Below are positions 1-64,000 of a DNA stretch of 64,000 nt, one piece after another (within the stretch, counting starts at the first letter, position 1; the number at the start of each line of letters is the position of its first letter). The DNA is taken from NCBI GenBank assembly GCA_002702065.1, contig NZXX01000013.1:62001-126000 (forward strand), in the 5' to 3' direction. This DNA is from Anaerolineaceae bacterium. Its GTDB lineage: Bacteria > Chloroflexota > Anaerolineae > Aggregatilineales > Phototrophicaceae. Below the pieces are notes generated by a model, which saw only the letters and a list, made by a program, of their open reading frames with translations, was not told the DNA's origin and made no database searches. Both the position numbers and the translations under genes were made by a program.

Positions 1-77
1 AGCAACGTGCCCGGCAACGCACCAGAAAACAACGCGAGGGGGCTGTTGGTCTGCCGGGAATCGGTATTCTCTGTCAT
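1..77 (-). CDS. N-terminus of a gene cut by the window edge, probably a sugar ABC permease
   Basis: The complement of 75-77 is an ATG preceded by a GGAAGG-type ribosome site, and the 25 codons that remain (MTENTDSRQTNSPLALFSGA...) stay open to the edge. It lies downstream of, and on the same strand as, the sugar-binding protein at 344-1546. In this transporter family that position is usually held by the first permease (MalF/UgpA type). The visible residues are too few to confirm the family: the start is seen, the function is inferred from position only. Confidence 0.45.
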   Translation of the reverse strand, partial: MTENTDSRQTNSPLALFSGALPGTL

Positions 78-212
78 ACCTTCCACCCTTGTGTCTGATG
101 TCTATTTGATAAAAAGCCATGCCCCGGTCATCGAAGCATGGCTGTGGATATGGTCAGATGATGAGCAATCATTTCCGCCGATATTGAGAAACGAGCCACA
201 TCCCTGGCAGGT

Positions 213-300
213 ACCTCACCCCGTCCTCGACATTTATCTTCGGCCACCCCTCTCCATTGATAGAGAGGGGAAACGGAGCCACGCGACGCAGGGGTGAGGT
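213..300. repeat. Dispersed palindromic repeat, copy 1
   Basis: An 88-bp element is bounded by ACCTCACCCC and GGGGTGAGGT. It contains an inner hairpin CCCCTCTC-cattgata-GAGAGGGG at 247-270. Close copies occur at 40926-41012 and 50722-50805. All three lie between genes, which fits a REP-like non-coding repeat family. It sits between a binding-protein gene and its downstream operon partner, so it may also shape the transcript there. Confidence 0.8.
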
Positions 301-343
301 GTGAAAAAGCGACATGATAGCCGCAGTATCAATAGCTGTCAGA

Positions 344-1546
344 TTATTCGGCTTCCGGTTCGCAGACAGGAATGGCGGCGCGAACCTGCTCGGCGGCGGT
401 CATGGATTCTGCCGCACAGCTCGACGGGTCGGCCAGGCACAATTCCATCTGGTTCGACCAGCTTTCCCAGACCGATCCCATTTCCGGGATACCGGGCTGC
501 GGCGCACCGTTGACACTGGCTTCGGTAAACGCCTGAACCGCTTCGTCATCAACCTCGACGTTCAACCACGCTGGCGGACGCTGTTCGGCGTCGTACAACT
601 GCTGCATGGTGGTATCGTTGGCGATGAATTCGTTCAGGAAAATCTGAGCCGTCGCCGGGTCTTCGGCAAATGCGCTGATCATGAAGCCACGCGCGCTGAG
701 GAACGGACGCGCCGGGCCACCGGGGCCATCCGGCGGTGCGGAAATCGCAAAGTTGATGTCCGACGCACGCAGGGTTTCGAGCGACCACGAGCCGGTCAGC
801 ATCATGGCCGCTTCGCCCTCGGTGAACAGCGACCACATGGCTTCCTGCTGGAGGCTGAGGGGCATCAGACCATCTTCGGCCAGCCCACCCAGATATTCAT
901 AGGCCTCGATGGTGCCTTCACTGTCCAGCCCGACGTCGCAGGCATCGTAGCCAACACCTTCTTCGAAGCCAAACACATAGCCGCCAAATGCGCTGACGAC
1001 CGAGTAGGAGTGCCAGGGGTCACGCTGCTGGATCACATAGCCGTAAATATCTTCTTCGGCCAGTGCTTCAGCAATTTCGCGCACGTCTTCCCAGGTTTCC
1101 GGTGCTTCCGGCACCAGGTCGACATTGCGGAAGAAGGCCACATTATCGACCGCGTAAGGGACGCCATACACTTCGCCGTTGTAGGTAAAGGCGTTGATGG
1201 CATTGGGGTTAAAATCTTCTTCCATGCCGGACAAATCAACCGGGCTAAGCAGGCTGTCTGTCACCAGTTCACCCAGCCAGTCGTGCGCGCCAATCAGAAT
1301 ATCGGGGCCTTCGCCGGTCGGGGCGGTCTGGACAAACTGACCGCGAATGTCGTTAAACGGAATTTGCTGGACGATGACTTCGACGCCATATTCATCGGCA
1401 AAATCCGCGCCGATTTCCTGAGCCACTTCGAAGGTAATCTCATCCGCCCATACGGTGAGTGAGGGCCCGTCCTGGGCCAGCACACCCAACGGCAGGCTCA
1501 TGAGCAGGACTGCAAACAAACAGAAAACAATTAATTTTCTTGACAT
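344..1546 (-). CDS. Sugar ABC transporter substrate-binding protein
   Basis: This 400-aa exported protein belongs to the maltose/maltodextrin-type solute-binding family (SBP_bac_1/8), which captures sugars outside the membrane for ABC uptake. It has a Sec signal peptide ending LGVLA|QDGP without a lipobox cysteine. The mature part carries typical features: LTVWAD at the N-terminus, PDILIGAHDWLGEL, YGVPYAVDNVAFFRN, and ALTGSWS-like MLTGSWSLETL. The ORF track starts 23 codons upstream, but the start at 1546 has AGGAGG seven bases before it and a clean signal peptide. The next gene on this strand runs off the window edge. The sugar cannot be told from sequence. Confidence 0.93.
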   Translation of the reverse strand: MSRKLIVFCLFAVLLMSLPLGVLAQDGPSLTVWADEITFEVAQEIGADFADEYGVEVIVQQIPFNDIRGQFVQTAPTGEGPDILIGAHDWLGELVTDSLLSPVDLSGMEEDFNPNAINAFTYNGEVYGVPYAVDNVAFFRNVDLVPEAPETWEDVREIAEALAEEDIYGYVIQQRDPWHSYSVVSAFGGYVFGFEEGVGYDACDVGLDSEGTIEAYEYLGGLAEDGLMPLSLQQEAMWSLFTEGEAAMMLTGSWSLETLRASDINFAISAPPDGPGGPARPFLSARGFMISAFAEDPATAQIFLNEFIANDTTMQQLYDAEQRPPAWLNVEVDDEAVQAFTEASVNGAPQPGIPEMGSVWESWSNQMELCLADPSSCAAESMTAAEQVRAAIPVCEPEAE

Positions 1547-1825
1547 TGCCAATCCTCCTGAAAATAACAACACGCTGATCAAAGCATACCATGCGCGTTT
1601 GTTTACATGCAACAATTCAAGGCTGAAAATGAGGCCGCATCAGGACAATTGTCAGGGAACGGATGGCGGCGTTTTCAGGCAGGCGCGCTCACGCCGCCTA
1701 ACTTGTGGCAAATCTCCTGCAACTGCGGTTATATTCTTATTAATTGATCAGGGCATGTCACGCATTGGGCACGGTAGCTTGCTGCTGATCGCAGACATTG
1801 AGAATGGCAGTTCAGGCAGATAAGT

Positions 1826-2782
1826 ATGGCCGAAGAACGGCTCCAAAAGGCGCGCAGGCTCATCGACAACGGACAGTATCAGGCCGCCCGCGAACTGCTC
1901 GATAAAATTGACGACGACCAGGCTGCCGAAATGCTGGCGGAACTGGACGTGCTGGAAACGACACGCCCGCCGCTGCTGCGGGTGCCCTATCTGCTGGCGA
2001 TGGTGCTGGGGCTGCTGATTCCACTGGTGATCGCCGCCGTGTTGTTTATCATGTCCGGCGCTGGCAAAGCCCCGCCACAAACGATACAGGCGTCGACTGC
2101 ACGCCCCACCTTGTCGCTGACCCCGACCGCGCCCGCTTCGCCGACTCCCCTGCCGACGGCGTCCCCCACTGAAACACCAACCCCCAGCCGCACGACAATC
2201 CCGACGGACACCCAGCTACCGCCGACCTGGACCCCGACAGATCGTGTCACGCTTGTCCCGCCGGACACGACCGGCACCGCGCTGGCGCAGTATATTCAGA
2301 CGGGCGAAGCACTGGTGCATGTCACCGGCACTATCGCTGCTCGTAACGCCGCCCTGACCACACGCGGCACCCAGGTGCTGGGGGTGATTGGCACGCCAGA
2401 CGATGCCTGTGTGACCGAGGCGCGCAGCTGGTGGCGCACCGCCCGCCTGACCGCTGCCGATACCTTCTTCAATCTGGTCGATGATTACGACGCGACGATC
2501 ATGCTGGTGCTGGAACAGCCGGGCACGTATGCCGGGCTGCTGGAAGCCATGCAGGTCGACTTCCTGGAATCACTACGCGAAGAAGTGGCGATGATCGGCT
2601 ATCCGCCTTGCGCCTTCACCGCGCGCGAAATGCTGCTGGCCCATATGCGGCAGCGCATCCGTGCCGTGCGCAGTATTACCGCAGGCGACCGCCCCGCTTA
2701 TGATGACAGCGTGGTTCAGGCAGCGGACTATCGCCAGTATTTCGAGCGCGAACTCGGCATCCTACGCGTGGCCGTGCAGTAG
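1826..2782 (+). CDS. Membrane-anchored protein with Thr/Pro-rich linker
   Basis: 318 aa, no family recognised. Residues 1-50 are a charged, probably helical region (MAEERLQKARRLIDNGQYQAARELLDKI) resembling one TPR-like helix pair. One membrane helix follows at about 53-77 (LLAMVLGLLIPLVIAAVLFI), then a roughly 60-residue Thr/Pro/Ser-rich linker (PTPLPTASPTETPTPS). The C-terminal soluble domain of about 170 aa is probably extracytoplasmic. Such TPTP linkers are common in secreted Chloroflexota proteins. It appears to be a single-gene unit; the Shine-Dalgarno is weak. Function unknown. Confidence 0.75.
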   Translation: MAEERLQKARRLIDNGQYQAARELLDKIDDDQAAEMLAELDVLETTRPPLLRVPYLLAMVLGLLIPLVIAAVLFIMSGAGKAPPQTIQASTARPTLSLTPTAPASPTPLPTASPTETPTPSRTTIPTDTQLPPTWTPTDRVTLVPPDTTGTALAQYIQTGEALVHVTGTIAARNAALTTRGTQVLGVIGTPDDACVTEARSWWRTARLTAADTFFNLVDDYDATIMLVLEQPGTYAGLLEAMQVDFLESLREEVAMIGYPPCAFTAREMLLAHMRQRIRAVRSITAGDRPAYDDSVVQAADYRQYFERELGILRVAVQ

Positions 2783-2987
2783 GCGCAGGCTGGATTACAG
2801 GACCCACTGCCCCACCCCCGGCGTCGCTATCCGTTCAAATCGGACCCGCGCAACTACTGGTCGCCCTGCCACCCCTGATGGCTGTACCCATTCGGAAAAA
2901 GGTCTAACTGGCTGAAATGGTTGAGTTTCTCGCGGCGGGGTGTTATGTTCACTGTCTGCATGGCAAACCCCAGATGGACTAAAACCG

Positions 2988-4436
2988 ATGAAGCCAACCA
3001 ATCTCCTGTTCATCCTGTCTGACCAGCACAACGCCGGGGTCACCGGTTGCTATGGTAACCCGGTGGTACAGACGCCCACGCTCGATGCACTGGCGAACCA
3101 GGGCACCCGGTTTGAGTGTGCCTATACACCGTCGCCCATCTGTGTGCCAGCCAGAGCCGCGCTGGCGACCGGACGCTATGTGCACCAGATTGGCTATTGG
3201 GAGAATGCCACCCCTTATGACGGCGCGGTTCCCGGCTGGGGGCATCGCCTGCGGGAAAATGGCTTCCGGGTGGATTCCATTGGCAAGCTTCATTTTCGCA
3301 GCGCAGCGGACGACAACGGCTTTGACCAGTCGCATGATGCCCTGTACGTCGTGGATGGCCTCGGCGATCTGCTGTCAGCGATCCGGGATGACGTGCCTTT
3401 TCGCAATGCACGCCCCGGCGTCGAAGCGGCTGGCGGGGGCGATTCCACCTATCTGCAATATGACGCCCGCATCGCCGATCAGGCTCGCCAATGGCTGACC
3501 GAGCATCAGGACGATGAACAGCCCTGGGCCCTGTTCGTGTCCTTCGTTCTGCCCCACCCGCCCTATATGGCGCCGCCGCACCTGTACGAGCGCTATCTGG
3601 CGATGGACTTGCCCTTCCCCGCACAATGGCGTCCCGAAGACTGGCCGCAGCACCCGGCAATGGATTACATGCGGCGGTTTTTCAGCTTTGACGAGCCGTT
3701 TGCCGAAGACACCATTCACCGGCTGCTGGCCGCCTATTACGGCATGTGCACGTATCTGGATGAGCAGATTGGCCGGGTGCTGGACGCGCTGCAAACCACC
3801 CGCATGGCAGCCAATACGCGTATCATCTATTCGTCCGATCATGGTGAACATCTGGGTGGTCGGGGCATTTTCGGCAAATTCTCGATGTATGAGGAATCCG
3901 CCCGCGTCCCGCTGATCATCGCCGGGCCGGATGTGCCCGCCGCCAAAGTGGTGCGGACGCCTGTTTCATTGGTGGATTGTCACCCGACGATTCTCGAAGC
4001 GGTGGGGTGCCCACCAGCTGAAGCCGATGCAGACCTGCCGGGCCAGTCGCTGTGGCAGATCGCGCAGGCCGATGATACGGATCGCGTCGTGCTCAGTGAA
4101 TATCATGCCGTCGGGACCGAGCAAGCCAGCTTCATGCTGCGCGACCGGCGCTACAAGTACATGCACCATGTCGACAAAACACCGCAGTTATTCGATATGC
4201 AGGCGGACCCGGACGAACTGGTCGACCTCGCGCAGGATGCGGCGCATGAAGGCCTTTGCCAGACCTACGAACGCAAACTGCGCACCCTGCTGGACCCCGA
4301 TGCGGTGAATGCTCAGGCCAAGGCGGATCAGGCGGAAAAGGTCCGGCAGCATGGCGGACGCGAAGCCGTGATCGCACGCGGTTTTTTCCAGAACTCGCCC
4401 GTGCCCGGCGAAAAACCCCGCTTTTCGCGCCACTAA
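2988..4436 (+). CDS. Sulfatase (choline-sulfatase/arylsulfatase family)
   Basis: 482 aa, full length for a type I sulfatase, which hydrolyses sulfate esters with a formylglycine made from Cys or Ser. The N-terminal metal site is LLFILSDQHN (Asp12). The modification motif is C52-V-P-A-R in PSPICVPARAALATGR, so the nucleophile is a Cys-type formylglycine precursor. YSSDHGEHLGGRGIFGK supplies the second Asp-His pair, and YKYMHHVDKTPQLFDMQ is a typical C-terminal strand. The start is set at MKPTNLLFIL rather than 16 codons earlier because the fold begins there; no strong ribosome site decides it. No signal peptide is seen, so it is probably cytoplasmic. No maturase lies in the window. Confidence 0.93.
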   Translation: MKPTNLLFILSDQHNAGVTGCYGNPVVQTPTLDALANQGTRFECAYTPSPICVPARAALATGRYVHQIGYWENATPYDGAVPGWGHRLRENGFRVDSIGKLHFRSAADDNGFDQSHDALYVVDGLGDLLSAIRDDVPFRNARPGVEAAGGGDSTYLQYDARIADQARQWLTEHQDDEQPWALFVSFVLPHPPYMAPPHLYERYLAMDLPFPAQWRPEDWPQHPAMDYMRRFFSFDEPFAEDTIHRLLAAYYGMCTYLDEQIGRVLDALQTTRMAANTRIIYSSDHGEHLGGRGIFGKFSMYEESARVPLIIAGPDVPAAKVVRTPVSLVDCHPTILEAVGCPPAEADADLPGQSLWQIAQADDTDRVVLSEYHAVGTEQASFMLRDRRYKYMHHVDKTPQLFDMQADPDELVDLAQDAAHEGLCQTYERKLRTLLDPDAVNAQAKADQAEKVRQHGGREAVIARGFFQNSPVPGEKPRFSRH

Positions 4437-4673
4437 AAATCGCGATGCAGCCTCAAACCCATGCTGCACCCCCTCAGCCAACGGCTAAAGTCAGAAAACT
4501 CTAACCCGGAACCCAACACAAAACAGAACTTTTGTTCTATACTGTAATCATCTCTGGGGCGACATCGGGCAGCCCCTTCCCCTCTGACCGCATTATTCAT
4601 ATTTCCGGACATCTGCGCCCGCGCAGGTGTTTGCTTTTGTTCGTTAACAGACCCGATCAGGAGGTGACAAATC

Positions 4674-4865
4674 ATGCGCAAACGCTGGCCGCAGTGGCGG
4701 TCGTTTCATGCGCTCATTCGCGCTTTGCAGGGCATCACCGCATCGGTCATGCTGCTGCTGGCGGTGGATTGGGCGATTGGGGATGGCACACACCGGGCAT
4801 GGTTGGCCGTGCTCGGCATCGTGCTGACTTTGCTCCAGATCATCGATCAAAGCGACAGCGACTGA
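4674..4865 (+). CDS. Small two-helix membrane protein
   Basis: 63 aa, unrecognised. A very strong Shine-Dalgarno (AGGAGGTGA at 4659-4667) sits six bases before the ATG, which argues it is translated. Two hydrophobic segments (ITASVMLLLAVDWAIG and RAWLAVLGIVLTLLQII) are separated by a short GDGTHR turn, with basic residues at the N-terminus and an acidic tail (DQSDSD). It stands alone between the sulfatase and the dioxygenase-like gene. Confidence 0.65.
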   Translation: MRKRWPQWRSFHALIRALQGITASVMLLLAVDWAIGDGTHRAWLAVLGIVLTLLQIIDQSDSD

Positions 4866-5074
4866 GTATCGATTCAACCTGCCATCCGCTGGCAACGGTA
4901 TGAAGCAGGTGCCCAGACACCCAGCGAGCCGGGGCATTTGACCAGTGACCGCTCGCCGGGTGTGCTGTGGGTACGACACGTTACCGTTCTGCAAATTGTT
5001 GACCGGCGCAGCTAACGAAAGTAGACTCGGCGCCGGGTTGGGCATGGACTGCCCGAACCACACCATGAATCCAT

Positions 5075-5926
5075 ATGCTTATTAAGGATAAAAACATTGT
5101 GACCATCGATACTCTGCCATCGCTCGATTCCGATTATGCCATCCAGCCAGAGCAGGTTCAGGCGTATCAGGACAACGGGCATATTCTGCTGCGCGAAGTC
5201 GCCAGTGCAGCGGAGATCGAGGCGTTCCGCCCGGTCATCAGCGGTGCAGCGATGACCTTTAATAAGGAAACCCGCGCGCTGGCTGACCGCACCACCTATG
5301 GCAAGGCGTTTCTGCAAATTTCCAACCTGTGGGAACGCGACGAAGCGGTCAAGCGGTTTACGCTGGCGCGGCGTTTTGCCCGCATCGCAGCTGACCTGAT
5401 GGGCGTCGAGGGGGTTCGCATTTACCACGATCAGGCCCTCTATAAGGAACCGGGCGGCGGCTTCACCCCCTGGCATCAGGACCAGCATTACTGGCCGCTG
5501 GCCACCAACCACACCGTTACCATGTGGATGCCGCTGGTCGATTTGCAGGCGGATATGGGCATTATGCAATTTGCGTCCGGGTCGCACAAAGCCGGCTATC
5601 TGGGGGATATGCCGATCTCCGATGAATCCGAAGCGACGATCAGCCAGTATGTGAAGGAAAACGGGTTTGGGCTGTCGCAGGCCGTCGCCATGCAAGCCGG
5701 TGACGCGACCTTCCACAGCGGCTGGACCCTGCACAGCGCGCCCGGCAACAGCAGCGACACCATGCGCGAAGTCATGACCGTGATTTATTTTGCCGACGGC
5801 GTGAACATCTCGGCCATCGACAATGCCAACCGTCAGCAGGACCTGGAACGCTGGCTGCCTGGCTGCCAACCCGGTGACCCTGCTGTCAGCCCGTTAACAC
5901 CGCTGGTGTACAAGCGCGGGATGTAA
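5075..5926 (+). CDS. Phytanoyl-CoA dioxygenase (PhyH) family protein
   Basis: 283 aa, a non-heme Fe(II)/2-oxoglutarate dioxygenase of the PhyH superfamily. The iron site is visible as H134-x-D136 in TPWHQDQHYW, with the distal His in TLHSAPGNSSD (H220) and an Arg shortly after (MREVMTVIYF) that would bind 2-oxoglutarate. PhyH proteins hydroxylate varied small molecules, and the substrate is not predictable here. A GTG eight codons downstream (5099) is an alternative start. The gene ends 14 bp from the convergent CoA-binding gene. Confidence 0.9.
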   Translation: MLIKDKNIVTIDTLPSLDSDYAIQPEQVQAYQDNGHILLREVASAAEIEAFRPVISGAAMTFNKETRALADRTTYGKAFLQISNLWERDEAVKRFTLARRFARIAADLMGVEGVRIYHDQALYKEPGGGFTPWHQDQHYWPLATNHTVTMWMPLVDLQADMGIMQFASGSHKAGYLGDMPISDESEATISQYVKENGFGLSQAVAMQAGDATFHSGWTLHSAPGNSSDTMREVMTVIYFADGVNISAIDNANRQQDLERWLPGCQPGDPAVSPLTPLVYKRGM

Positions 5927-5940
5927 GGCACGGGCACGAC

Positions 5941-6420
5941 TTAATTCAAGCGCCCGGTTGTCCGCAGCACCCAGCGCATACAACTGTGGAAGATGTCCGC
6001 CTGCTCCAGAAACATCATCGGGCAGCCCACATCAATCACATTGACGCCTGCCGCCTTGCAGCGGTCAACGGCGGCCTGCGACACACTCGATGGCATGAAC
6101 GTGTTGTTGTGCATCCAGACGCGTTTGATGCCGAGCTGTAAGGCTTCGTCGACAACCTGCTCGGACACATCCGGGCTGTTCATGATGAACACCGCATCCA
6201 CACCATCCGGTATGGCACTCAGGTTGGGGTAGCAGGTGTCGCCATGCAGAGCTTCGGCGCTGGGATGCAGCGGGAATACCTGATAACCCTGCTCGCGCAG
6301 CTTCAGGTAGATCGCCCCGGCGCCGCTGTCTTTGGTGCGCGACAGGCCAGAAACCGCGATGCGCCGCTGGGCCAGGAAGTCCTTCACTTTTTCAGGATGG
6401 GTCATTGTTGCCACTGCCAT
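5941..6420 (-). CDS. CoA-binding domain protein (YccU-like)
   Basis: 159 aa, consisting almost entirely of a CoA_binding_2 Rossmann domain: RRIAVSGLSRTKDSGAGAIY forms the nucleotide loop, then YQVFPLHPSAEALHGDTCYP, VDAVFIMNSPDVSEQVVDEA and KRVWMHNNTFMPSS. Family members are small cytosolic proteins that bind CoA or acyl-CoA and lack the ligase domains of succinyl-CoA synthetase. The start is supported by AGAGGTGAGAG directly upstream of the ATG. Convergent with the PhyH gene; no operon partner. Confidence 0.9.
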   Translation of the reverse strand: MAVATMTHPEKVKDFLAQRRIAVSGLSRTKDSGAGAIYLKLREQGYQVFPLHPSAEALHGDTCYPNLSAIPDGVDAVFIMNSPDVSEQVVDEALQLGIKRVWMHNNTFMPSSVSQAAVDRCKAAGVNVIDVGCPMMFLEQADIFHSCMRWVLRTTGRLN

Positions 6421-6773
6421 GATCTCTCACCTCTTTTATCTCACGGGGTTGATTCCAGTGATGCCTTGTCGATCGTTGAAGCAGGCCGCATGCTTTGCCG
6501 GGGTGCATACCGGTGCTTTAGACGATATTGCTTTTCAGGAATGGCTTGCAGGCGCGTGCAGACGACCCGCAAGTCATCATGCTGCGCCTCTACCGGCATT
6601 CGCGTGAAACTCAATCTGATTGCAGCACACATCGTCAGGTGAAGGTAGTGCAGAATATCACCCCGGCAAGTGACAGGCGACAGCGGAACGTGTGAGTATG
6701 GTCATGGATGCCTACGCCCGGTTGCGCCGACAATGAATGAGAAGATTCATGGGTCGATGCGCAGGGGGCATCT
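6421..6773. other. Intergenic stretch with no recognised feature
   Basis: About 350 bp between two divergently oriented genes. The short ORFs that cross it show no ribosome site or domain. It should hold the promoters for the CoA-binding gene (minus) and the flavodoxin gene (plus), but no convincing -35/-10 pair was seen. Confidence 0.4.
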
Positions 6774-7205
6774 ATGAACATTCTGGTGCTGTATCAAAGT
6801 CGGAAAGGGCACACGCGGCAGGCAGCCGAAGCTATCGCCACCGCCGCCCGCAGCCAGAACCACAATGTGGTGGTCAAATCCGTGATCGAAGTGCGCAAGG
6901 TCGACGTCGAGGCCGCTGATGTGCTGTTTGTAGGGACATGGGTGCATGGCCTGATTTTGTTCGGGGTACGCCCGGCAGAAGCCGAGTTGTGGGTGCCGGC
7001 GCTGCCCGCGCTGGCTGGCAAGCCAACGGGAATCTTCTGCACCTATGCGTTCAATCCGCGTGGCAGCCTGACCATCATGGCCGATCTGTTGACGGCACGC
7101 GGGGCGAAAGTTACGGCTCAGCGCGCCTTTCATCGCAGCCGCCCCGGTCATGGCGCCGATGTGTTCGTACGCGAGGTGTTACAAAGCGTGGGATTAGCTG
7201 TTTAG
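6774..7205 (+). CDS. Flavodoxin-like protein
   Basis: 143 aa, the usual length of a short-chain flavodoxin. The N-terminal strand and phosphate loop MNILVLYQSRKGHTRQAAEA would bind FMN. VLFVGTWVHGLILFGVRP matches the 60s loop region, and GIFCTYAFNPRGSL the 90s loop. It probably acts as a small electron carrier or NAD(P)H:quinone-type partner. The start follows a CAGGGGGC ribosome site. No clear redox partner gene is adjacent. Confidence 0.85.
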   Translation: MNILVLYQSRKGHTRQAAEAIATAARSQNHNVVVKSVIEVRKVDVEAADVLFVGTWVHGLILFGVRPAEAELWVPALPALAGKPTGIFCTYAFNPRGSLTIMADLLTARGAKVTAQRAFHRSRPGHGADVFVREVLQSVGLAV

Positions 7206-7328
7206 CAAGTTAGCCATCTAGCTATTTAGCTTTTCGGTACGCATGAAAACGTCCGTTGGGGTCAGTGCATCCCCCCAGTAAACCTATTCAATTGTACTTA
7301 GTGGCACTCGAAACAGGTGAACAAGACC

Positions 7329-7466
7329 GTGATTGATGCAGAGCGGGTGGCGCTGACGCAGGCCGCCAAACGCGACCTGGCCCGGTTTGTGAACGCCGAT
7401 GGCAGCGTCAGCTTCGAATCACCGGCGCACATTGTATCGGCTTGTAAAGCTGACCAAGTTGATTGA
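7329..7466 (+). pseudogene. C-terminal remnant of a class I methyltransferase
   Basis: An open stretch of 45 codons reads VIDAERVALTQAAKRDLARF...DGSVSFESPAHIVSACK and then stops. This closely resembles the last residues of UbiE-like SAM-dependent methyltransferases, where a DGSVSFxxPAHIV ending is common. An in-frame stop lies at 7299-7301 and nothing upstream encodes the SAM-binding domain, so it looks like the tail of a deleted gene. Recognition rests on memory of the family ending only. Confidence 0.4.
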
Positions 7467-7492
7467 AGCAATCACCCGGCGACGGAGATAAC

Positions 7493-7537
7493 AAAAACCC
7501 GGCAGATTACAGGCCCCAGAGCCGCCAACATGCCGGG
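7493..7537 (-). terminator. Rho-independent terminator of the 52-aa membrane protein gene
   Basis: On the minus strand a CCCGGCA...TGCCGGG stem (7498-7504 with 7531-7537) is followed directly by five T residues. It lies 28 bp after the stop codon of the gene at 7565-7723. Confidence 0.6.
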
Positions 7538-7564
7538 CGAAAAGTTTATGAGAACGGGTCTGTT

Positions 7565-7723
7565 TCAGGCGATCCGCCCTGCCCGCTGATGTTGGATGTC
7601 ACGTTCACGTTTGCTCTGCCACCGGTCGATCAGGACACCCAGCCCGACCAGCAGCACGACCGGCACGCCGATGCGAAAGAGAAAAAGCCCCGCAACGACC
7701 AGTGTGGTGATGAGCGCGTCCAT
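7565..7723 (-). CDS. Small single-pass membrane protein (missing from ORF track)
   Basis: 52 aa, below the ORF-track cutoff. The reading is MDALITTLVVAGLFLFRIGV... followed by a second hydrophobic run PVVLLVGLGVLIDRW and a basic, Gln/His-rich tail. AGAGGAGC lies five bases upstream of the ATG and a terminator follows the stop, so it looks like a complete transcription unit. No family assigned; a one- or two-helix membrane peptide with a cytoplasmic basic tail. Confidence 0.6.
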   Translation of the reverse strand: MDALITTLVVAGLFLFRIGVPVVLLVGLGVLIDRWQSKRERDIQHQRAGRIA

Positions 7724-7951
7724 GGTTTGCTCCTCTAGTCTGCCGCACGCTTATCTACCTCCACCTTAGCAAATCGAGGCCCGCCGGTAAATTGGTGAAG
7801 CACCCCACGCGCTTATAGGGTGTGTGTCACCTGTGCCCTGACAAATGTCACAGGCGGGGAATGCGCCACCCTGGTATCCGGCTGCGGTTATTCCACCGCG
7901 ATCCGGTATGCGGGCAGCCAGCGCATTCCCGTTCAACGTCAAACGCTGCGT

Positions 7952-8845
7952 TTACCGCATCGACACCGGGCCATCATCCGCGCTCACCAGCGGCGCCACC
8001 AGCTGCGCGATGCTGTCCTCGATCCGTACCAGACCAATCGGCGCATTGGGGTCGCCATCATAGCGGACGATGCGCTTGAAACGGCTGTCCGTCTGAATCG
8101 ATGTGGTCACAGTGGCATGATCGGTGACGATCTGCTCCTGATAGCTATCCGCCCAATCAAAGTAGCCCATGATCTCGGCAATTTCGGCAATACTGGTGAC
8201 CATAAACGGCTCGACCTGCATAACCTGGACGCCGATGGTGGCGACATTGGCGATGCCGGTGAAGACGACCGTGCCATCCGCATACAGCGCGACGCTGTAG
8301 ACCGGGCAGAAGCCGAAGCACGGGTCACGCTGGAGCGTGATCACCGGCGATTCCATGCCGTGCAGGATGCCGGATGGGTCTGCCGAGACGCCGGTCCACT
8401 GCTGGGTGCGGCCCATAAGGTCGATCCACTGCTCCAGGTAAGGCAGCGCCAGCGGTGCGGATGAGTCACCCGCGTAGCGCGTGATCTGCTTGGTTTCGCC
8501 ATCGCGCGTCACCGAGGTGGTGATCGTTGGCAGGTCAGTCACGGTCATTTCGGTGTATTCATCAGCCCACTCGAAGTAACCCGCCGCCTCGAAACCCGCC
8601 ACCAGTTGTTCGACCACTTCCGGTTCGATGGTGGTGGTCTGCTCGCCGGTCACCTCGACAAAGTTGCCGCCGTTATAGACGACAGTGCCGTCGTCATAGA
8701 TCGTGACGGTGTAAACCGGGCACGAGCCAAAACAGGGCGTGCGTTCCAGCGTGATGACGGGGCTGGCATTGGCCGGCTGTGCCTGCACCGAAACCAGTGG
8801 CAGCAGCAGCGCGGTCAGAAGACTGAAAATGATGAGCTTGTTCAT
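7952..8845 (-). CDS. Exported protein with two DUF6438 domains
   Basis: 297 aa. A Sec signal peptide ends VSVQA|QPANA. Two homologous domains follow: the first has ITLERTPCFGSCPVYTVTIY, the second ITLQRDPCFGFCPVYSVALY, each with the CFGxCPVYxVxxYxDGTVV signature of DUF6438 and a later YFEWAD/YFDWAD segment. The paired Cys (C-x3-C) in each could form a disulfide or bind a ligand. The function of DUF6438 is not known to me. The start is moved 28 codons in from the ORF track because AAGGAG/AAAGGA and the signal peptide lie there. Confidence 0.82.
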   Translation of the reverse strand: MNKLIIFSLLTALLLPLVSVQAQPANASPVITLERTPCFGSCPVYTVTIYDDGTVVYNGGNFVEVTGEQTTTIEPEVVEQLVAGFEAAGYFEWADEYTEMTVTDLPTITTSVTRDGETKQITRYAGDSSAPLALPYLEQWIDLMGRTQQWTGVSADPSGILHGMESPVITLQRDPCFGFCPVYSVALYADGTVVFTGIANVATIGVQVMQVEPFMVTSIAEIAEIMGYFDWADSYQEQIVTDHATVTTSIQTDSRFKRIVRYDGDPNAPIGLVRIEDSIAQLVAPLVSADDGPVSMR

Positions 8846-8951
8846 TGTGATCCTTTTCTCCTTCGTACACATACAAGACGCTAGCACCCAGCGGAAAGTT
8901 CCATCACAAGAAACGCACGAGATCGCCATCGGTCAGCAGCAGCAATGCAGG

Positions 8952-9950
8952 CTATTGCAGGACAACCCCCGCCATTTCCGCCAGCCGGGTCGCATAGCCC
9001 ATTTCGTTGTCGTACCACGCCGCGACGGATACCAGCCGGTCACCCATGACGTTGATGAGCGGCAGGTCCACAATGCACGAATGCGATTCGCCAACGATGC
9101 GCGCCGAGGCATATTCCTCGTGCAGCAAGCCCATAATCCCGCGCAGGCTCTCGCTGCTGGCAGCGGCCTCGAAGGCGGCGATCAGCTCATCCCGGGTGAC
9201 CGGTCGGTTCAGCACCGCGTTGATTTCTGCAATACTGCCCGTGCGCACCGGCACCCGATAGGCCTTGCCGGTTAGTTTCAGGTCTTCCCAGATGAAAATG
9301 AGCGCTTTGGCCGCCCCCGACGAGGAAGGAATGATGTTTTCGGCAGCCGCCCACGAATCGCGCCGGTCCTTCATCGGCTGATCGGTCAGCGATTGGGTGT
9401 TGGTGTAGGCATGGACGGTGGAAAAGAAGCCGGATTCAATGCCGTAGTTGTCGCGCAGCACCTTGACCACCGGCCCCAGCGCGTTGGTCGTGCAGCTGGC
9501 GATACTGATGATGTGGTGTTTGGCGGTGTCATAGGTTTCCAGGTTGACGCCGGGCAGCAGCATCGCGTCGCAGTCTTCCTTGGTGCGCGATGCCGCGCTC
9601 ACCAGCACCTTCTTCGCGCCGCGGTCGATGTGCGCCTGCGCGCCGGACCGGACCGTCGCCCGCCCGGTGCAATCCACGACCAGATCAACCCCCAACGCCC
9701 CCCAGTCCGGTATTGCTTCGGACGCGTTGTAATAAGCGATCTCGCGCCCACCGATGACAAAGCCATTTTCAGATGCCTCGACCGGTTCGTGCCAGCGCCC
9801 GTAATTACTGTCCGCCTCGAAGAGGGCGGCAAACGTCGGCGCGTCGCGAATATCCGAAATTGCGACCGGTGTAAACAGATCATTTTTGAGGGCCGCCTTC
9901 AGCGCAGAACGCCCGATGCGTCCAAAACCATGAATTGCGATATTGCTCAT
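8952..9950 (-). CDS. gap: Glyceraldehyde-3-phosphate dehydrogenase
   Basis: 332 aa, normal length for type I GAPDH, the glycolytic enzyme oxidising glyceraldehyde-3-phosphate to 1,3-bisphosphoglycerate with NAD(P). The nucleotide fold starts IAIHGFGRIGRSALKAA. The catalytic Cys153 is in SIASCTTNALGPV, His180 in FFSTVHAYTNTQ, and WYDNEMGYATRL ends the catalytic domain. The phosphate loop reads IIPSSSGAAKAL instead of the usual IIPTSTGAAKAV, and the 110s loop (AASRTKEDCDAM) differs from common GAPDHs, so this may be a paralogue with a shifted role. The start at 9950 has AAGGATC upstream; the longer ORF is not supported. Monocistronic here. Confidence 0.93.
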   Translation of the reverse strand: MSNIAIHGFGRIGRSALKAALKNDLFTPVAISDIRDAPTFAALFEADSNYGRWHEPVEASENGFVIGGREIAYYNASEAIPDWGALGVDLVVDCTGRATVRSGAQAHIDRGAKKVLVSAASRTKEDCDAMLLPGVNLETYDTAKHHIISIASCTTNALGPVVKVLRDNYGIESGFFSTVHAYTNTQSLTDQPMKDRRDSWAAAENIIPSSSGAAKALIFIWEDLKLTGKAYRVPVRTGSIAEINAVLNRPVTRDELIAAFEAAASSESLRGIMGLLHEEYASARIVGESHSCIVDLPLINVMGDRLVSVAAWYDNEMGYATRLAEMAGVVLQ

Positions 9951-10286
9951 GATCCTTACTCCACATAACTTGTCCGGCAGTGTTAGGGGCAGTTGCGGCT
10001 GCCGCCTTCCCACACTGTATCTTGAGTGTGAAAATTCTGCATTAAGCATAATGGCTTTGCGGCATGCTGTCGTAAGAGATTCTACTTATTTATGCAGCTG
10101 ATTTCCGCTGTCCGTAAGTGACTGCCACTGCCAGAAGCTAGATTTGTATTCGGAAATTGGCCGTTTATATACGAAAAATACTTGCATTTGAATTCAATAA
10201 TTGCTATTCTTGTATTCACAATACGGATTTAATAAATCCTGACAGCTAAATATTGCATTCTTGATTGATTTTACGAGAGCGAAAAA
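9951..10286. other. AT-rich intergenic region with divergent promoters
   Basis: This 336-bp gap separates gap (minus) from the sugar-permease locus (plus). It is clearly more AT-rich than its surroundings over its last 200 bp, as expected of a promoter/operator region. One weak promoter candidate is listed separately. No small gene was seen. Confidence 0.5.
10182..10210 (+). promoter_or_regulatory. Candidate promoter of the 10.3-22.8 kb catabolic locus
   Basis: TTGCAT and TATTCT are separated by 17 bases, about 75 bp before the first permease start. Both hexamers are imperfect; support comes mainly from position and local AT-richness. Confidence 0.3.
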
Positions 10287-11213
10287 ATGAAGTCTTTTCG
10301 ACAGCTGAGCCTTTCCACGCGCGAGGAGATTGCGGGCTGGTTGTTCGCCTCGCCCTGGATATTCGGTTTTCTGGTGTTCATCCTGGGGCCGATGATCTGG
10401 TCGCTCTTTATGAGCTTCACCGATTACAACCTGTTTACCTGGAAATGGGTGGGGCTGGCGAATTACGAGCGCATGTTCATGCTCGACGATCTGGTCCCCA
10501 AAGCCTTCATCGTCACCACCAAATATGCGCTGATGTCGGTGCCGCTGCATGTGGTGTGCGGCTTTCTGCTGGCGCTGCTGCTCAACCAGAAAGTTAAAGG
10601 GCTGGGCATCTGGCGCACGATCTTCTACTTTCCGTCGGTGCTGTCGGGCGTCGCCGTCATCATCCTGTGGATTCTCATCCTCAATCCGCAGTTTGGGCTG
10701 ATCAACTCGATGCTGCGCGGCATCGGCATTCAGGGGCCAAACTGGCTGGGGTCGCCGGACTGGGCGCTCACTTCGCTGGTCATCATGAGCCTGTGGGGGG
10801 TGGGCGGCAGTATGCTGATCTACCTTGCCGGGTTGCAGGGCATCCCAACGGAGTTGTACGAGGCGGCAGAAGTCGACGGTGCCAATTCTCTCCAGAAGCT
10901 CTGGTTTATCACCATCCCCATGATGTCGCCCATCATCTTCTTCAATCTGGTCATCGGCCTTATCGCCGCGCTGCAAACCTTCGACACCGCGTTTATCGCC
11001 ACCAACGGCGGCCCGGCGTGGTCGACCTATTTTTACATGCTGCATCTGTTCACCGTCGCGTTCGAAGAACTGCGCATGGGCTATGCCTCGGCGCTGGCAT
11101 GGGTGCTGTTTATCTACATCTTCGTGCTGACGCTGCTGGTCTTCCGGTTTGGCTCTGCCTGGGTCTTTTATGAAGATACCTTCCGGCGGGAAAAACGGCC
11201 AAAGAATACTTAG
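10287..11213 (+). CDS. Sugar ABC transporter permease, MalF/UgpA type
   Basis: 308 aa inner-membrane permease with about six helices, starting with the typical EIAGWLFASPWIFGFLVFILGP. The cytoplasmic EAA loop that docks the ATPase is ELYEAAEVDGANSLQKLW, followed by FITIPMMSPIIFF. It is the first gene of the catabolic locus and pairs with the MalG-type permease about 95 bp downstream. No ATP-binding subunit occurs in the locus, as is common for MalFG systems served by a shared ATPase. Confidence 0.95.
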   Translation: MKSFRQLSLSTREEIAGWLFASPWIFGFLVFILGPMIWSLFMSFTDYNLFTWKWVGLANYERMFMLDDLVPKAFIVTTKYALMSVPLHVVCGFLLALLLNQKVKGLGIWRTIFYFPSVLSGVAVIILWILILNPQFGLINSMLRGIGIQGPNWLGSPDWALTSLVIMSLWGVGGSMLIYLAGLQGIPTELYEAAEVDGANSLQKLWFITIPMMSPIIFFNLVIGLIAALQTFDTAFIATNGGPAWSTYFYMLHLFTVAFEELRMGYASALAWVLFIYIFVLTLLVFRFGSAWVFYEDTFRREKRPKNT

Positions 11214-11308
11214 ATCTTATCCATCGACGATGCGGGCGCGGCGCACGAAACCACCACGCCCCACCCATTGTGGCTTTATGGATAGAGACTTACAAAAAGG
11301 GGCAGGAA

Positions 11309-12205
11309 ATGGTTGCTGAGATCAGGCCAAAACCCACCACATGGCGAACCACCATTACCGATCTGCTGAGCAATACGCGGGTGCGTCACCTCATCAAGAT
11401 GACGCTGATCTACCTTGTGCTGGCGGTGCTGGCGTTCATCATCCTGATTCCGTTCGCGTGGATGCTGTCGACAGCCTTGAAAACCCGTGAACAAATCTTC
11501 ACCTGGCCGATTGAGTGGATCCCCAACCCGGTTCAGGTGGAAAACTTTGCCGACGCCGTGACGGCGCGACCGTTCTTTCTGTGGGTGCGCAACTCGCTGC
11601 TGGTGTCGCTGCTGAGCGTGGTGGGCCATTGTATCTCCGCGACGCTGGTCGGCTTCTCATTTGCGCGGCTGCGCTGGCGGGGGCGAAACATCATCTTTCT
11701 GATCACACTGGCCACGCTGATGCTGCCCGAAGAAGTGACGCTGATCCCGCAGTTTCTGATCTTCCAGAAGCTCGGCTGGGTCAACACCTTTCTGCCGCTG
11801 TTTTTGCCCACCTTTTTCGGCGGTGCCTTCAACATCTTCGTGATGCGCCAGTTCATGATCACCCTGCCCAAAGAGCTGGACGACGCGGCCCGGCTGGACG
11901 GATGCAGTCATTTCGGCGTGCTGGTGCGGGTGATCGTGCCGCAGGTGCTGCCCGCCATTGGTTTTATCGCCATCAATACCTTTCGCTCACGCTGGAACGA
12001 CTTCTTCCGCCCGCTGATCTACCTCAACCACCCGGACCTGTTCACCCTGGCGCTGGGGCTGCGCTCTTACCGCGATGAATTTACCGTCGAATGGAGCATG
12101 TTAATGGCCGCTTCGCTGCTGGCAATCCTGCCGGTGGTCATTCTGTTCTTTGTCGCACAGCGTTACTTCATTCAAGGCGTCGTTTTCTCCGGCGTGAAAG
12201 GCTAA
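11309..12205 (+). CDS. Sugar ABC transporter permease, MalG/UgpE type
   Basis: 298 aa, second half of the sugar channel. Helix 1 is LIYLVLAVLAFIILIPFAWML. The EAA motif is ELDDAARLDGCSHFGVLVRV with IVPQVLPAIGF after it. The ORF track uses a GTG at 11270, but the ATG at 11309 has AAGGGG seven bases upstream and is preferred. It ends in TAA overlapping an AGGAGGTGAGG element that leads into the binding-protein gene. Confidence 0.94.
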   Translation: MVAEIRPKPTTWRTTITDLLSNTRVRHLIKMTLIYLVLAVLAFIILIPFAWMLSTALKTREQIFTWPIEWIPNPVQVENFADAVTARPFFLWVRNSLLVSLLSVVGHCISATLVGFSFARLRWRGRNIIFLITLATLMLPEEVTLIPQFLIFQKLGWVNTFLPLFLPTFFGGAFNIFVMRQFMITLPKELDDAARLDGCSHFGVLVRVIVPQVLPAIGFIAINTFRSRWNDFFRPLIYLNHPDLFTLALGLRSYRDEFTVEWSMLMAASLLAILPVVILFFVAQRYFIQGVVFSGVKG

Positions 12206-12216
12206 AGGAGGTGAGG
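12206..12216 (+). promoter_or_regulatory. AGGAGGTG leader element upstream of SBP gene, copy a
   Basis: AGGAGGTGAGG begins 81 bases before the ATG of the SBP gene at 12287, which has its own AAAAGGAG site. A nine-codon ORF (MRIFTSVL, 12232-12258) follows. Similar elements sit 77-78 bases before two other SBP genes (minus strand near 49050; 56937). It could be a leader-peptide ribosome site or another post-transcriptional control element. Confidence 0.4.
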
Positions 12217-12286
12217 TTCGACCAACGACCGATGCGCATATTTACTTCTGTTCTGTAAAAAATTACGTGAAAAGGAGTTATGAACC

Positions 12287-13615
12287 ATGTCAAAAGCCAT
12301 GTCTCGCCGCGACTTCTTAAAAGCTGCATCTGGCGCTGTCGGCGCAACCGCCCTTACAGCAGCAGGGATCGCCGCTGCTTCAGAGCCGATGGCCGCCCCT
12401 GCCCCGGTGCAAAGCGGCACGATCACGACGCTGTTCCATAGCAGCCCCGGCACCGGCCCCTACTGGGACCCACGCCTGGAATTGTATGCCGAGCAACACC
12501 CGGAGATCGAATTTGTCCCGCTGGCATCGGCGGATGATTCGGAGTTTGTCCAGAAAATTTCAACGATGGTAGCCGGCGGCACCCCGCCCGATATGGCCAA
12601 GCTGAGTGGTGGCCGTATGCTGGCAACCGCCCCAACCGGCATCTATGAAGACCTGACGCCGCGCATCGAAGGGTCCGAATTCATGAGCAGCATCTGGAAC
12701 CTGCTGCCGGGCCAGGGCCAGGAACTGACCTACTGCGGCCAGCAGATCGCCGTCCCACAGGATCTGGCATTCCGCCTGTGGTTCTACAACAAGGATGTCT
12801 TCGACAACGCCGGGGTAGATTATCCCTCGCTGGAATACACGTGGGACGACATCGTCACGATGGGCCAGGCGATCACCAAACCGGACGAGAATATCTGGTT
12901 TGTGCAGCCAGCGATCCATACGTTCGAGGCCACCAGCGAATGGTACTGGCAGGCGGGCGGCACCCTGTTCTCGGATGATTGTATGCACGCCAACCTGACG
13001 GACGAGCCAAATCTGGAAGCCATGCGCTTTCTGGTCAGCCTGTTCAAAGAACACCAGGTCGCCCCGCCGCCGTCGCTGGGTCTGGGCGACATCGGCATCG
13101 ACTTTGCCAGCGGACGCATGGCCATGACTCAGGGTGCATCGGGCGAACTGGCGGGTCAGCTGGGCGAAGACGCGACCTGGGCCTTCAACTGGGGCACGCT
13201 GTTCGCGCCGACCGGCCCCGCATCGGCCAACGGCTTCGTCAAGTCCAACGGCTGGGCGCTGCTGAACGGCGCTGCCAACGCCGACCTCGCCTGGGATTTC
13301 ATCGAGTGGTGGCACAGCGACGAAATCGCGACCACGTTTGCGGAATGGGGCGAGCTGGTGCCGCGTGCCGACCTGCGCGACACCGTTTCGCTGCAAAACA
13401 TCCCCGAAGAACATCACGCGGCGATTGCGCGGGCGGGCGAGTTCGGGCGCGGCCTGGAACGCTGCCCCGGCTGGTCTGCGGCGCAGAAGAACTGGATGCA
13501 GGAACTGGAAACGTCGATCAATGGCGACGTGCCGGTCGACGAAGCGATGGCAACGGCCTATGCCAAAGCCGACGCCGAAATCGCCGACATCATGACGAAC
13601 GCCTGCCCGGTATAA
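12287..13615 (+). CDS. Tat-exported sugar ABC substrate-binding protein
   Basis: 442 aa. The N-terminus has a twin-arginine signal (SRRDFLKAASGAVGATALT) in place of the Sec signals on the other four SBPs here, so it is predicted to be exported folded. The mature part is SBP_bac_1-like: TITTLFHSSPGTGPYWDPRL, KISTMVAGGTPPDMAKLSG, FRLWFYNKDVFDNAGVDYP and WALLNGAANADLAWDFI. It follows its two permeases, the reverse of the usual SBP-first order. AAAAGGAG precedes the ATG; a second Met four codons in (MSRRDF) is possible. The ligand is unknown, but the downstream glycosidase-like genes point to a glycan fragment. Confidence 0.92.
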   Translation: MSKAMSRRDFLKAASGAVGATALTAAGIAAASEPMAAPAPVQSGTITTLFHSSPGTGPYWDPRLELYAEQHPEIEFVPLASADDSEFVQKISTMVAGGTPPDMAKLSGGRMLATAPTGIYEDLTPRIEGSEFMSSIWNLLPGQGQELTYCGQQIAVPQDLAFRLWFYNKDVFDNAGVDYPSLEYTWDDIVTMGQAITKPDENIWFVQPAIHTFEATSEWYWQAGGTLFSDDCMHANLTDEPNLEAMRFLVSLFKEHQVAPPPSLGLGDIGIDFASGRMAMTQGASGELAGQLGEDATWAFNWGTLFAPTGPASANGFVKSNGWALLNGAANADLAWDFIEWWHSDEIATTFAEWGELVPRADLRDTVSLQNIPEEHHAAIARAGEFGRGLERCPGWSAAQKNWMQELETSINGDVPVDEAMATAYAKADAEIADIMTNACPV

Positions 13616-13749
13616 ACCCAACCGCAGCGGGTGTGTCTTACGGCATGGGCGGCCACACCGGACGCTCATGCACAGCAAGTGAACCTATCAACATCATCAG
13701 GGGTGCGGTGCGCCGTGCCCCTGACAGTCCATACAGGAAGCGAAGTGGC

Positions 13750-15000
13750 ATGGGCCGTATCGAAAAACTGACAGTCAGCGGCAATCAACTGCTGGTCCAC
13801 GCCGGGGGCCGGGCTGCACCCATTCAACTGATGGGCTGCCGGGTGGCCAGCGCGCCGCTGCGGGACGACTGGACCGACGAATTGATCCGCTGGCTGCCGG
13901 AATATCAGCAGCACGGCCTGAACGCGGCGGTCCTCTTCTGGCAGGGTTCCAGCGGCGGATGGACAAACCCCACCGGGGAAACACACCCCGATGGCGGTCC
14001 CAACTGGGCAGGCAATGCCGCCAGTTTCTGCCCTCGTAACGGTGGTTACGTCTATGACGCGGCGCACCCGTGCGATCAGGCAGCCTTCCACATCGACCGG
14101 CATTACGCGGTGGATGACGCCATCGGCCAGCGCATGAAGCGCATCATCGCGGCCATGGATGCGCTGGACATGGTGGCGGTTGTGGGCGTGTTCTACTTCC
14201 GCACGTTCCAGCAGATGAGCCTGGAAAACAAACAGCGCTATGACTTCCGGGCAGCCGCACAGCAGGCAGCCGAGTACCTGCGAGGCAGCAAGAATATCCT
14301 CTGGTACCCGTACAACGAATTTCACAGCCATGATGAACGGCATTATGGCCCGGCCATAACCAGCGAACAGGCCATCGCCGACGTCATCAAGGCGGTGGAT
14401 TCCGACTGGCTGGTGGGTGGGGCACACCCGGACCTCGACGTGACGATGACGGACGCCCATGTCTATCTGTTCGACCACCCAGCCGACAACCCCCTGCTGA
14501 ATGTCGAGACCTTTGGCATTGGCTCCGGCGGCAATGACTGCTTCAGCGGGCAGGCACACCGCGTCGGCATCTGGGAGGACACGGACGCCCGCATCCCACA
14601 GCATGGCGAGGTCACGCGGCAGCAGCCCGCCACCAAGCAGGATTATTTCAACGAGATCAACGGCGCGCTCGACCGGCCCGGCTATCACCTGTTTGCGCAC
14701 TTGCAGGGCTGGTATCAGGGCAGCTTCCCCCTCACCCGCGCCCGCAACTTCTTTGGCATGACACCCGGCGACCCCGGTGGCGCGCCACTGACTGCGGTCA
14801 ATTTTTACAACCCGGCCTCTGCGCATTTTGCGGACCCGGTGCTGGTCGATGATGACAATCAGGGCATGGGCCGGGAGGGTTCGCGCGGAGTGCGCTGGTA
14901 TTACGAATATCTGCGCGATCATTACAGCAAAGTGAAATATCCATTTTTTGAAAATGGCGCGTGGGATTTGCCACGCTTAATGGAGGAACACGGTACATGA
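13750..15000 (+). CDS. Glycoside-hydrolase-like protein (TIM-barrel, clan GH-A type)
   Basis: 416 aa. The ORF track extends this frame 257 codons upstream through the SBP gene, but the true start is the ATG at 13750 after AGGAAG. There is no signal peptide, so it is probably cytoplasmic. The sequence looks like a cellulase-superfamily barrel: ELIRWLPEYQQHGLNAAVLFWQ, RMKRIIAAMDALDMVAVVG, then KNILWYPYNEFHSHD, where Asn-Glu could be the acid/base pair at the end of strand 4. The nucleophile is not obvious. It overlaps the next gene by ATGA. Exact family and substrate unknown. Confidence 0.65.
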   Translation: MGRIEKLTVSGNQLLVHAGGRAAPIQLMGCRVASAPLRDDWTDELIRWLPEYQQHGLNAAVLFWQGSSGGWTNPTGETHPDGGPNWAGNAASFCPRNGGYVYDAAHPCDQAAFHIDRHYAVDDAIGQRMKRIIAAMDALDMVAVVGVFYFRTFQQMSLENKQRYDFRAAAQQAAEYLRGSKNILWYPYNEFHSHDERHYGPAITSEQAIADVIKAVDSDWLVGGAHPDLDVTMTDAHVYLFDHPADNPLLNVETFGIGSGGNDCFSGQAHRVGIWEDTDARIPQHGEVTRQQPATKQDYFNEINGALDRPGYHLFAHLQGWYQGSFPLTRARNFFGMTPGDPGGAPLTAVNFYNPASAHFADPVLVDDDNQGMGREGSRGVRWYYEYLRDHYSKVKYPFFENGAWDLPRLMEEHGT

Positions 15001-16214
15001 GCAGCCAGCCTGGGTTTATCTATCTGACATGGGGCCAAGACCCCGCGACCAGTCTGATTATCCTGTGGCAGACGAAGTCCGCCGACAACCCGAAGAAAGT
15101 CGATTATCGCCCGGCAGGAACCGACACATGGCAGCACGCGACCGGCTCCAGCACCGACTCGCCCGGCGCCGGGGTCATCCATCAGGTCTATTTAAAAGGG
15201 CTGCTGCCCGGCACCGTCTACGAATACCGCGTTTCGTGGGACGATGGCTCGATGAGCGAGGCCCACAACACGCGCACGGCCCAATCTGGCGCGTTCGACT
15301 ACCGCTTTATTTACTTCACCGACACCGGGTTGATTGGTCGACCGGATGGCTTTACCAATGGCACGGAACAGGTGCGCGGCGAAATCCTGCATGATAACCC
15401 GCTGTTTCTGCTGGGCGGGGGCGACTATGCCTATGGCAACAAGGACGGTCGTTTTGAAGTCATGGCCGAAGCCGGCGACGAATGGTTCCGCCAGTGGCAG
15501 CCGGTGCTCACGCGCTTTCCGTTTTACCCGCAGTACGGCAACCACGAAATCTTCTTAAAGGAAACGTTCGAGGATTGGGGACCGCGCTTCGCCTACCCCA
15601 AAGACCATGAGAATGGGCGCTATTACAGCTTCGATGTCGGTGATGTGCATTACACCGCCATCTTCGCGCCGGAATCCAAAACCATGCCGACGCCGGAGCA
15701 GCTGGCCTGGCTCGACGCCGACCTGGCGGCAGCCCGCGCACATGGCACCCGCTGGCTCATCACCTTCCAGCACGCACCGATTTATGGCTGTGGCATCAGC
15801 CATGCAGCCACGCCGGAGATGCGCGCCCTGTTTGTGCCGGTCTACGAGAAACATGCGGTTGATCTGGTGATTACCGGGCATGACCAGAGTTACGAGCGCA
15901 CTTTCCCGCTGCATCATGACGGCGAAACACCGAATATCATGTCCAGCAGCATGGACACCTACCGGCAGGGCGAAGGCGTGATCTACACCAAAGTCAGCCC
16001 ATCGGGCAAACGGTCGGAAATTTCGCGCGATTTCTCTAAATTCACCATCGACCAGCAGCCGTTCATGGCGGTGCGCGATGATACCGCCCATCACTATGCC
16101 TATGTCGATGTCGACGCCAGCGGCAAGCTGGAATACGTCGCTTTCAGTCTCAGCGGTGATGGTTCGCCCAAGACCGTGCTCGATCACTTTACCATCACAG
16201 CAAAGGACGGATAA
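14997..16214 (+). CDS. Purple acid phosphatase-like metallophosphoesterase
   Basis: 405 aa. It has an N-terminal Fn3-like PAP domain (GFIYLTWGQDPATSLIILWQ) and a calcineurin-like phosphoesterase domain. Metal-site motifs are visible: FTDTG (D109), GGDYAYGN (D143, Y146), YGNHE (N182-H183), FQHAP (H259) and VITGHDQSYER (H295). The usual GHxHxYER has Gln297 here where the iron-binding His is expected. The ATG overlaps the preceding stop (ATGA) and GGAGG lies just upstream, so translation is coupled. No signal peptide is seen, unlike most PAPs. In a glycan locus it may remove phosphate from imported phosphorylated sugars; that role is inferred. Confidence 0.88.
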   Translation: MSSQPGFIYLTWGQDPATSLIILWQTKSADNPKKVDYRPAGTDTWQHATGSSTDSPGAGVIHQVYLKGLLPGTVYEYRVSWDDGSMSEAHNTRTAQSGAFDYRFIYFTDTGLIGRPDGFTNGTEQVRGEILHDNPLFLLGGGDYAYGNKDGRFEVMAEAGDEWFRQWQPVLTRFPFYPQYGNHEIFLKETFEDWGPRFAYPKDHENGRYYSFDVGDVHYTAIFAPESKTMPTPEQLAWLDADLAAARAHGTRWLITFQHAPIYGCGISHAATPEMRALFVPVYEKHAVDLVITGHDQSYERTFPLHHDGETPNIMSSSMDTYRQGEGVIYTKVSPSGKRSEISRDFSKFTIDQQPFMAVRDDTAHHYAYVDVDASGKLEYVAFSLSGDGSPKTVLDHFTITAKDG

Positions 16215-16218
16215 GCGA

Positions 16219-17688
16219 ATGAATATCGGCCAGTGGCAGCGCTTTGAAGCCAGCTTTGACAACTCCACCCCCTATGACAACGCTTATGCCGACGTGACCC
16301 TGAACGTGACGTTTGAGCGGCCCGACGGTAGCACGGTGGCCTACTGGGGATTCTACGATGGCGGCACCACCTGGCGCGTCCGGTTTATGCCGGATCAGCT
16401 CGGCGAATGGCAGTACACAGCCCGGTTCAGCGATGGCGCGGCGGCGGGTGATGGCAGCTTTACCTGCGTCGAATCGGACCTGCCGGGGATGCTGGCCGTC
16501 GATGAAAGCAACCCACTGTGGTTCGGCTACAAAGGGGGCGCACACGGGCAAATTCGCAGCCTGCATGTCGGCGATTGTTTCTTCGCCAGCAACCTGCCCG
16601 CCGAACAGCGCACGGCCTTTCTGGACTGGGCCGCGAGTCAGGGCTACAACCTGCTGTCAATCGGCAGTTACTACCTCAACCGTGATGCACCGGGGCGCGG
16701 CACGGGCTGGGACACACCGCAGCTGTGGCCGCTGGATGCCGCTGAGTATCGCCGCATGGAAGCCATTGTCGATGATGTGACCCGGCGGCAGCTGATGATC
16801 TTCCCGTTTGGCGGGTTTTTCGGGCGGGCGGCCCGCTTCCCCACCGACCCGGCGGATCAGGAATTGTATGTGCGCTACACGCTGGCGCGGCTGGGGGCCA
16901 ACTGGAATATCCTGCTGAATGTATCCGGCCCGGAACCGCTGCTCGATAAAGAGCCGAATGCGCCGCTGGTCCTGCCCAAAACGGAACTGGACCGGCTGGG
17001 CGGGCTGATTCAATCGCTGAACGTCTTCGGCCACCCCATGACCATCCATAACAAAACCGGCGACGATGACTACCTCGACGACGATTACGTCGACTTCGGC
17101 ACGCTGCAAGGCCCCAAGACCACCGACCTGAACGTCCTGAGCGAAGGCCTGCTGAAGAATCATCACCCGGCCAAACCGCTGTACGTGCAGGAAACGCTGT
17201 GGTCCGGCAACAAGCACGGCCATCCGGATTACACCGACGAGCAGGTGCGCAAGAACGCCTATGTCATTCTGATGTCGGCGGGGGCGCTCAACTTCAGCGA
17301 TAACGGCGGCGCAGAACCCGGCGCACTGGGCGATTCGTCGTCGGGTTTTTCTGGCACGCTCAACCTGAACGACCGGCGGCAGTGGCGGCACGACATCCTC
17401 AAAATGATCTGGGATTATTTTGAGACGATTCCGTTTTATGGCATGTCGCCCCGGCAGGACCTGGTCAGCGCGGGTTACTGTCTGGCGCAGGCCGGTGCGC
17501 AATATCTCGTTTATCTGCCGGGCGGCGGCACGGTCGACCTCACCACCGAGGGCGGCCCCTTCGCCATCACCTGGATTAATGCCCAGAACACCGCCGAACA
17601 GATCGACGGCGGCACCACAACCGATGGACACAACCTGTCTGCGCCGGATTCGGGCGACGACTGGCTGGTTTATCTTCGGAAATCATAG
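16219..17688 (+). CDS. DUF5060/DUF4038-type glycosidase-like protein
   Basis: 489 aa. Residues 3-90 form a DUF5060 beta-domain (VAYWGFYDGGTTWRVRFMPD, then GEWQYTARFSDG). A TIM-barrel of DUF4038 type follows (LDWAASQGYNLLSIGSYY, RRMEAIVDDVTRRQLMIFPF, and KPLYVQETLWSGNKHG with a candidate catalytic Glu). A C-terminal beta-domain resembles the putative collagen-binding domain found in this family (AQAGAQYLVYLPGGGTVDLT). The ORF track starts 47 codons early; the ATG at 16219 is four bases after the PAP stop. No signal peptide. A partial paralogue is at 63019. Confidence 0.82.
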   Translation: MNIGQWQRFEASFDNSTPYDNAYADVTLNVTFERPDGSTVAYWGFYDGGTTWRVRFMPDQLGEWQYTARFSDGAAAGDGSFTCVESDLPGMLAVDESNPLWFGYKGGAHGQIRSLHVGDCFFASNLPAEQRTAFLDWAASQGYNLLSIGSYYLNRDAPGRGTGWDTPQLWPLDAAEYRRMEAIVDDVTRRQLMIFPFGGFFGRAARFPTDPADQELYVRYTLARLGANWNILLNVSGPEPLLDKEPNAPLVLPKTELDRLGGLIQSLNVFGHPMTIHNKTGDDDYLDDDYVDFGTLQGPKTTDLNVLSEGLLKNHHPAKPLYVQETLWSGNKHGHPDYTDEQVRKNAYVILMSAGALNFSDNGGAEPGALGDSSSGFSGTLNLNDRRQWRHDILKMIWDYFETIPFYGMSPRQDLVSAGYCLAQAGAQYLVYLPGGGTVDLTTEGGPFAITWINAQNTAEQIDGGTTTDGHNLSAPDSGDDWLVYLRKS

Positions 17689-17696
17689 GAGGCCCC

Positions 17697-18653
17697 ATGA
17701 ACAAACTTGCCATCATCACCGCCTTTCTCGGCGGCCTGCATAACCGCTATATGGTCTATCAGGACAACGTGCCACTGGCCGAAAAAATGGCACGCGCAGC
17801 ACGCATCGAGGGGGTCGAAGGGCTGGAATTGTGCTACCCGGCTGACTTTGACGACCCGGCAGAACTCAAGCGCCTGCTGCAACAGCACAACTTTGGCGTC
17901 TCCGGCGTCAACTTCCGGTCGCGGCGCAGCGGCAAGTGGTGGCGCGGCTCGTTCGTGTCGGAGCAGGCCAGCGAGCGGCAGGAAGTGGGCAACGATCTGA
18001 AGCGCGCGATGGACTTCGCGGCGGAGTTCGGCACCGACCGGGTGACCACCTGCCCCTTAAATGAAGGCGCGGACACGCCCTTCGAGATGGATTACATTCG
18101 CGGCTATGATTACGCGCTGGAAACCTTCTCGGCGGCATGTGCCCACAACCGCGACGTGCGGCTGTGCATCGAGTACAAGAAAAACGACCCGATGGCTCGC
18201 TGTCTGGTCGGCACGGCGGGCGAAACCGCCGCCTTCTGCATGCTGACCGGGGCCGATAACCTGGGCGCAACCTTCGATATCGGCCATGCCTTGATCGCCG
18301 AAGAACGCCCGGCGCAATCTGCCGTGCTGCTGCACAAGGCCAATCGCCTGTTCTACGTCCACCTGAACGACAATGACGGGCGCTGGGACTGGGACATGCT
18401 GCCCGGTGCCTATCATCTGTGGGAATTTGTCGAGACATTCTATACGCTGCGCAAGCTCGGCTATGACGACGACTGGTATGCCTATGACATTTTCTCCAAA
18501 GAGCTGGATACGGTCGAAAACCTGACCGCCGGGATGCGCCTGACACGCAAGCTGGAAGCCATCACCGACCGGATCGACTGCGACACGATGGAAGCCCTCA
18601 TGACCGAGCGCAATTCATCGCGGACGATCCCTTATCTGTATTCGCTGTTATAG
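17697..18653 (+). CDS. TIM-barrel sugar isomerase/epimerase
   Basis: 318 aa, xylose-isomerase-like (AP_endonuc_2) barrel. Metal-ligand strands are visible: RLCIEYKKNDP (Glu), ATFDIGHALIAEE (Asp, His), YVHLNDNDGRWDWD (His, Asp) and a late Asp in WYAYDIF. Family members are 2-keto-sugar epimerases or isomerases such as tagatose 3-epimerase, hydroxypyruvate isomerase or inosose enzymes. AGGAGG precedes the start, eight bases after the previous stop. The next gene is a paralogue. Confidence 0.88.
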   Translation: MNKLAIITAFLGGLHNRYMVYQDNVPLAEKMARAARIEGVEGLELCYPADFDDPAELKRLLQQHNFGVSGVNFRSRRSGKWWRGSFVSEQASERQEVGNDLKRAMDFAAEFGTDRVTTCPLNEGADTPFEMDYIRGYDYALETFSAACAHNRDVRLCIEYKKNDPMARCLVGTAGETAAFCMLTGADNLGATFDIGHALIAEERPAQSAVLLHKANRLFYVHLNDNDGRWDWDMLPGAYHLWEFVETFYTLRKLGYDDDWYAYDIFSKELDTVENLTAGMRLTRKLEAITDRIDCDTMEALMTERNSSRTIPYLYSLL

Positions 18654-18689
18654 GCGCAGGCGATCCCTGCCGGATTGCGAGAGGTCAAA

Positions 18690-19682
18690 ATGCAGTTGAA
18701 TTTCACCGCCAACACAGGATTTTTCGGGGCGCAGCGTAACCGCTTCGTCCAGTTCCAGCCCGACCGCACGCTGGAGGAGGTCTTCGCGCTGGTCGCCCAG
18801 ATCGACGGCATGACCGGCATCGAGCTGAAATACCCGGCGGCCTTCGCTGATGTGAGGTTGGTCCAGCAGCTTTTGCAAGAGCACAACCTCACCCTCTCCG
18901 CAATCAATGTCGACACCAAGGATGCGCGGCATTTCCGGCATGGGGCGCTTTCCGCCCGCAGCGCAGCCAGTCGTCAGGAAGCCGTCACCCGCCTGCGCGA
19001 AGCAATGGACCTGGCGGCAGAACTGGGCACAACGATTGTAACCACCTGCCCGCTGGCCGACGGTTATGATTACCCATTTCAAGTCGACCATGCAACGGCG
19101 TGGGGTCACTTTATCGAGTCCGTGCGCGCGGCGGCGGCGCACCGCAGCGACATCCAGCTTTGCCTGGAATATCAGCCGCACGAGCCGCATTCGCATATCC
19201 TGCTGAACAACGTCGGCAAGCTGCTGTATGTCTGCGCGGAGGTGGGCCTGCCCAACGTGGGGGCAAATTTCGACATCGGCCATTCCTTCGCGGCCCAGGA
19301 AAACCCGGCGGAAGCGGCGGCGCTGCTGGCCCGTGCCAACCGGCTGTTTTACATCCACACCAACGACAACACAGGCGATGGTGGCGACTGGGACATGATC
19401 TCTGGCGCGGTCCACTTCTGGCACTGGCTGGAACTGTTGTACACGCTCGATCAGGCCGGTTATACGGGCTGGCTGGGGGGTGATATTGCGCCCAAGCATA
19501 TCCCCGGCCCGGTCGATGCCTACCAGTCCAACATCCGTATGATTCAGCGTATGTACCAATTGCTTATGCGAATCGGAATGGATAAGATAACAGAAATGAT
19601 TCGTCAGGACGGCAACCCAGCCGCCGCTTTTGAAACACTCAGCGCATCCCTCCTGCCCGAATGGGATGTCCAACCGGGCTAA
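18690..19682 (+). CDS. TIM-barrel sugar isomerase/epimerase, paralogue
   Basis: 330 aa, same fold and metal-binding pattern as its upstream neighbour: QLCLEYQPHEPHSH, ANFDIGHSFAAQENPAEA, FYIHTNDNTGDGGDWD, and YTGWLGGDIAPK. Its core aligns clearly with the preceding protein (FDIGH...AEAAALLARANRLFYIH against FDIGH...AQSAVLLHKANRLFYVH), so the pair arose by duplication and may act on successive intermediates or on two epimers. The start at ATG 18690 follows GAGAGGT; the TTG in the ORF track is five codons early. Confidence 0.87.
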   Translation: MQLNFTANTGFFGAQRNRFVQFQPDRTLEEVFALVAQIDGMTGIELKYPAAFADVRLVQQLLQEHNLTLSAINVDTKDARHFRHGALSARSAASRQEAVTRLREAMDLAAELGTTIVTTCPLADGYDYPFQVDHATAWGHFIESVRAAAAHRSDIQLCLEYQPHEPHSHILLNNVGKLLYVCAEVGLPNVGANFDIGHSFAAQENPAEAAALLARANRLFYIHTNDNTGDGGDWDMISGAVHFWHWLELLYTLDQAGYTGWLGGDIAPKHIPGPVDAYQSNIRMIQRMYQLLMRIGMDKITEMIRQDGNPAAAFETLSASLLPEWDVQPG

Positions 19683-19728
19683 TCAGAGCGATGCACCACA
19701 CACGGTCAACCAATGTTGTGAGGTCATC

Positions 19729-20421
19729 ATGAATAGTGAAAACGGTGCACCACTCACTGCCGAACAGCAGGCGTACACCATGATTAAGGATCGTATCCTC
19801 AATATGACGTATATGCCCGGTCGCGTGCTGTCGGACAGCGAGGTCGCGGCAGAACTGAACCTGAGCCGGACGCCTGTGCTGCAAGCCCTGCGCTACCTGG
19901 AATGCGAGGGGCTGGTCAACCGCCAGCACCGGCAAGGCTGGCAGATTTGCGCCCTGTCGCTGGATGACATTCACGACATCTTCAATATCAAAGAGGCACT
20001 TGGTGTCATGCTGGCGCGGCAGGCGGTACAGTGCCAGGACGAAACCCTGCGCGAAGCCATGCGTGCGGCGGTCGAAGGCATGATCCGCGCCAACGAGGCG
20101 GGCGACATCAAAACCTGGGAGGAGTACCACCGGCAGTGGCACGATGCCCTGATGGCGATGTCGGAGTATCCGGCAGGCCGGGTCGAGGGTATCCTTAACA
20201 ACCTGAATGACCAGTGGCGGCGGGTGCGCAACGGCCTGCTGGCGATTGAAGGCCGCATGGACCGCGAGACGCACGAACATCAGGTCGTCGCCGACGCGAT
20301 CTTATCCGGCAACGGGGACGAGGCTGAGCAGCGGATGCGCAAGCATTTGCAAAGCGTGCGCCATGATCTGGTCGACTTGCTGACGCATCTGGTGCTGCCG
20401 TTTGCCCCGCACGGCATCTAA
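19729..20421 (+). CDS. GntR-family regulator with FCD domain
   Basis: 230 aa. An N-terminal winged helix-turn-helix (AYTMIKDRILNMTYMPGRVL, SEVAAELNLSRTPVLQALRY) is followed by an all-helical FCD ligand domain (IFNIKEALGVMLARQAV, EEYHRQWHDALMAMS, HEHQVVADAILSGNGDEAEQ). FadR/FCD regulators commonly respond to sugar acids and organic acids. Its position inside the locus suggests it controls these genes. The ATG at 19729 with GAGGT upstream is chosen over an ORF 33 codons longer. A weak stem-loop follows the stop. Confidence 0.92.
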   Translation: MNSENGAPLTAEQQAYTMIKDRILNMTYMPGRVLSDSEVAAELNLSRTPVLQALRYLECEGLVNRQHRQGWQICALSLDDIHDIFNIKEALGVMLARQAVQCQDETLREAMRAAVEGMIRANEAGDIKTWEEYHRQWHDALMAMSEYPAGRVEGILNNLNDQWRRVRNGLLAIEGRMDRETHEHQVVADAILSGNGDEAEQRMRKHLQSVRHDLVDLLTHLVLPFAPHGI

Positions 20422-20446
20422 CCACGTTTTGAAGGCACACAACCGA

Positions 20447-20482
20447 AACCGGGTAACGCCTGTCAAGCTGCACCCGGTTACC
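20447..20482 (+). terminator. Weak stem-loop after the GntR gene with two alternative pairings
   Basis: AACCGGGT (20447-20454) can pair with ACCCGGTT (20472-20479). The overlapping GGTAAC (20452-20457) can pair with GTTACC (20477-20482). Only a short T-run follows. It may be a poor terminator or an attenuator before the kinase gene. Confidence 0.3.
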
Positions 20483-20526
20483 GTTTACACCGGTTCTACG
20501 AACAGATTTGCAGAGTAAACTTTTTG

Positions 20527-21960
20527 ATGAATGATCCTTTAGCAACCAACCCACCTGAGTCTCAGGCTCCGCGCCCGCTGGCCGAGACCTTCGCCAGCCT
20601 GCCCCCGGACTGGCCGGACGACCCACTCCCCGCCGTCCGCACGGCGATCAAACGCCTGAACCAGAAAGTCGTCGTGCTGGATGACGACCCCACCGGCACC
20701 CAGACCGTCCATGATGTGCCGGTGCTGACTGAGTGGTCGACACCGGCCCTGACCGCTGAATTCCGCGACCCATGCCCGGCGGTCTTTGTGCTGACCAACT
20801 CGCGCAGCCTGACGGCGTCAGCGGCCCGCGCCTGCAACCTGGAGATTGGCCGTCATCTGGCGGCGGCTTCTGCGCGCACCGGGCGGCCCTATGTAGTTGC
20901 CAGCCGCAGCGATTCGACCCTGCGCGGTCACTTCCCCACCGAGACGGACGCATTGGCCGCGGCCAGCGGCAAAGCGGTGGATGCGGTGCTGATTGTGCCA
21001 GCGTTCATGGCGGGTGGCCGCTACACCATCGCGGACACGCACTATGTCGCGGAGGGCGACCAGCTTATCCCGGCAGGTCAGACGCCATTCGCCAGAGATG
21101 CGACTTTTGGCTATGCCGCGTCCAACCTGCGTGCATGGGTATCCGAAAAAACCGGCGGACAGGTGCGCCCGGAAGCGGTGACCGCCATTTCGCTCGATGA
21201 AATTCGATTAGGCGGGCCAGACCGGGTTACTGAGCGCCTGCTTACTATGAAGGACCAAACCTATTGCGTGATCAACGCGGTTAACGAGCGTGACCTGAGC
21301 GTGGTCGCACTGGGTGTGGTGCAGGCCGAGGCACAGGGCAAAGTGCTGCTCTACCGCACAGCTGCGTCCTTCGCCGCCGCCCGCGCCGGCATCGCGCTGC
21401 GCCCCCTGCTCACAGCGGCAGACATGAACCTGACCAGCAGCGGCGGGGGTTTGGTGGTCGTCGGTTCCTACGTGCCCAAATCCAGCCAGCAGCTCGAACA
21501 CCTGCTAAAGCAGCCCGATATCGCCGGAATCGAAGTGCATGTGCAGCGGCTGCTCGATGATGCCAGCGCGGAAATCGCCCGCGTGATCGAGGCGGTAGAT
21601 ACGCGGCTGCGCCTCCACCAGAATGTCGTGATCTTTACCAGTCGCGGGTTGATTACCGGCGCCGACGCGGACAGCAGCCTCGCCATTGGCAACCGTGTCT
21701 CGGCGGGTCTGGTGGCGATTGTGCAGGGCCTGCACGAAACACCCCGCTTTCTGATCGCCAAAGGGGGTATTACGTCGAGTGATCTGGCGACAAAAGCGCT
21801 GGGGGTGCGGCGCGCCCTCGTCATGGGCCAGATACTGCCCGGCGTACCGGTGTGGCAGCTCGGCGCGGAATCGCGGCAGCCAGGGATGGCGTATGTCGTT
21901 TTTCCCGGCAATGTCGGCGGGCCGGACGCACTGGCAGCAGTCGTGGACAAATTTCGCTAG
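20527..21960 (+). CDS. Four-carbon acid sugar kinase family protein (DUF1537/OtnK-like)
   Basis: 477 aa. The family signature VVLDDDPTGTQTVHDVPVL starts the N-terminal domain, SRSDSTLRGHFPTETDAL follows, and the C-terminal ATP-binding half contains FLIAKGGITSSDLATKAL. Characterised relatives phosphorylate 3-oxo-tetronates or related acid sugars. Together with the isomerases and the RraA-like gene this suggests breakdown of a tetronate, or of a sugar acid that yields one. The start is placed at ATG 20527 (the track uses TTG 20524). The ribosome site is weak. Confidence 0.9.
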   Translation: MNDPLATNPPESQAPRPLAETFASLPPDWPDDPLPAVRTAIKRLNQKVVVLDDDPTGTQTVHDVPVLTEWSTPALTAEFRDPCPAVFVLTNSRSLTASAARACNLEIGRHLAAASARTGRPYVVASRSDSTLRGHFPTETDALAAASGKAVDAVLIVPAFMAGGRYTIADTHYVAEGDQLIPAGQTPFARDATFGYAASNLRAWVSEKTGGQVRPEAVTAISLDEIRLGGPDRVTERLLTMKDQTYCVINAVNERDLSVVALGVVQAEAQGKVLLYRTAASFAAARAGIALRPLLTAADMNLTSSGGGLVVVGSYVPKSSQQLEHLLKQPDIAGIEVHVQRLLDDASAEIARVIEAVDTRLRLHQNVVIFTSRGLITGADADSSLAIGNRVSAGLVAIVQGLHETPRFLIAKGGITSSDLATKALGVRRALVMGQILPGVPVWQLGAESRQPGMAYVVFPGNVGGPDALAAVVDKFR

Positions 21961-22065
21961 CGCACAGTTCCGGGCTGTCCACTCCCTGGCGATGGCCTTA
22001 ACATCACGCCGGAAAACGGGTTATCATCAAGTCACCGATACTCACCATGCTGCAAGGAAAATATC

Positions 22066-22794
22066 ATGACCCCTCTTTCACCTGATGTGCTGGACAAACT
22101 GCGCCAGTTCGATACACCGACCATCTGCAACCTGATTGAATTGTTCGAAGTGCGCCCGCGCAATGTCGGTTTTATGGATAAGACGATCAAAGCCGCTTTT
22201 CCGGAAATGCCGCCGATGGTTGGCTACGCGGCCACCGTCACCTGCCGCACGGCGTTCGACCCCAAATTTGGCGCGCCCTACGCGATGGGCGAGCAGATCG
22301 CCCGCTTCGGTGAACTGGATGGCCCGCCGGTGATGGTCTTTCAGGACCTGGACAGTCCACCGCTGGCCGCCACATTCGGTGAAGTGATGTGTACCACCTA
22401 TCAGACGTTCGGTTCCGTCGGGCTGATCACCAACGGTCCGGCACGCGATCTGGACCAGGTGCAGGCGCTCAATTACCCGGTGTTTACGGATGGCGCGGTG
22501 TGTTCGCATGGCTATATCCGCATGTTCGATTTTCATGTGCCAGTACATGTGGGCGGCACCCCCATCTTCCCCAACGATCTGCTGCACGGCGACCTGAACG
22601 GCATCACGACGATCCCGGTCGAGATCGCCGCCGAGATGGTGGACATCGGCCATGAATTTGTCGCGGCAGAACAGGTCATCCTCGATACGCTGCGCAAGCC
22701 CGGTGTGACGCCGGAAATGTGGGCCGAGGCACGCGCCGAATCCAAGGCACAGATCGAAGCGCTGACCAAACGGGTGTCGCGCAAGCAGGCATAG
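22066..22794 (+). CDS. RraA-like aldolase/decarboxylase family protein
   Basis: 242 aa. The RraA fold is recognised by FGSVGLITNGPARDLDQVQ (Arg-Asp of the active site) and the closing NDLLHGDLNGITTIP segment. In metabolic members (4-hydroxy-4-methyl-2-oxoglutarate aldolase type) the divalent metal site cleaves or decarboxylates keto-acids; in RraA proper it regulates RNase E. The usual PGD...aDxxGv motif reads PND...GDLNGI, so fine specificity may differ. AAGGA precedes the ATG. The catabolic context favours an enzyme, and this is the last gene of the locus. Confidence 0.85.
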   Translation: MTPLSPDVLDKLRQFDTPTICNLIELFEVRPRNVGFMDKTIKAAFPEMPPMVGYAATVTCRTAFDPKFGAPYAMGEQIARFGELDGPPVMVFQDLDSPPLAATFGEVMCTTYQTFGSVGLITNGPARDLDQVQALNYPVFTDGAVCSHGYIRMFDFHVPVHVGGTPIFPNDLLHGDLNGITTIPVEIAAEMVDIGHEFVAAEQVILDTLRKPGVTPEMWAEARAESKAQIEALTKRVSRKQA

Positions 22795-22867
22795 CCTGAA
22801 TACAGCTTATTGGTCATCTATCGTATTGTTGTAATTATTTCACTGCCCCTGCTCTTTACAACGAAAT

Positions 22868-22900
22868 CCCCTCTCCCACCAGCCCTCGCGGGAGGGGGGG
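22868..22900. repeat. GC-rich hairpin, possible decayed copy of the dispersed repeat or terminator
   Basis: CCCCTCTCCC pairs with GGGAGGGGGG across a CCCTCGC-type loop. It resembles the inner hairpin (CCCCTCTC...GAGAGGGG) of the three full repeats in this window but lacks the flanking CCTCACCCC/GGGGTGAGG ends. It lies 74 bp after the RraA-like gene and could also end its transcript, although no T-run follows. Confidence 0.4.
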
Positions 22901-23040
22901 AGCACCCTGATCAGCCTTCACGCGCGAAACCCTGCCCGGTGCTGCGAAGGGCCATCCACCTTACATCACACTCAAAATTGATCGAATGATTGATCGTTTA
23001 ATCAAACCAGCGACCATTGACCGGGTAAATGATCGTAGTT

Positions 23041-23052
23041 TTATGATCATAA
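23041..23052. promoter_or_regulatory. Perfect 12-bp palindrome TTATGATCATAA
   Basis: A perfect palindrome in the AT-rich leader of the peptide-transporter operon, 150 bp before its first start codon. It is near a second inverted repeat TTGAT-N6-ATCAA at 22990-23005. A candidate operator; no regulator can be assigned. Confidence 0.35.
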
Positions 23053-23201
23053 GTGAGAATTTTTGCAAATTACAACCTGCTATGCTAATCTAAGATTGTA
23101 ATGTTGACCAAATAAAGAAGGGAGCTAAGTAACCTCTAAAATCCTCATTACCATGGGTACATTAAGATTATTATGTTAGAAATCTTCATGGAGCATATAG
23201 T

Positions 23202-24974
23202 ATGAACAAGAAGTATTGGCCCCTCCTCCTCACGGTGCTGGTGGCATCTGTGATGGTGATGCTGTCCATCCGGGTGGTTTTTGCCCAAGACCTCGAAGAC
23301 ATTCCCCGCGAAGAAACAGTCATCTTTGATATTGACGGTGGGCGCGTGGTCGACCCCGAAAACTTTAACCCCTATATTCCGGGGCGGCGCCTGGACCAGG
23401 GTTTGCATCAGGCAGTCATGGAACCGCTGTTTATCCTCAATTATGAAACCGGTGAATACGTCCCCTGGCTGGGCGAAAGCATGACCTCCAACGAATCGCT
23501 GGATGTCTGGACGCTGGCCCTGCGCGATGGCGTGACCTGGAGCGACGGCGAAGCCTTCAATGCCGACGATGTGGTCTTCACCATCAACATGCTGCTGGTG
23601 CCCGATAACATCACACTGGCAGATGCCGGTGGTATCCAGCAGTGGGTCGAGAGTGTGGAAAAGGTCGATGACCTGACCGTTCAGTTCAACCTGACCGGCC
23701 CGAACCCGCGCTTCCAGCTGGACTATTTCTCGGTCCGTATCTGGGGTAGCGTCAACATGCTGCCGGAACACATCTGGAACGGGCAGGACCCGCTGACCTT
23801 CACCAACTATGACCCCGATCAGGGCTGGCCAGTCTTCACCGGGCCATACCAGGTCGTCTCTGTGGGCGAAACCGAATTCATTTACGACCGCCGCGATGAC
23901 TGGTGGGGTGCCGAAACCGGCTTTATGGACCTGCCGGCGCCGCGTCGTCTGGTCTGGACCTGGGCAGGCCCCGAAGAAGCCCGCGCCGCGCTGATGGCGG
24001 ACAACGGCCTCGACAGCCTGATGGACATCACCAAGGGTACGTACGAAGCCCTGGCCGCGCAGAACGCGAACGTTCATGCCTGGACCGACACTCTGCCCTA
24101 TGCGACCCTTGATCCCTGCTCGCGTACATTCGAGTTCAATACCGCCGTTGCCCCGTGGGATACCGTGGAAATGCGGCAGGCCGTGAACCATGCCATCGAC
24201 CGCAACCAGATCGTCGAGATCTCCTATGAAGGCACGACGGTTCCCTCCATATCCTTCTTCCCGGCGTATGCCCCGATGAACCGCTACACCGACATCCTGG
24301 TCGCCGAAGGTGTCTATGACGAACACCCGCTGTGGGCGTTCGACCCCGACGCCGCCCGTGCCATGATTGAGGAACAGGGTTACACCATGGGCGATGACGG
24401 TTACTACGCCAAAGATGGCGAACAGCTGGATATGGACATCACGACCCATGAAGCCTTCATCGAGAAGCAGCGTGTCGCCGCCGTGCTGGTCGAGCAGTTC
24501 CAGAATGTCGGCATCAACGCCACCACCCGCAACGAAGCCGGTGGTACCTGGGGCGACAACCATGCCTTCGGTACGTTCGACACCCGCATGGGCTGGCAGA
24601 ACTGCGGTTCTGTAAACGAACCCTGGAACTCGATGGACACGCTGAATGTCCGCTGGCTGCTGCCGGTGGGCGAACGTGCCAGCCGTAACCAGTGGCGTTG
24701 GTCCGGCGAAGGCGCCGAGCGTTACAGCGAACTGGTCGATCAGATCGGCACGCTGCCGCTGGGCGACCCGGCCATCGAGCCGCTGTTCGTGGAAGCGATG
24801 GGCATCTACCTTGAAGAACTGCCCACCATCCCGATCACGCAGGCCCGTAAGCTGATCCCGCACAACTGGACCTACTGGCAGAACTGGCCAACTGCCGAGA
24901 ACAACTACACGTCGGCCTGGACGTGGTGGCAGAGTACACACCTTGTCATCCACGAAATCCAGCCAGCCGGTTAA
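23202..24974 (+). CDS. Peptide/nickel-type ABC substrate-binding protein
   Basis: 590 aa SBP_bac_5 family protein that captures oligopeptides or other solutes outside the membrane. The signal peptide ends [10 protein letters not shown] with no lipobox Cys. Family features: [40 protein letters not shown] (the classic SBP_bac_5 signature) and [18 protein letters not shown]. It leads an operon with two permeases and two ATPases, making a complete Dpp/Opp-type importer. GGAG is eight bases before the ATG. A stem-loop after the stop probably lowers expression of the membrane subunits. Confidence 0.95.
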
Positions 24975-24988
24975 CACAAGTGCAGTCA

Positions 24989-25018
24989 TGGGGGGCGGGT
25001 TTGAATATCCGCCCCTCT
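24989..25018 (+). terminator. Stem-loop terminator/attenuator after SBP gene
   Basis: GGGGCGG (24989-24995) pairs with CCGCCCC (25006-25012), followed by TCTTTG. It lies 14 bp past the SBP stop and before the first permease. Partial termination here would give the excess of binding protein over permease typical of ABC importers. Confidence 0.6.
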
Positions 25019-25165
25019 TTGTCAATGGTGATCGCTGGTTCGCAGCCGAATAGCAGTCTGACAGTGCTGCTATAACCATCAGCTTTCGCCGGCTCAACGG
25101 ACGGCCAACGCCGCCCAGATACGTTGGAATGACATATTTAGCGGTAGTTTTTAAGGTATAAATTT

Positions 25166-26176
25166 ATGCGTGGATTGACAACAGGCTATGTTGTCCAGCG
25201 GGTCGGGATGTTCTTCCTGACGATCTGGATCGGAGCCACCCTCATTTACTTTATTCCCCGGATGATGCCAGGCGACCCCATTGCCGGTGTCGTCAGCCGC
25301 ATGGTGGCGCAGTCCGGTAATGTGGAAAATCAGGCAGAATTGATCGCCGCCTGGCGCGAAAAGTTCGGGCTGGATGATCCGCCGCTGGTGCAGTATCTGC
25401 GCTATGTGAGCAATGTTGTAACCTTTGACCTCGATTATTCGCTGGCATGGTTCCCGGCACGCGTATCGGACCTGATTGTGCGCGGCTTGCCCTGGACCAT
25501 CGGCCTGCTGCTGATCGCCACCGTGATTTCATTTATCGCGGGCAATGTGATCGGCGCGTTACTCGGCTGGCGGCGGACACCGCGCTTTTTGAAGTCCCTC
25601 CTGCCGGTCACACTCGTCTTTACCTCGGTGCCATTTTTCATGCTGGGGATGCTCTTTATTTACTTCTTCGCCTATATACTGGACGTCCTGCCGCCCACCG
25701 GCGCTTATGGGCGAGGCATCACCCCGGAGTTCGACTGGGAGTTTATCGGCTCGGTCATCCAGCACGGCATCATGCCCGCGCTGGCGATCATCGTCGCGTC
25801 GATGGGTTTCTGGGCGTTGGGGATGCGCGGCATGATGATTACCACCGACGGCGAGGATTATATGATCCTGGCGCAGGCCAAAGGGCTGAAACCGCGCCGC
25901 GTATTTTTGCAGTACTCGGTACGCAACGCTATTTTGCCCCAGGTGACGGCGCTGGCGCTGAGCATGGGCAGCCTAGTGGCGGGGTCCATTCTGGTGGAAT
26001 ACCTGTTTTCCTACCCCGGCACCGGTTATCTGTTGTATCAGGGTATTGTGAACAACGACTTTAATGTAATCCAGGGTGTCGTCTTTGTACTGATCGTCGC
26101 CACATCGCTGGCAGTGCTGATCATTGACCTGCTTTACCCCCTGATCGACCCCCGTATCACCTATCAGAGAGGGTAA
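25166..26176 (+). CDS. Peptide ABC permease, DppB type
   Basis: 336 aa, six-helix permease. The N-terminus VVQRVGMFFLTIWIGATLIY and PRMMPGDPI match DppB/OppB. The ATPase-docking loop is GEDYMILAQAKGLKPRRVF followed by YSVRNAILPQVTALAL. AAGGT precedes the ATG. It forms the channel with the next gene, seven bases downstream. Confidence 0.95.
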   Translation: MRGLTTGYVVQRVGMFFLTIWIGATLIYFIPRMMPGDPIAGVVSRMVAQSGNVENQAELIAAWREKFGLDDPPLVQYLRYVSNVVTFDLDYSLAWFPARVSDLIVRGLPWTIGLLLIATVISFIAGNVIGALLGWRRTPRFLKSLLPVTLVFTSVPFFMLGMLFIYFFAYILDVLPPTGAYGRGITPEFDWEFIGSVIQHGIMPALAIIVASMGFWALGMRGMMITTDGEDYMILAQAKGLKPRRVFLQYSVRNAILPQVTALALSMGSLVAGSILVEYLFSYPGTGYLLYQGIVNNDFNVIQGVVFVLIVATSLAVLIIDLLYPLIDPRITYQRG

Positions 26177-26182
26177 ACCATT

Positions 26183-27535
26183 ATGGCAACCAAAACTGCG
26201 GACAACACCGCTGTTCAGGCGGAACCCAAAAAGCGCCGCGCTCTGATTAACACCTTCGACTCGCCGTGGTTTAACACGCGGTTCCTGATTGGCTGTGCGA
26301 TGGTCGGGTTTGTCGTGCTGGTCGGGTTGGTCGGCCCTCTGTTCTGGAATACGGAACTGGCCCTGGTCGCCAGCTCGCCCCTCAACCTGCCGCCGATGTG
26401 GGTGCAGGGCACGCAGCCCCAGCAACCGGAACCCGCCGCCGCTGTTGATGAAGCCAGCGAGAGTGATGCCGCGGCACAGCCCGAAACCGAACCGACCAGC
26501 GCCAGTGGCTTTGGCTCCAGCGGACTCGGCGGCAGCGGCCTCAGCAGTCTGATGTCGACGCAAGCCCCCGCACAGCCCACCAGTGCCAGCGGCTTTGGCT
26601 CTAGTGGACTCGGTGGCAGCGGACTCAGCAGTCTGATGTCGACACAAGCCCCCGCACAGCCCACCAGCGCCAGCGGCTTTGGCTCCAGCGGACTCGGTGG
26701 CAGCGGACTCGGCAGTCTGATGTCGACGCAGGCACCGGCGGATACCAGCACGGAAAGTTCATCATCCGACAGCACGTCATCCACTTCCAGCAGCAGTTTT
26801 GCCACAACCCGAACGGTCTTTTTGCCCAGCGGTGACCCGGCCCACCCCCTCGGCACGGATAACAGCGGGCGTGATATTCTGGCCGTGCTGATCGTGGGCG
26901 CACCGGCTTCGCTGCGCGTGGGTGTAATCGCGGCGGCCATCGGCATTTTTGTCGGCATCGCGCTCGGCTTTTCGGCGGGCTTTCTCGGCGGCTGGTGGGA
27001 CACAGTGGTGCGCACAGCATCGGACGTCACGCTGACCATTCCGTCGCTGGCGGTGCTGCTGGTGATTTCAGCGTACCTGCGCCGCGTCGATCTGGAGACC
27101 ATGGCGCTGCTGCTGGCGCTGTTTGCGTGGCCGGGGCCGACCCGTCTGCTGCGCGCCCAAGTACTGACCATGCGCGAACGCGGTTATGTCCGCATGGCCC
27201 AGCTTTCCGGCCAGTCCACCATCAGCATTATGTTCCGCGAAATGATGCCTAACATGCTGCCCTATCTGGCGGCCAGCTTCGCCGGGAACGTATCGGCGGT
27301 TATCCTGGCCGCAGCCAGCCTCGAAGCGCTCGGCCTCGGCCCGACCCGCTACCCGACACTGGGTACGACGATCTTTCACTCGCTGCGTGCGACCGCGATT
27401 ATGCGCGGCATGTGGTGGTGGTGGGGCTTCCCGGTGCTGACACTGATCTTTATCTTCACCGGCCTGTTCCTGATCGCGGTTGGGCTGGATGAAATTGCCA
27501 ACCCGCGTCTGAGAGGAGTCCAGGGCGAATCATGA
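26183..27535 (+). CDS. Peptide ABC permease, DppC type, with large repeat insertion
   Basis: 450 aa, about 150 longer than a normal DppC. Helix 1 (RFLIGCAMVGFVVLVGLVGP) is followed by an acidic/Pro-Gln stretch, three 28-residue repeats (PTSASGFGSSGLGGSGLSSL... at 104-187) and a Ser/Thr run. The canonical HPLGTDNSGRDILAVLIVGA entry motif and permease core follow, ending with the ATPase-docking RERGYVRMAQLSGQSTI. The insertion lies between helix 1 and the core and should face outside the membrane. The core looks intact, so transport function is likely kept. It overlaps the ATPase gene by ATGA. Confidence 0.93.
   Translation: MATKTADNTAVQAEPKKRRALINTFDSPWFNTRFLIGCAMVGFVVLVGLVGPLFWNTELALVASSPLNLPPMWVQGTQPQQPEPAAAVDEASESDAAAQPETEPTSASGFGSSGLGGSGLSSLMSTQAPAQPTSASGFGSSGLGGSGLSSLMSTQAPAQPTSASGFGSSGLGGSGLGSLMSTQAPADTSTESSSSDSTSSTSSSSFATTRTVFLPSGDPAHPLGTDNSGRDILAVLIVGAPASLRVGVIAAAIGIFVGIALGFSAGFLGGWWDTVVRTASDVTLTIPSLAVLLVISAYLRRVDLETMALLLALFAWPGPTRLLRAQVLTMRERGYVRMAQLSGQSTISIMFREMMPNMLPYLAASFAGNVSAVILAAASLEALGLGPTRYPTLGTTIFHSLRATAIMRGMWWWWGFPVLTLIFIFTGLFLIAVGLDEIANPRLRGVQGES
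26492..26743 (+). repeat. Three tandem 84-bp repeats inside the DppC-like gene
   Basis: Units begin at 26492, 26576 and 26660, each encoding 28 residues (PTSASGFGSSGLGGSGL[S/G]SLMSTQAPA[Q/D]). DNA copies differ by only a few mostly silent changes, which points to recent in-frame expansion. They generate a spurious 318-codon antisense ORF. Confidence 0.9.
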
Positions 27536-28536
27536 CAACGACACACAACACCCCAGTCGAAACACGCCGCGCGCCGACCCGCGAGAAAATTCTCGAAGTC
27601 AAGGACCTCCGCGTCCATTACAAAACACCCGGCGGCGATGTCATTGCGGTCAACGGCATCAGTTTTCACCTGTATAAAGGCGAAACGCTGGGGCTGGTGG
27701 GTGAAAGCGGCTGTGGCAAAAGCACGGCGACGGCGGGCATCCTGCGGCTGGTCCAGCCACCGGGCCGCATTGTCGGCGGGCAGGTGCTGCTAAATGGCAC
27801 GGACCTGGTTCAGCTGGACGAACAGGAACTGCGCAAGCTGCGCTGGACCGAAGCCTCGCTGATCCCGCAAGGTGCCATGAACTCGCTCAATCCGGTGCTC
27901 AAAGTCAGCGATCAGATTGCCGACGGCATTCTGGCGCACGAGCCAAAAATCTCGAAAGCGCAGTTAAAAGAGCGCATCCTCGAACTGCTGAACATGGTGG
28001 GTCTGCCGGGCCGCACCTACGACCTGTTCCCGCATGAACTAAGCGGCGGCATGAAGCAGCGCGTGTGCATCGCTATGGGCATCGCGCTGGGACCGTCGCT
28101 GGTCATCGCGGATGAGCCGACCAGCGCGCTCGATGTGGTAGTGCAGCGCGTGGTCGCGCAGACGCTGCTGGATGTGAAGGACAAGCTCGGCGTGTCGATG
28201 ATCCTGATCGGCCACGACATGGGCCTGCAAGCCCAACTGGTTGACCGCATCGCCGTGATGTACGCGGGGAACATCGTCGAAATTGCGCCGGTAAAATCCA
28301 TTTTCGAGGAGCCGCTGCACCCCTACACCCAGCTTCTCATCAATTCCATTCCGTCCATCAAAGAGCGCAAGCCGCTTAAAGTCACCGAAGGCCTGACGCA
28401 TGACCTGCGCACGCCGCCGCCGGGCTGCATCTTCCAGTTCCGCTGTCCGGAAGTGATGGAGCAGTGCCGCCAGGTGGTGCCGCCGCTGCGTGAACTGCGC
28501 CCGGAACATTTCGTCGCTTGCCATTTGTATGAGTAA
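27532..28536 (+). CDS. Peptide ABC ATP-binding protein, DppD type
   Basis: 334 aa. Walker A is GLVGESGCGKSTATAG, the signature motif HELSGGMKQRVCIAMG, and Walker B LVIADEPTSALDVV, with the switch His in LIGHDMG. The C-terminal oligo_HPY extension (EEPLHPYTQLLINSIPSI, then PPPGCIFQFRCPEVMEQC with paired Cys) is typical of Dpp/Opp ATPases, and its cysteines may hold an Fe-S cluster. Translation is coupled to the permease by ATGA overlap. Confidence 0.95.
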   Translation: MTTTHNTPVETRRAPTREKILEVKDLRVHYKTPGGDVIAVNGISFHLYKGETLGLVGESGCGKSTATAGILRLVQPPGRIVGGQVLLNGTDLVQLDEQELRKLRWTEASLIPQGAMNSLNPVLKVSDQIADGILAHEPKISKAQLKERILELLNMVGLPGRTYDLFPHELSGGMKQRVCIAMGIALGPSLVIADEPTSALDVVVQRVVAQTLLDVKDKLGVSMILIGHDMGLQAQLVDRIAVMYAGNIVEIAPVKSIFEEPLHPYTQLLINSIPSIKERKPLKVTEGLTHDLRTPPPGCIFQFRCPEVMEQCRQVVPPLRELRPEHFVACHLYE

Positions 28537-28539
28537 ACC

Positions 28540-29556
28540 ATGATGTCATCTTCTAAACCCTTACTGGAAATTCGTGATGCCACCAAGATTTACGGCACGA
28601 CCGGCCTGTTTGGACGTAAAGGCGGGCCGCAAACGGTGGCGCTGCAAGACTTCAACCTGACGATTAAGGACAAACCCGCCACCATTACGACCATCGCGGG
28701 GGAAAGCGGCAGCGGCAAAACGACGCTTGCCAATACCGTCCTCGGTTTTACTGGCCTGACATCCGGGCAAATTCTGTACAAGGGGCAGGATATCGAAGAC
28801 CTGAACCGGCGCGACAAGCTGGCATACCGGCGCGAGGTACAGGCGATCTTCCAGGACCCCTATGAAGTGTATAACCCCTTCTACCGGGTGCGGCACATTT
28901 TCGATATGGTGATCAGCCGCTTCAAGCTGGCCCGCAACAAAGCCGAAGCCCGCGACATCATCGAAGCCGCGCTGAAAGTGGTCGGCCTGCGAGGTGACGA
29001 AGTGCTGCATAAGTACCCGCACCAGCTTTCCGGCGGCCAGCGCCAGCGCATGATGATCGCCCGCGCCTATCTGCTCAAACCGGGGTTGATCGTGGCCGAT
29101 GAACCGGTATCGATGGTGGATGCGTCGCTGCGGGCGATGATTCTGGACATCATGCTGCGGCTGCGCGACGAGTTCAACATCTCGTTTTTGTACATCACCC
29201 ACGACCTGAGCACCGCGTACCAGATCGGCGATGATATTTATATCCTGTATCAGGGGTCGATCGCGGAGCGCGGCGAAACCACCCATGTGATCGAGAACCC
29301 GAAGCACCCGTATGTGCAGCTTCTGATTGAATCGATCCCGGAACCGGACCCGGATGACAAATGGGACACGCACATTCGCTTTCCGTCAGAAGAAGAGATG
29401 CGCGGTTCGGCGACCAGCGGCTGCCGGTTTTACCCACGCTGCCGCTACCGGATGGACCGCTGCCTGGAAGCGCAGCCACCGCTGTATGCGATCAGTGACG
29501 AGCATGGCGCAGCCTGCTACCTCTATGATGAAGCGGAGATACTTGAACGAACGTAA
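28540..29556 (+). CDS. Peptide ABC ATP-binding protein, DppF type
   Basis: 338 aa, partner ATPase. Walker A TIAGESGSGKTTLANT, signature HQLSGGQRQRMMIARA, Walker B LIVADEPVSMVDASL, H-loop ITHDLST. It has the same oligo_HPY tail (NPKHPYVQLLIESIPEP, GCRFYPRCRYRMDRC) with Cys residues. The Walker B-following D-loop SMVDAS is the form common to DppF/OppF. Last gene of the operon, three bases after DppD. Confidence 0.95.
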   Translation: MMSSSKPLLEIRDATKIYGTTGLFGRKGGPQTVALQDFNLTIKDKPATITTIAGESGSGKTTLANTVLGFTGLTSGQILYKGQDIEDLNRRDKLAYRREVQAIFQDPYEVYNPFYRVRHIFDMVISRFKLARNKAEARDIIEAALKVVGLRGDEVLHKYPHQLSGGQRQRMMIARAYLLKPGLIVADEPVSMVDASLRAMILDIMLRLRDEFNISFLYITHDLSTAYQIGDDIYILYQGSIAERGETTHVIENPKHPYVQLLIESIPEPDPDDKWDTHIRFPSEEEMRGSATSGCRFYPRCRYRMDRCLEAQPPLYAISDEHGAACYLYDEAEILERT

Positions 29557-29592
29557 GTATGCAGTCGTTACAAGAGATGGTACGCTATCGGC

Positions 29593-30543
29593 ATGAACCT
29601 GACGTGGAGATTATGGCGTACCCTGCGCGAACCACCCCTCACTGCGCACGCCGTTTACAAACGTACCGTCACCGGGCAGACCATCCAGCTGCGCTATCAG
29701 ATTCCGCAGCGCTGGCTGGCAATTGCGGCTGCGCCGGTGCTGCTTCTGCTGGTGCTGCAACATGGCGTCCTCAGCCTGTTGATGATGGTATTCATTGTTC
29801 CGGCGCTGGGTGTGCTGGCATTTTTACTGCTGCCGGTGCTGCTGCCGCCTTTTACCGCAGTTATCGGCGGGTTCTGGGCGGCCAGCATCAGCGGCGCGCT
29901 GGTGAAGGAACGAAATGATCATACGTATGACCTGCTGTGCGTGACACCATCCGGCACCCTGGCGGCCAACTGGGCCGTCGCCAGCGGTTGTCTGCACCGG
30001 GGCGACATCTTCGACAGCCTGCGCTCGGCGGTGTATGTCGCGCTGATGATTGGCGGGTTTCTGCTGGGGCTGATGGCGCTGGTCACCGCGTTTATGGCGA
30101 TGCGGGCAACCCCGGCCCAATCACTGGTGGTGGCTGTGCGCACCATCGTCGATCTGATGATGCTGCTGGGCCTGTTCTACCTGCACTACGTCCAGTCGAT
30201 GGTGCTCAGCGCACTGGTGGGCGTGTATGCACCAGCGGTGTTCGAAAACCGCAGCGATACCCCCTGGCTGGCGTTTGCCCTGTTCGAGATCATCCAGTTC
30301 AGTTCGTATATCGGGTTTCTGCTGCTGCACGTGGTGTTCGACCCGCTGCTCAGCACCATCCGGCCCGACCAGTGGCTGGCGTTTGTCACCGTGCCCCTGC
30401 TCTATCTGCTGGCATTTATCGTGCTGCGCGAGGCCATCGTCATGTGGTTGTGGCAGGTCGTCAACAACCGCCTGAACATCACACCCGGCGACGAAGCCGC
30501 GACGATTCAGGTGATGCAACCCGAATTCAGGCAGGGCGTTTGA
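29593..30543 (+). CDS. Polytopic membrane protein of unknown function
   Basis: 316 aa with about seven hydrophobic helices. After two N-terminal helices, a cytoplasmic loop reads LVKERNDHTYDLLCVTPSG, which resembles the loop of ABC-2-type permeases where a helix pair is followed by an E-R-x-x-x-T-Y-x-L-L sequence. It could be a degenerate ABC-2 membrane component, but no ATPase is paired with it. It starts 36 bases after the peptide operon, and its last 17 bp overlap the convergent DUF4177 gene. Confidence 0.7.
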   Translation: MNLTWRLWRTLREPPLTAHAVYKRTVTGQTIQLRYQIPQRWLAIAAAPVLLLLVLQHGVLSLLMMVFIVPALGVLAFLLLPVLLPPFTAVIGGFWAASISGALVKERNDHTYDLLCVTPSGTLAANWAVASGCLHRGDIFDSLRSAVYVALMIGGFLLGLMALVTAFMAMRATPAQSLVVAVRTIVDLMMLLGLFYLHYVQSMVLSALVGVYAPAVFENRSDTPWLAFALFEIIQFSSYIGFLLLHVVFDPLLSTIRPDQWLAFVTVPLLYLLAFIVLREAIVMWLWQVVNNRLNITPGDEAATIQVMQPEFRQGV

Positions 30544-30814
30544 AGACGCAAAAATAGGTACTGGTCCAGCCGGCCATCCCGCGTCCACTGTCCGTCACCA
30601 GCACATCGGCGTGGTTGCCGACCATTACCGGCTGCATGTGGACCAGCTCCCAGCCCTGATCGCCGAACGCATCCAGCCGGGGGATCATCGATTCCGGCGT
30701 GTTACGCGGCACCCCTTCTTTCCAGTCCCACCCCTCCTGAAGGAAATCCATCACCAGGGCAGACTCCGCCTTGACGAACACGGTCATATACTCCCACTTC
30801 TGACGCTCAGCCAT
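30527..30814 (-). CDS. DUF4177-like small protein
   Basis: 95 aa. The pattern QKWEYMTVFV...LDAFGDQGWELVHMQPV...YFCVFKRPA matches DUF4177, small cytosolic proteins with a KWEY strand, a GWELV turn and a final F-K-R strand. The start at 30814 has AGGAGG seven bases upstream; the ORF-track start nine codons earlier is not supported. Role unknown. Its 3' end overlaps the opposite gene by 17 bp. Confidence 0.8.
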   Translation of the reverse strand: MAERQKWEYMTVFVKAESALVMDFLQEGWDWKEGVPRNTPESMIPRLDAFGDQGWELVHMQPVMVGNHADVLVTDSGRGMAGWTSTYFCVFKRPA

Positions 30815-30936
30815 GTGTTGCCTCCTGCATGAATTCAACATGGTTATGTACGCAGGATAAGCGGCGGAAGTTACAGACCCTTATCAGTTACATCAGGGAG
30901 GGTACAGCGACCCTCCCCTGCCAGCGGCCACCGTGA

Positions 30937-32073
30937 TTACGCGAATCGCCCAACGTTAAAAAGGCGAATGTCGTGGCGGGGGCTGCCTTGCAACAGTAAG
31001 TCGGTCAGAATCTGGCCTATGAGAATGCCGAATTTGAAGCCATGCCCGGAAAAGCCAGCCCCCAGGGCGATGTGCGGGTAAGCAGGGTGGCGGTCGACGA
31101 TGAAATGCTCGTCTGGGGTCATGGTGTAGATACAGGTCTTGGACGAACGCAGCGGGCTGTCGGCCAGCGGGATATGCCGTCGCAGAAAGCTGCGCACATG
31201 ATCGACGTGGGTGGGGTCGACGGTGCGGGACATGGTATCGGGGTCGATGCCGACGTCGCGGGTATTATGCACCGCCGTTTTGAAGCCGCTGCCATCCACG
31301 CTGGGCAAGCCATAATACCAGGGTTCGCCATGCGTGATATACACCGGGCAGCGTTCGGGTTCGAATTGCTCAATCGCCTGAGTCTCGAAGTAAAGCACCT
31401 GCTGGCGCGTCGGGTTCAGCGGCAGGTCCAGATCAAGCTGGCGCAGCAGCGGGCCTGTCCAGCCGCCGGCAGTGATCACCAGCCGGGCCGCGCTGTAGGT
31501 GTCGGTGTTCGTACGCACGCTGACGGAATCCGCCTGTGCTGTCACCTGCTGTACCCGCGCATTGGTCTGGATCACCGCGCCCTGCCGCCGCGCTTCCTGA
31601 ACCAGTGTCGCGACACAGCGGCCCGCAGCCAGATAACCGGCCTCGGCGTGATAGATGGCCATCATATCGTCGTCCAGCCGGAACTGCGGCACCTGCTGCG
31701 CCACTTCTGCCGGGGTCAGCCACTGGTGTTCGATGCCCGTTGCGATCAGCGTTTCGCGGAAAGCCAGCAGCGTCCTGGCGTCCGCCCGGCCAAAGTCCAG
31801 CGCACCCGTGTACTGCATCAGCTTAACGCCGGTGTCGGCTTGCAGCGCTTTCCACATCGGGTAGGCCGCCCGTGCCAGCGCCACATAGGCTGGATAATCG
31901 TAGGCATAGCGAAAAATGCGCGATGCATCGATCGAGCTGCCAAAGCCATGATCCACTTCGTATTGCTCCAGGGCCAGCACCCGTTGACCGGCCCGTGCCA
32001 GATGCCACGCGGCAGCGCTGCCCATCACACCCAACCCCAGTACAATGACGTCGTACGTGTTATTACCTGACAT
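30937..32073 (-). CDS. Monomeric sarcosine oxidase/N-methyltryptophan oxidase-like flavoenzyme
   Basis: 378 aa, the length of MSOX/SolA, which oxidise N-methyl amino acids with covalent FAD and release H2O2. The dinucleotide motif is VIVLGLGVMGSAAAWHLARA. Cys314 in SSKTCIYTMTPDEHFIVD aligns with the covalent flavin Cys of MSOX. LGAGFSGHGFKFG supplies the FAD-binding C-terminal loop. SIDASRIFRYAYDYPAY matches the substrate region. Exact amine substrate unknown. Appears monocistronic, divergent from the FHA gene. Confidence 0.93.
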   Translation of the reverse strand: MSGNNTYDVIVLGLGVMGSAAAWHLARAGQRVLALEQYEVDHGFGSSIDASRIFRYAYDYPAYVALARAAYPMWKALQADTGVKLMQYTGALDFGRADARTLLAFRETLIATGIEHQWLTPAEVAQQVPQFRLDDDMMAIYHAEAGYLAAGRCVATLVQEARRQGAVIQTNARVQQVTAQADSVSVRTNTDTYSAARLVITAGGWTGPLLRQLDLDLPLNPTRQQVLYFETQAIEQFEPERCPVYITHGEPWYYGLPSVDGSGFKTAVHNTRDVGIDPDTMSRTVDPTHVDHVRSFLRRHIPLADSPLRSSKTCIYTMTPDEHFIVDRHPAYPHIALGAGFSGHGFKFGILIGQILTDLLLQGSPRHDIRLFNVGRFA

Positions 32074-32196
32074 GAACTCTTGTATTCCCGTTATGCAAGA
32101 TGACAGATTTCAGTATAAACAGGTTCCCGCTCAAATGCGACGCAGCAGATAGCGTGTGGTCCGGCTGCCCGCCCAAGGGCAAAATTCATTTCGGTC

Positions 32197-32202
32197 TATA
32201 AT
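32197..32202 (+). promoter_or_regulatory. TATAAT -10 candidate upstream of the FHA gene
   Basis: A consensus TATAAT lies 115 bp before the FHA start codon. No good -35 at 16-18 bases was found, so this rests on the hexamer alone. Confidence 0.3.
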
Positions 32203-32316
32203 AGAAAAGGCTGCCTACATGGACTGTAGAAGCAGTCGTCCGGCTGCACGGCTAAACGTTACGCAGCAATAAAACCCGTTATGATGAATATTAGGCCTGA
32301 CATTTAAGGAAATCGC

Positions 32317-32775
32317 GTGAAGATCTGCCCAAAGTGCCACTTTAAGAACCGCGAAGGTTTTATGTTCTGCGAAGATTGTGGCGAAAATCTGGTCCAGGTA
32401 CCCAGCATGCAGACCCGGCTGTACGAAAGCATTGCCGAACCACAGGAACCGACCCTCGCATTGCAGGTACTGGGGCAATCGATTCCGTTAAAACTGCGGT
32501 CCCAAACCCTGGTTGGCCGGTCCGACCCGGATCGCCCGCACCAGCCGGATGTCGACCTGACCCACTATGAAGCGTTCGAAAAGGGTGTTTCCAGCCTGCA
32601 TGCCATCATCCAGCACTCGGTGGATGGCGTGCAGATCATCGACATGAGCAGTACCAATGGCACCTATGTGAACGGGCGGCGCATGGTGCCCAACCAGCAT
32701 TATGTGCTGCTGGATGGTGACGAGATCCGGTTTGGCCGTCTGGTCACCCGTATCGTGATCGCTGGTCTTACATAA
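32317..32775 (+). CDS. Zinc-ribbon FHA-domain protein
   Basis: 152 aa. Cys4, Cys7, Cys18 and Cys21 (KICPKCHFK...FMFCEDCGENL) form an N-terminal zinc ribbon. After a short linker an FHA domain follows with LVGRSD, the phosphothreonine-binding SSLHAII and DMSSTNGTYVNGRRM. FHA domains bind phosphothreonine partners and act in Ser/Thr-kinase signalling. No kinase is adjacent. Starts at GTG with AAGGA upstream. Confidence 0.92.
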   Translation: MKICPKCHFKNREGFMFCEDCGENLVQVPSMQTRLYESIAEPQEPTLALQVLGQSIPLKLRSQTLVGRSDPDRPHQPDVDLTHYEAFEKGVSSLHAIIQHSVDGVQIIDMSSTNGTYVNGRRMVPNQHYVLLDGDEIRFGRLVTRIVIAGLT

Positions 32776-32852
32776 GTCCGTTGCGCGCGGCGCGGCATGC
32801 AAAAGCGTGGTACATTCAAGGGCACTGACGGTCAAATGTGAGGTGTTAGCCG

Positions 32853-33338
32853 GTGCGACGGACAATTGTGGTCATCGTGGGCATTGCGGTTGTGGGTTTC
32901 ATCGTGCTGCAAGTGCTGCCGGTTGGCAACTGGATACCGCGTCTGCGTTATCCCGGCAACCCACCGGCGGGGCAGGCGGTGCAGTGGGATTCGGCAGAGA
33001 CGGAGTCCATCGTGCGCCGGGCCTGCTACGACTGCCACAGCCACGAAACCGAATGGCCCTGGTATAGCAGCATCGCCCCTGTTTCCTGGCTGGTGTTTTA
33101 CGACATTAACGGTGGCCGCGCCGAAGTCAATTTCTCCGACATGCAGCCCGACGAAGCGGAAGACCTGGCAGAAGACATTGAGGATGTTATTTCCGATGGC
33201 GAGATGCCCCTGCCCATCTATCTGCTGATGCACAGCGATGCCCGGCTGACCGACGCCGAAAAACAGACGCTGATTGGCGGGGCCGCCCGCACCTTCGGCG
33301 CGACAGATCATGAAGACCGCAGCGACGCAGATGACTGA
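32853..33338 (+). CDS. Heme-binding domain protein (Haem_bd family)
   Basis: 161 aa. An N-terminal hydrophobic anchor (RRTIVVIVGIAVVGFIVLQV) is followed by ACYDCHSHETEWPWYSSIAP, a CxxCH heme-c site in the Haem_bd context, and VSWLVFYDINGGRAEVNFS, typical of the family. It is probably a membrane-tethered mono-heme protein on the outer face. Starts at GTG with GAGGTG upstream. The acidic C-terminal tail (DHEDRSDADD) has no assigned role. Confidence 0.88.
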   Translation: MRRTIVVIVGIAVVGFIVLQVLPVGNWIPRLRYPGNPPAGQAVQWDSAETESIVRRACYDCHSHETEWPWYSSIAPVSWLVFYDINGGRAEVNFSDMQPDEAEDLAEDIEDVISDGEMPLPIYLLMHSDARLTDAEKQTLIGGAARTFGATDHEDRSDADD

Positions 33339-33457
33339 CGGATAGAGGTCTAGTGCGTTATCTGTCATCGACAGCAGCAACCCCTGCAAGTCCTGATAAC
33401 GACAGCCCTGCCCGCAAACTTGGATGACCGATTCTTACATCAAGGAGCTTCACAGAC

Positions 33458-34450
33458 GTGTTTAAGGGACTTTTTATACTGGGGGCGAATAATTACGAGC
33501 GCATCTATGGCCCTGCCGAACAGCGCGACATTCGGCAGCTGGTCGATATTTATGCGCCGCCACAAACCCCGGATGATGTCAAAGCCAACCCCGCCATCCT
33601 CCAGGACGCCGACGTCATTTTCTCTGGTTGGGGCGGGCCGCGCATGGATGCCGATTTTCTGGCCGCCGCCCCCAACCTGAAGGCCGTGTTTTATGGCGCT
33701 GGTTCGATTCGCGGGCTGGTCACGGATGAATTCTGGGCGCGTGATATTCTGATCACCAGCGCGGCAGCCGCGAACGCCGTTCCCGTCGCGGAATACACGA
33801 TTTCGCAGGTGCTGTTCTGCCTCAAGCATGGCTGGCATCACGCGCTGGAGATCAAGCGCACCGGCCAGCGCCTCAGACTGCCGTCGATGCCCGGTGCTTA
33901 TGGCGCGACGGTGGGGCTGGTGTCGCTGGGGCTGATCGGGCGGCGCGTAGCGGAACTGCTGCGGCTGTTCGATGTCAATATCATCGCCTACGACCCGTTT
34001 GTGCCGGTTGATGCAGCGGCAGAATTAAATGTCCAACTGGTGGGACTGGAAGATGTCTTCCGGCAGGCGGATGTTGTCTCGCTGCATACGCCCTGGCTGC
34101 CGGAAACAGTGGGCATGATCACCGGCGAACACTTTGCGCTGATGAAGCCCAATGCCTCGTTCATCAATACGGCACGGGGCGCGGTCGTGCGCGAAGATGA
34201 GATGATCGCCGTCTTGCAGCAGCGACCCGACCTGTACGCGATTCTCGATGTGACCTACCCGGAACCGCCGGTGGAAGGATCACCCCTGTACAGCCTGCCC
34301 AACGTCGTCCTGACGCCGCATATCGCCGGGTCGCAGGGGCCGGAATGCTACCGGATGGGCCGTTATATGGTGGATGAACTGACGCGCTACCTCAACGAGG
34401 AACCGCTGCACTACGGCATCACCCAGACGCAGTTCGCCCGGATGGCCTGA
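33458..34450 (+). CDS. D-isomer-specific 2-hydroxyacid dehydrogenase
   Basis: 330 aa NAD-dependent dehydrogenase. The Rossmann loop reads VGLVSLGLIGRRVAELLRL, where the usual GxGxxG begins G-L-V-S-L-G, as in a subset of the family. Catalytic residues fall in NTARGAVVREDEM (Arg), DVTYPEPPVEGSPLY (Glu) and VLTPHIAGSQGPE (His). The substrate is a 2-hydroxy or 2-keto acid, not predictable. GTG start with AAGGAG upstream. Confidence 0.92.
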   Translation: MFKGLFILGANNYERIYGPAEQRDIRQLVDIYAPPQTPDDVKANPAILQDADVIFSGWGGPRMDADFLAAAPNLKAVFYGAGSIRGLVTDEFWARDILITSAAAANAVPVAEYTISQVLFCLKHGWHHALEIKRTGQRLRLPSMPGAYGATVGLVSLGLIGRRVAELLRLFDVNIIAYDPFVPVDAAAELNVQLVGLEDVFRQADVVSLHTPWLPETVGMITGEHFALMKPNASFINTARGAVVREDEMIAVLQQRPDLYAILDVTYPEPPVEGSPLYSLPNVVLTPHIAGSQGPECYRMGRYMVDELTRYLNEEPLHYGITQTQFARMA

Positions 34451-34451
34451 C

Positions 34452-34871
34452 CTATACCGGGCGGGCCGTCGCGCCGACGAGCGTCACCGGCGTCACCTGC
34501 CGCAGCGTGTTCTGAATCTCGGCGACGGCGTCGGTCTGGTTCATCAGTTCGAGAATGGCCTGTTCGCTGGCTTCGGCCTCGACCATCGCTTTATACGTCA
34601 CATTTTCGGCGCGGCTGCCGGGTGCAGCACCGAACTCGCCCTGCACCTCGACCTGTACGCTGCGGACGACGATATTGCGTTTGGCCGCCTCGCGGTAAAT
34701 ATCGTTGCAGTAGCAGGTCGCCAGCGCCAGAAACAGCAGTTCGCCCCCGTTCACGCTGGAACCCGCGCCGCTGGATTTGGGCGGGATCGTAATGCTGCGC
34801 GTGTGGTCATTGGTCGTGACGAACGTCTCATGATGACCGGGGGCATTCTGTACGCGTGCGCTGATCTGCAT
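34452..34871 (-). CDS. OsmC-family protein
   Basis: 139 aa. ETFVTTNDHTRSITIPPKS leads to the glycine-rich GAGSSVNGGELLFLALATCY with the family Cys, then NDIYREAAKRNIVV and VQVEVQGEFG. OsmC/Ohr proteins are dimeric cytosolic peroxidases of organic hydroperoxides, but many OsmC-like members have only one clear Cys, so peroxidase activity is uncertain. The start is moved 32 codons in from the ORF track, where GGGAAGGG lies upstream. It ends one base from the convergent dehydrogenase gene. Confidence 0.85.
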   Translation of the reverse strand: MQISARVQNAPGHHETFVTTNDHTRSITIPPKSSGAGSSVNGGELLFLALATCYCNDIYREAAKRNIVVRSVQVEVQGEFGAAPGSRAENVTYKAMVEAEASEQAILELMNQTDAVAEIQNTLRQVTPVTLVGATARPV

Positions 34872-35024
34872 AATTAACGGCCCTTCCCACTGGAGAAAGC
34901 AATAGACTGTGATGCACAGTATACTCGACTTTGCGTTCACCCGACGCGGCAGTACAATCGGCTGCACGGCGAGAAGCAGGATGCAAACACCGGCGAAATA
35001 CAGCGTTTATTCTAAAGGAGCTGG

Positions 35025-35804
35025 ATGATTATGTTGTTTTCAGGATTAGTCTCTATCACCTTCCGCGACCTGAGCGTCGCAGAGGTTATTGAACTGGCGC
35101 GCACCGCCGGGATTCACGGAATCGAGTGGGGCGGCGATGTGCATGTGCCGCCGGGCGATATGCAGCACGCGCGCGATGTCAAACGTCAAACACAGAATGC
35201 CGGGCTGACCGTAAACGCCTATGGCTCTTATTACCGACTGCTGCCCGAAGCAGATGAAGCGCACTCATTCGAGGCGGTGCTGGCAACGGCGGTCGGGCTG
35301 GGTGCGCCGGTGATCCGCGTGTGGGCGGGCAATCAGCCATCATCAGATGCCGACACCGCCGAACGTGAGCGCATTGTTGAGGAAACCCACCGGATCGCCG
35401 ACATGGCCGGCACACAGGGCATCGATATCGCCTTCGAGTACCACAGCAACACGCTGACCGACACGCTGGATTCAGCGCTGGATTTGATGAAAGCGGTCGA
35501 CCACGATCATGTCAGCACGTTCTGGCAGCCGCCGAATGGCCGTCCGCCGGGCGAAAATAAAGCCGGGCTGGATGTGATAGCCAAATGGGTAAGCAACATC
35601 CACTGTTTTCACTGGTGGCCGACCTCGCAGGACCGTCATCCCCTGGCGGATGGTGAGGATAACTGGCGTCAGTACCTGGACTATATCGCGACGCTGCCGG
35701 GCGAACGTTCCGTCTCGATTGAATTTGTCAAAGACGGCAAGCCGGAACAATTCCTGGAGGATGCGGCCACGCTCAAACGCTGGCTGGCGCGGTATCACCC
35801 GTAG
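35025..35804 (+). CDS. TIM-barrel sugar isomerase/epimerase
   Basis: 259 aa AP_endonuc_2-type barrel: SITFRDLSVAEVIELARTAG, IHGIEWGGDVHVPPGD, GAPVIRVWAG, IAFEYHSNTLTDT (metal Glu), DHVSTFWQPPNG and VSIEFVKDGKPEQFLEDA. It is a relative of inosose/hydroxypyruvate isomerases. The usual Asp in strand 5 is replaced by the STFWQPP segment, seen in one branch of this family. AAAGGAG precedes the ATG. It is followed by a sugar-oxidising enzyme, which may act in the same pathway. Confidence 0.86.
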   Translation: MIMLFSGLVSITFRDLSVAEVIELARTAGIHGIEWGGDVHVPPGDMQHARDVKRQTQNAGLTVNAYGSYYRLLPEADEAHSFEAVLATAVGLGAPVIRVWAGNQPSSDADTAERERIVEETHRIADMAGTQGIDIAFEYHSNTLTDTLDSALDLMKAVDHDHVSTFWQPPNGRPPGENKAGLDVIAKWVSNIHCFHWWPTSQDRHPLADGEDNWRQYLDYIATLPGERSVSIEFVKDGKPEQFLEDAATLKRWLARYHP

Positions 35805-35910
35805 CATCGACCAGCCAACAACGTGTAAAATGCGGCTGCGGCTGCGGCTGCGATTGACCAACAATCTTGGCGCACAACCCAGGGTCATCCATCAGAGGGA
35901 GCACGGTACG

Positions 35911-37053
35911 ATGACGTTCAGAATGGGCTTGTTTTTATTCCTGCTGCAACTGACTCTTTATCCCACAATAAATTCATCGGCCCAGATGACCCCGCCCGAC
36001 TACACGGTTGAACGCGTGTACGAAATCCCCTTTGTGACCTCGATGGTATGGGCACCTGATGGGCGGATGTTCTTTACCGAAAAAGGCGGGTTGGTGCATG
36101 TGGCCCAGGCGGATGGCAGCCTGCAAGCCGACCCGGTGGTGCAGCTTGACGCGCGAACGCTCAACGAAGAGGGCCTGCAAAGCATCGTGCTGGACCCGGA
36201 ATTTGCGACCAATCACTATTTTTATGTCTACTACACCGAGGCCGACCCCGCGCCGGACGACCCGCTGAACCCGTTTCGCAATCTGGTCGTGCGTTATACC
36301 GAAGTCGATGGCGTGGCGACCGATCCGGTGACGATGCTGGAATTCCCGGTGGATGATTCTGGTGGGCACAACCACAACGGGGGCCGCCTGCGCTTCGGGC
36401 CGGATGGTTATCTTTATCTGTCTGTTGGCGACCTGAATCACTACAACGTCTATGCCCAGGACCCGCTCCGCATTGAGGGCAAAATCCACCGGTTTGCGGT
36501 GACTGACAGCGGTTTGCAGCCCGCACCGGATAACCCCTTCCCCGACAGCAGCGTCTGGGCTTATGGGCTGCGGAATGCGTTTTCCTTCGTTTTTGACCCG
36601 CTGAGCGACCAGCTATTTTCGACAGAGAACGGGCCGGACTGTGATGACGAGGTCAACCGCATCGAGCGCGGCGGTAATTATGGCTGGGGCATTGTGCCGC
36701 TTCCGGATGGCGATGCCTATGAAGGTTACTGCGAACGTCCCGAACGTCATTTCGGTGCCATAGAGCCGCTGGTGACCTATGCGCCGACCATCGCCCCTAC
36801 CGGCATCATGATCTACGATGGCGCGGCATTCCCGGAATGGTATGGCGATTTGTTCTTCTGCGCCTTCAAACCGTTCGAGATGTACCACGTTGAGCTGGAC
36901 GAAACCCGCATGGACTTTGCCAGCGAAATCGAGGTTCTGTCACCCGGCACCCAGCCCGGTTGTGCCATCGAGGTAGCGCAGGGACCGGACGACCTGATCT
37001 ACTACACCAACACCGTTGGCATCTACCAGATTCGACCGGCACCCAGCCCCTGA
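35911..37053 (+). CDS. PQQ-dependent sugar dehydrogenase-like exported protein
   Basis: 380 aa, six-bladed beta-propeller of the soluble glucose/aldose dehydrogenase family. The signal peptide ends TINSSA|QMTPP. Propeller motifs: VWAPDGRMFFTEKGG, GLQSIVLDPEFATNHYFYVY, NHNGGRLRFGPDGYLYLSVG, AYGLRNAFSFVFDP and ENGPDCDDEVNRIERGGNYG. Members oxidise aldoses outside the cytoplasm using PQQ, although many homologues lack proven activity. The ORF-track start is 87 codons too early; ATG 35911 has GAGGGAG upstream and begins the signal peptide. Confidence 0.9.
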   Translation: MTFRMGLFLFLLQLTLYPTINSSAQMTPPDYTVERVYEIPFVTSMVWAPDGRMFFTEKGGLVHVAQADGSLQADPVVQLDARTLNEEGLQSIVLDPEFATNHYFYVYYTEADPAPDDPLNPFRNLVVRYTEVDGVATDPVTMLEFPVDDSGGHNHNGGRLRFGPDGYLYLSVGDLNHYNVYAQDPLRIEGKIHRFAVTDSGLQPAPDNPFPDSSVWAYGLRNAFSFVFDPLSDQLFSTENGPDCDDEVNRIERGGNYGWGIVPLPDGDAYEGYCERPERHFGAIEPLVTYAPTIAPTGIMIYDGAAFPEWYGDLFFCAFKPFEMYHVELDETRMDFASEIEVLSPGTQPGCAIEVAQGPDDLIYYTNTVGIYQIRPAPSP

Positions 37054-37220
37054 TCTTCCACTAACCTCACCACCCTCGCTTTACGAAATTCACAAAAAAT
37101 TCACGTTTTTAGGATTTTGCAAGTCGCTGCCGTTATCCTATTACGGTTGCTAAATTCGGGTTTTATTTCACAAACTGAAATCCAACTATCTTATTGTTAT
37201 GTAGCGGGAGCTGGTAAAAT

Positions 37221-38891
37221 ATGCCTTCTGCCAACCAGGTAAAGTTCGATTCCTCGCTCGGCGCAACTGGCTCGGCACCTGCACCACCCACCACACATCG
37301 TTCCCGCAACCGCCCCACCACTCTCCAAAGAGACGAAAAACTGCAAATCAAGCTGGAACATCTCCAGTTCGTGTTCCTGCTGATGGTTGTCATCGTGGTA
37401 CGCGCCAGCAACCTCAACTACAACACGCTCTTTGTAGACGAAGCCATCTATGCGACGGTCGGGCAGGAAGCACTGGACGGGCAGTTCGTGCAAAACGCCC
37501 GGTCGTGGATGTTCGGCTCTTATCTGTACCCGGTGGCTGCGGCTGTGGCGGACCGTGTGGGCGGGGCAATCGGCCTGCGCCTGTTCAGCGTCGCCCTCAG
37601 TACCGTCGCGACCATCTTCGTCTTTCTGACAGCCCAACGCCTGTTCAACCGGCAGACCGCCCTCTGGACCATGTTCATTTTTGGCCTGTCCGGGGCCAGC
37701 ATCAGTTTGGGCCAGCAGGCGGTTTACGATGCCATGGGCCTGCCATTTCTGGCGATGGCCGTGTATTTCTGCGTTCAGACGGTCTATCACCTGGACGATC
37801 CGACCCGCAGCAAAATATACGCGGTTGCGGCGTCCGTCACGATGTGTGTGTCGATTCTGGCGAAGTATATCGGGCTGGCCTATGTGCCCATGCTGGTGCT
37901 GCTGGTCGGCGTGTTGTATCTGGCACGCGGCGGCAACCTGCGATCTATTTTGCATGAGACACCCTGGCAGTATTTTGTGTGGCCGCTGGTCTTTATTGTG
38001 GGCGGCTATATGGTGATGTTTTATTCGGACCTGCGCGACATCTTCTCCGCCAGCCGTTCGACCCAGTTCGCCTCGCGGGCCAATATTCTGTCGGACATCT
38101 GGCAGGATGCCGGGCCGATCTTCGTGGTCGCCTTCTTCGGCCTGCTGCTGACGTATCAAAGCCCGATCTTCAAAATCGAAGTGCGCAGCCGCCGGACATT
38201 AATCCTGTTTCTGCTTCTGGTACCGGTGGTATTCGCGGGCATCCTCACCCTGCCGATTTACCACTGGGTCATGAGCAATATTCGCGCGCTGCCGAAGCAC
38301 CTGGTTTATGCGCTGGTGTTTGCCGCGCCGCTGGCGGGCTATGTGGCCTACTGGCTGATCGAGCGACTGCGCAACGTGGGCGGCAGATGGGAAACCCATT
38401 TCCGGCTGGCGGGCGTGTTCGCCACGGTGGTCCTGCTCACCCTGTTTATGACGCAGTCGATGGACCGAAACTGGGGTTTCCAGCATGGGTGGCCGCCGAC
38501 CAACGAAGTCGTCGACTTCCTGAGAGAGGCGGGTATCAACGAAGACAGCCGCATTCTCGCGTCCGGGTCACAGATTTATGAGTATTACTTCAACTTCGGG
38601 ATGAAGGATCGTCAGGTGTGGTCCAACACCTGGAGCATGGAATACAAGGCGCTGTTCGGCCTCGATGCCATGCAGACCGCAATCCGCGATTGCGCACTGG
38701 ATTTTATCGTCCTCGATGGTTACTACACGCCGGATGTCAACGCCATCCTGCAACCCGTCATCGCCACCAGTGAATACACGCTGGCGTTCGATACGGTTGA
38801 CCAGATTAGTTCTGGCGACATCATCCACACGCAGGTCTTTGTCCCATCTGATGCCGAAATCTGCACGCAAACTGAAGAGGAAGCAGCATGA
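37221..38891 (+). CDS. GT39-like (ArnT/PMT-type) membrane glycosyltransferase
   Basis: 556 aa with a cytoplasmic N-terminal tail and about ten membrane helices. The first outer loop has NYNTLFVDEAIYATVGQEAL, with the Asp-Glu found in GT39/GT-C enzymes, and WMFGSYLYPVAAAVAD follows as in the PMT_2 domain. The C-terminal part (TNEVVDFLREAGINEDSRIL, WSMEYKALFGLD) is a soluble outer domain. GT-C enzymes transfer sugars from polyprenyl-phosphate donors. It overlaps the GT2 gene by ATGA, so the two probably build one glycan together. Confidence 0.85.
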   Translation: MPSANQVKFDSSLGATGSAPAPPTTHRSRNRPTTLQRDEKLQIKLEHLQFVFLLMVVIVVRASNLNYNTLFVDEAIYATVGQEALDGQFVQNARSWMFGSYLYPVAAAVADRVGGAIGLRLFSVALSTVATIFVFLTAQRLFNRQTALWTMFIFGLSGASISLGQQAVYDAMGLPFLAMAVYFCVQTVYHLDDPTRSKIYAVAASVTMCVSILAKYIGLAYVPMLVLLVGVLYLARGGNLRSILHETPWQYFVWPLVFIVGGYMVMFYSDLRDIFSASRSTQFASRANILSDIWQDAGPIFVVAFFGLLLTYQSPIFKIEVRSRRTLILFLLLVPVVFAGILTLPIYHWVMSNIRALPKHLVYALVFAAPLAGYVAYWLIERLRNVGGRWETHFRLAGVFATVVLLTLFMTQSMDRNWGFQHGWPPTNEVVDFLREAGINEDSRILASGSQIYEYYFNFGMKDRQVWSNTWSMEYKALFGLDAMQTAIRDCALDFIVLDGYYTPDVNAILQPVIATSEYTLAFDTVDQISSGDIIHTQVFVPSDAEICTQTEEEAA

Positions 38892-40879
38892 AACTCTTAC
38901 TGCTCTTTCCGGTATTTGGCCTTGTCGGGGTGCTGGCAGCAGCCACCTTGCTTCAGGTACAGGCGGTTGCTATCCGGCTGGGCTGGGACATCCGCGCACT
39001 GCTGGTCCTTGCCATCGGGCTGATCGCATTGGCGATTTACAGCTTTAGTGTCTGGTTCAGCGACCGGCGCACCGGCCCCCTGCCCATCGAGATTTCGACA
39101 GTTTCCAAATATCAATTTGACAAATTCATCCGTTACCTGAAAATCGCGCTGCTGGGGTTGATTCTGGCAGCCTTGAATTATATTGTACTGGTGTTGTTTA
39201 ACACGGTGTTGTGGCCCAACCTGTGGCCGCAGCCGATGATTTACATTCTGATCGGCGTTTTCGGCATTACGATGTGGTTCCCGGAGCTGCTCAAAAGCGT
39301 ATGGGCGCTGCGCGGCATCGGCGTCATGATGATTTTCGCGGGCGAATCCTACCTGCTGCACGCCCTTCAGGTGTCGCTGGCACAGCCCTCGCCGCTGGGG
39401 ATCATCCATCTCGTCGGCACCACCGGCATGTTCTTCACCATCACGCTGAACTATATCAATCAGATCCGGCCTAAAGATCATAGAACCGCGCCGCCCCTGC
39501 CGGACGACCTGCCCTCGGTCGCCGTCGTTATCCCCACCTATGGCGAGCCACTGGCCATCCTGCGGCGAACGGTCCTGTCGATTTCGCGGCTCGATTACCC
39601 GGCGGATAAGCTGTATATCCTCATCTCGGACGATGCACGCCGCCGCGAAGTGCGGCAGTTGGCCGACATGTATGGCGTCAATTATGCCTTTGGCCCGCGC
39701 AAAGACGCCAAAGCCGGTAACCTCAACAGCGCGCTGGAACACATCGGTGAGCATTTCCCGCAGGCGACGCTGGTGCTGACGCAGGATGCGGACGAAATTG
39801 TGGCCCGGTCCTTCCTGAAGAAAACCGTCGGCTACTTTACGGACCCGTGCATCGCCTTTGTGCAGACCACCAAGGAAGTATTCGCCCCACCCGGCGACCC
39901 CTTCGGCACCCGCGACCGCTTGTTTTACGATGTGCTGCAGCCGGGCAGAAACGGCTTTAATGCGGCCTTTGCCTGTGGCAGCGGCGTGGTCTGGCACATT
40001 GACGCGGTGAAATCAGTCGGCGGCTTCTCGAACTGGAATATCGTCGAAGACCTGACGACATCCTATCTGCTGCACACCGCAGGCTACTCGTCCGAATATC
40101 ACAACGAAATTCTGAGCATCGGGCTGGCCCCCAACGACATCCCCAACCTGCTGAAGCAGCGCGGCACCTGGGCGGCGGATACATGGCGGTTGTTCCTGTA
40201 TGACAACCCGGTTTTCAACAACAAGCTGTCCCTACCCCAGCGGATGCAGTACCTTGAACTGGGCGCGTTCTACCTGACGGCGCTGCTGTTCACACCGCTG
40301 CTGATGCTGGTCCCGCTGATCTCGCTGGCAACCGGTGAATATCTGCCGATCGAAGGGTCGGCGCTGTTCCCCTGGGTGACCGTCATCATCCTGTATTACA
40401 TCATCCTCGCCAGAGGCCGCGGCCTCATTCTGCTGCGCCACTGGCAGTACTGGGTCGGTCACTGTCCCACGTATATCAAAGGCTTTTTGCTGGCGCTGGG
40501 TTCGCGTGACCGCAAGCCGGAGTATGTGGTTACCCGCAAGACCCGCCAGCACGGGCTGTATGTCTATCTGCTGTGGGTCCAGTTTCTGTATCTGGCGATT
40601 GGGGCCGGCGTGATCGTGCGGGCCATGCTGCACATGCCGGAAGCGGACCTGTACGCCCGGTTCACCAACTCGGCGATTGTTACCTTCTTCATGTTCATGG
40701 TCAGCGGCATCTGCATGGCGGCCTTCTACAACGTCGATCTGCCTTCCCCGCGCAATTTCAACCCGCTGGCGGCGTGGCAGCAGCTGCGCAATCAGCCAGC
40801 CTTTGCCCGGTTGATCCCGCTGGGGGTGCTGCTGGTCGTAATGAGTGTGATGATTGGGGTATCGCTGGCAGCCAGCTAG
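38888..40879 (+). CDS. GT2 processive glycosyltransferase, cellulose-synthase-like
   Basis: 663 aa. Several helices precede a GT2 domain: VAVVIPTYGEPLAILRRTVL, YILISDDARRREVRQLADMY, DAKAGNLNSALEHI, TQDADE (the DxD metal site), SGVVWHIDAVKSVGG, NIVEDLTTSYLL (catalytic Asp) and LLKQRGTWAADTWRLF, a QRGTW form of the QxxRW motif. Four to five helices follow. The layout is like BcsA but no PilZ domain is present, so c-di-GMP control by that route is not expected. It probably makes or exports a surface polysaccharide. Confidence 0.9.
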   Translation: MKLLLLFPVFGLVGVLAAATLLQVQAVAIRLGWDIRALLVLAIGLIALAIYSFSVWFSDRRTGPLPIEISTVSKYQFDKFIRYLKIALLGLILAALNYIVLVLFNTVLWPNLWPQPMIYILIGVFGITMWFPELLKSVWALRGIGVMMIFAGESYLLHALQVSLAQPSPLGIIHLVGTTGMFFTITLNYINQIRPKDHRTAPPLPDDLPSVAVVIPTYGEPLAILRRTVLSISRLDYPADKLYILISDDARRREVRQLADMYGVNYAFGPRKDAKAGNLNSALEHIGEHFPQATLVLTQDADEIVARSFLKKTVGYFTDPCIAFVQTTKEVFAPPGDPFGTRDRLFYDVLQPGRNGFNAAFACGSGVVWHIDAVKSVGGFSNWNIVEDLTTSYLLHTAGYSSEYHNEILSIGLAPNDIPNLLKQRGTWAADTWRLFLYDNPVFNNKLSLPQRMQYLELGAFYLTALLFTPLLMLVPLISLATGEYLPIEGSALFPWVTVIILYYIILARGRGLILLRHWQYWVGHCPTYIKGFLLALGSRDRKPEYVVTRKTRQHGLYVYLLWVQFLYLAIGAGVIVRAMLHMPEADLYARFTNSAIVTFFMFMVSGICMAAFYNVDLPSPRNFNPLAAWQQLRNQPAFARLIPLGVLLVVMSVMIGVSLAAS

Positions 40880-41214
40880 GTATCAGCGCACTTGTTCAAG
40901 CGAGCATTGAGCTTGTCGAACTAAACCCTCACCCCGACCTCGATTGACGTCTTCGGTCACCCCTGTCCATTAATGGAGAGGGGAAACGGAGCAGAGCGAC
41001 GCGGGGTGAGGTGTCTACCGCGAGTAGATGCGCATAAATCCTGCTACAAACGCTCGTTACGTCGACCGTGATCAGATGAGCGTACCGGCTGGACGCCCGC
41101 CTCACGTCAACCTGACCACCCCTCCCCTGCCCGGTCAGCCAGCATCGTTCTGTGATACACTGGACGCGATTTTGGAAACACTAATCTGTCGTCTGACTCA
41201 GAGGAGTAGAATCC
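40880..41214. other. Intergenic region containing a dispersed repeat
   Basis: This 335-bp gap between the GT2 gene and the beta-propeller gene is largely taken up by the repeat at 40926-41012. The rest shows no gene; the last 60 bp would hold the promoter of the beta-propeller gene. Confidence 0.5.
40926..41012. repeat. Dispersed palindromic repeat, copy 2
   Basis: CCCTCACCCC to GGGGTGAGGT with inner CCCCTGTCCATTAATGGAGAGGGG. Its right half (GGAGAGGGGAAACGGAGC) is nearly identical to copy 1 at 213-300. Confidence 0.8.
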
Positions 41215-42192
41215 ATGATTGATCGTTTCGCTGCGGTGGCTGTCCTCACCTTGCTGATAGTCGCAGGGCCAGCAGCCACACAGGACGCGCCACCTCCGGT
41301 ACAGGAATATGAGGTTCCTGCCGGGTCGCGCCCGCACGATGTCGCCCCGGCGGCGGATGGTTCGATCTGGTATACAGCGCAATCGCTCGGCCAACTGGGG
41401 AAACTGAACCCCGAAACCGGCGAAACTTATCATATCCCGCTGGGGCCCGGCTCGCGCCCGCATGGGGTTATTGTCGGGCCGGATAATGCAGCCTGGATTA
41501 CCGATGGCGGGCAGAACGCGATCGTACGGGTGGATGCCGAAACCGAGGCCGTTATCGTGTATCCGCTGCCACCCGAAACCGGTTACACCAACCTGAACAC
41601 CGCCGCCTTCGACGGGGATGGAATCCTGTGGTTTACCGGGCAATCCGGCATCTATGGCTGGCTGAACCCCGATAGCGGCGAGATGGGCGTGTTTGAAGCT
41701 CCGCGCGGCGCAGGCCCGTACGGCATCACCGCCACACCGGATGGCGAAATTTACTATGCGTCGCTGGCCGGGAGCTATGTCGGCCACATCGACCGCGAAA
41801 CCGCCGAGGTAACCGTGCTGGACCCGCCCACCGCCAATCAGGGCGCGCGGCGCGTCTGGTCCGATTCGCAGGGGCGCATCTGGGTCAGCGAGTGGGACGG
41901 CGGCAATGTGTCGGTCTACAACCCGGCGGATGAAAGCTGGCAGACCTGGCGCTTGCCCGGCGAACGGCCACAACCCTATGCGGTATACGTCGATGAGCGC
42001 GACATCGTCTGGCTGAGCGATTTTAACGCCAATGCACTCGTCAGCTTCGACCCGGCCACCGAAACGTTCACCAGCTATCCACTGCCCAGCGCCAGCGGGA
42101 ATGTGCGGCAGATTCTGGGCCGTCCCGGTGAAGTCTGGGGCGCGGAATCCGGCGTGGATAAGTTAATTGTGATCCGCACTCAGGCCAGCTAA
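41215..42192 (+). CDS. Exported virginiamycin B lyase-like beta-propeller protein
   Basis: 325 aa with a signal peptide (AVAVLTLLIVAGPAATQ) and seven-bladed propeller repeats such as RPHDVAPAADGSIWYTAQSL, RPHGVIVGPDNAAWITDGGQ and GPYGITATPDGEIYYASLAG. This is the streptogramin B lyase (Vgb)/SMP-30-like repeat pattern. True Vgb is cytoplasmic and needs a catalytic His. Here the secreted location and general repeat signature make a binding or lactonase-like role as likely as antibiotic inactivation. GAGGAG precedes the ATG. Confidence 0.82.
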   Translation: MIDRFAAVAVLTLLIVAGPAATQDAPPPVQEYEVPAGSRPHDVAPAADGSIWYTAQSLGQLGKLNPETGETYHIPLGPGSRPHGVIVGPDNAAWITDGGQNAIVRVDAETEAVIVYPLPPETGYTNLNTAAFDGDGILWFTGQSGIYGWLNPDSGEMGVFEAPRGAGPYGITATPDGEIYYASLAGSYVGHIDRETAEVTVLDPPTANQGARRVWSDSQGRIWVSEWDGGNVSVYNPADESWQTWRLPGERPQPYAVYVDERDIVWLSDFNANALVSFDPATETFTSYPLPSASGNVRQILGRPGEVWGAESGVDKLIVIRTQAS

Positions 42193-42348
42193 ACAACGTC
42201 GATTTACCATAGGGGCAGTTGCGCCTGCCCCTTTCAACCCCCACTCGACCAAAGGAATGACATTCTGCGCAGCCCTACCCCCCAATAATTGGTTGTTTTT
42301 GCACCCCATAGACGCCTAAAATGAAATCATGGTGCAGGAACCCATCCA

Positions 42349-43578
42349 ATGAATCTATTGCAGTCCGTCCAAATCGCGATTGTGTCACTCGTCCAGAATC
42401 GGATGCGTGCCCTATTAACCACGCTCGGCATTGTCATCGGCGTAGCCGCCGTGATCGCATTGATTACGCTCGGTCAGGGCGTGGAACTCTACGTACGCGA
42501 TCAGTTTCAGTCTTTGGGCGCGAACCTGCTGATCATCACCGCGCAGCAGCCGGACAATGAAGACCGTACCCGCATCGAACCGCTGACCAACCACGACCTC
42601 GACGCCCTGAACAACCCGAACACGGCGCCGAATCTGGCGCAGGCGGGCGGGCAGCTGAGCGTGGTGGCGTTCCTCTCGATGGAAGGGGAAAACCTCCGCA
42701 CCAGTGCTCGTGGCGTCACCCCGAACATGGCCAGCATCCTCAACTGGGCCGTGCGGGACGGCCAGTTTATCAATGCAGAACACGTCAGCCGCAATGCGCG
42801 CGTGGTCGTCATGGGCGAAGAAGCGGTCGAAGAATTGTTTGGCAGCGCCGAGGTCGACCCGACCGGTGCAACTATCCGCCTGAATGAGCAGGCCTTTACC
42901 GTTATCGGCGTGATGGAACGGCGCGGCTCTGGCTTTACCAACGATAATGTTGCGGTGTTCGTGCCGATCAGCACGGCCCAGTCCCGGCTGACGAACACAC
43001 GCTACCGCGATACGTACACCCTCAGTACGATCTATGCTCAGGCACGCTCGGAAGACACTGCCAACGCTGCCCAGGCCGAGATCGAGCTGTATTTTGACGA
43101 CACCCACGACATCAACGCCGACGATGAACGCGATTTCAGCGTCAGCAATCAGGCCAGCCTGCTGGAATCCATCGGGCAGATCACCGGCCTGCTGACGGTA
43201 TTTCTGGGCATGATCGCCAGTGTGTCGCTGCTGGTGGGCGGCATTGGTATTATGAATATTATGCTGGTGACGGTCACGGAACGCACGCGCGAGATCGGCC
43301 TGCGCAAAGCGGTCGGGGCGCGGCCAGCCGATATTCTGTCACAATTTCTGTTCGAGAGCATCGCACTGTCGCTGCTCGGCGGGGCCATCGGTATCCTGTT
43401 TGGCGGTGGCGGAGCCATGCTCATCGGGGCTGTCGTGCCGGACCTGACCTTGCAGCTTTCGCCGGGAGCGATCATGCTGGCAACCGTCGTCAGCACGACG
43501 ATTGGGGTTCTGTTCGGCATTTACCCGGCCAACCGTGCCGCCCGCATGAACCCGATTGATGCGTTGAGGTATGAGTGA
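42349..43578 (+). CDS. FtsX/MacB-type ABC permease
   Basis: 409 aa with four helices: one N-terminal (RALLTTLGIVIGVAAVIALIT), a periplasmic MacB_PCD domain of about 200 residues, then three C-terminal helices with SLLVGGIGIMNIMLVTVTER-TREIGLRKAVGARPADI, the FtsX signature. MacB-type proteins couple ATP hydrolysis to work outside the membrane (export, lipoprotein or cell-wall processes). The next gene is a paralogue four bases downstream. No ATPase or HlyD-type adaptor gene is nearby. Confidence 0.93.
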   Translation: MNLLQSVQIAIVSLVQNRMRALLTTLGIVIGVAAVIALITLGQGVELYVRDQFQSLGANLLIITAQQPDNEDRTRIEPLTNHDLDALNNPNTAPNLAQAGGQLSVVAFLSMEGENLRTSARGVTPNMASILNWAVRDGQFINAEHVSRNARVVVMGEEAVEELFGSAEVDPTGATIRLNEQAFTVIGVMERRGSGFTNDNVAVFVPISTAQSRLTNTRYRDTYTLSTIYAQARSEDTANAAQAEIELYFDDTHDINADDERDFSVSNQASLLESIGQITGLLTVFLGMIASVSLLVGGIGIMNIMLVTVTERTREIGLRKAVGARPADILSQFLFESIALSLLGGAIGILFGGGGAMLIGAVVPDLTLQLSPGAIMLATVVSTTIGVLFGIYPANRAARMNPIDALRYE

Positions 43579-43581
43579 GCG

Positions 43582-44856
43582 ATGATCGCCAAACTGTTTG
43601 ATAATATCCGGGTTGCCCTCAGCGGCCTGCGCAGCAACAAGCTACGTTCCGGCCTGACCATGCTCGGCATGACGATTGGCGTGGCGGCGGTCATCCTGCT
43701 GGTATCGGTCGGTCAGGCGGTCGAGGCCTTCATCGTCAACGAATTTTCCAGTTTTGGCTCCAACTGGGTCCAGGTCTCCGGCACGATCTCGAATACCGCC
43801 GAAATAACCAGCATGGGCGATCAGGAAGCGCAGGTGATCCAATGGTTCGTGCCGTTTTCTGAAAGCGACTACGAAGCCTTGTCCGACCCCTTCCGTGTGC
43901 CGAGCGCGGCCAACCTGGCGGCGATTGTCGGCGTGCCTTACGATGTCTCGTACGCCGGGCAAAAGGCTGACGGTGAATTGCAGGTTTTTGGGGCCACCCC
44001 CAGCTATCTGGACATCATTGACGTGCATGCCGGTGTGGGCCGCGACATCGACCAGTTCGATGAGGCTTCGGCAGCGCGGGTGGCGCTGATCGGCGTCGAT
44101 GCGGCGGATATTCTGTTTGAGGGCAGCTACCCCATCGGCGAGGAAATCCGCATCGGTCAGGTGAATTTTGAGGTAATCGGCGTGCTGGAAGACTTCGCCA
44201 GCAGCCTGGACCAGGACGACAACCAGATCATCATTGTGCCCATCACGGCTGCGTGGAAGCGGCTGGGTGTGGACCGCACGCTAGACGGCCAGTACGCCAT
44301 TTCGTCCATCACGGCGCAGGCCATCAACCAGAATGCGGTCAATTCGCTGGTGGATGAAATCACGGAAGTGCTGCGCGAGGAACATGACCTCAAACCCGGC
44401 GACGACAACGACTTTCAGATTTTCGCCCTCACCGACATCCTGACCACACTCAACGCCATCACCGGGCTGCTGACGGTGTTTCTGGCCATGATCGCCGGCA
44501 TTTCGCTGCTGGTGGGCGGCATCGGCATCATGAATATTATGCTGGTGACGGTGACGGAACGCACACGCGAGATCGGCCTGCGCAAAGCGGTCGGCGCCCA
44601 GCGGCCTGATATTCTGACGCAGTTTCTGACCGAGTCCATCGTGCTGGCGCTGACGGGCGGGTTGATCGGCACATTGATCGCGGTCGGCTTTTCCGCGTTG
44701 ACCACCCTCGCTGTGCCGGACCTGAACGTGCAGGTGCAGCCCGCCAGTATCCTGCTGGCGACGGTCATCACCATCGCAACCGGGGCGTTCTTCGGGGCCT
44801 ACCCCGCCAACCGTGCCGCCCGCCTCAACCCCATCGACGCGCTGCGCCATGAGTAG
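43582..44856 (+). CDS. FtsX/MacB-type ABC permease, paralogue
   Basis: 424 aa, same architecture as the preceding gene, with an almost identical signature block (SLLVGGIGIMNIMLVTVTER, TREIGLRKAVGAQRPDI) and a related but diverged extracellular domain. The tandem pair could form a heterodimeric permease. The start has GAGTGAG upstream, within the end of the first gene. Confidence 0.93.
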   Translation: MIAKLFDNIRVALSGLRSNKLRSGLTMLGMTIGVAAVILLVSVGQAVEAFIVNEFSSFGSNWVQVSGTISNTAEITSMGDQEAQVIQWFVPFSESDYEALSDPFRVPSAANLAAIVGVPYDVSYAGQKADGELQVFGATPSYLDIIDVHAGVGRDIDQFDEASAARVALIGVDAADILFEGSYPIGEEIRIGQVNFEVIGVLEDFASSLDQDDNQIIIVPITAAWKRLGVDRTLDGQYAISSITAQAINQNAVNSLVDEITEVLREEHDLKPGDDNDFQIFALTDILTTLNAITGLLTVFLAMIAGISLLVGGIGIMNIMLVTVTERTREIGLRKAVGAQRPDILTQFLTESIVLALTGGLIGTLIAVGFSALTTLAVPDLNVQVQPASILLATVITIATGAFFGAYPANRAARLNPIDALRHE

Positions 44857-44876
44857 TGAAAGACGACTACAGCGTT

Positions 44877-44928
44877 TATAATTCGGGCTTCGTAGACACC
44901 GTGAACACCCCTTAGGGTTGTGTATAAT
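44877..44928 (+). promoter_or_regulatory. Two TATAAT boxes upstream of the methyltransferase gene
   Basis: Consensus TATAAT hexamers at 44877-44882 and 44923-44928 lie 84 and 38 bases before the ATG. Neither has a good -35 at the usual spacing. One or both may be used as -10 elements. Confidence 0.3.
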
Positions 44929-44965
44929 CCGTGCGCAGATTCCGTTACACCAATGAGCCGCAACC

Positions 44966-45724
44966 ATGAACCCGGACGACCTTCTCAAACAATGGCAGCA
45001 GGAAGAACAGGAACCCTTCGAGGGATGGGATTTCAGCTACCTCAACGGGCGAATGTTCCATGATGAACCGTCGTGGTCCTACGAGCAGCGGGCAGCGGCG
45101 CTCATGCAAAACGCAGCGGCCCTGCTCGACATGGATACGGGCGGCGGGGAACGCCTGCTCGGTCTGCGTGAACACTGGCCGGCGCGGGTCGTCGCCACCG
45201 AGGGGTATCCGCCCAATATCCGGCTGGCTGATGACCGCCTGCGCCCGTTGGGGGTCACGGTGGTCCCGATGGAGTCATCTGACTACACGCAAATGCCGTT
45301 CGCCGATGCCGCGTTTGACCTGGTGCTGAACCGGCACGGCGCGTTCAATGCTGCCGACTGCGCGCGCGTGCTGGCACCCGGCGGAACCTTTCTGACACGG
45401 CAGGTGCATGGCCTGTGGGCGCAGGATTTGCTGGCCGTTTTTGGCGCGACTCCCCAATGGCCGGATTCCACCCCGGCGAAATATGTCCCCCGGCTGGAAA
45501 CTGCCGGGCTGACCATCGTCGATGTGCAGGACTGGCAGGGCGAGCTGCGCTTCGCGGACGTTGGGGCGATTGTCTACTATCTGAAAGCGGTCCCCTGGCT
45601 GGTGCCGGATTTCAGCGTGCGCAATCATGCGGCCCAACTGCTGGACCTGCAAGCGCGGCTCGATGCCGGTGACAGGCTGGTGTTCGAAGCGCGCAATTAC
45701 CTGATCGAAGCCCGCAAACCTTAA
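44966..45724 (+). CDS. Class I SAM-dependent methyltransferase
   Basis: 252 aa. The SAM-binding core is seen in ALLDMDTGGGERLLGLRE, VVATEGYPPNIRLA, YTQMPFADAAFDLVLNRHGA and ECARVLAPGGTFLTRQV-like DCARVLAPGGTFLTRQV. The Gly-rich loop DTGGGE replaces the usual E-x-G-x-G-x-G, as in a branch of these methyltransferases. The N-terminal WDFSYLNGRM segment is shared by close relatives. Substrate unknown. Confidence 0.85.
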   Translation: MNPDDLLKQWQQEEQEPFEGWDFSYLNGRMFHDEPSWSYEQRAAALMQNAAALLDMDTGGGERLLGLREHWPARVVATEGYPPNIRLADDRLRPLGVTVVPMESSDYTQMPFADAAFDLVLNRHGAFNAADCARVLAPGGTFLTRQVHGLWAQDLLAVFGATPQWPDSTPAKYVPRLETAGLTIVDVQDWQGELRFADVGAIVYYLKAVPWLVPDFSVRNHAAQLLDLQARLDAGDRLVFEARNYLIEARKP

Positions 45725-45757
45725 CGATGCACCCCACTGCTGAGGAGCAAATTACCC

Positions 45758-46150
45758 ATGTTTGACGACAAAACCCGTGCATTCCTTCAGAAGCCGCTGC
45801 TGGCCCGCATGTCCACCATCGACCCCGACGGTTACCCGCATACCGTGCCCGTCTGGTTTCTGCTGGATGGCGACGAACTGGCGATCATCGCCGTGCGCCA
45901 GACGCGCAAAATCGGCCACATTCAGGCCAACCCTAAAGGCTGCGTCAGCATCGGCGGCGATTCGGGTGATGGAGGCGGTTATCTGCTCAAGGGGACGTTC
46001 AGCATCCACGAAGACACCGATCAGGCATGGACGCGCAAGCTGTGCTACCAGTATGAATCACCGGAAAAAGCCGAGCGCGACATCGCCGACTGGGCTGACC
46101 TGGATATGATCGTGCTGCGTTTCAAACCGGAGCAGGTGCTGGTTGTGTGA
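45758..46150 (+). CDS. Pyridoxamine-5'-phosphate-oxidase-like (PPOX) flavin/F420-binding protein
   Basis: 130 aa split-barrel protein: FLQKPLLARMSTIDPDGYPH, TVPVWFLLDGDELAIIAVRQ, TRKIGHIQANPKGCVSIGGD and LDMIVLRFKPEQVLVV. Family members bind FMN or F420, or sense flavin and heme. GAGGAG is upstream. Its last 45 bp are repeated at 46893-46937, downstream of the toxin-antitoxin pair. Confidence 0.88.
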   Translation: MFDDKTRAFLQKPLLARMSTIDPDGYPHTVPVWFLLDGDELAIIAVRQTRKIGHIQANPKGCVSIGGDSGDGGGYLLKGTFSIHEDTDQAWTRKLCYQYESPEKAERDIADWADLDMIVLRFKPEQVLVV

Positions 46151-46151
46151 G
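46107..46151 (+). repeat. Direct repeat: end of the PPOX gene, copy 1
   Basis: The 45 bp starting TGATCGTGCTGCGTTTCAAA match 46893-46937 with three mismatches, including the shared stop codon. The two copies bracket the MNT-HEPN module. Confidence 0.85.
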
Positions 46152-46187
46152 ATGCGACCGCTGAAAGCCAATACCTCGACAGGCGGG

Positions 46188-46193
46188 TATAAT
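46188..46193 (+). promoter_or_regulatory. TATAAT -10 candidate upstream of the MNT-HEPN pair
   Basis: A consensus TATAAT lies 27 bases before the MNT ATG, a plausible distance for a short leader. No clear -35 was found. Confidence 0.35.
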
Positions 46194-46219
46194 AATAAAA
46201 ATTCGCGGAGATTGGCCTT

Positions 46220-46534
46220 ATGAGCAATAGGACGAAATCCATCCTTTCGTTGGACAACTTACGTTCGCGACGCCATGAAATCCTGGCGATTGCTGCCCGG
46301 CATGGTGCTTCAAATGTGCGTGTCTTTGGCAGTGTCGCCCGTGATGAAGCTACCACCAGCAGCGATGTGGACTTGTTAGTCGATCAGGATTGGTCTCGGT
46401 TATCCAGTTGGGGCGGCATGGGTTTAATCGTCGAACTGGAAGATCTGCTGGATTGCAAGGTCGATGTGACAACCGTTGACGAACTCAAACCGCTGATCCG
46501 CCAGCGCGTAATACGGGAAGCGGTTCCGCTGTGA
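46220..46534 (+). CDS. MNT-type nucleotidyltransferase antitoxin
   Basis: 104 aa minimal nucleotidyltransferase. The active site is VRVFGSVARDEATTSSDVDL (GSxxR...SDxD), with a later Asp in LDCKVDVTTVD. In MntA-HepT systems such proteins neutralise the HEPN RNase toxin by adding AMP to a Tyr next to its active site. The gene overlaps the following HEPN gene by GTGA, the standard arrangement. Confidence 0.9.
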   Translation: MSNRTKSILSLDNLRSRRHEILAIAARHGASNVRVFGSVARDEATTSSDVDLLVDQDWSRLSSWGGMGLIVELEDLLDCKVDVTTVDELKPLIRQRVIREAVPL

Positions 46535-46755
46535 GCACACGCGATGATCGTGCTTTCGTCGAAGATATGCTAACACGGATTGACCTGGCACAGGAATTTA
46601 CCGCCTTCCGCAATTTTGTCATTCACGTCTATTGGAACATCAAGCTAGAGCGTATCTGGGAAATCGTTGAAAACGATCTACCGACCCTGAAAGTCCAGCT
46701 TCAGAACCTTCTTGGAACGTTGCCCGATCACGAAACGGACGGTAAATCCACCTGA
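46531..46755 (+). CDS. Shortened HEPN (HepT/DUF86-like) toxin
   Basis: 74 aa, against about 110-140 for the family. The N-terminal helix (RDDRAFVEDMLTRIDLAQEF) runs directly into FRNFVIHVYWNIKLERIWEI, which holds the R-x4-H-x-Y RNase/AMPylation motif, then ENDLPTLKVQLQNLL. The roughly 40 residues that normally separate them (the EIxGEA...PDxPW region) are absent without a frameshift. Either an in-frame deletion has inactivated the toxin or it is a minimal variant. GTG start, translationally coupled to the antitoxin. Confidence 0.75.
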   Translation: MSTRDDRAFVEDMLTRIDLAQEFTAFRNFVIHVYWNIKLERIWEIVENDLPTLKVQLQNLLGTLPDHETDGKST

Positions 46756-46892
46756 AAGAAACCGTTTCGCTGTTCGATGCGGCCCGGATGGAGACGCACA
46801 AAGCATCGCCACGATTCCGCTGGACAGATTCACAGCCAATGGCACGGCACCGGTGATCCTGATCTTTTCATAGTGGGGATTGTCGCAGTTGC

Positions 46893-46937
46893 TGATCGTG
46901 CTGCGCTTCAAACCGGAGCAGGTGCTGGGCGTGTGAG
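46893..46937 (+). repeat. Direct repeat: end of the PPOX gene, copy 2
   Basis: Encodes IVLRFKPEQVLGV and a stop, differing from the real gene end (IVLRFKPEQVLVV) by three bases in 45. The frame is closed by a TAG at 46871-46873, so it is a remnant, not a gene. Confidence 0.8.
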
Positions 46938-47015
46938 TTGTGCCCCTGGCGGGCAATGCTAGAATATCGGCTGCGGGTAAAGATTTATCACCACGTGTCC
47001 AAAACAGGCGGCAAC

Positions 47016-47048
47016 AAAAAACCGGGGCGCTCGTCTGAGCAACCCCGG
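47016..47048 (-). terminator. Rho-independent terminator of the orphan SBP gene
   Basis: On the minus strand CCGGGG (47048-47043) pairs with CCCCGG (47027-47022) and is followed by six T residues, 15 bp after the SBP stop. Confidence 0.8.
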
Positions 47049-47063
47049 CGGTGATGCTGCGAT

Positions 47064-48974
47064 CTACTCGCTGATGTACCACTGTTCCGGGTAGTACGGC
47101 GGGTAGAAGTTGGTGTCTGCACCCCAGAAGATGCCTTCTTCGGGCACGTTGTGCAGCCGGTTACTGACGACAATCGGAGTCGGCCACATGCCAATCGTCC
47201 CGATCATCGGCAGTTCGTTGGCGAAGTAGGAGAAGTATGCCTCCGCCAGCCGGTTATATTCATCCGAACCAAAGTCCGTCTTCTGCCAATCCTTGAAGAT
47301 GGTATCCAGTTCCTTGATCTCGTCCGGCGGCTCGATGCCTTCGGCGCCATCGGTCGTCAGCCAGAGCGCCCACTGACCGCCCCACCGCTGCTGGTCCGGT
47401 GTCTGGAAACCCCAGAACAGCGGATCCGCACGGCCAAAACGACCCGCACGCCCCAGATGCCAGGTGGCGATTTCGAGTTCATTGGCCAGATGACGCTGGT
47501 TGAACAGGCTGCCCTCGGTCAGGCGGCAGATCGCTTCGATGCCGAGTTCGACGTAATCGTTGGCGACCAGTTCACAGGCGGCCTGCTTGCTGCCTTCCAG
47601 CACGCCGATCTCAATCAGCAGGCTCAGACGTTCACCGTCCGGGCGCAGCCGGAAGCCGTCACCATCGCGTTCGGTCAATCCCAGCGAATCGAGGATTTCG
47701 TTGGCGCGGTCCGGGTCGTACTCGACATACTGCGTCTTCCATTCGTCCCGCACATACACGTTACCGGGCATGGGAAGCGCCGGATACGGCTGACCCAGAC
47801 CAAAGTAGAGTGCTTCGTTCATGCGGTCACGGTTGATGCCTACCGACAGCGCGATGCGGAAATCGAGGTTGTTGAACAGGTCACGCAGCACCTCATCCTG
47901 CACCGTGCGGTTCGGCATCAGCGCGAGATCGGCGGTACGGATCTGGCTGGCGATCAGCGTGCGATAGTCGCCGTCCGCTTCGTTGGCACGGTACACCGGC
48001 AGATCAGCGGCATTCAGATAGTAGCCTTCAAAGTCTAGATCGCCGGAGCTGGCCCGCAGCGTCATGGTTTCCTGATCGCTGATGATCGACACGCTGACAC
48101 GGTCGATATAGGGCAGCTGCTTGCCTTCGGGGTCCACCGCATGATAGTACGGGTTGCGCACGAAGATCACCCGGTCGGTCGATTCTTCTTCGGGGATCCA
48201 CTTGTACAGCCAGGGACGATCTTCGTCGTACTGGCGGGTCGGGTTCAGATGCGCCTGGAAAGCCTGCACCCAGTTTTCAAAGCCTTCTTCTTCAGCCAGC
48301 TGCGCCGCGTTTTCGTTGTAGTCGGCGTGCCACTGCTGGAGATAGTGCTTGGGGGCCATGAAGCCGGGGTCCGCCGAGAACCAGGTACGGCCCAGACGGT
48401 CCAGCACAATCGGGTATGGCTGCGGGAACGTGATCTTCAGCACAGTCGGGCTGACCTGCTCGAAGACGGTTTCGCCATCGGCAAAGCGCCAGAAGCTGCC
48501 CGGTCCATTGGGGCTGATTTCCGCGTTGTTGGCCACGTCATTCCACCAGAACATAATGTCATCGGTGGTAAACGGTGCGCCATCCGACCATTTGTGCCCT
48601 TCGCGCAGGGTGATGGTGAACTCGGTCAGGTCGTCGTTGAACGCATAGTCCTTGGCAATGTCGTTCGTGATATTCACCGCTTCCTGATCGTACAGGAACA
48701 GACCAGACTGCCGCAGCGTCGAAGCGCTCCACAGGCTGCTGGCGTTGGCGTCCGCAAACCGCAGCGTGCCGCCATACTCACCAATTTCGCCGACCGGCTC
48801 CACAACCAGCGGTTCGGCGGGCAGGCGTTCAGCCAGGGGCGGCAGCTCATTCGCCTCCACCATTTCCGTCAGCATGGGCGACTCCTGATAGGTCATATCC
48901 TGCGCCGAAACGCCAGACAGGACCGCCAGCAGTGCCAGCAGACTCAGTGCCCAAACCAATTTTGATTTCGACAT
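47064..48974 (-). CDS. Orphan peptide-type ABC substrate-binding protein
   Basis: 636 aa SBP_bac_5 family protein. The signal peptide ends VLSGVSA|QDMTY without a lipobox. Family features are TITLREGHKWSDGAPFTTDD, FRIALSVGINRDRMNEALY and PDRANEILDSLGL. The N-terminal extension EVGEIGEYGGTL-like VGEIGEYGGTLRFADANA is typical of the larger subgroup. No permease or ATPase is adjacent, and it is closed by its own terminator. The upstream same-strand gene is a sulfatase. GGGAGGAATATAG gives the ribosome site. Confidence 0.94.
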   Translation of the reverse strand: MSKSKLVWALSLLALLAVLSGVSAQDMTYQESPMLTEMVEANELPPLAERLPAEPLVVEPVGEIGEYGGTLRFADANASSLWSASTLRQSGLFLYDQEAVNITNDIAKDYAFNDDLTEFTITLREGHKWSDGAPFTTDDIMFWWNDVANNAEISPNGPGSFWRFADGETVFEQVSPTVLKITFPQPYPIVLDRLGRTWFSADPGFMAPKHYLQQWHADYNENAAQLAEEEGFENWVQAFQAHLNPTRQYDEDRPWLYKWIPEEESTDRVIFVRNPYYHAVDPEGKQLPYIDRVSVSIISDQETMTLRASSGDLDFEGYYLNAADLPVYRANEADGDYRTLIASQIRTADLALMPNRTVQDEVLRDLFNNLDFRIALSVGINRDRMNEALYFGLGQPYPALPMPGNVYVRDEWKTQYVEYDPDRANEILDSLGLTERDGDGFRLRPDGERLSLLIEIGVLEGSKQAACELVANDYVELGIEAICRLTEGSLFNQRHLANELEIATWHLGRAGRFGRADPLFWGFQTPDQQRWGGQWALWLTTDGAEGIEPPDEIKELDTIFKDWQKTDFGSDEYNRLAEAYFSYFANELPMIGTIGMWPTPIVVSNRLHNVPEEGIFWGADTNFYPPYYPEQWYISE

Positions 48975-49040
48975 CTATATTCCTCCCTAAATATTTTCCA
49001 GAAAAATGCAAGCTTAATAGCTGAGCCTTGGGTGCCGGGC

Positions 49041-49053
49041 CATCACCTCCTTT
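49041..49053 (-). promoter_or_regulatory. AGGAGGTG leader element upstream of SBP gene, copy c
   Basis: On the minus strand AAAGGAGGTGATG, with AGGAGG beginning 77 bases before the SBP start at 48974. The ATG abutting it opens a nine-codon ORF (MARHPRLSY), though the spacing is too tight for normal initiation. Compare 12206 and 56937. Confidence 0.4.
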
Positions 49054-49090
49054 CGTTGGATTACGCGCACGCCGGATGAAGGGCCAGACC

Positions 49091-50485
49091 TCACAACAGG
49101 TGCAGGCTGGCGCGTTCCTTCTCGACGGTTTCGAACCAGTTTTCGAGCGTAGTTTTCATGCGATTTAGTCTGTCCGGCTGCTGGGCCGACAGGTCATTGG
49201 CTTCGTAGGGATCATCGTTGATGTTATAGAGCTGGGGCGCACCGGGTTCGGACAGCGTGCGCGCTACCGGCGGGTTGGCAACTGGTTCCAGCAGGTGCGG
49301 ACGGTGCATATTCTGGTGATAGTCTTCGTTGTCCGAAGCCAGCTTGACCATCGCCTCCGGGATGCGCGGCCAGTACAGCTTCCAGTCACCATCGCGCATG
49401 GCGGCATTGCACTGCCCCACCGGGTCATAGCGGTTGTACTGCCAGAAACGCTGAGCCGGCACCACGCCGGTTTCGCCCTGCAAGGTGGCCAGTTGGTTCA
49501 GCCCGTCCAGCGGCAGGTCCGGCAGGGTCGAGATGCCACAGGCCGCCATCAGCGTCGGCAGCCAGTCCGTGAAGTGCACCATATCGTGGTATTCCATGTT
49601 GGCGGGCAGGCCATCGCGCCAGCGCAGCAGCGCCGGAACGCGGATGCCGCCTTCGAGCACGTCCTGCTTCATCCCCCGAAATGGCCCGTTAAAGCGCGCC
49701 ATGCTCATGACTTCGCCATCCAGCCGGTCATTGCCCAGCCAGGGGCCATTATCGCTGGTGAACAGAATGATGGTGTTGTCGTCCAGCCCACGCGCCGCCA
49801 GCGTATCCAGAATCCGACCGATGCCGCTGTCCATCCGCTGGATCATGGCGTAAAGCGTGGCCACCGCCGGGTTGATGCTGTCATTTTCCAGCAATGGCTG
49901 AACCTCATCCGCCGGGGCTTGCAGCGGATTATGCGGAGCATTGTAAGCGACATACAGAAAGAACGGGTCGTGCGTGTGGCGTTCGATAAACTGGACGGCT
50001 TCGTCGGTGAACACCTCGGTCAGGTAGGTGCCATCGCTGTGTTGGGGCTGGCTGTTGCGCTCGATGACCCAATCCCAGTAGCCCATACCGCCATTGAGAA
50101 AGCCGCAAAATTCATCAAAGCCGCGATTGTTGGGGTGATAGCGCATATCGTGCAGGCCGTTGTGCCACTTGCCAACCATGCCCGTCGCATAACCGGCCTG
50201 TTTGAACACATCGGCAATGGTCGCTTCGTGCAAAGCGATGCGGTCCAGCCCACGGTTGGATTCGACAGAGATGGCACCAGTGCGGTGATTGTAGCGTCCG
50301 GTCAGCAGCGAGGCGCGCGCGGGGGCACATAACGGTGAGCCGGAATAATGCTGGTTGAGGCGCACCCCTTCCCCGGCCAGTCGATTGAGGTGCGGCGTGC
50401 GTAGTGCGGCATTACCGTAAATTTCCAGATCGCCATAGCCCAGATCATCCGCAAGAAAAACAACTACGTTGGGCCTCGGCATCAT
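49091..50485 (-). CDS. Sulfatase (arylsulfatase family)
   Basis: 464 aa type I sulfatase. The metal site is NVVVFLADDLGYGD. The formylglycine motif is C53-A-P-A-R in SGSPLCAPARASLLTGRYNH. FTSDNGPWLGNDR holds the second Asp/Asn pair and FRGMKQDVLEGGIRVPALL is typical of arylsulfatase A-like members. There is no signal peptide. The start at 50485 follows GGAG; a second ATG one codon later is possible. It shares only the general fold with the sulfatase at 2988. A TGGTATACCA palindrome lies upstream. Confidence 0.93.
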   Translation of the reverse strand: MMPRPNVVVFLADDLGYGDLEIYGNAALRTPHLNRLAGEGVRLNQHYSGSPLCAPARASLLTGRYNHRTGAISVESNRGLDRIALHEATIADVFKQAGYATGMVGKWHNGLHDMRYHPNNRGFDEFCGFLNGGMGYWDWVIERNSQPQHSDGTYLTEVFTDEAVQFIERHTHDPFFLYVAYNAPHNPLQAPADEVQPLLENDSINPAVATLYAMIQRMDSGIGRILDTLAARGLDDNTIILFTSDNGPWLGNDRLDGEVMSMARFNGPFRGMKQDVLEGGIRVPALLRWRDGLPANMEYHDMVHFTDWLPTLMAACGISTLPDLPLDGLNQLATLQGETGVVPAQRFWQYNRYDPVGQCNAAMRDGDWKLYWPRIPEAMVKLASDNEDYHQNMHRPHLLEPVANPPVARTLSEPGAPQLYNINDDPYEANDLSAQQPDRLNRMKTTLENWFETVEKERASLHLL

Positions 50486-50541
50486 ACATTCTCCAAGATT
50501 AAAATATTCCAAAAAAGGAAATTTATCTAATATTTCATATA

Positions 50542-50551
50542 TGGTATACCA
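50542..50551. promoter_or_regulatory. TGGTATACCA palindrome, candidate GntR/FCD operator
   Basis: A perfect 10-bp palindrome in AT-rich DNA 57-66 bp upstream of the sulfatase start. It resembles the T-G-G-T-x-x-A-C-C-A cores bound by FCD-type GntR regulators. One such regulator is in this window (19729), but no link is shown. Confidence 0.4.
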
Positions 50552-50721
50552 AAAAATACATAAATGCGAATTTTAGCCGTGCACTATCCCAAACGCTGCG
50601 GGAGGGGTCTGCATGCACGGAAACCCAAAACGCCTGCCCCATTCTTGAGCAAGCGCTTCGTACGAGCGATTTTCATATATGCAAGGGACTTATGCTGGTT
50701 CAAAAAAGGTAGTGATTGAAG

Positions 50722-50805
50722 ACCTCACCCCGTCTCGCTACGTGATCCACCCCCTCTCCATTGATGGAGAGGGGAAAGTCAACCGTAGGTTGGCAGGGGT
50801 GAGGT
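50722..50805. repeat. Dispersed palindromic repeat, copy 3
   Basis: ACCTCACCCC to GGGGTGAGGT, 84 bp, with inner CCCCCTCTCCATTGATGGAG-AGGGG hairpin. The right arm differs from copies 1 and 2, carrying GTCAACCGTAGGTTG with a small inverted repeat. Confidence 0.8.
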
Positions 50806-50881
50806 AAAGTCAACGATTAGGAATTGAAATGTAAGCCGACATAAGGCCCTTATCTCGCGCAGCAACTATCGGCTGTTTGCC

Positions 50882-51169
50882 CTAGATATAGTCATCGCGC
50901 TTGGGTTTTTCGGGGGTGTCATCGGTCCACCAATCGGTGTCATGCCGCTTGGCTTTCTCCCACCCGCCATAACCACGCCGGCAGCTGCGCGTCGCCCAGA
51001 AGATCAGCCCAAGTACCAGCAGCGGAACCCACAACCCCGTTTTAAACACCATAAACAGCAGGAAAAAGCCAAACAGCATCGCAAACGGGGGGAGGAAAAA
51101 GCCGGGATGCCCACGTCGCCAGTGCCCGCCATGCTGCCAGTGCATTCTCGGATTATGCCGGTAGTCCAT
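50882..51169 (-). CDS. Small His-rich membrane protein
   Basis: 95 aa. A His/Arg/Trp-rich N-terminus (RHNPRMHWQHGGHWRRGHPG) precedes two hydrophobic segments (FFLPPFAMLFGFFLLFMVF and LWVPLLVLGLIFWAT) and a charged tail. AAAGGAGCATG is upstream. Unrecognised; the His cluster might bind metal, but that is only suggested by composition. Confidence 0.65.
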   Translation of the reverse strand: MDYRHNPRMHWQHGGHWRRGHPGFFLPPFAMLFGFFLLFMVFKTGLWVPLLVLGLIFWATRSCRRGYGGWEKAKRHDTDWWTDDTPEKPKRDDYI

Positions 51170-51268
51170 GAATCATGCTCCTTTTATACGCGTTCCATCT
51201 AGGAATCTGTACGAAGGGGCCGCGCCAAAGTTCTGTGCGGGGGGTCAAAACTACCCAAAAGTATAGGT

Positions 51269-51309
51269 AAAAGGCTGCGACTCGTTGCTCGGTTGAGCGA
51301 GTCGCAGCC
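51269..51309 (-). terminator. Strong terminator after the L,D-transpeptidase gene
   Basis: GGCTGCGACTCG (51273-51284) pairs perfectly with CGAGTCGCAGCC (51298-51309). A further GCTC/GAGC pairing lies inside the loop, and TTTT follows on the minus strand. Confidence 0.75.
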
Positions 51310-51384
51310 TTCATATTGAGCATCTTCAGCACCAGCAAGGCTTGCCGGGCATAGACGGATCAGCCGGTTACCCGGTCGGCAGCC

Positions 51385-52473
51385 CTAAAGGCCGGTCGCG
51401 GTGACGCCGTATGTGCCGGAGCTGTAGACATACACATGATTCTCCAGTTCGCCATCGTCGTTCGGTTCCGCACCTTCCAGAAACCGGAAGACCCACTTGG
51501 CGTCGCTGATGGACAGATTGACGCAGCCGCGGCTCTGGCGATAGCCAAAATAATCGTGCCAGTAGGTGCCATGCAGGCTGATGCCTTCGTCAAAGTACAT
51601 GACCCAGGGGACGTTTTGCAGCGCATAGGCATTGGGCGCGCCCGTTGCACCGGACATACCATCCCGTTCTAGCCGTGCCCACACCGTGAACAGGCCCTCG
51701 TTGGTTTCTGTCCGGGCCAGCCCGCTGGAAATCAGCGTCGCATAAACCGGGGTGTCATCCTCATATGCCACCAGAGTCTGCTCGTACAGGTCCACCGCCA
51801 CCCAGCGCCCGGATACGCCTTCGGGACGTTCGACCGTCTGAACCTTCGCCACAAACCGCTGCTCCACCCACTGGTTCGGCCCGATCATATACCAGCGCCA
51901 ACCCTCTTCATCATGGGCGGTGGCAAAGATATTGACGCGTTCGTAACGCCGCAGAAAGCGCCCTGTTTCGGCATCCTGTGGCCCGCCGGGATAGCGCGAA
52001 ACGGGGATACTGCTCATATCCAGCACCCAGGCAAAGGGCAGCTCCACATCCTCGGTCAGCGTCACCCCTTTGAAGAATGACGGTTGGGTCCAGCGGGCAT
52101 CATCCTGCCGCAGCCAGCGCCCATCCACAATTTGCAACCACCCTTCCACGCTCAGGTCAACAGCGTGGACAAAGTTAAACCCGCGCGGAATCTCGCCGGT
52201 CACATTGCCACCGGGTCCATCGAAGGTCGGCACCGGGTCCGGCCCGACACGCCAGAAACTGTACGTATCCAGGGTGTAGCCATCGAAGGGGATTTCCTCG
52301 ACCAGAGGCCGGGGGAAAGCAGCGATCATGGCCGCGCAGGCTTCGCTCAATTCCCGGCCATCGTCGAATTCGGCGCAAACAGCCGGGTCATACGCGATAG
52401 GTTCTTCTGCCCCGACAGGCATGATGATGCTCAGGCAGAGCAAAATCCCCAGCAGTGCCAGCACTCGTTTCAT
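51385..52473 (-). CDS. L,D-transpeptidase (YkuD domain)
   Basis: 362 aa. A signal peptide (VLALLGILLCLSIIMPVGA) is followed by a region with an SH3-like fold (VGPDPVPTFDGPGGNVTGEI) and a C-terminal YkuD domain: RWVAVDLYEQTLVAYEDDTP, then GISLHGTYWHDYFGYRQ and the catalytic SRGCVNLSISDAKW. These enzymes make 3-3 peptidoglycan cross-links or attach proteins outside the membrane, so the organism probably has some peptidoglycan. The start at 52473 is 18 codons inside the ORF. A TATAAT promoter lies upstream and a strong terminator downstream, so it is a single-gene unit. Confidence 0.92.
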   Translation of the reverse strand: MKRVLALLGILLCLSIIMPVGAEEPIAYDPAVCAEFDDGRELSEACAAMIAAFPRPLVEEIPFDGYTLDTYSFWRVGPDPVPTFDGPGGNVTGEIPRGFNFVHAVDLSVEGWLQIVDGRWLRQDDARWTQPSFFKGVTLTEDVELPFAWVLDMSSIPVSRYPGGPQDAETGRFLRRYERVNIFATAHDEEGWRWYMIGPNQWVEQRFVAKVQTVERPEGVSGRWVAVDLYEQTLVAYEDDTPVYATLISSGLARTETNEGLFTVWARLERDGMSGATGAPNAYALQNVPWVMYFDEGISLHGTYWHDYFGYRQSRGCVNLSISDAKWVFRFLEGAEPNDDGELENHVYVYSSGTYGVTATGL

Positions 52474-52567
52474 TGTTTGATTACCCTCATCCATACCGAT
52501 AGTAGATTGCCCATACCAGCAGAACATTTGCCAGACTCATAGCCCGGCCCAACGTCACAAACACGGC

Positions 52568-52597
52568 ATTATAGCGGCACCGGCAGCACAGCGGCAA
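52568..52597 (-). promoter_or_regulatory. Promoter of the L,D-transpeptidase gene
   Basis: On the minus strand TTGCCG and a consensus TATAAT are separated by 18 bases, giving a leader of roughly 85-90 nt before the ATG at 52473. This is the best sigma70-like promoter seen in the window. Confidence 0.5.
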
Positions 52598-52677
52598 GCA
52601 GCAAGCCCTGCCCGGTAGGGCAATCGTTGAGCAAAATGCAAGGATGGATAAGGGAAGTCCGAAACGGTCTTCGACGG

Positions 52678-53448
52678 TCAGGCGGCTTTGCGGTTGTAGA
52701 CGCGCATCGCAAACAGGTAGGCGACGATCAGTATGCCGCAGCACCACGCGAGCGCAACCCAGATTTCGCTGCCGACAGGTTGCCCGGTCAGCAAGGCGCG
52801 GATAGCCTCCACGATGGCCGTTACAGGCTGATTTTCGGCAAACACACGCACGACGGTTGGCATTGAATCCGTCGGGACAAATGCCGAGCTGATAAAGGGC
52901 AGGAAGATGAGCGGGTAGGAAAAGGCGCCTGCCCCATCCACCGTTTTTGCAGACAGCCCCGCAATGACCGCGATCCACGTCAACGCCAGCGTAAACAGCG
53001 CGAGTATGCCCGCCACGGCCAGCCACGACAGGATGTCTGCCGACGAGCGAAAGCCCATCACCAGCGCGACGAGAATAATGACGACAACCGAAATCGCGTT
53101 GGATACCAGTGAGGTCAGCACGTGCCCCCACAGCGGCGCCGACCGCGCAATCGGCATGGAGTGGAAACGTTCAAAGATGCCCCCCTGCATATCCATGAAC
53201 AGGCGATAAGCCGTATAGGCGATGCCGCTGGAGATGGCGATCAGCAGGATGCCCGGCAGCAGATAATTCACATAATTGTCGGTGCCGGTTTCAATCGCCC
53301 CACCGAACACATAGACAAACAGCAGCATAAACGCAATCGGCATAATGGTGACGGTGATGATGGTGTCCATGCTGCGAAAGATATGGCGCATGGAACGTCC
53401 GAGCATGACGCTCATATCGCTGAAAAAATGTTTCCTGATGGGTTCCAT
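52678..53448 (-). CDS. ABC-2-type exporter permease, DrrB-like
   Basis: 256 aa with six helices. MLGRSMRHIFRSMDTIITVT leads into helix 1, and the ABC-2 core includes GGIFERFHSMPIARSAPLWG and FLPFISSAFVPTDSMPTVVR, the last matching the DrrB-like signature. With the adjacent ATPase it would export a drug, lipid or other hydrophobic compound. It begins directly after the ATPase stop codon. Confidence 0.93.
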   Translation of the reverse strand: MEPIRKHFFSDMSVMLGRSMRHIFRSMDTIITVTIMPIAFMLLFVYVFGGAIETGTDNYVNYLLPGILLIAISSGIAYTAYRLFMDMQGGIFERFHSMPIARSAPLWGHVLTSLVSNAISVVVIILVALVMGFRSSADILSWLAVAGILALFTLALTWIAVIAGLSAKTVDGAGAFSYPLIFLPFISSAFVPTDSMPTVVRVFAENQPVTAIVEAIRALLTGQPVGSEIWVALAWCCGILIVAYLFAMRVYNRKAA

Positions 53449-54210
53449 TTATGGCTTCTCCTTTTTGCCAATGATGGCGAGGAAAATCTCCTCCAGTGTC
53501 GGCTGCTTCTCCACGTACTCCACCGTTGCAGGTGGGAACATCCTTTTCAAGTCTTCAAGGGTGCCGTTGGCGATTATTTTGCCTTCGTGCAAGATGGCAA
53601 TTCGGTCGGCAAGCTGCTCTGCTTCTTCCAGATACTGGGTCGTCAGAAACACAGTCGTACCGTTATGCGCCAGCTCTCTGATCATTTTCCAAACCTCAAG
53701 GCGTGCTTCGGGGTCCAGCCCGGTGGTTGGCTCGTCCAGGAAGATAAGCTGCGGTTGACCGACCAGACTCATGGCAATGTCCAGCCGGCGGCGCATACCG
53801 CCCGAATAGGTGGCGACACTGCGGTCGGCAGCGTCGGTCAGGCCGAAGCGATTTAACAGATCATCAGCAACCTGACGCGCATTTTTGAGGTGCCGCAGCC
53901 GGGCGATCATGACCAGATTTTCGCGCCCGGTCAGGATCTCATCGACGGCGGCGAACTGCCCTGTCAGGCTGATCGACTGCCGCACCGAGTCGGGATTCGC
54001 CCCAACCTCGAAGCCGTTAACCACCGCCGTTCCGCTGTCGGGCTTGAGCAGCGTGGTGAGAATTTTGACAATCGTCGTCTTGCCCGCACCGTTAGAGCCG
54101 AGCAGGGCGAAAATGCTGCCCGGTTTCACCTCAAAATCCACACCTCTCAGCACGTGTAACTGTTTGAAGGACTTTTGCAGCCCCTTCACCTGAATTGCCT
54201 GATTGTGCAT
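53449..54210 (-). CDS. ABC exporter ATP-binding protein, DrrA-like
   Basis: 253 aa. Walker A FALLGSNGAGKTTIVKIL, signature YSGGMRRRLDIAMSLVG, Walker B LIFLDEPTTGLDPEA, H-loop VFLTTQYLEEAEQLADRI (TTQYLEEA is typical of DrrA). The ORF starts six codons too early; AAAGGAGG supports 54210. Divergent from the MarR-type gene, with paired inverted repeats between them, so the exporter is likely under that regulator. Confidence 0.94.
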   Translation of the reverse strand: MHNQAIQVKGLQKSFKQLHVLRGVDFEVKPGSIFALLGSNGAGKTTIVKILTTLLKPDSGTAVVNGFEVGANPDSVRQSISLTGQFAAVDEILTGRENLVMIARLRHLKNARQVADDLLNRFGLTDAADRSVATYSGGMRRRLDIAMSLVGQPQLIFLDEPTTGLDPEARLEVWKMIRELAHNGTTVFLTTQYLEEAEQLADRIAILHEGKIIANGTLEDLKRMFPPATVEYVEKQPTLEEIFLAIIGKKEKP

Positions 54211-54246
54211 GCGTGCCTCCTTTGGCATCCCTCTGGCAATTTCCTG

Positions 54247-54255
54247 TGCTATAAT
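54247..54255 (+). promoter_or_regulatory. Extended -10 (TGCTATAAT) candidate for the MarR-type gene
   Basis: TGCTATAAT fits an extended -10 (TGnTATAAT) 114 bp before the regulator start. It sits beside the inverted repeats, so a bound regulator could block it. Confidence 0.35.
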
Positions 54256-54262
54256 GCTTTCA

Positions 54263-54309
54263 ACTTGAATATCCAGCTAACACCCCATCATATAACTGGA
54301 TAAACAAGT
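54263..54309. promoter_or_regulatory. Long inverted repeat between the exporter and MarR-type genes
   Basis: ACTTGAATATCCAG (54263-54276) and CTGGATAAACAAGT (54296-54309) are inverted copies matching at 12 of 14 positions, with a 19-bp spacer. A likely operator for the divergent regulator. Confidence 0.5.
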
Positions 54310-54326
54310 TTAATTATCTAATTTAC

Positions 54327-54339
54327 CTTGATAGTCAAG
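54327..54339. promoter_or_regulatory. CTTGA-TAG-TCAAG palindrome
   Basis: A perfect 5-3-5 inverted repeat 30 bp before the MarR-type start. It shares the CTTGA/TCAAG arm with the longer inverted repeat next to it, consistent with two sites for one regulator. Confidence 0.5.
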
Positions 54340-54368
54340 TTATTTAACTATACGCGGAGAAAGCAGCA

Positions 54369-55466
54369 TTGTCAATGGGTTCTCAGAAAAAACAGTCGGC
54401 GGTCGTCGAGCAACTCGTTCGCGAGCTGCGGCAGGGTCACGGGCTGGGGGCCTCCTTCTTCCGGGCGGCGGCGGCACAAGCCGAGATGACAGACACCGAT
54501 ATGCAGGTCATCGACATTCTGGAGACGACTGGCGAAGCGACTGCCGGTGAGCTTGCCAGCCTCATGGCACTGTCAACCGGGACCTTTACGGCTATTCTTA
54601 AACGATTGGAGAATGCCGGGCTGGTGCGGCGGGAGCGCGACCCGAATGATGGCCGGCGCGTGATCGTAAAACTGGCGACCGGCGCAGATAGCAAACCAGA
54701 CATCGCCCTTCTGTTTGCTTCCCTCAGCGACGTATGGGCAGAACTGGCGGCACAGTACGATGATGAGCAGAAGGCCGTGCTGCTGGACTTCCTTCAGCGC
54801 AGCAACGCGCTGGCCAGGGAGGAAATCGCGCTGATGCGGGAAGAACCGGTGTCGAGCGAGGGCATATCCGCCGCCCCACTCGGCAGCCTGGAACACGCCC
54901 AGCTCGTCATCTCGTCCGATACGTTCGGGCTGAACCTGCGCGCGGAAGACCTCAGCGATGCGCTCTACCACGCCCGGTTCGAGGGGCCTGTGCCGGATGT
55001 GAAGGTCAAAGAGGGCGTCGTGACCATCCGCTATCCGCGTCGTCTGTGGCTGCCCGGCCTCAAGAAGCGGGCCGCAGAGGTGACACTCAGCGTCGCCATC
55101 CCCTGGCAAATCGTGCTTCAGGGCGGCGCATCGGAGATAACGGCTGAATTGGGCAATCTCAATCTCGTCTCGCTCGAACTGAAAGGCGGCGCCCATTCCG
55201 CCCGGCTCGAACTGCCTGCGCCTGCCGGTGTCGTGCCGGTGCGGATAAGCGGTGGCGCATCAGAAACGACGATTCGACGCCCCGCCGGGACCGCCGCCCG
55301 CGTTCACCTGAAAGGCTGGGCCTCCGAGTTTGTTTTCGATGATCAAACATTTAGCGCGGTGGGCAATGATGTGCGGTTGCAAAGTCAAGGCTTTGATTCG
55401 GCTGGTCCATTTTATGACATCGAGGTGGACAGCTCCGCCAGCCAGCTCACGATCACCACGGACTGA
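54369..55466 (+). CDS. MarR-type regulator fused to a beta-rich C-terminal domain
   Basis: 365 aa. Residues 1-165 are a MarR winged helix: MTDTDMQVIDILETTGEATA, ELASLMALSTGTFTAILKRL, ENAGLVRRERDPNDGRR. After a linker, residues about 180-365 form a repetitive beta-rich domain with short Gly/Ala turns (LQGGASEITAELGNL, LKGGAHSARLELPAP, ISGGASETTIRRPAG, LKGWASEFVFDDQTF), like DUF4097/beta-helix adhesin repeats. Such a tail is not part of a normal MarR protein. A TTG start with GGAGA eight bases upstream is favoured; the ATG at 54375 is possible. It is divergent from the DrrAB genes. Confidence 0.85.
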   Translation: MSMGSQKKQSAVVEQLVRELRQGHGLGASFFRAAAAQAEMTDTDMQVIDILETTGEATAGELASLMALSTGTFTAILKRLENAGLVRRERDPNDGRRVIVKLATGADSKPDIALLFASLSDVWAELAAQYDDEQKAVLLDFLQRSNALAREEIALMREEPVSSEGISAAPLGSLEHAQLVISSDTFGLNLRAEDLSDALYHARFEGPVPDVKVKEGVVTIRYPRRLWLPGLKKRAAEVTLSVAIPWQIVLQGGASEITAELGNLNLVSLELKGGAHSARLELPAPAGVVPVRISGGASETTIRRPAGTAARVHLKGWASEFVFDDQTFSAVGNDVRLQSQGFDSAGPFYDIEVDSSASQLTITTD

Positions 55467-55536
55467 TACTGCCAAATGGCAGCTTGTGGACGCGAAGGCG
55501 GCTTACACCCGCCTGCACTCAGCGCATGGCCTGGGC

Positions 55537-55542
55537 TATAAT
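55537..55542 (+). promoter_or_regulatory. TATAAT -10 candidate upstream of the enolase-family gene
   Basis: A consensus TATAAT (in GGGCTATAATC) lies 62 bases before the ATG at 55604. No convincing -35 element was seen. Confidence 0.3.
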
Positions 55543-55603
55543 CACCGGCATTGACTGCTTTAGGCAGCATTGCCAGAAAAACTTATTTGAGGAGTCCGGC
55601 TTT

Positions 55604-56803
55604 ATGAAAATAGATCGTGTGCGCGCGCTCCACCTGGGCGGCCAGTGGGATTATCACGAACCGCTGGGCGAAGCCAGTATGACACGCCCGGTCCACATTT
55701 ACCCCGAACTGAAGCAGCGGGAACGTCGCTGGCCGATTGCGGATTTGTCGTCCGGGCCGCCCTACCCCGTCGAGGCGCACTTTCTGGTCATCGACACCGA
55801 CGCAGGCGCCAGCGGGATGTTCGGGCCGATCAGCAGCGAAGATATTTTCCATATCGAGCGCTACTTTGCCGAACTGCTGATCGACGAAAACCCGCACGCC
55901 GTCGAACGCATCTGGGACAAGATGTACCGCCATGCCATTCACGGGCGCAAAGGCACGCCGATGATGGCGCTGAGCAAGGTTGATCTGGCGCTGTGGGACC
56001 TGAAAGGCAGGCTGCTGGATGCACCGGTGTATGTTCTGCTGGGCGGGCCCTCGCGCAGCCGGATCCGCGCCTACGCCTCCATGCTCGGTTACTCGGTTGA
56101 GCCGGACATGGTGGCCGAACGGGCGAAACAGGTGATCGCCAACGGCTTTACCGCCATCAAGTGGTTTCTGCCGTGCGACCCCAAAGACGGCGAGCCCGGC
56201 CTGCGCCGCAACCTGACCGTCATCGGCGCTGCACGTGATGCTGCCGGGCCGGATGTCGACCTGATGTTTGACGCGTGGAACAGCTGGGATGTGCCCTATA
56301 CGCTGCGGCTGGCGGAGATGGCGGCAGAATATCGCCCGTACTGGTTTGAAGAACCGGTCATGGCGGATATGATCCCGCAGTATGCCGAGCTGCGCCGTTC
56401 TGTGCGCGGTGTTCGCATTTCCGGCGGCGAACATGAGTATACGCGCTGGGGCATCAAAGCGCTGCTGGATGCCGAAGCGGTCCATATCCTGCAACCCGAC
56501 GTGACCTGGGCGGGCGGCCTGACCGAGATGACCAAAATCTGCGCGCTGGCGTCGGCGGCGAATATCCCGGTCATCCCGCATCACGGCGAGTGGGCCTCGA
56601 CGCATCTGATCGGCGCGCAAACCCTGACCACCTGCCCCATGCAGGAATGGCTGTTCCAGGCAGGCCGTTATACCAATGTCTTCCGCAAGCACAAACTGGA
56701 ACCGGTGAACGGGTACATCGACCTGCCCGACATCCCCGGCCTGTGCACCGACCTGCCTGAAACCGGCATCGAGACAATGGAAGAGCGCGTGCTGGCGTCG
56801 TAA
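55604..56803 (+). CDS. Enolase-superfamily dehydratase, L-rhamnonate dehydratase-like
   Basis: 399 aa mandelate racemase/muconate lactonizing family protein. The N-terminal capping domain is followed by the barrel with GFTAIKWFLPCD, metal ligands in VDLMFDAWNSWD (Asp), PYWFEEPVMADM (Glu) and RISGGEHEYTRWGIKA (Glu), and a catalytic His in VIPHHGEWAST. The SGGEHEYTRWG segment is the form found in L-rhamnonate dehydratases, which turn L-rhamnonate into 2-keto-3-deoxy-L-rhamnonate. The ORF-track start is 40 codons early; GAGGAG supports 55604. It precedes a sugar ABC importer. Confidence 0.85.
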   Translation: MKIDRVRALHLGGQWDYHEPLGEASMTRPVHIYPELKQRERRWPIADLSSGPPYPVEAHFLVIDTDAGASGMFGPISSEDIFHIERYFAELLIDENPHAVERIWDKMYRHAIHGRKGTPMMALSKVDLALWDLKGRLLDAPVYVLLGGPSRSRIRAYASMLGYSVEPDMVAERAKQVIANGFTAIKWFLPCDPKDGEPGLRRNLTVIGAARDAAGPDVDLMFDAWNSWDVPYTLRLAEMAAEYRPYWFEEPVMADMIPQYAELRRSVRGVRISGGEHEYTRWGIKALLDAEAVHILQPDVTWAGGLTEMTKICALASAANIPVIPHHGEWASTHLIGAQTLTTCPMQEWLFQAGRYTNVFRKHKLEPVNGYIDLPDIPGLCTDLPETGIETMEERVLAS

Positions 56804-56936
56804 TACCATGAGGCCAATAAGCCCACCGGCAAGTGTCAGCCAGGGGGAAACGCGGTACACTACCTTTCGGACACAGTTACAAAATCAACAATCTACAGGC
56901 ACGCGGTCACGTTTTTCGTCGGCCAGCATACGCTTC

Positions 56937-56944
56937 AGGAGGTG
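56937..56944 (+). promoter_or_regulatory. AGGAGGTG leader element upstream of SBP gene, copy b
   Basis: AGGAGGTG begins 78 bases before the SBP start at 57015, which has its own GAGGAT site. A six-codon ORF (MHDSLS, 56970-56990) lies in between. Compare 12206 and the minus-strand copy at 49041-49053. Confidence 0.4.
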
Positions 56945-57014
56945 CAACCGCCACAAATCCCAGCGCAATATGCATGATTCTCTTTCTTAAATTACCTTAT
57001 GAGGATAGTTCAAC

Positions 57015-58355
57015 ATGCACGCCAAGAAATTTTCGTTACTTATCCTGTTGTTGATCCTTGCGCTATCATTCCCTGCTGCTGCCCAGGAAGATATTGAACT
57101 CGATTTCTGGACCTGGAAGATTTTCCACGTCCCTGGCCTGGAAGCGGTTGCCGCCAACTTTGAAGCCGAAACCGGCATCAAGGTCAATATCGAAGCCTAT
57201 AACCCCGACGAGGTTTACCGTACCCGCATCACAACGGCAGCACAGTCCGACGAGCTGCCGGACATCCTCTCATACTGGTCCGGCGGCCAGTGGGAGCTGG
57301 CGGCAACGGATAACCTGGTCGAATTAACCGACCTGGTTGATGAGGAATGGCAGGGCACCTTCTTGCCCGCCACCTACGACCTGCGCTCGGTCATGACCCA
57401 GGACACCTACGACAACTGCCAGGGTGATGCCGACTGCACCTTCAGCAATATCGAGGTGGGCCAGTCCTACAGTGTGCCGTATCTGGCGGGGCAGGCCTTC
57501 TTTGTCTATGGCAACAAGGCCCTGATGGAAGAAGCCGGGCTGGACCCGAACACACCCCCGGCCACCGCCGAAGAGTGGCTGGACATGATGAAGACCATCA
57601 ACGAAGAAACCGGTGTTCCTGGCCTGGTGACCGGTGTCCAGAATGCGGACGTGCTGAACTTCTGGCTGTTTAACCCCATGCTGATCACCAGCTGCGGCCC
57701 GGAAACCTATGACGCCATTTACCGGGGCGAGATGAGCTTCACGGAGCCATGTGCCCTCAACGTGCTGGAATGGATCAACGAGATCAGCGTCAATGACCTG
57801 TGGATGCCGGGCATCCTCAGCACCAATATCGACCCGGCGGATGTGGCTTTTGCGCAGGAACGCGCCGCTTTCGACATTGGCGGCACGTACACGCTGGGTT
57901 TCCTGATCGAACAGGGCATGGACCCGGACAACCTGATTTCGTTCCCGGTGCCGCCGCTGGCCGATTCTGCCCTGCCGGTGCTGGAAATCGCCCCTGCCCC
58001 CCTCATCGACGCCATGGTGACGACAGACAGCGATCATCCCGAAGAAGCGCTGCAATTCCTGCGCTTCCTGACCTCGGCGGAACAGATGGAAATATTCGCC
58101 AAAACGGTTGGTGACCTGCCTGCTGTGTCCGTCTCAGCCGACCCCGAACGGGTTGGCAACGTCATGCCGGGCCTGCTCAACGCCATCAGCGAATATTCAC
58201 CGTTCCAGGATGCCACCGCGCCCCAGCTGGACGATATGCGTGATGTCCTGAAACTCGGCCTGCAACAATTCATCCTCGGCGAAATCACGCCAGCGGAACT
58301 CGCCGCCAACGTCGATGCCGCCAATGCGTCTGCCTGGGCAGAACGCGCCGAATAA
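57015..58355 (+). CDS. Sugar ABC transporter substrate-binding protein
   Basis: 446 aa SBP_bac_1-type protein. The signal peptide ends LSFPAAA|QEDIE, without lipobox. Mature motifs: LDFWTWKIFHVPGLEAVAAN, QSDELPDILSYWSGGQWEL, SVPYLAGQAFFVYGNKALME and ERAAFDIGGTYTLGFLIEQG. Two Cys (DNCQGDADC) near residue 137 could form a disulfide. It is followed by two permeases. A long stem-loop separates it from them, consistent with higher SBP expression. The ligand may be a rhamnose-containing or similar saccharide given the upstream gene, but this is inferred. Confidence 0.94.
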   Translation: MHAKKFSLLILLLILALSFPAAAQEDIELDFWTWKIFHVPGLEAVAANFEAETGIKVNIEAYNPDEVYRTRITTAAQSDELPDILSYWSGGQWELAATDNLVELTDLVDEEWQGTFLPATYDLRSVMTQDTYDNCQGDADCTFSNIEVGQSYSVPYLAGQAFFVYGNKALMEEAGLDPNTPPATAEEWLDMMKTINEETGVPGLVTGVQNADVLNFWLFNPMLITSCGPETYDAIYRGEMSFTEPCALNVLEWINEISVNDLWMPGILSTNIDPADVAFAQERAAFDIGGTYTLGFLIEQGMDPDNLISFPVPPLADSALPVLEIAPAPLIDAMVTTDSDHPEEALQFLRFLTSAEQMEIFAKTVGDLPAVSVSADPERVGNVMPGLLNAISEYSPFQDATAPQLDDMRDVLKLGLQQFILGEITPAELAANVDAANASAWAERAE

Positions 58356-58386
58356 GTCTATCCCGCAGCGTTCGGGACAGTTACCA

Positions 58387-58440
58387 ACAGGTGTGGTGGT
58401 ACGCCGTTCTGTGCCACTACACCCTGTTTGTCAGACGATA
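58387..58440 (+). terminator. Stem-loop attenuator between SBP and permease genes
   Basis: ACAGGTGTGGTGG pairs with CCACTACACCCTGT with one bulge and one mismatch, followed by TTTG. It sits 31 bp after the SBP stop, the same place as the stem-loop at 24989-25018 in the peptide operon. Confidence 0.5.
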
Positions 58441-58456
58441 GGGGATGAGATGAGCT

Positions 58457-59440
58457 ATGCAGCCTGAAGGCATATCAGTTCCAGCACAGGCCTATCACAG
58501 ACCGCAGCACCGCCTTATGAATGTCCTGAAAAAGAACGTCGGGTTCTTTTTTATTCTGCCGGCCCTGCTGCTGTTTCTGATCTTTGGCCTGTATACAGTG
58601 ATCTTCGCAGTCGTGCTCAGCTTCTTTCGCTGGAACGGCTTTGGCGATTTTTCGATTTTCCCGCCCCGCTGCGAGCTGCCGGAATGCGCATTTGTCGGCC
58701 TGGAGAATTTTCAGAATTTTCTGTACGACAACCCGGTCCAGTCACAGTTCTTCTGGCGGGCGTTGCAAAACAATATCATTATGGCGATTGCCGTCACCCT
58801 GGGCACGATTCTGATCGCCCTGCCGCTGGCGCTGGCGCTCAACCGGGCGGTGCGGGGGCAGTCCATCTACCGCACGCTGATGCTGCTGCCGATGGTCACA
58901 GCGGGCATCGCGGTGTTCTACGTGTGGTCCTTTATCTATGAGCCGGATGGCTCGTTGAATGCGATCCTCGAAGCGGTCGGTCTGGAGGCATTGCAAGCCC
59001 GACAAGGCTGGTTGGGGCAGCCGAACACGGCATTAGGGGCGCTGATCGTGGTGATGATCTGGGGGTCGGTGCCGTTTGCCATGATCCTGTATCTGGCCGG
59101 GCTCCAGACCATTGACCGCGACCTGTTCGAGGCTGCCGCTATCGACGGTGCCAATGGCTTTCAGGTCGTGTGGAACATCGTCTGGCCTCTGCTGCGGCCC
59201 ATCACGGTCATCATCGTCATCACCAATTTCAACAGCGTCATACAGGGGTACGAACAGGTCTACCTGATGACGAACGGCGGCCCGGCTGGCTATACCGAGG
59301 TTGTCGGCTTGCAGATATTCAACTACGGATTTGGCGATCAGCGCCAGCTTGGGATGGCAAGCGCCATGTCGTGGACTTTGTTCGTGCTGGCATTTGCCGT
59401 TGCGCTGATCAACCTGCGCTTCTTCCGTTCCCAGACGTAG
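58457..59440 (+). CDS. Sugar ABC transporter permease, MalF/UgpA type
   Basis: 327 aa, six helices. NVGFFFILPALLLFLIFGLY starts the channel, an outer loop has two Cys (PPRCELPECAFVGLENFQNF), and the ATPase-docking EAA loop is DLFEAAAIDGANGFQVVWNI. GGGGATGAG precedes the ATG; a second ATG 20 codons later (MNVLKKN) directly before helix 1 is possible. Pairs with the next gene; no ATPase in the locus. Confidence 0.94.
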   Translation: MQPEGISVPAQAYHRPQHRLMNVLKKNVGFFFILPALLLFLIFGLYTVIFAVVLSFFRWNGFGDFSIFPPRCELPECAFVGLENFQNFLYDNPVQSQFFWRALQNNIIMAIAVTLGTILIALPLALALNRAVRGQSIYRTLMLLPMVTAGIAVFYVWSFIYEPDGSLNAILEAVGLEALQARQGWLGQPNTALGALIVVMIWGSVPFAMILYLAGLQTIDRDLFEAAAIDGANGFQVVWNIVWPLLRPITVIIVITNFNSVIQGYEQVYLMTNGGPAGYTEVVGLQIFNYGFGDQRQLGMASAMSWTLFVLAFAVALINLRFFRSQT

Positions 59441-59450
59441 GAAAACGATT

Positions 59451-60308
59451 ATGGCGTTTGTGCGAAAATATCTTCCCAGTCAATTGATCTATTACGTGGT
59501 CCTCACCCTGTACGCGGCCCTCAGCGTCTACCCGTTTCTGTGGATGGTGTCCTCCTCGCTCAAATCCAACCGCGAGGTCTACCGGAACAAATCGCTGATC
59601 CCGGATGAACTGCGCCTGGATATTCTGGTCGACACCTGGAATGAACTCGAATTTTTCCGCTATTTTGTCAACAGTGCCATCATCTCGCTGGCGACCGTGC
59701 TTGGCATCATCCTGATCTATTCGCTGGCCGGTTATGGCTTCGCCAAAACGCAGTTCTGGGGTCGGGACAAGTTCTTCCTGTTTTTTCTGGCGGTGCTGCT
59801 GGTGCCGGGTGTGGCCGTGCTTATCCCGCTGGTGCAGCTGGTGCGTGCTTTGGGGCTGACAGGCAGCAATGCCAACCAGTTCTCGACCTACCTGGCGCTG
59901 ATCCTGCCGATGGTCAACGGCGCGGGGCCATTTGCGATCTTCTTCTTCCGCAACTTCTTTCGCTCGCTGCCCAACGAACTGAAGGATGCGGCCCGCGTGG
60001 ACGGGTGCAGCGAGTGGGGCATTTATTTCCGAATCTACCTGCCCCTCTCGACACCCGTCATCGCCACTGTCGGTATCCTGAACCTGATCGCCTCATGGAA
60101 TGCGTATATCCTGCCATCCATTCTGATCAACAACGACGACTGGTTCACGCTGCCGCTGAAACTGCGCGACCTGGACCTGCAAGCCGTGATTCAGTGGAAT
60201 GTGCGCATGGCCGGTTCCGTGATTATGGTCGTGCCCATTATCATCCTGTTTATCCTGCTTCAGCGTTACTACATTCGCGGGCTGACCGCAGGCGCGACCA
60301 AGGGCTAA
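59451..60308 (+). CDS. Sugar ABC transporter permease, MalG/UgpE type
   Basis: 285 aa. LIYYVVLTLYAALSVYPFLW is helix 1, and the EAA motif is ELKDAARVDGCSEWGIYFRI with YLPLSTPVIATVG. AGGAAAA lies before the ATG. It ends 16 bp from the convergent GH116-like gene. Confidence 0.94.
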   Translation: MAFVRKYLPSQLIYYVVLTLYAALSVYPFLWMVSSSLKSNREVYRNKSLIPDELRLDILVDTWNELEFFRYFVNSAIISLATVLGIILIYSLAGYGFAKTQFWGRDKFFLFFLAVLLVPGVAVLIPLVQLVRALGLTGSNANQFSTYLALILPMVNGAGPFAIFFFRNFFRSLPNELKDAARVDGCSEWGIYFRIYLPLSTPVIATVGILNLIASWNAYILPSILINNDDWFTLPLKLRDLDLQAVIQWNVRMAGSVIMVVPIIILFILLQRYYIRGLTAGATKG

Positions 60309-60324
60309 ACAACCGCAGCACGGC

Positions 60325-62778
60325 TCAGGGCGCAGCCAGCTGAATATCACCAAGATCGCCGCCGAGCACTTCCAGCTGCGGCGTCCAGGTGCCATCGGCG
60401 GCACGGGTCTGTGAGTAGATGCCCCAGGCCACGCCGTTGGACCAGAACGTGGCGAAACGGTCCGGCTCGGTCGAAGCGGCCAGCACCGGGTCGAACGTCA
60501 GGGTCTTCTGGGCGACATCGCCCTGAAAGCCGCTGAGGGCCAGCAGCAGCATCCAGCTGGACATGCTGCGCGCATAATGATGCCCGCATTCCACTTCGTT
60601 CCAGGGGTTGCGGCGGATGCCATCGTGCCGGTCCCGCACCGCGCGGACCACCCGCAGCCCTTCCTCAACCCAGCCTTCAGCGATCAGGTGCGCGGCAACG
60701 TGATATTCAACGCCGGTCCACACCTCATCGGAATAAACAAACGGCAGACGCGGACGCCCACCCAGCGGCCAGGTGCACATCAGCAGGCCGGACTCATCAT
60801 TGAGCACGTAGGTTCGCTGGCAGTTCATATGATCGCTGAATGTTTCGCGGAAGTTGTGGTCATAAACCGACTTGATCGCCCGGTTCACATGGTCGCGCGG
60901 GAGCGTATCGCCCAGATGCAGCAGGTCCGCATGCAGCTGGCCCAACAGTTGGTCGGACAGGCAGCCCTTGCCATGCTGATATTTATGGGCGTCGATATCG
61001 TCGATCTGCTGCTCGAAGTATTCGCCATTCCACAACCGTTCATCCAGGCGCGCACTGGCCTTTTCGAACAGCGCATGGCAGCGCCCGGCCAGCTCGTCGT
61101 TACCCATGACCCGCGCCATCTGCTCCACCGCCCGCAGCGCCGCCAGATAGTAAATGCTCGATAAGGGATTGGGGCCGTAAAACTCGATGTCGTAGGTGTT
61201 ATGCTGCTTGCCATCCAGCACGCCGTCATGATCTGTGTCCCAGTGGATGCCGGCGTAATCAATCGCACGGGTGATGCCCGGCCAGATCGACGCCAGCCAG
61301 TCCCGGTCTCCGCTCAGCTGCCATTCGCGCCAGGCTCGCAGGATACTGCCCATCTGCCCATCAACGGCAGCTTCCGGCTTCTGGTCGGCAAAGGTCCAGA
61401 CGAAATCCTCCGCCATCGACCTGAAGTTGCGGAAGTTCATGAAGCCATCCGGCTCGGTTTCGACTTCAAACTCGATGCGGCGCATCTCACGTTCCAGCGA
61501 GGGGAACAGGTAGGCAACGGTATAGGCATAGCTCCAGACGTGCGTGCAGGTTCCCGCGCAGCAGCCCGCATCGTCAAAGCAGCCTTCCCACCCATAAAAG
61601 CGGCCATCTTCCAGCCAGAAACAGGTGTTGCTGCGGACCGGCACGATATTGGCCGAGACCGCATCCAGCACATGGGGCGGCAGGGTGCTGCCGAACAGAG
61701 CACGGTGAAAGTCGCGCGTGCCGGTTTCCAGCCGATCATAGGATTGCTGCACATAATCGGCTACAGCCCAGGAGTCGCCAAAGCGGGTGGCGTAATGATT
61801 GCGGATGATGCGCTCGTTCTGGCCGTCCGGCGTGGACTGCCGGTCCGAAATAAAGTTGTCGTTGTTGGTCGCCATCCACGTGTTGCGCCGGTTCGGGAAG
61901 TACCACGTCAGGATAAAGCGGTACGGGCAGGTTTCGCCGGGCGGCAGCGTATCCACCAGCCCCAGCGACCCGGTATCCGGTTTACCGTTGGCGGCTGGCC
62001 CCTCGTAGTGCAAGTCATCCAACTGGCCATCCTCGACAAAATCGTCCCAGAAATCCTGCAAAAAGTCCCACCATGCCCCGCGCAGCCACGCCGGTTTCAC
62101 CGTGACCTGCTCATGGTCGGTGATCAGGCTCAGGTTGCCATAATCCAGCGCATCCGCATCGATGCCTTCCGCGCCAAAAAACAGCCCGCGCATACCGTCG
62201 TCGGTACGGAACTGATTAAATGTGGTGCCCTGGCGCGCCGGGCCGACATTGCCAAAGCGGTCCAGCCGCACCCCGCCCGCCGGATTCATCAGCGAGCCGA
62301 CCAGCGTCAGGTTGACCGGTTGGTCAGATGTGTTGGTCACATGGTAGGTCAGGATGGCGCAGGGGATACCGGAATCTTCAGGGTTCAGCGGAATGAGGGG
62401 GGTAAACGCCTCCAGTTGAATGCTGACTGGCAGATTCGGGTCCGTCAGGTTCACCCACGCAAAGGGGTATTCGCCCTGGAACGACACCTGCGAACAGCGG
62501 GCCAGCCCGGCGTTACTGGCCGGATGATAACCATGCGACAGCGCGTGCGGCGGTTGCAGCGGTCCTTCGAGCACACGTGCGACTGGCGGCTGATCTTTGA
62601 CCTGCGTGCGAATGGCGAAGAAGGTATTGGGCAAATCCAGACCCTTGGCTGGCTGATTGAAAATTTCCCAGTCGCGCAGGTTGCCGCGATTGCCCAGCGA
62701 CACATTCCCCGTACCGACCCCGCCCAGCGGAAACGCCACGGCTGTATGAGAAGCATCAAAAGAACGTAGCTGACCCAT
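60325..62778 (-). CDS. GH116-like glycosidase (GBA2-type)
   Basis: 817 aa, the size of bacterial GH116 enzymes (beta-glucosidase/glucosylceramidase-type). The N-terminal domain begins AVAFPLGGVGTGNVSLGNRG, the classic family start, with ILTYHVTNTSDQPVNLTLVG in the beta-sandwich. The (alpha/alpha)6 catalytic domain includes CAGTCTHVWSYAYTVAYLFP, DGQMGSILRAWREWQLSGD, HNTYDIEFYGPNPLSS (the Asp is the likely acid/base), and DEVWTGVEYHVAAHLIAEGW. No signal peptide, so it would act on sugar imported by the adjacent transporter. AAGGAGCACGG precedes the ATG. Confidence 0.9.
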   Translation of the reverse strand: MGQLRSFDASHTAVAFPLGGVGTGNVSLGNRGNLRDWEIFNQPAKGLDLPNTFFAIRTQVKDQPPVARVLEGPLQPPHALSHGYHPASNAGLARCSQVSFQGEYPFAWVNLTDPNLPVSIQLEAFTPLIPLNPEDSGIPCAILTYHVTNTSDQPVNLTLVGSLMNPAGGVRLDRFGNVGPARQGTTFNQFRTDDGMRGLFFGAEGIDADALDYGNLSLITDHEQVTVKPAWLRGAWWDFLQDFWDDFVEDGQLDDLHYEGPAANGKPDTGSLGLVDTLPPGETCPYRFILTWYFPNRRNTWMATNNDNFISDRQSTPDGQNERIIRNHYATRFGDSWAVADYVQQSYDRLETGTRDFHRALFGSTLPPHVLDAVSANIVPVRSNTCFWLEDGRFYGWEGCFDDAGCCAGTCTHVWSYAYTVAYLFPSLEREMRRIEFEVETEPDGFMNFRNFRSMAEDFVWTFADQKPEAAVDGQMGSILRAWREWQLSGDRDWLASIWPGITRAIDYAGIHWDTDHDGVLDGKQHNTYDIEFYGPNPLSSIYYLAALRAVEQMARVMGNDELAGRCHALFEKASARLDERLWNGEYFEQQIDDIDAHKYQHGKGCLSDQLLGQLHADLLHLGDTLPRDHVNRAIKSVYDHNFRETFSDHMNCQRTYVLNDESGLLMCTWPLGGRPRLPFVYSDEVWTGVEYHVAAHLIAEGWVEEGLRVVRAVRDRHDGIRRNPWNEVECGHHYARSMSSWMLLLALSGFQGDVAQKTLTFDPVLAASTEPDRFATFWSNGVAWGIYSQTRAADGTWTPQLEVLGGDLGDIQLAAP

Positions 62779-63018
62779 CCGTGCTCCTTAAACTGACTCT
62801 TGCAAATAAACGTTATCGACCGGGGATTTTAGCGCATGATTCGCCGAAACGGTGCAGGCTGTATGCTGGCTGGCCCCAGATTGGCGATTCCGGGCGGGTT
62901 GGATACAATCGCCGCCGGTTATCCGCAGCAAAAAGAGGCTATTCGCGGGGTGCGTGAAGTCATCCAGCACGCGCACGGCCAGCAAAAAATTTGATGAGGG
63001 TCATGAGAGAGGAAACAC

Positions 63019-64000
63019 GTGTCGCAAACTGTTGAAAAATGGGATTATTTCGAATATGCCGCCGCCGCCCAGACAACTGGCAATCCGTTTATTGATGTTC
63101 GCTTTGAAGCAGAATTTACGTATGAACACCGGGTCGTTCGGGTCCGGGGGTTTTATGATGGCGACGACACCTTCCGCGTGCGCTTTATGCCGGACACCGA
63201 AGGAACATGGCGCTACCGGACCTATAGCAATGTCGATGGGCTGGATGGGCTGGATGGGACATTTGCCTGTGTGCCGCCAACCGGCGACAATCACGGCCCG
63301 GTGCGGGTGGTCGACCCATACCATTTTGCTTATGAAGATGGCACTCCCTATCACCCGGTTGGCACCACCTGCTATGTGTGGAATCATCAGGGCGACACGC
63401 TCGAAGCCCAGACCATCGCCACGCTGAAAGACGCGCCGTTTAACAAAATGCGGATGTGTGTCTTCCCCAAGCGTTACGTCTTCAACAAGAACGAACCACC
63501 CTGCTATCCGTTTGAGGGGGAAGTTACCCGCGAGTGGGATGACTCGCTGCTCGATAATTACAAGACGCAGGCCCCGCCGGAATTCTGGGATTTCACGCGC
63601 TTCAACCCGGCGTTCTTCCGCAAACTGGAAAAACACATTCTGGATTTGCAGGCGCTGGGCATCGAGGCCGACCTGATCATTTTCCACCCGTATGATTTTG
63701 GCGCGTGGGGTTTCGACCGGATGCCGCCGGGCGTGAACGAACGGTATCTGGAATATCTGACGGCGCGGTTGTCTGCCCTGCGCAATGTATGGTGGTCGTT
63801 CGCCAATGAGTATGACCTGATGCTCGACCTGGATATGAACGACTGGGACCGCTACTTCAAGATCGTCCAGTCTAACGATCCCTACGATCATCTGCGTTCG
63901 ATCCACAACTGCCGTGGCTTTTATGACCATACCAAGCCCTGGGTGACGCATTGCAGCGTTCAGCACTATGACATGCTTCAGATGCCGACATGGCTGAAGC
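63019..64000 (+). CDS. DUF5060/DUF4038 glycosidase-like protein, cut by window edge (missing from ORF track)
   Basis: An open frame from GTG 63019 to the edge, 327 codons, with AGAGAGGA before the start. Residues 1-95 are a DUF5060 domain (VRGFYDGDDTFRVRFMPDTE, GTWRYRTYSNVDG). A TIM-barrel of DUF4038 type follows: PYHPVGTTCYVWNHQGDT, FFRKLEKHILDLQALGIEAD, and NVWWSFANEYDLM with the Asn-Glu acid/base pair. Its DUF5060 part is closely related to that at 16219. The ORF track shows only an antisense shadow (63001-63966). It is probably cytoplasmic, a companion of the adjacent importer. Confidence 0.85.
   Translation, partial: MSQTVEKWDYFEYAAAAQTTGNPFIDVRFEAEFTYEHRVVRVRGFYDGDDTFRVRFMPDTEGTWRYRTYSNVDGLDGLDGTFACVPPTGDNHGPVRVVDPYHFAYEDGTPYHPVGTTCYVWNHQGDTLEAQTIATLKDAPFNKMRMCVFPKRYVFNKNEPPCYPFEGEVTREWDDSLLDNYKTQAPPEFWDFTRFNPAFFRKLEKHILDLQALGIEADLIIFHPYDFGAWGFDRMPPGVNERYLEYLTARLSALRNVWWSFANEYDLMLDLDMNDWDRYFKIVQSNDPYDHLRSIHNCRGFYDHTKPWVTHCSVQHYDMLQMPTWLK

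Follow-up and report, generated by a model that had tools for sequence, protein, structure and literature searches.

The gene at 54369–55466 encodes a MarR-family regulator fused to a C-terminal domain that, judged by its modelled fold and profile matches, is a Toastrack (the DUF4097/DUF2154/DUF2807 class). Positions refer to the window, the whole 64,000-nt stretch of DNA analyzed here (Anaerolineaceae bacterium GCA_002702065.1, NZXX01000013.1, positions 62,001–126,000, forward strand). We read the protein as an autoregulating exporter repressor that acts on phased operators and carries the Toastrack as an exchangeable signal-input module, an interpretation to which we give about even weight. 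An autoregulating exporter repressor would be the natural reading because the gene is linked to an exporter, palindromes lie near both starts and the protein is kin to MarR. The regulator comprises the following features:

54369–55466, + strand: MarR–Toastrack fusion regulator, 365 aa, TTG start, intact single ORF.
54378–54839, + strand: MarR part, residues ~4–157, from PF01047/PF12802 and the secondary structure of the model.
54867–55463, + strand: Toastrack beta-helix domain, residues ~167–365, from the model and a Foldseek match to 4QRK.

The original prediction, made from the sequence, was of a MarR DNA-binding domain joined to a beta-solenoid-like domain, and both halves are borne out. 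The MarR part matches PF01047 at residues 41–98 (E 4e-14, 52.7 bits against a gathering cut-off of 24.6) and PF12802 (49.6 bits against 27). Structure prediction, which had been suggested as a check, was run with AlphaFold2, drawing on 24 relatives (pLDDT 84.8, pTM 0.55), and returned MarR helices and an all-beta domain from residue 167. In this model, a long first helix (residues 3–38) precedes a winged helix (41–102) and two dimerisation-type helices (110–127 and 132–157), after which a weak linker (159–164) leads into the beta domain, with strands at 167–364. We consider each modelled domain fairly sure, but not the placing of the MarR part and the Toastrack relative to each other. On inspection of the sequence, GGAG lies just 5' of the TTG start, and the start codons of relatives (ATG, GTG or TTG) align with that TTG. 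Two ways in which the fusion might be spurious had been named, a sequencing error joining two genes and a start inside the fusion. The first is ruled out by retention of the same fusion in relatives, including three independent MAGs (77–79% identical) and isolate genomes; as to the second, a GGGAGG-like motif does precede the internal candidate Met156 (54834), yet this Met is missing in all eight relatives inspected.

The best PDB match of the beta domain is 4QRK (Foldseek E 3.6e-10, TM 0.75 by target), which ranks ahead of MarR-family structures (2fbi, MarR, HpaR) and is also matched by phmmer at residues 232–314 (E 0.0024). This reference Toastrack structure, one of two examples in PMC11237479, upholds the earlier assignment of the C-terminal repeats to a DUF4097-like class. 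No Pfam family, DUF4097, LiaF_C and Toast_rack_N included, matches the C-terminal ~200 aa above its cut-off, and we draw the Toastrack kinship from the fold and from hmmsearch with family profile A2, which finds LiaF-TM Toastracks of the same phylum (E 1e-17 to 1e-46). From fusions and missing export signals, PMC11237479 argues that the Toastrack is an intracellular, sub-membrane assembly platform whose docking may signal via fused or associated HTH domains, and it reports operons in which a Toastrack protein anchored in the membrane is encoded together with an ABC exporter and a GntR or RHH regulator; neither MarR nor TetR is named in its main text. Because that paper places the Toastrack inside the cell, a cytoplasmic Toastrack is to be expected, and the original view that such domains are normally on cell surfaces is unsupported. 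The regulator was rightly said to have no membrane segment (top 19-residue Kyte–Doolittle mean, 1.24), and this topology, together with PMC11237479, rules out a surface adhesin. In open-access papers, we found no description of a MarR or TetR fusion to DUF4097/toast-rack. The host genome also encodes membrane-bound Toastracks: far from the window, locus L075 (G000:C12:261000–275000) holds three clustered LiaF-TM/Toastrack genes at 4610–8435, two of which match LiaF C-terminal or Toast_rack_N models.

Immediately upstream of the regulator lies a divergent pair of exporter genes:

53449–54228, − strand: DrrA-like ABC ATPase, 259 aa, divergent from the regulator (PF00005, 7e-32; TIGR01188, 302.5 bits, cut-off 312.45).
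52678–53448, − strand: DrrB-like ABC-2 permease, 256 aa, abutting the ATPase gene (PF01061, 6e-21; TIGR00025 below cut-off).

The original prediction had called this a divergent DrrAB exporter. The orientation and the superfamily hold, whereas the family name does not, as the pair falls short of the NCBIfam DrrA/DrrB cut-offs (302.5 against 312.45 for TIGR01188 and 40.8 against 223 for TIGR01247); an ABC_tran ATPase beside an ABC-2 permease with such scores is 'DrrAB-like' only. Just beyond the exporter on the same strand, 51385–52488 encodes an L,D-transpeptidase (YkuD) that could share the exporter operon. PspA, PspC and LiaFSR genes are absent from the adjacent genes scanned in the window (the ABC pair, the L,D-transpeptidase, a short hypothetical gene and an enolase-superfamily gene).

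Exporter linkage recurs across the regulator family. Exporter genes were called with profiles built in-house for DrrA, DrrB and MFS. Of 44 MarR–Toastrack loci, 32 have an exporter directly upstream in divergent orientation, compared with 5 of the 39 MarR-only loci (Fisher 4e-8); when exporters up to two genes away are counted, the figures are 34 of 44 and 10 of 39. The p-values are optimistic because the loci are partly related and the MarR-only controls come largely from other phyla; contig ends also truncate several loci. Exporter linkage was found at 1 of 11 LiaF-type Toastrack loci. The partner pump may be DrrAB-like ABC or MFS, and the family is thus tied to export as such rather than to one pump. 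Two exporter types accompany the regulators, with an ATPase of ~256 aa (permease 67–89% identical) or of ~312–344 aa (permease 40–48% identical), and exporter type shows no strict correspondence with the regulator tree. About a quarter of MarR–Toastrack loci have no adjoining exporter, among them L038 (glycosyltransferase), L091 (beta-lactamase family) and L093 (P450). The beta-lactamase-family gene (L091, 5439–6674) and the cytochrome P450 gene (L093, 4476–5831) lie near the regulator in place of an exporter and are possible other targets of it.

Inverted repeats had been predicted between the regulator and exporter genes; they are present and resolve into three phased operator-like sites, which sit between the extended −10 of the regulator and a candidate pump promoter (both promoters predicted):

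54247–54255, + strand: extended −10 TGcTATAAT of the putative regulator promoter, invariant columns in seven aligned intergenic regions.
54260–54280, no strand assigned: operator-like site 1, TCAACTTGAATATCCAGCTAA, 21-bp imperfect palindrome.
54292–54312, no strand assigned: operator-like site 2, ATAACTGGATAAACAAGTTTA, 21-bp imperfect palindrome, 32 bp from site 1.
54323–54343, no strand assigned: operator-like site 3, TTACCTTGATAGTCAAGTTAT, 21-bp imperfect palindrome, 31 bp from site 2 and nearest the regulator start.
54347–54375, − strand: candidate exporter-operon promoter TTGACA-17-TATAGT, facing the regulator promoter; a prediction, one found and 0.7 expected in shuffles.

Scored against site 3 of L079, three sites at spacings of 31–33 bp occur in the window, L078–L081, L084 and L095, and for each of these no more than 1 of 300 shuffles yields a third-best site as good; sites 1–3 of the window rest on this L079 reference, since the reference that the window chose for itself failed and picked ATAGTCAAGTTATTTAACTAT. 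The palindrome has drifted in other MarR–Toastrack lineages (TTATCTTAGTAACTAAGATAA, TTAAGTGACTCAATCACTTAA) and often lies ~26 bp from the start. We preferred a reference-site test to a reverse-complement lag test because odd-length palindromes raise all even lags. The best upstream copy is exactly 32 bp away, or about three helical turns of DNA, in 17 of 36 MarR–Toastrack loci (12 of 29 once near relatives are excluded), the 32-bp copy being absent from part of these loci; it recurs in 2 of 39 MarR-only control loci and in a mean of 1.2 (maximum 5) across 200 simple shuffles. None of the 18 TetR–Toastrack loci described below has the 32-bp spacing. The phased sites suggest contact between neighboring MarR dimers.

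The search for the same domain pair, another check suggested at the outset, found the fusion in more than 35 loci, mainly in Chloroflexota and with cultured isolates among them. Full-length fusions are present in ~20 of 301 genomes of the phylum at 32–59% identity. In the GTDB species set, the fusion is 77–79% identical in three Anaerolineae MAGs and occurs in isolates of Ktedonospora, Thermosporothrix, Ktedonosporobacter, Herpetosiphon and Thermogemmatispora and, more distantly, of Pseudofrankia (Actinomycetota); among genomes sampled from the class and family to which the window belongs, matches were weak or partial only. Over 43 fused proteins, the identities of the MarR part and the Toastrack co-vary (Mantel r 0.87, 0 of 1000 permutations), so the fusion is old. 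Some loci depart from the intact arrangement. The third copy in Thermogemmatispora tikiterensis (L058, 5107–6843) has the MarR part and Toastrack as two overlapping ORFs, with the permease truncated and the ATPase missing, which suggests decay of this copy or a split pair; the reading frame in the Ktedonobacter racemifer isolate (L109, 6983–7892) is apparently interrupted. Actinoplanes sp. RD1 (L117, 4526–7582) has a separate MarR gene (41% to that of the window) and a separate Toastrack gene at one locus, a pair that forms an unfused counterpart to the fusion.

Near-identical regulators have exchanged their Toastracks. The MarR part of the window regulator groups with L078–L081, L083 and L084, and its Toastrack with L078–L080 and L205. 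Forcing the Toastrack grouping on the MarR tree is rejected (p-AU 1.3e-6), as is the MarR grouping on the Toastrack tree (p-AU 2.2e-4), values that are descriptive because the groups were picked after seeing the identities. The L080 and L084 proteins are 94% identical in the MarR part and 61% in the Toastrack; their DNA identity is 96–97% from +0 to +400, 58–66% from +800 to +1070 and 80–93% from +1100 to +1300, past the stop. Informative sites change from L080-like to L083- or L081-like within the gene (0 of 5000 permutations), and this pattern places a recombination breakpoint inside the regulator gene of the pair. The second Toastrack type is found on other contigs in L081 and L083, so one chimeric assembly is no explanation. 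Exchange of the Toastrack with the MarR part, operators and pump staying the same suggests that this domain sets input specificity.

Toastracks also occur nested in TetR regulators and as stand-alone proteins. Protein P0002 (L062), of 438 residues, has TetR_N followed by a TetR_C_1 split in two, with the Toastrack between the pieces at residues ~174–367. Its model has TetR helices to residue 160, strands at 185–366 and helices at 399–407 and 412–437, and its best PDB matches are TetR structures. Another 17 TetR–Toastrack proteins from the phylum keep the last helix, with an I-L-L-D-G-V-E-like sequence, and an exporter lies within two genes in 13 of the 18 loci. In the tree, the 17 form one clade with L062 apart; neither a single TetR clade (p-AU 0.4) nor one clade of all HTH-fused Toastracks (p 0.144) is rejected. 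At L064 and L065, a stand-alone Toastrack of the same lineage is encoded within a DrrAB-like operon, and at L063 another precedes an MFS pump.

Four elements of our reading, namely repression, cooperativity, the Toastrack as input and the inducer, are ones that we infer. As a one-component repressor in the cytoplasm, the window regulator would act on the divergent DrrAB-like exporter and probably also on its own gene. Dimers of its MarR part would bind two or three of the 21-bp palindromes, on one DNA face and ~32 bp (three turns) apart, and occupied sites between the two facing promoters would block both. The C-terminal Toastrack would read the exporter substrate, or a partner reporting that substrate, and the signal would alter dimer geometry or dimer–dimer contacts such that the array leaves the DNA and pump expression begins.

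In MarR proteins, ligand sensing usually takes place in the MarR core itself, and a sensor role for the Toastrack is thus not a given; the domain might mainly be an oligomerising scaffold that bridges MarR dimers on the phased operators into a tight cooperative array, with the inducer sensed in the MarR core. A MarR dimer covers ~20 bp, which leaves a gap in the 32-bp spacing that an extra domain could span. The recurrence of two or three same-face sites 32 bp apart in MarR–Toastrack loci, against 2 of 39 MarR-only controls, fits such an array, as does the proposal that Toastrack sheets are protein–protein interaction surfaces (PMC11237479). However, stand-alone Toastracks sit in exporter operons without a DNA-binding part and TetR hosts (0 of 18 loci) do without the spacing, which suggests a role beyond dimer contact, and near-identical MarR parts and operators carry quite different Toastracks, which is odd for one fixed contact array. 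We therefore think it rather unlikely that scaffolding is the main role. An intact MarR core alone would be enough for ligand-controlled repression, and the gene could thus be an ordinary MarR repressor in which the Toastrack plays no active part and has been retained by chance or for its effect on stability; we regard this as very improbable given a fusion kept across divergent lineages with co-varying domain identities (r 0.87), the same domain in TetR repressors of exporters and a Toastrack exchanged by recombination rather than lost.

The C-terminal domain of LiaX in Enterococcus faecalis is likewise a Toastrack. Control of LiaFSR through that domain (PMC11601895), LiaF-type Toastracks fused to LiaF-TM beside PspC in the same phylum and the proposal of sub-membrane assembly platforms (PMC11237479) would all suit a Toastrack through which the regulator is tethered to the membrane or to a partner there (the exporter, or a PspC- or LiaF-like protein), so that engagement of the envelope or pump would keep the repressor away from DNA. 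Yet the same Toastrack lineage serves ABC and MFS pumps, which have no docking surface in common, the window regulator lacks a membrane segment and the adjacent genes scanned include no PspA or PspC gene, making docking improbable in our view. Of the two roles offered at the outset for the Toastrack, ligand sensing and an oligomerising scaffold, the phased operators favor contacts between dimers, and the domain swap, the TetR insertion and the Toastracks encoded alone in exporter operons favor the signal-input module. More tentatively, and with more doubt than belief, we extend this reading to the Toastrack as a general, recombinationally exchangeable sensor cassette of one-component exporter repressors, in which the DNA-binding part, operators and pump would be kept and the beta-helix swapped to change the compound detected, sitting C-terminally in MarR hosts and inserted in TetR hosts.

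MarR repressors and Toastracks are both established, as is the fact that Toastracks are occasionally associated with regulators and transporters. The window regulator shares a wHTH core and dimerisation helices with MarR-family exporter repressors (MarR, MexR; HpaR-type fold), and at its locus, as at theirs, palindromic operators (predicted ones in the window) lie between a regulator gene and a pump gene that diverge; it stands apart by ~200 extra residues forming the Toastrack beta-helix and by a 32-bp phasing of its two or three operators. The 4QRK fold is common to the window regulator and Toastrack proteins such as LiaF, LiaG and PspC fusions (PMC11237479), and profile A2 detects LiaF-TM Toastracks, whereas our family is fused to MarR or nested in TetR and has no membrane segment. 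L062 resembles TetR_C_1 class repressors (TetR(D), TetR of Acinetobacter) in its N- and C-terminal TetR helices and divergent exporter, but its Toastrack is inserted in the ligand-binding domain, at residues ~174–367 of 438. The Listeria lltR-lmo0600-lmo0601 operon (PadR/DUF1700 (HAAS)/DUF4097; PMC6624303) also ties a Toastrack genetically to a one-component repressor, but with separate proteins, PadR instead of MarR, a membrane HAAS partner and no divergent exporter. As far as the open-access literature could be searched, we found no earlier description of Toastracks fused to MarR or nested in TetR, of operators phased at 32 bp or of natural swaps.

Toastrack (DUF4097) domains are widespread and have mostly been studied in membrane-stress systems with a complex signal path. 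Here they belong to soluble repressors whose output, at a pump promoter, is defined, so that their sensing or action can be measured directly. The natural swaps of Toastracks on a nearly constant MarR part are ready-made comparison pairs, and cultured hosts exist in Thermosporothrix, Thermogemmatispora, Ktedonospora and Herpetosiphon. If the Toastrack is a sensor, it would give a large set of unexplained regulators a testable role.
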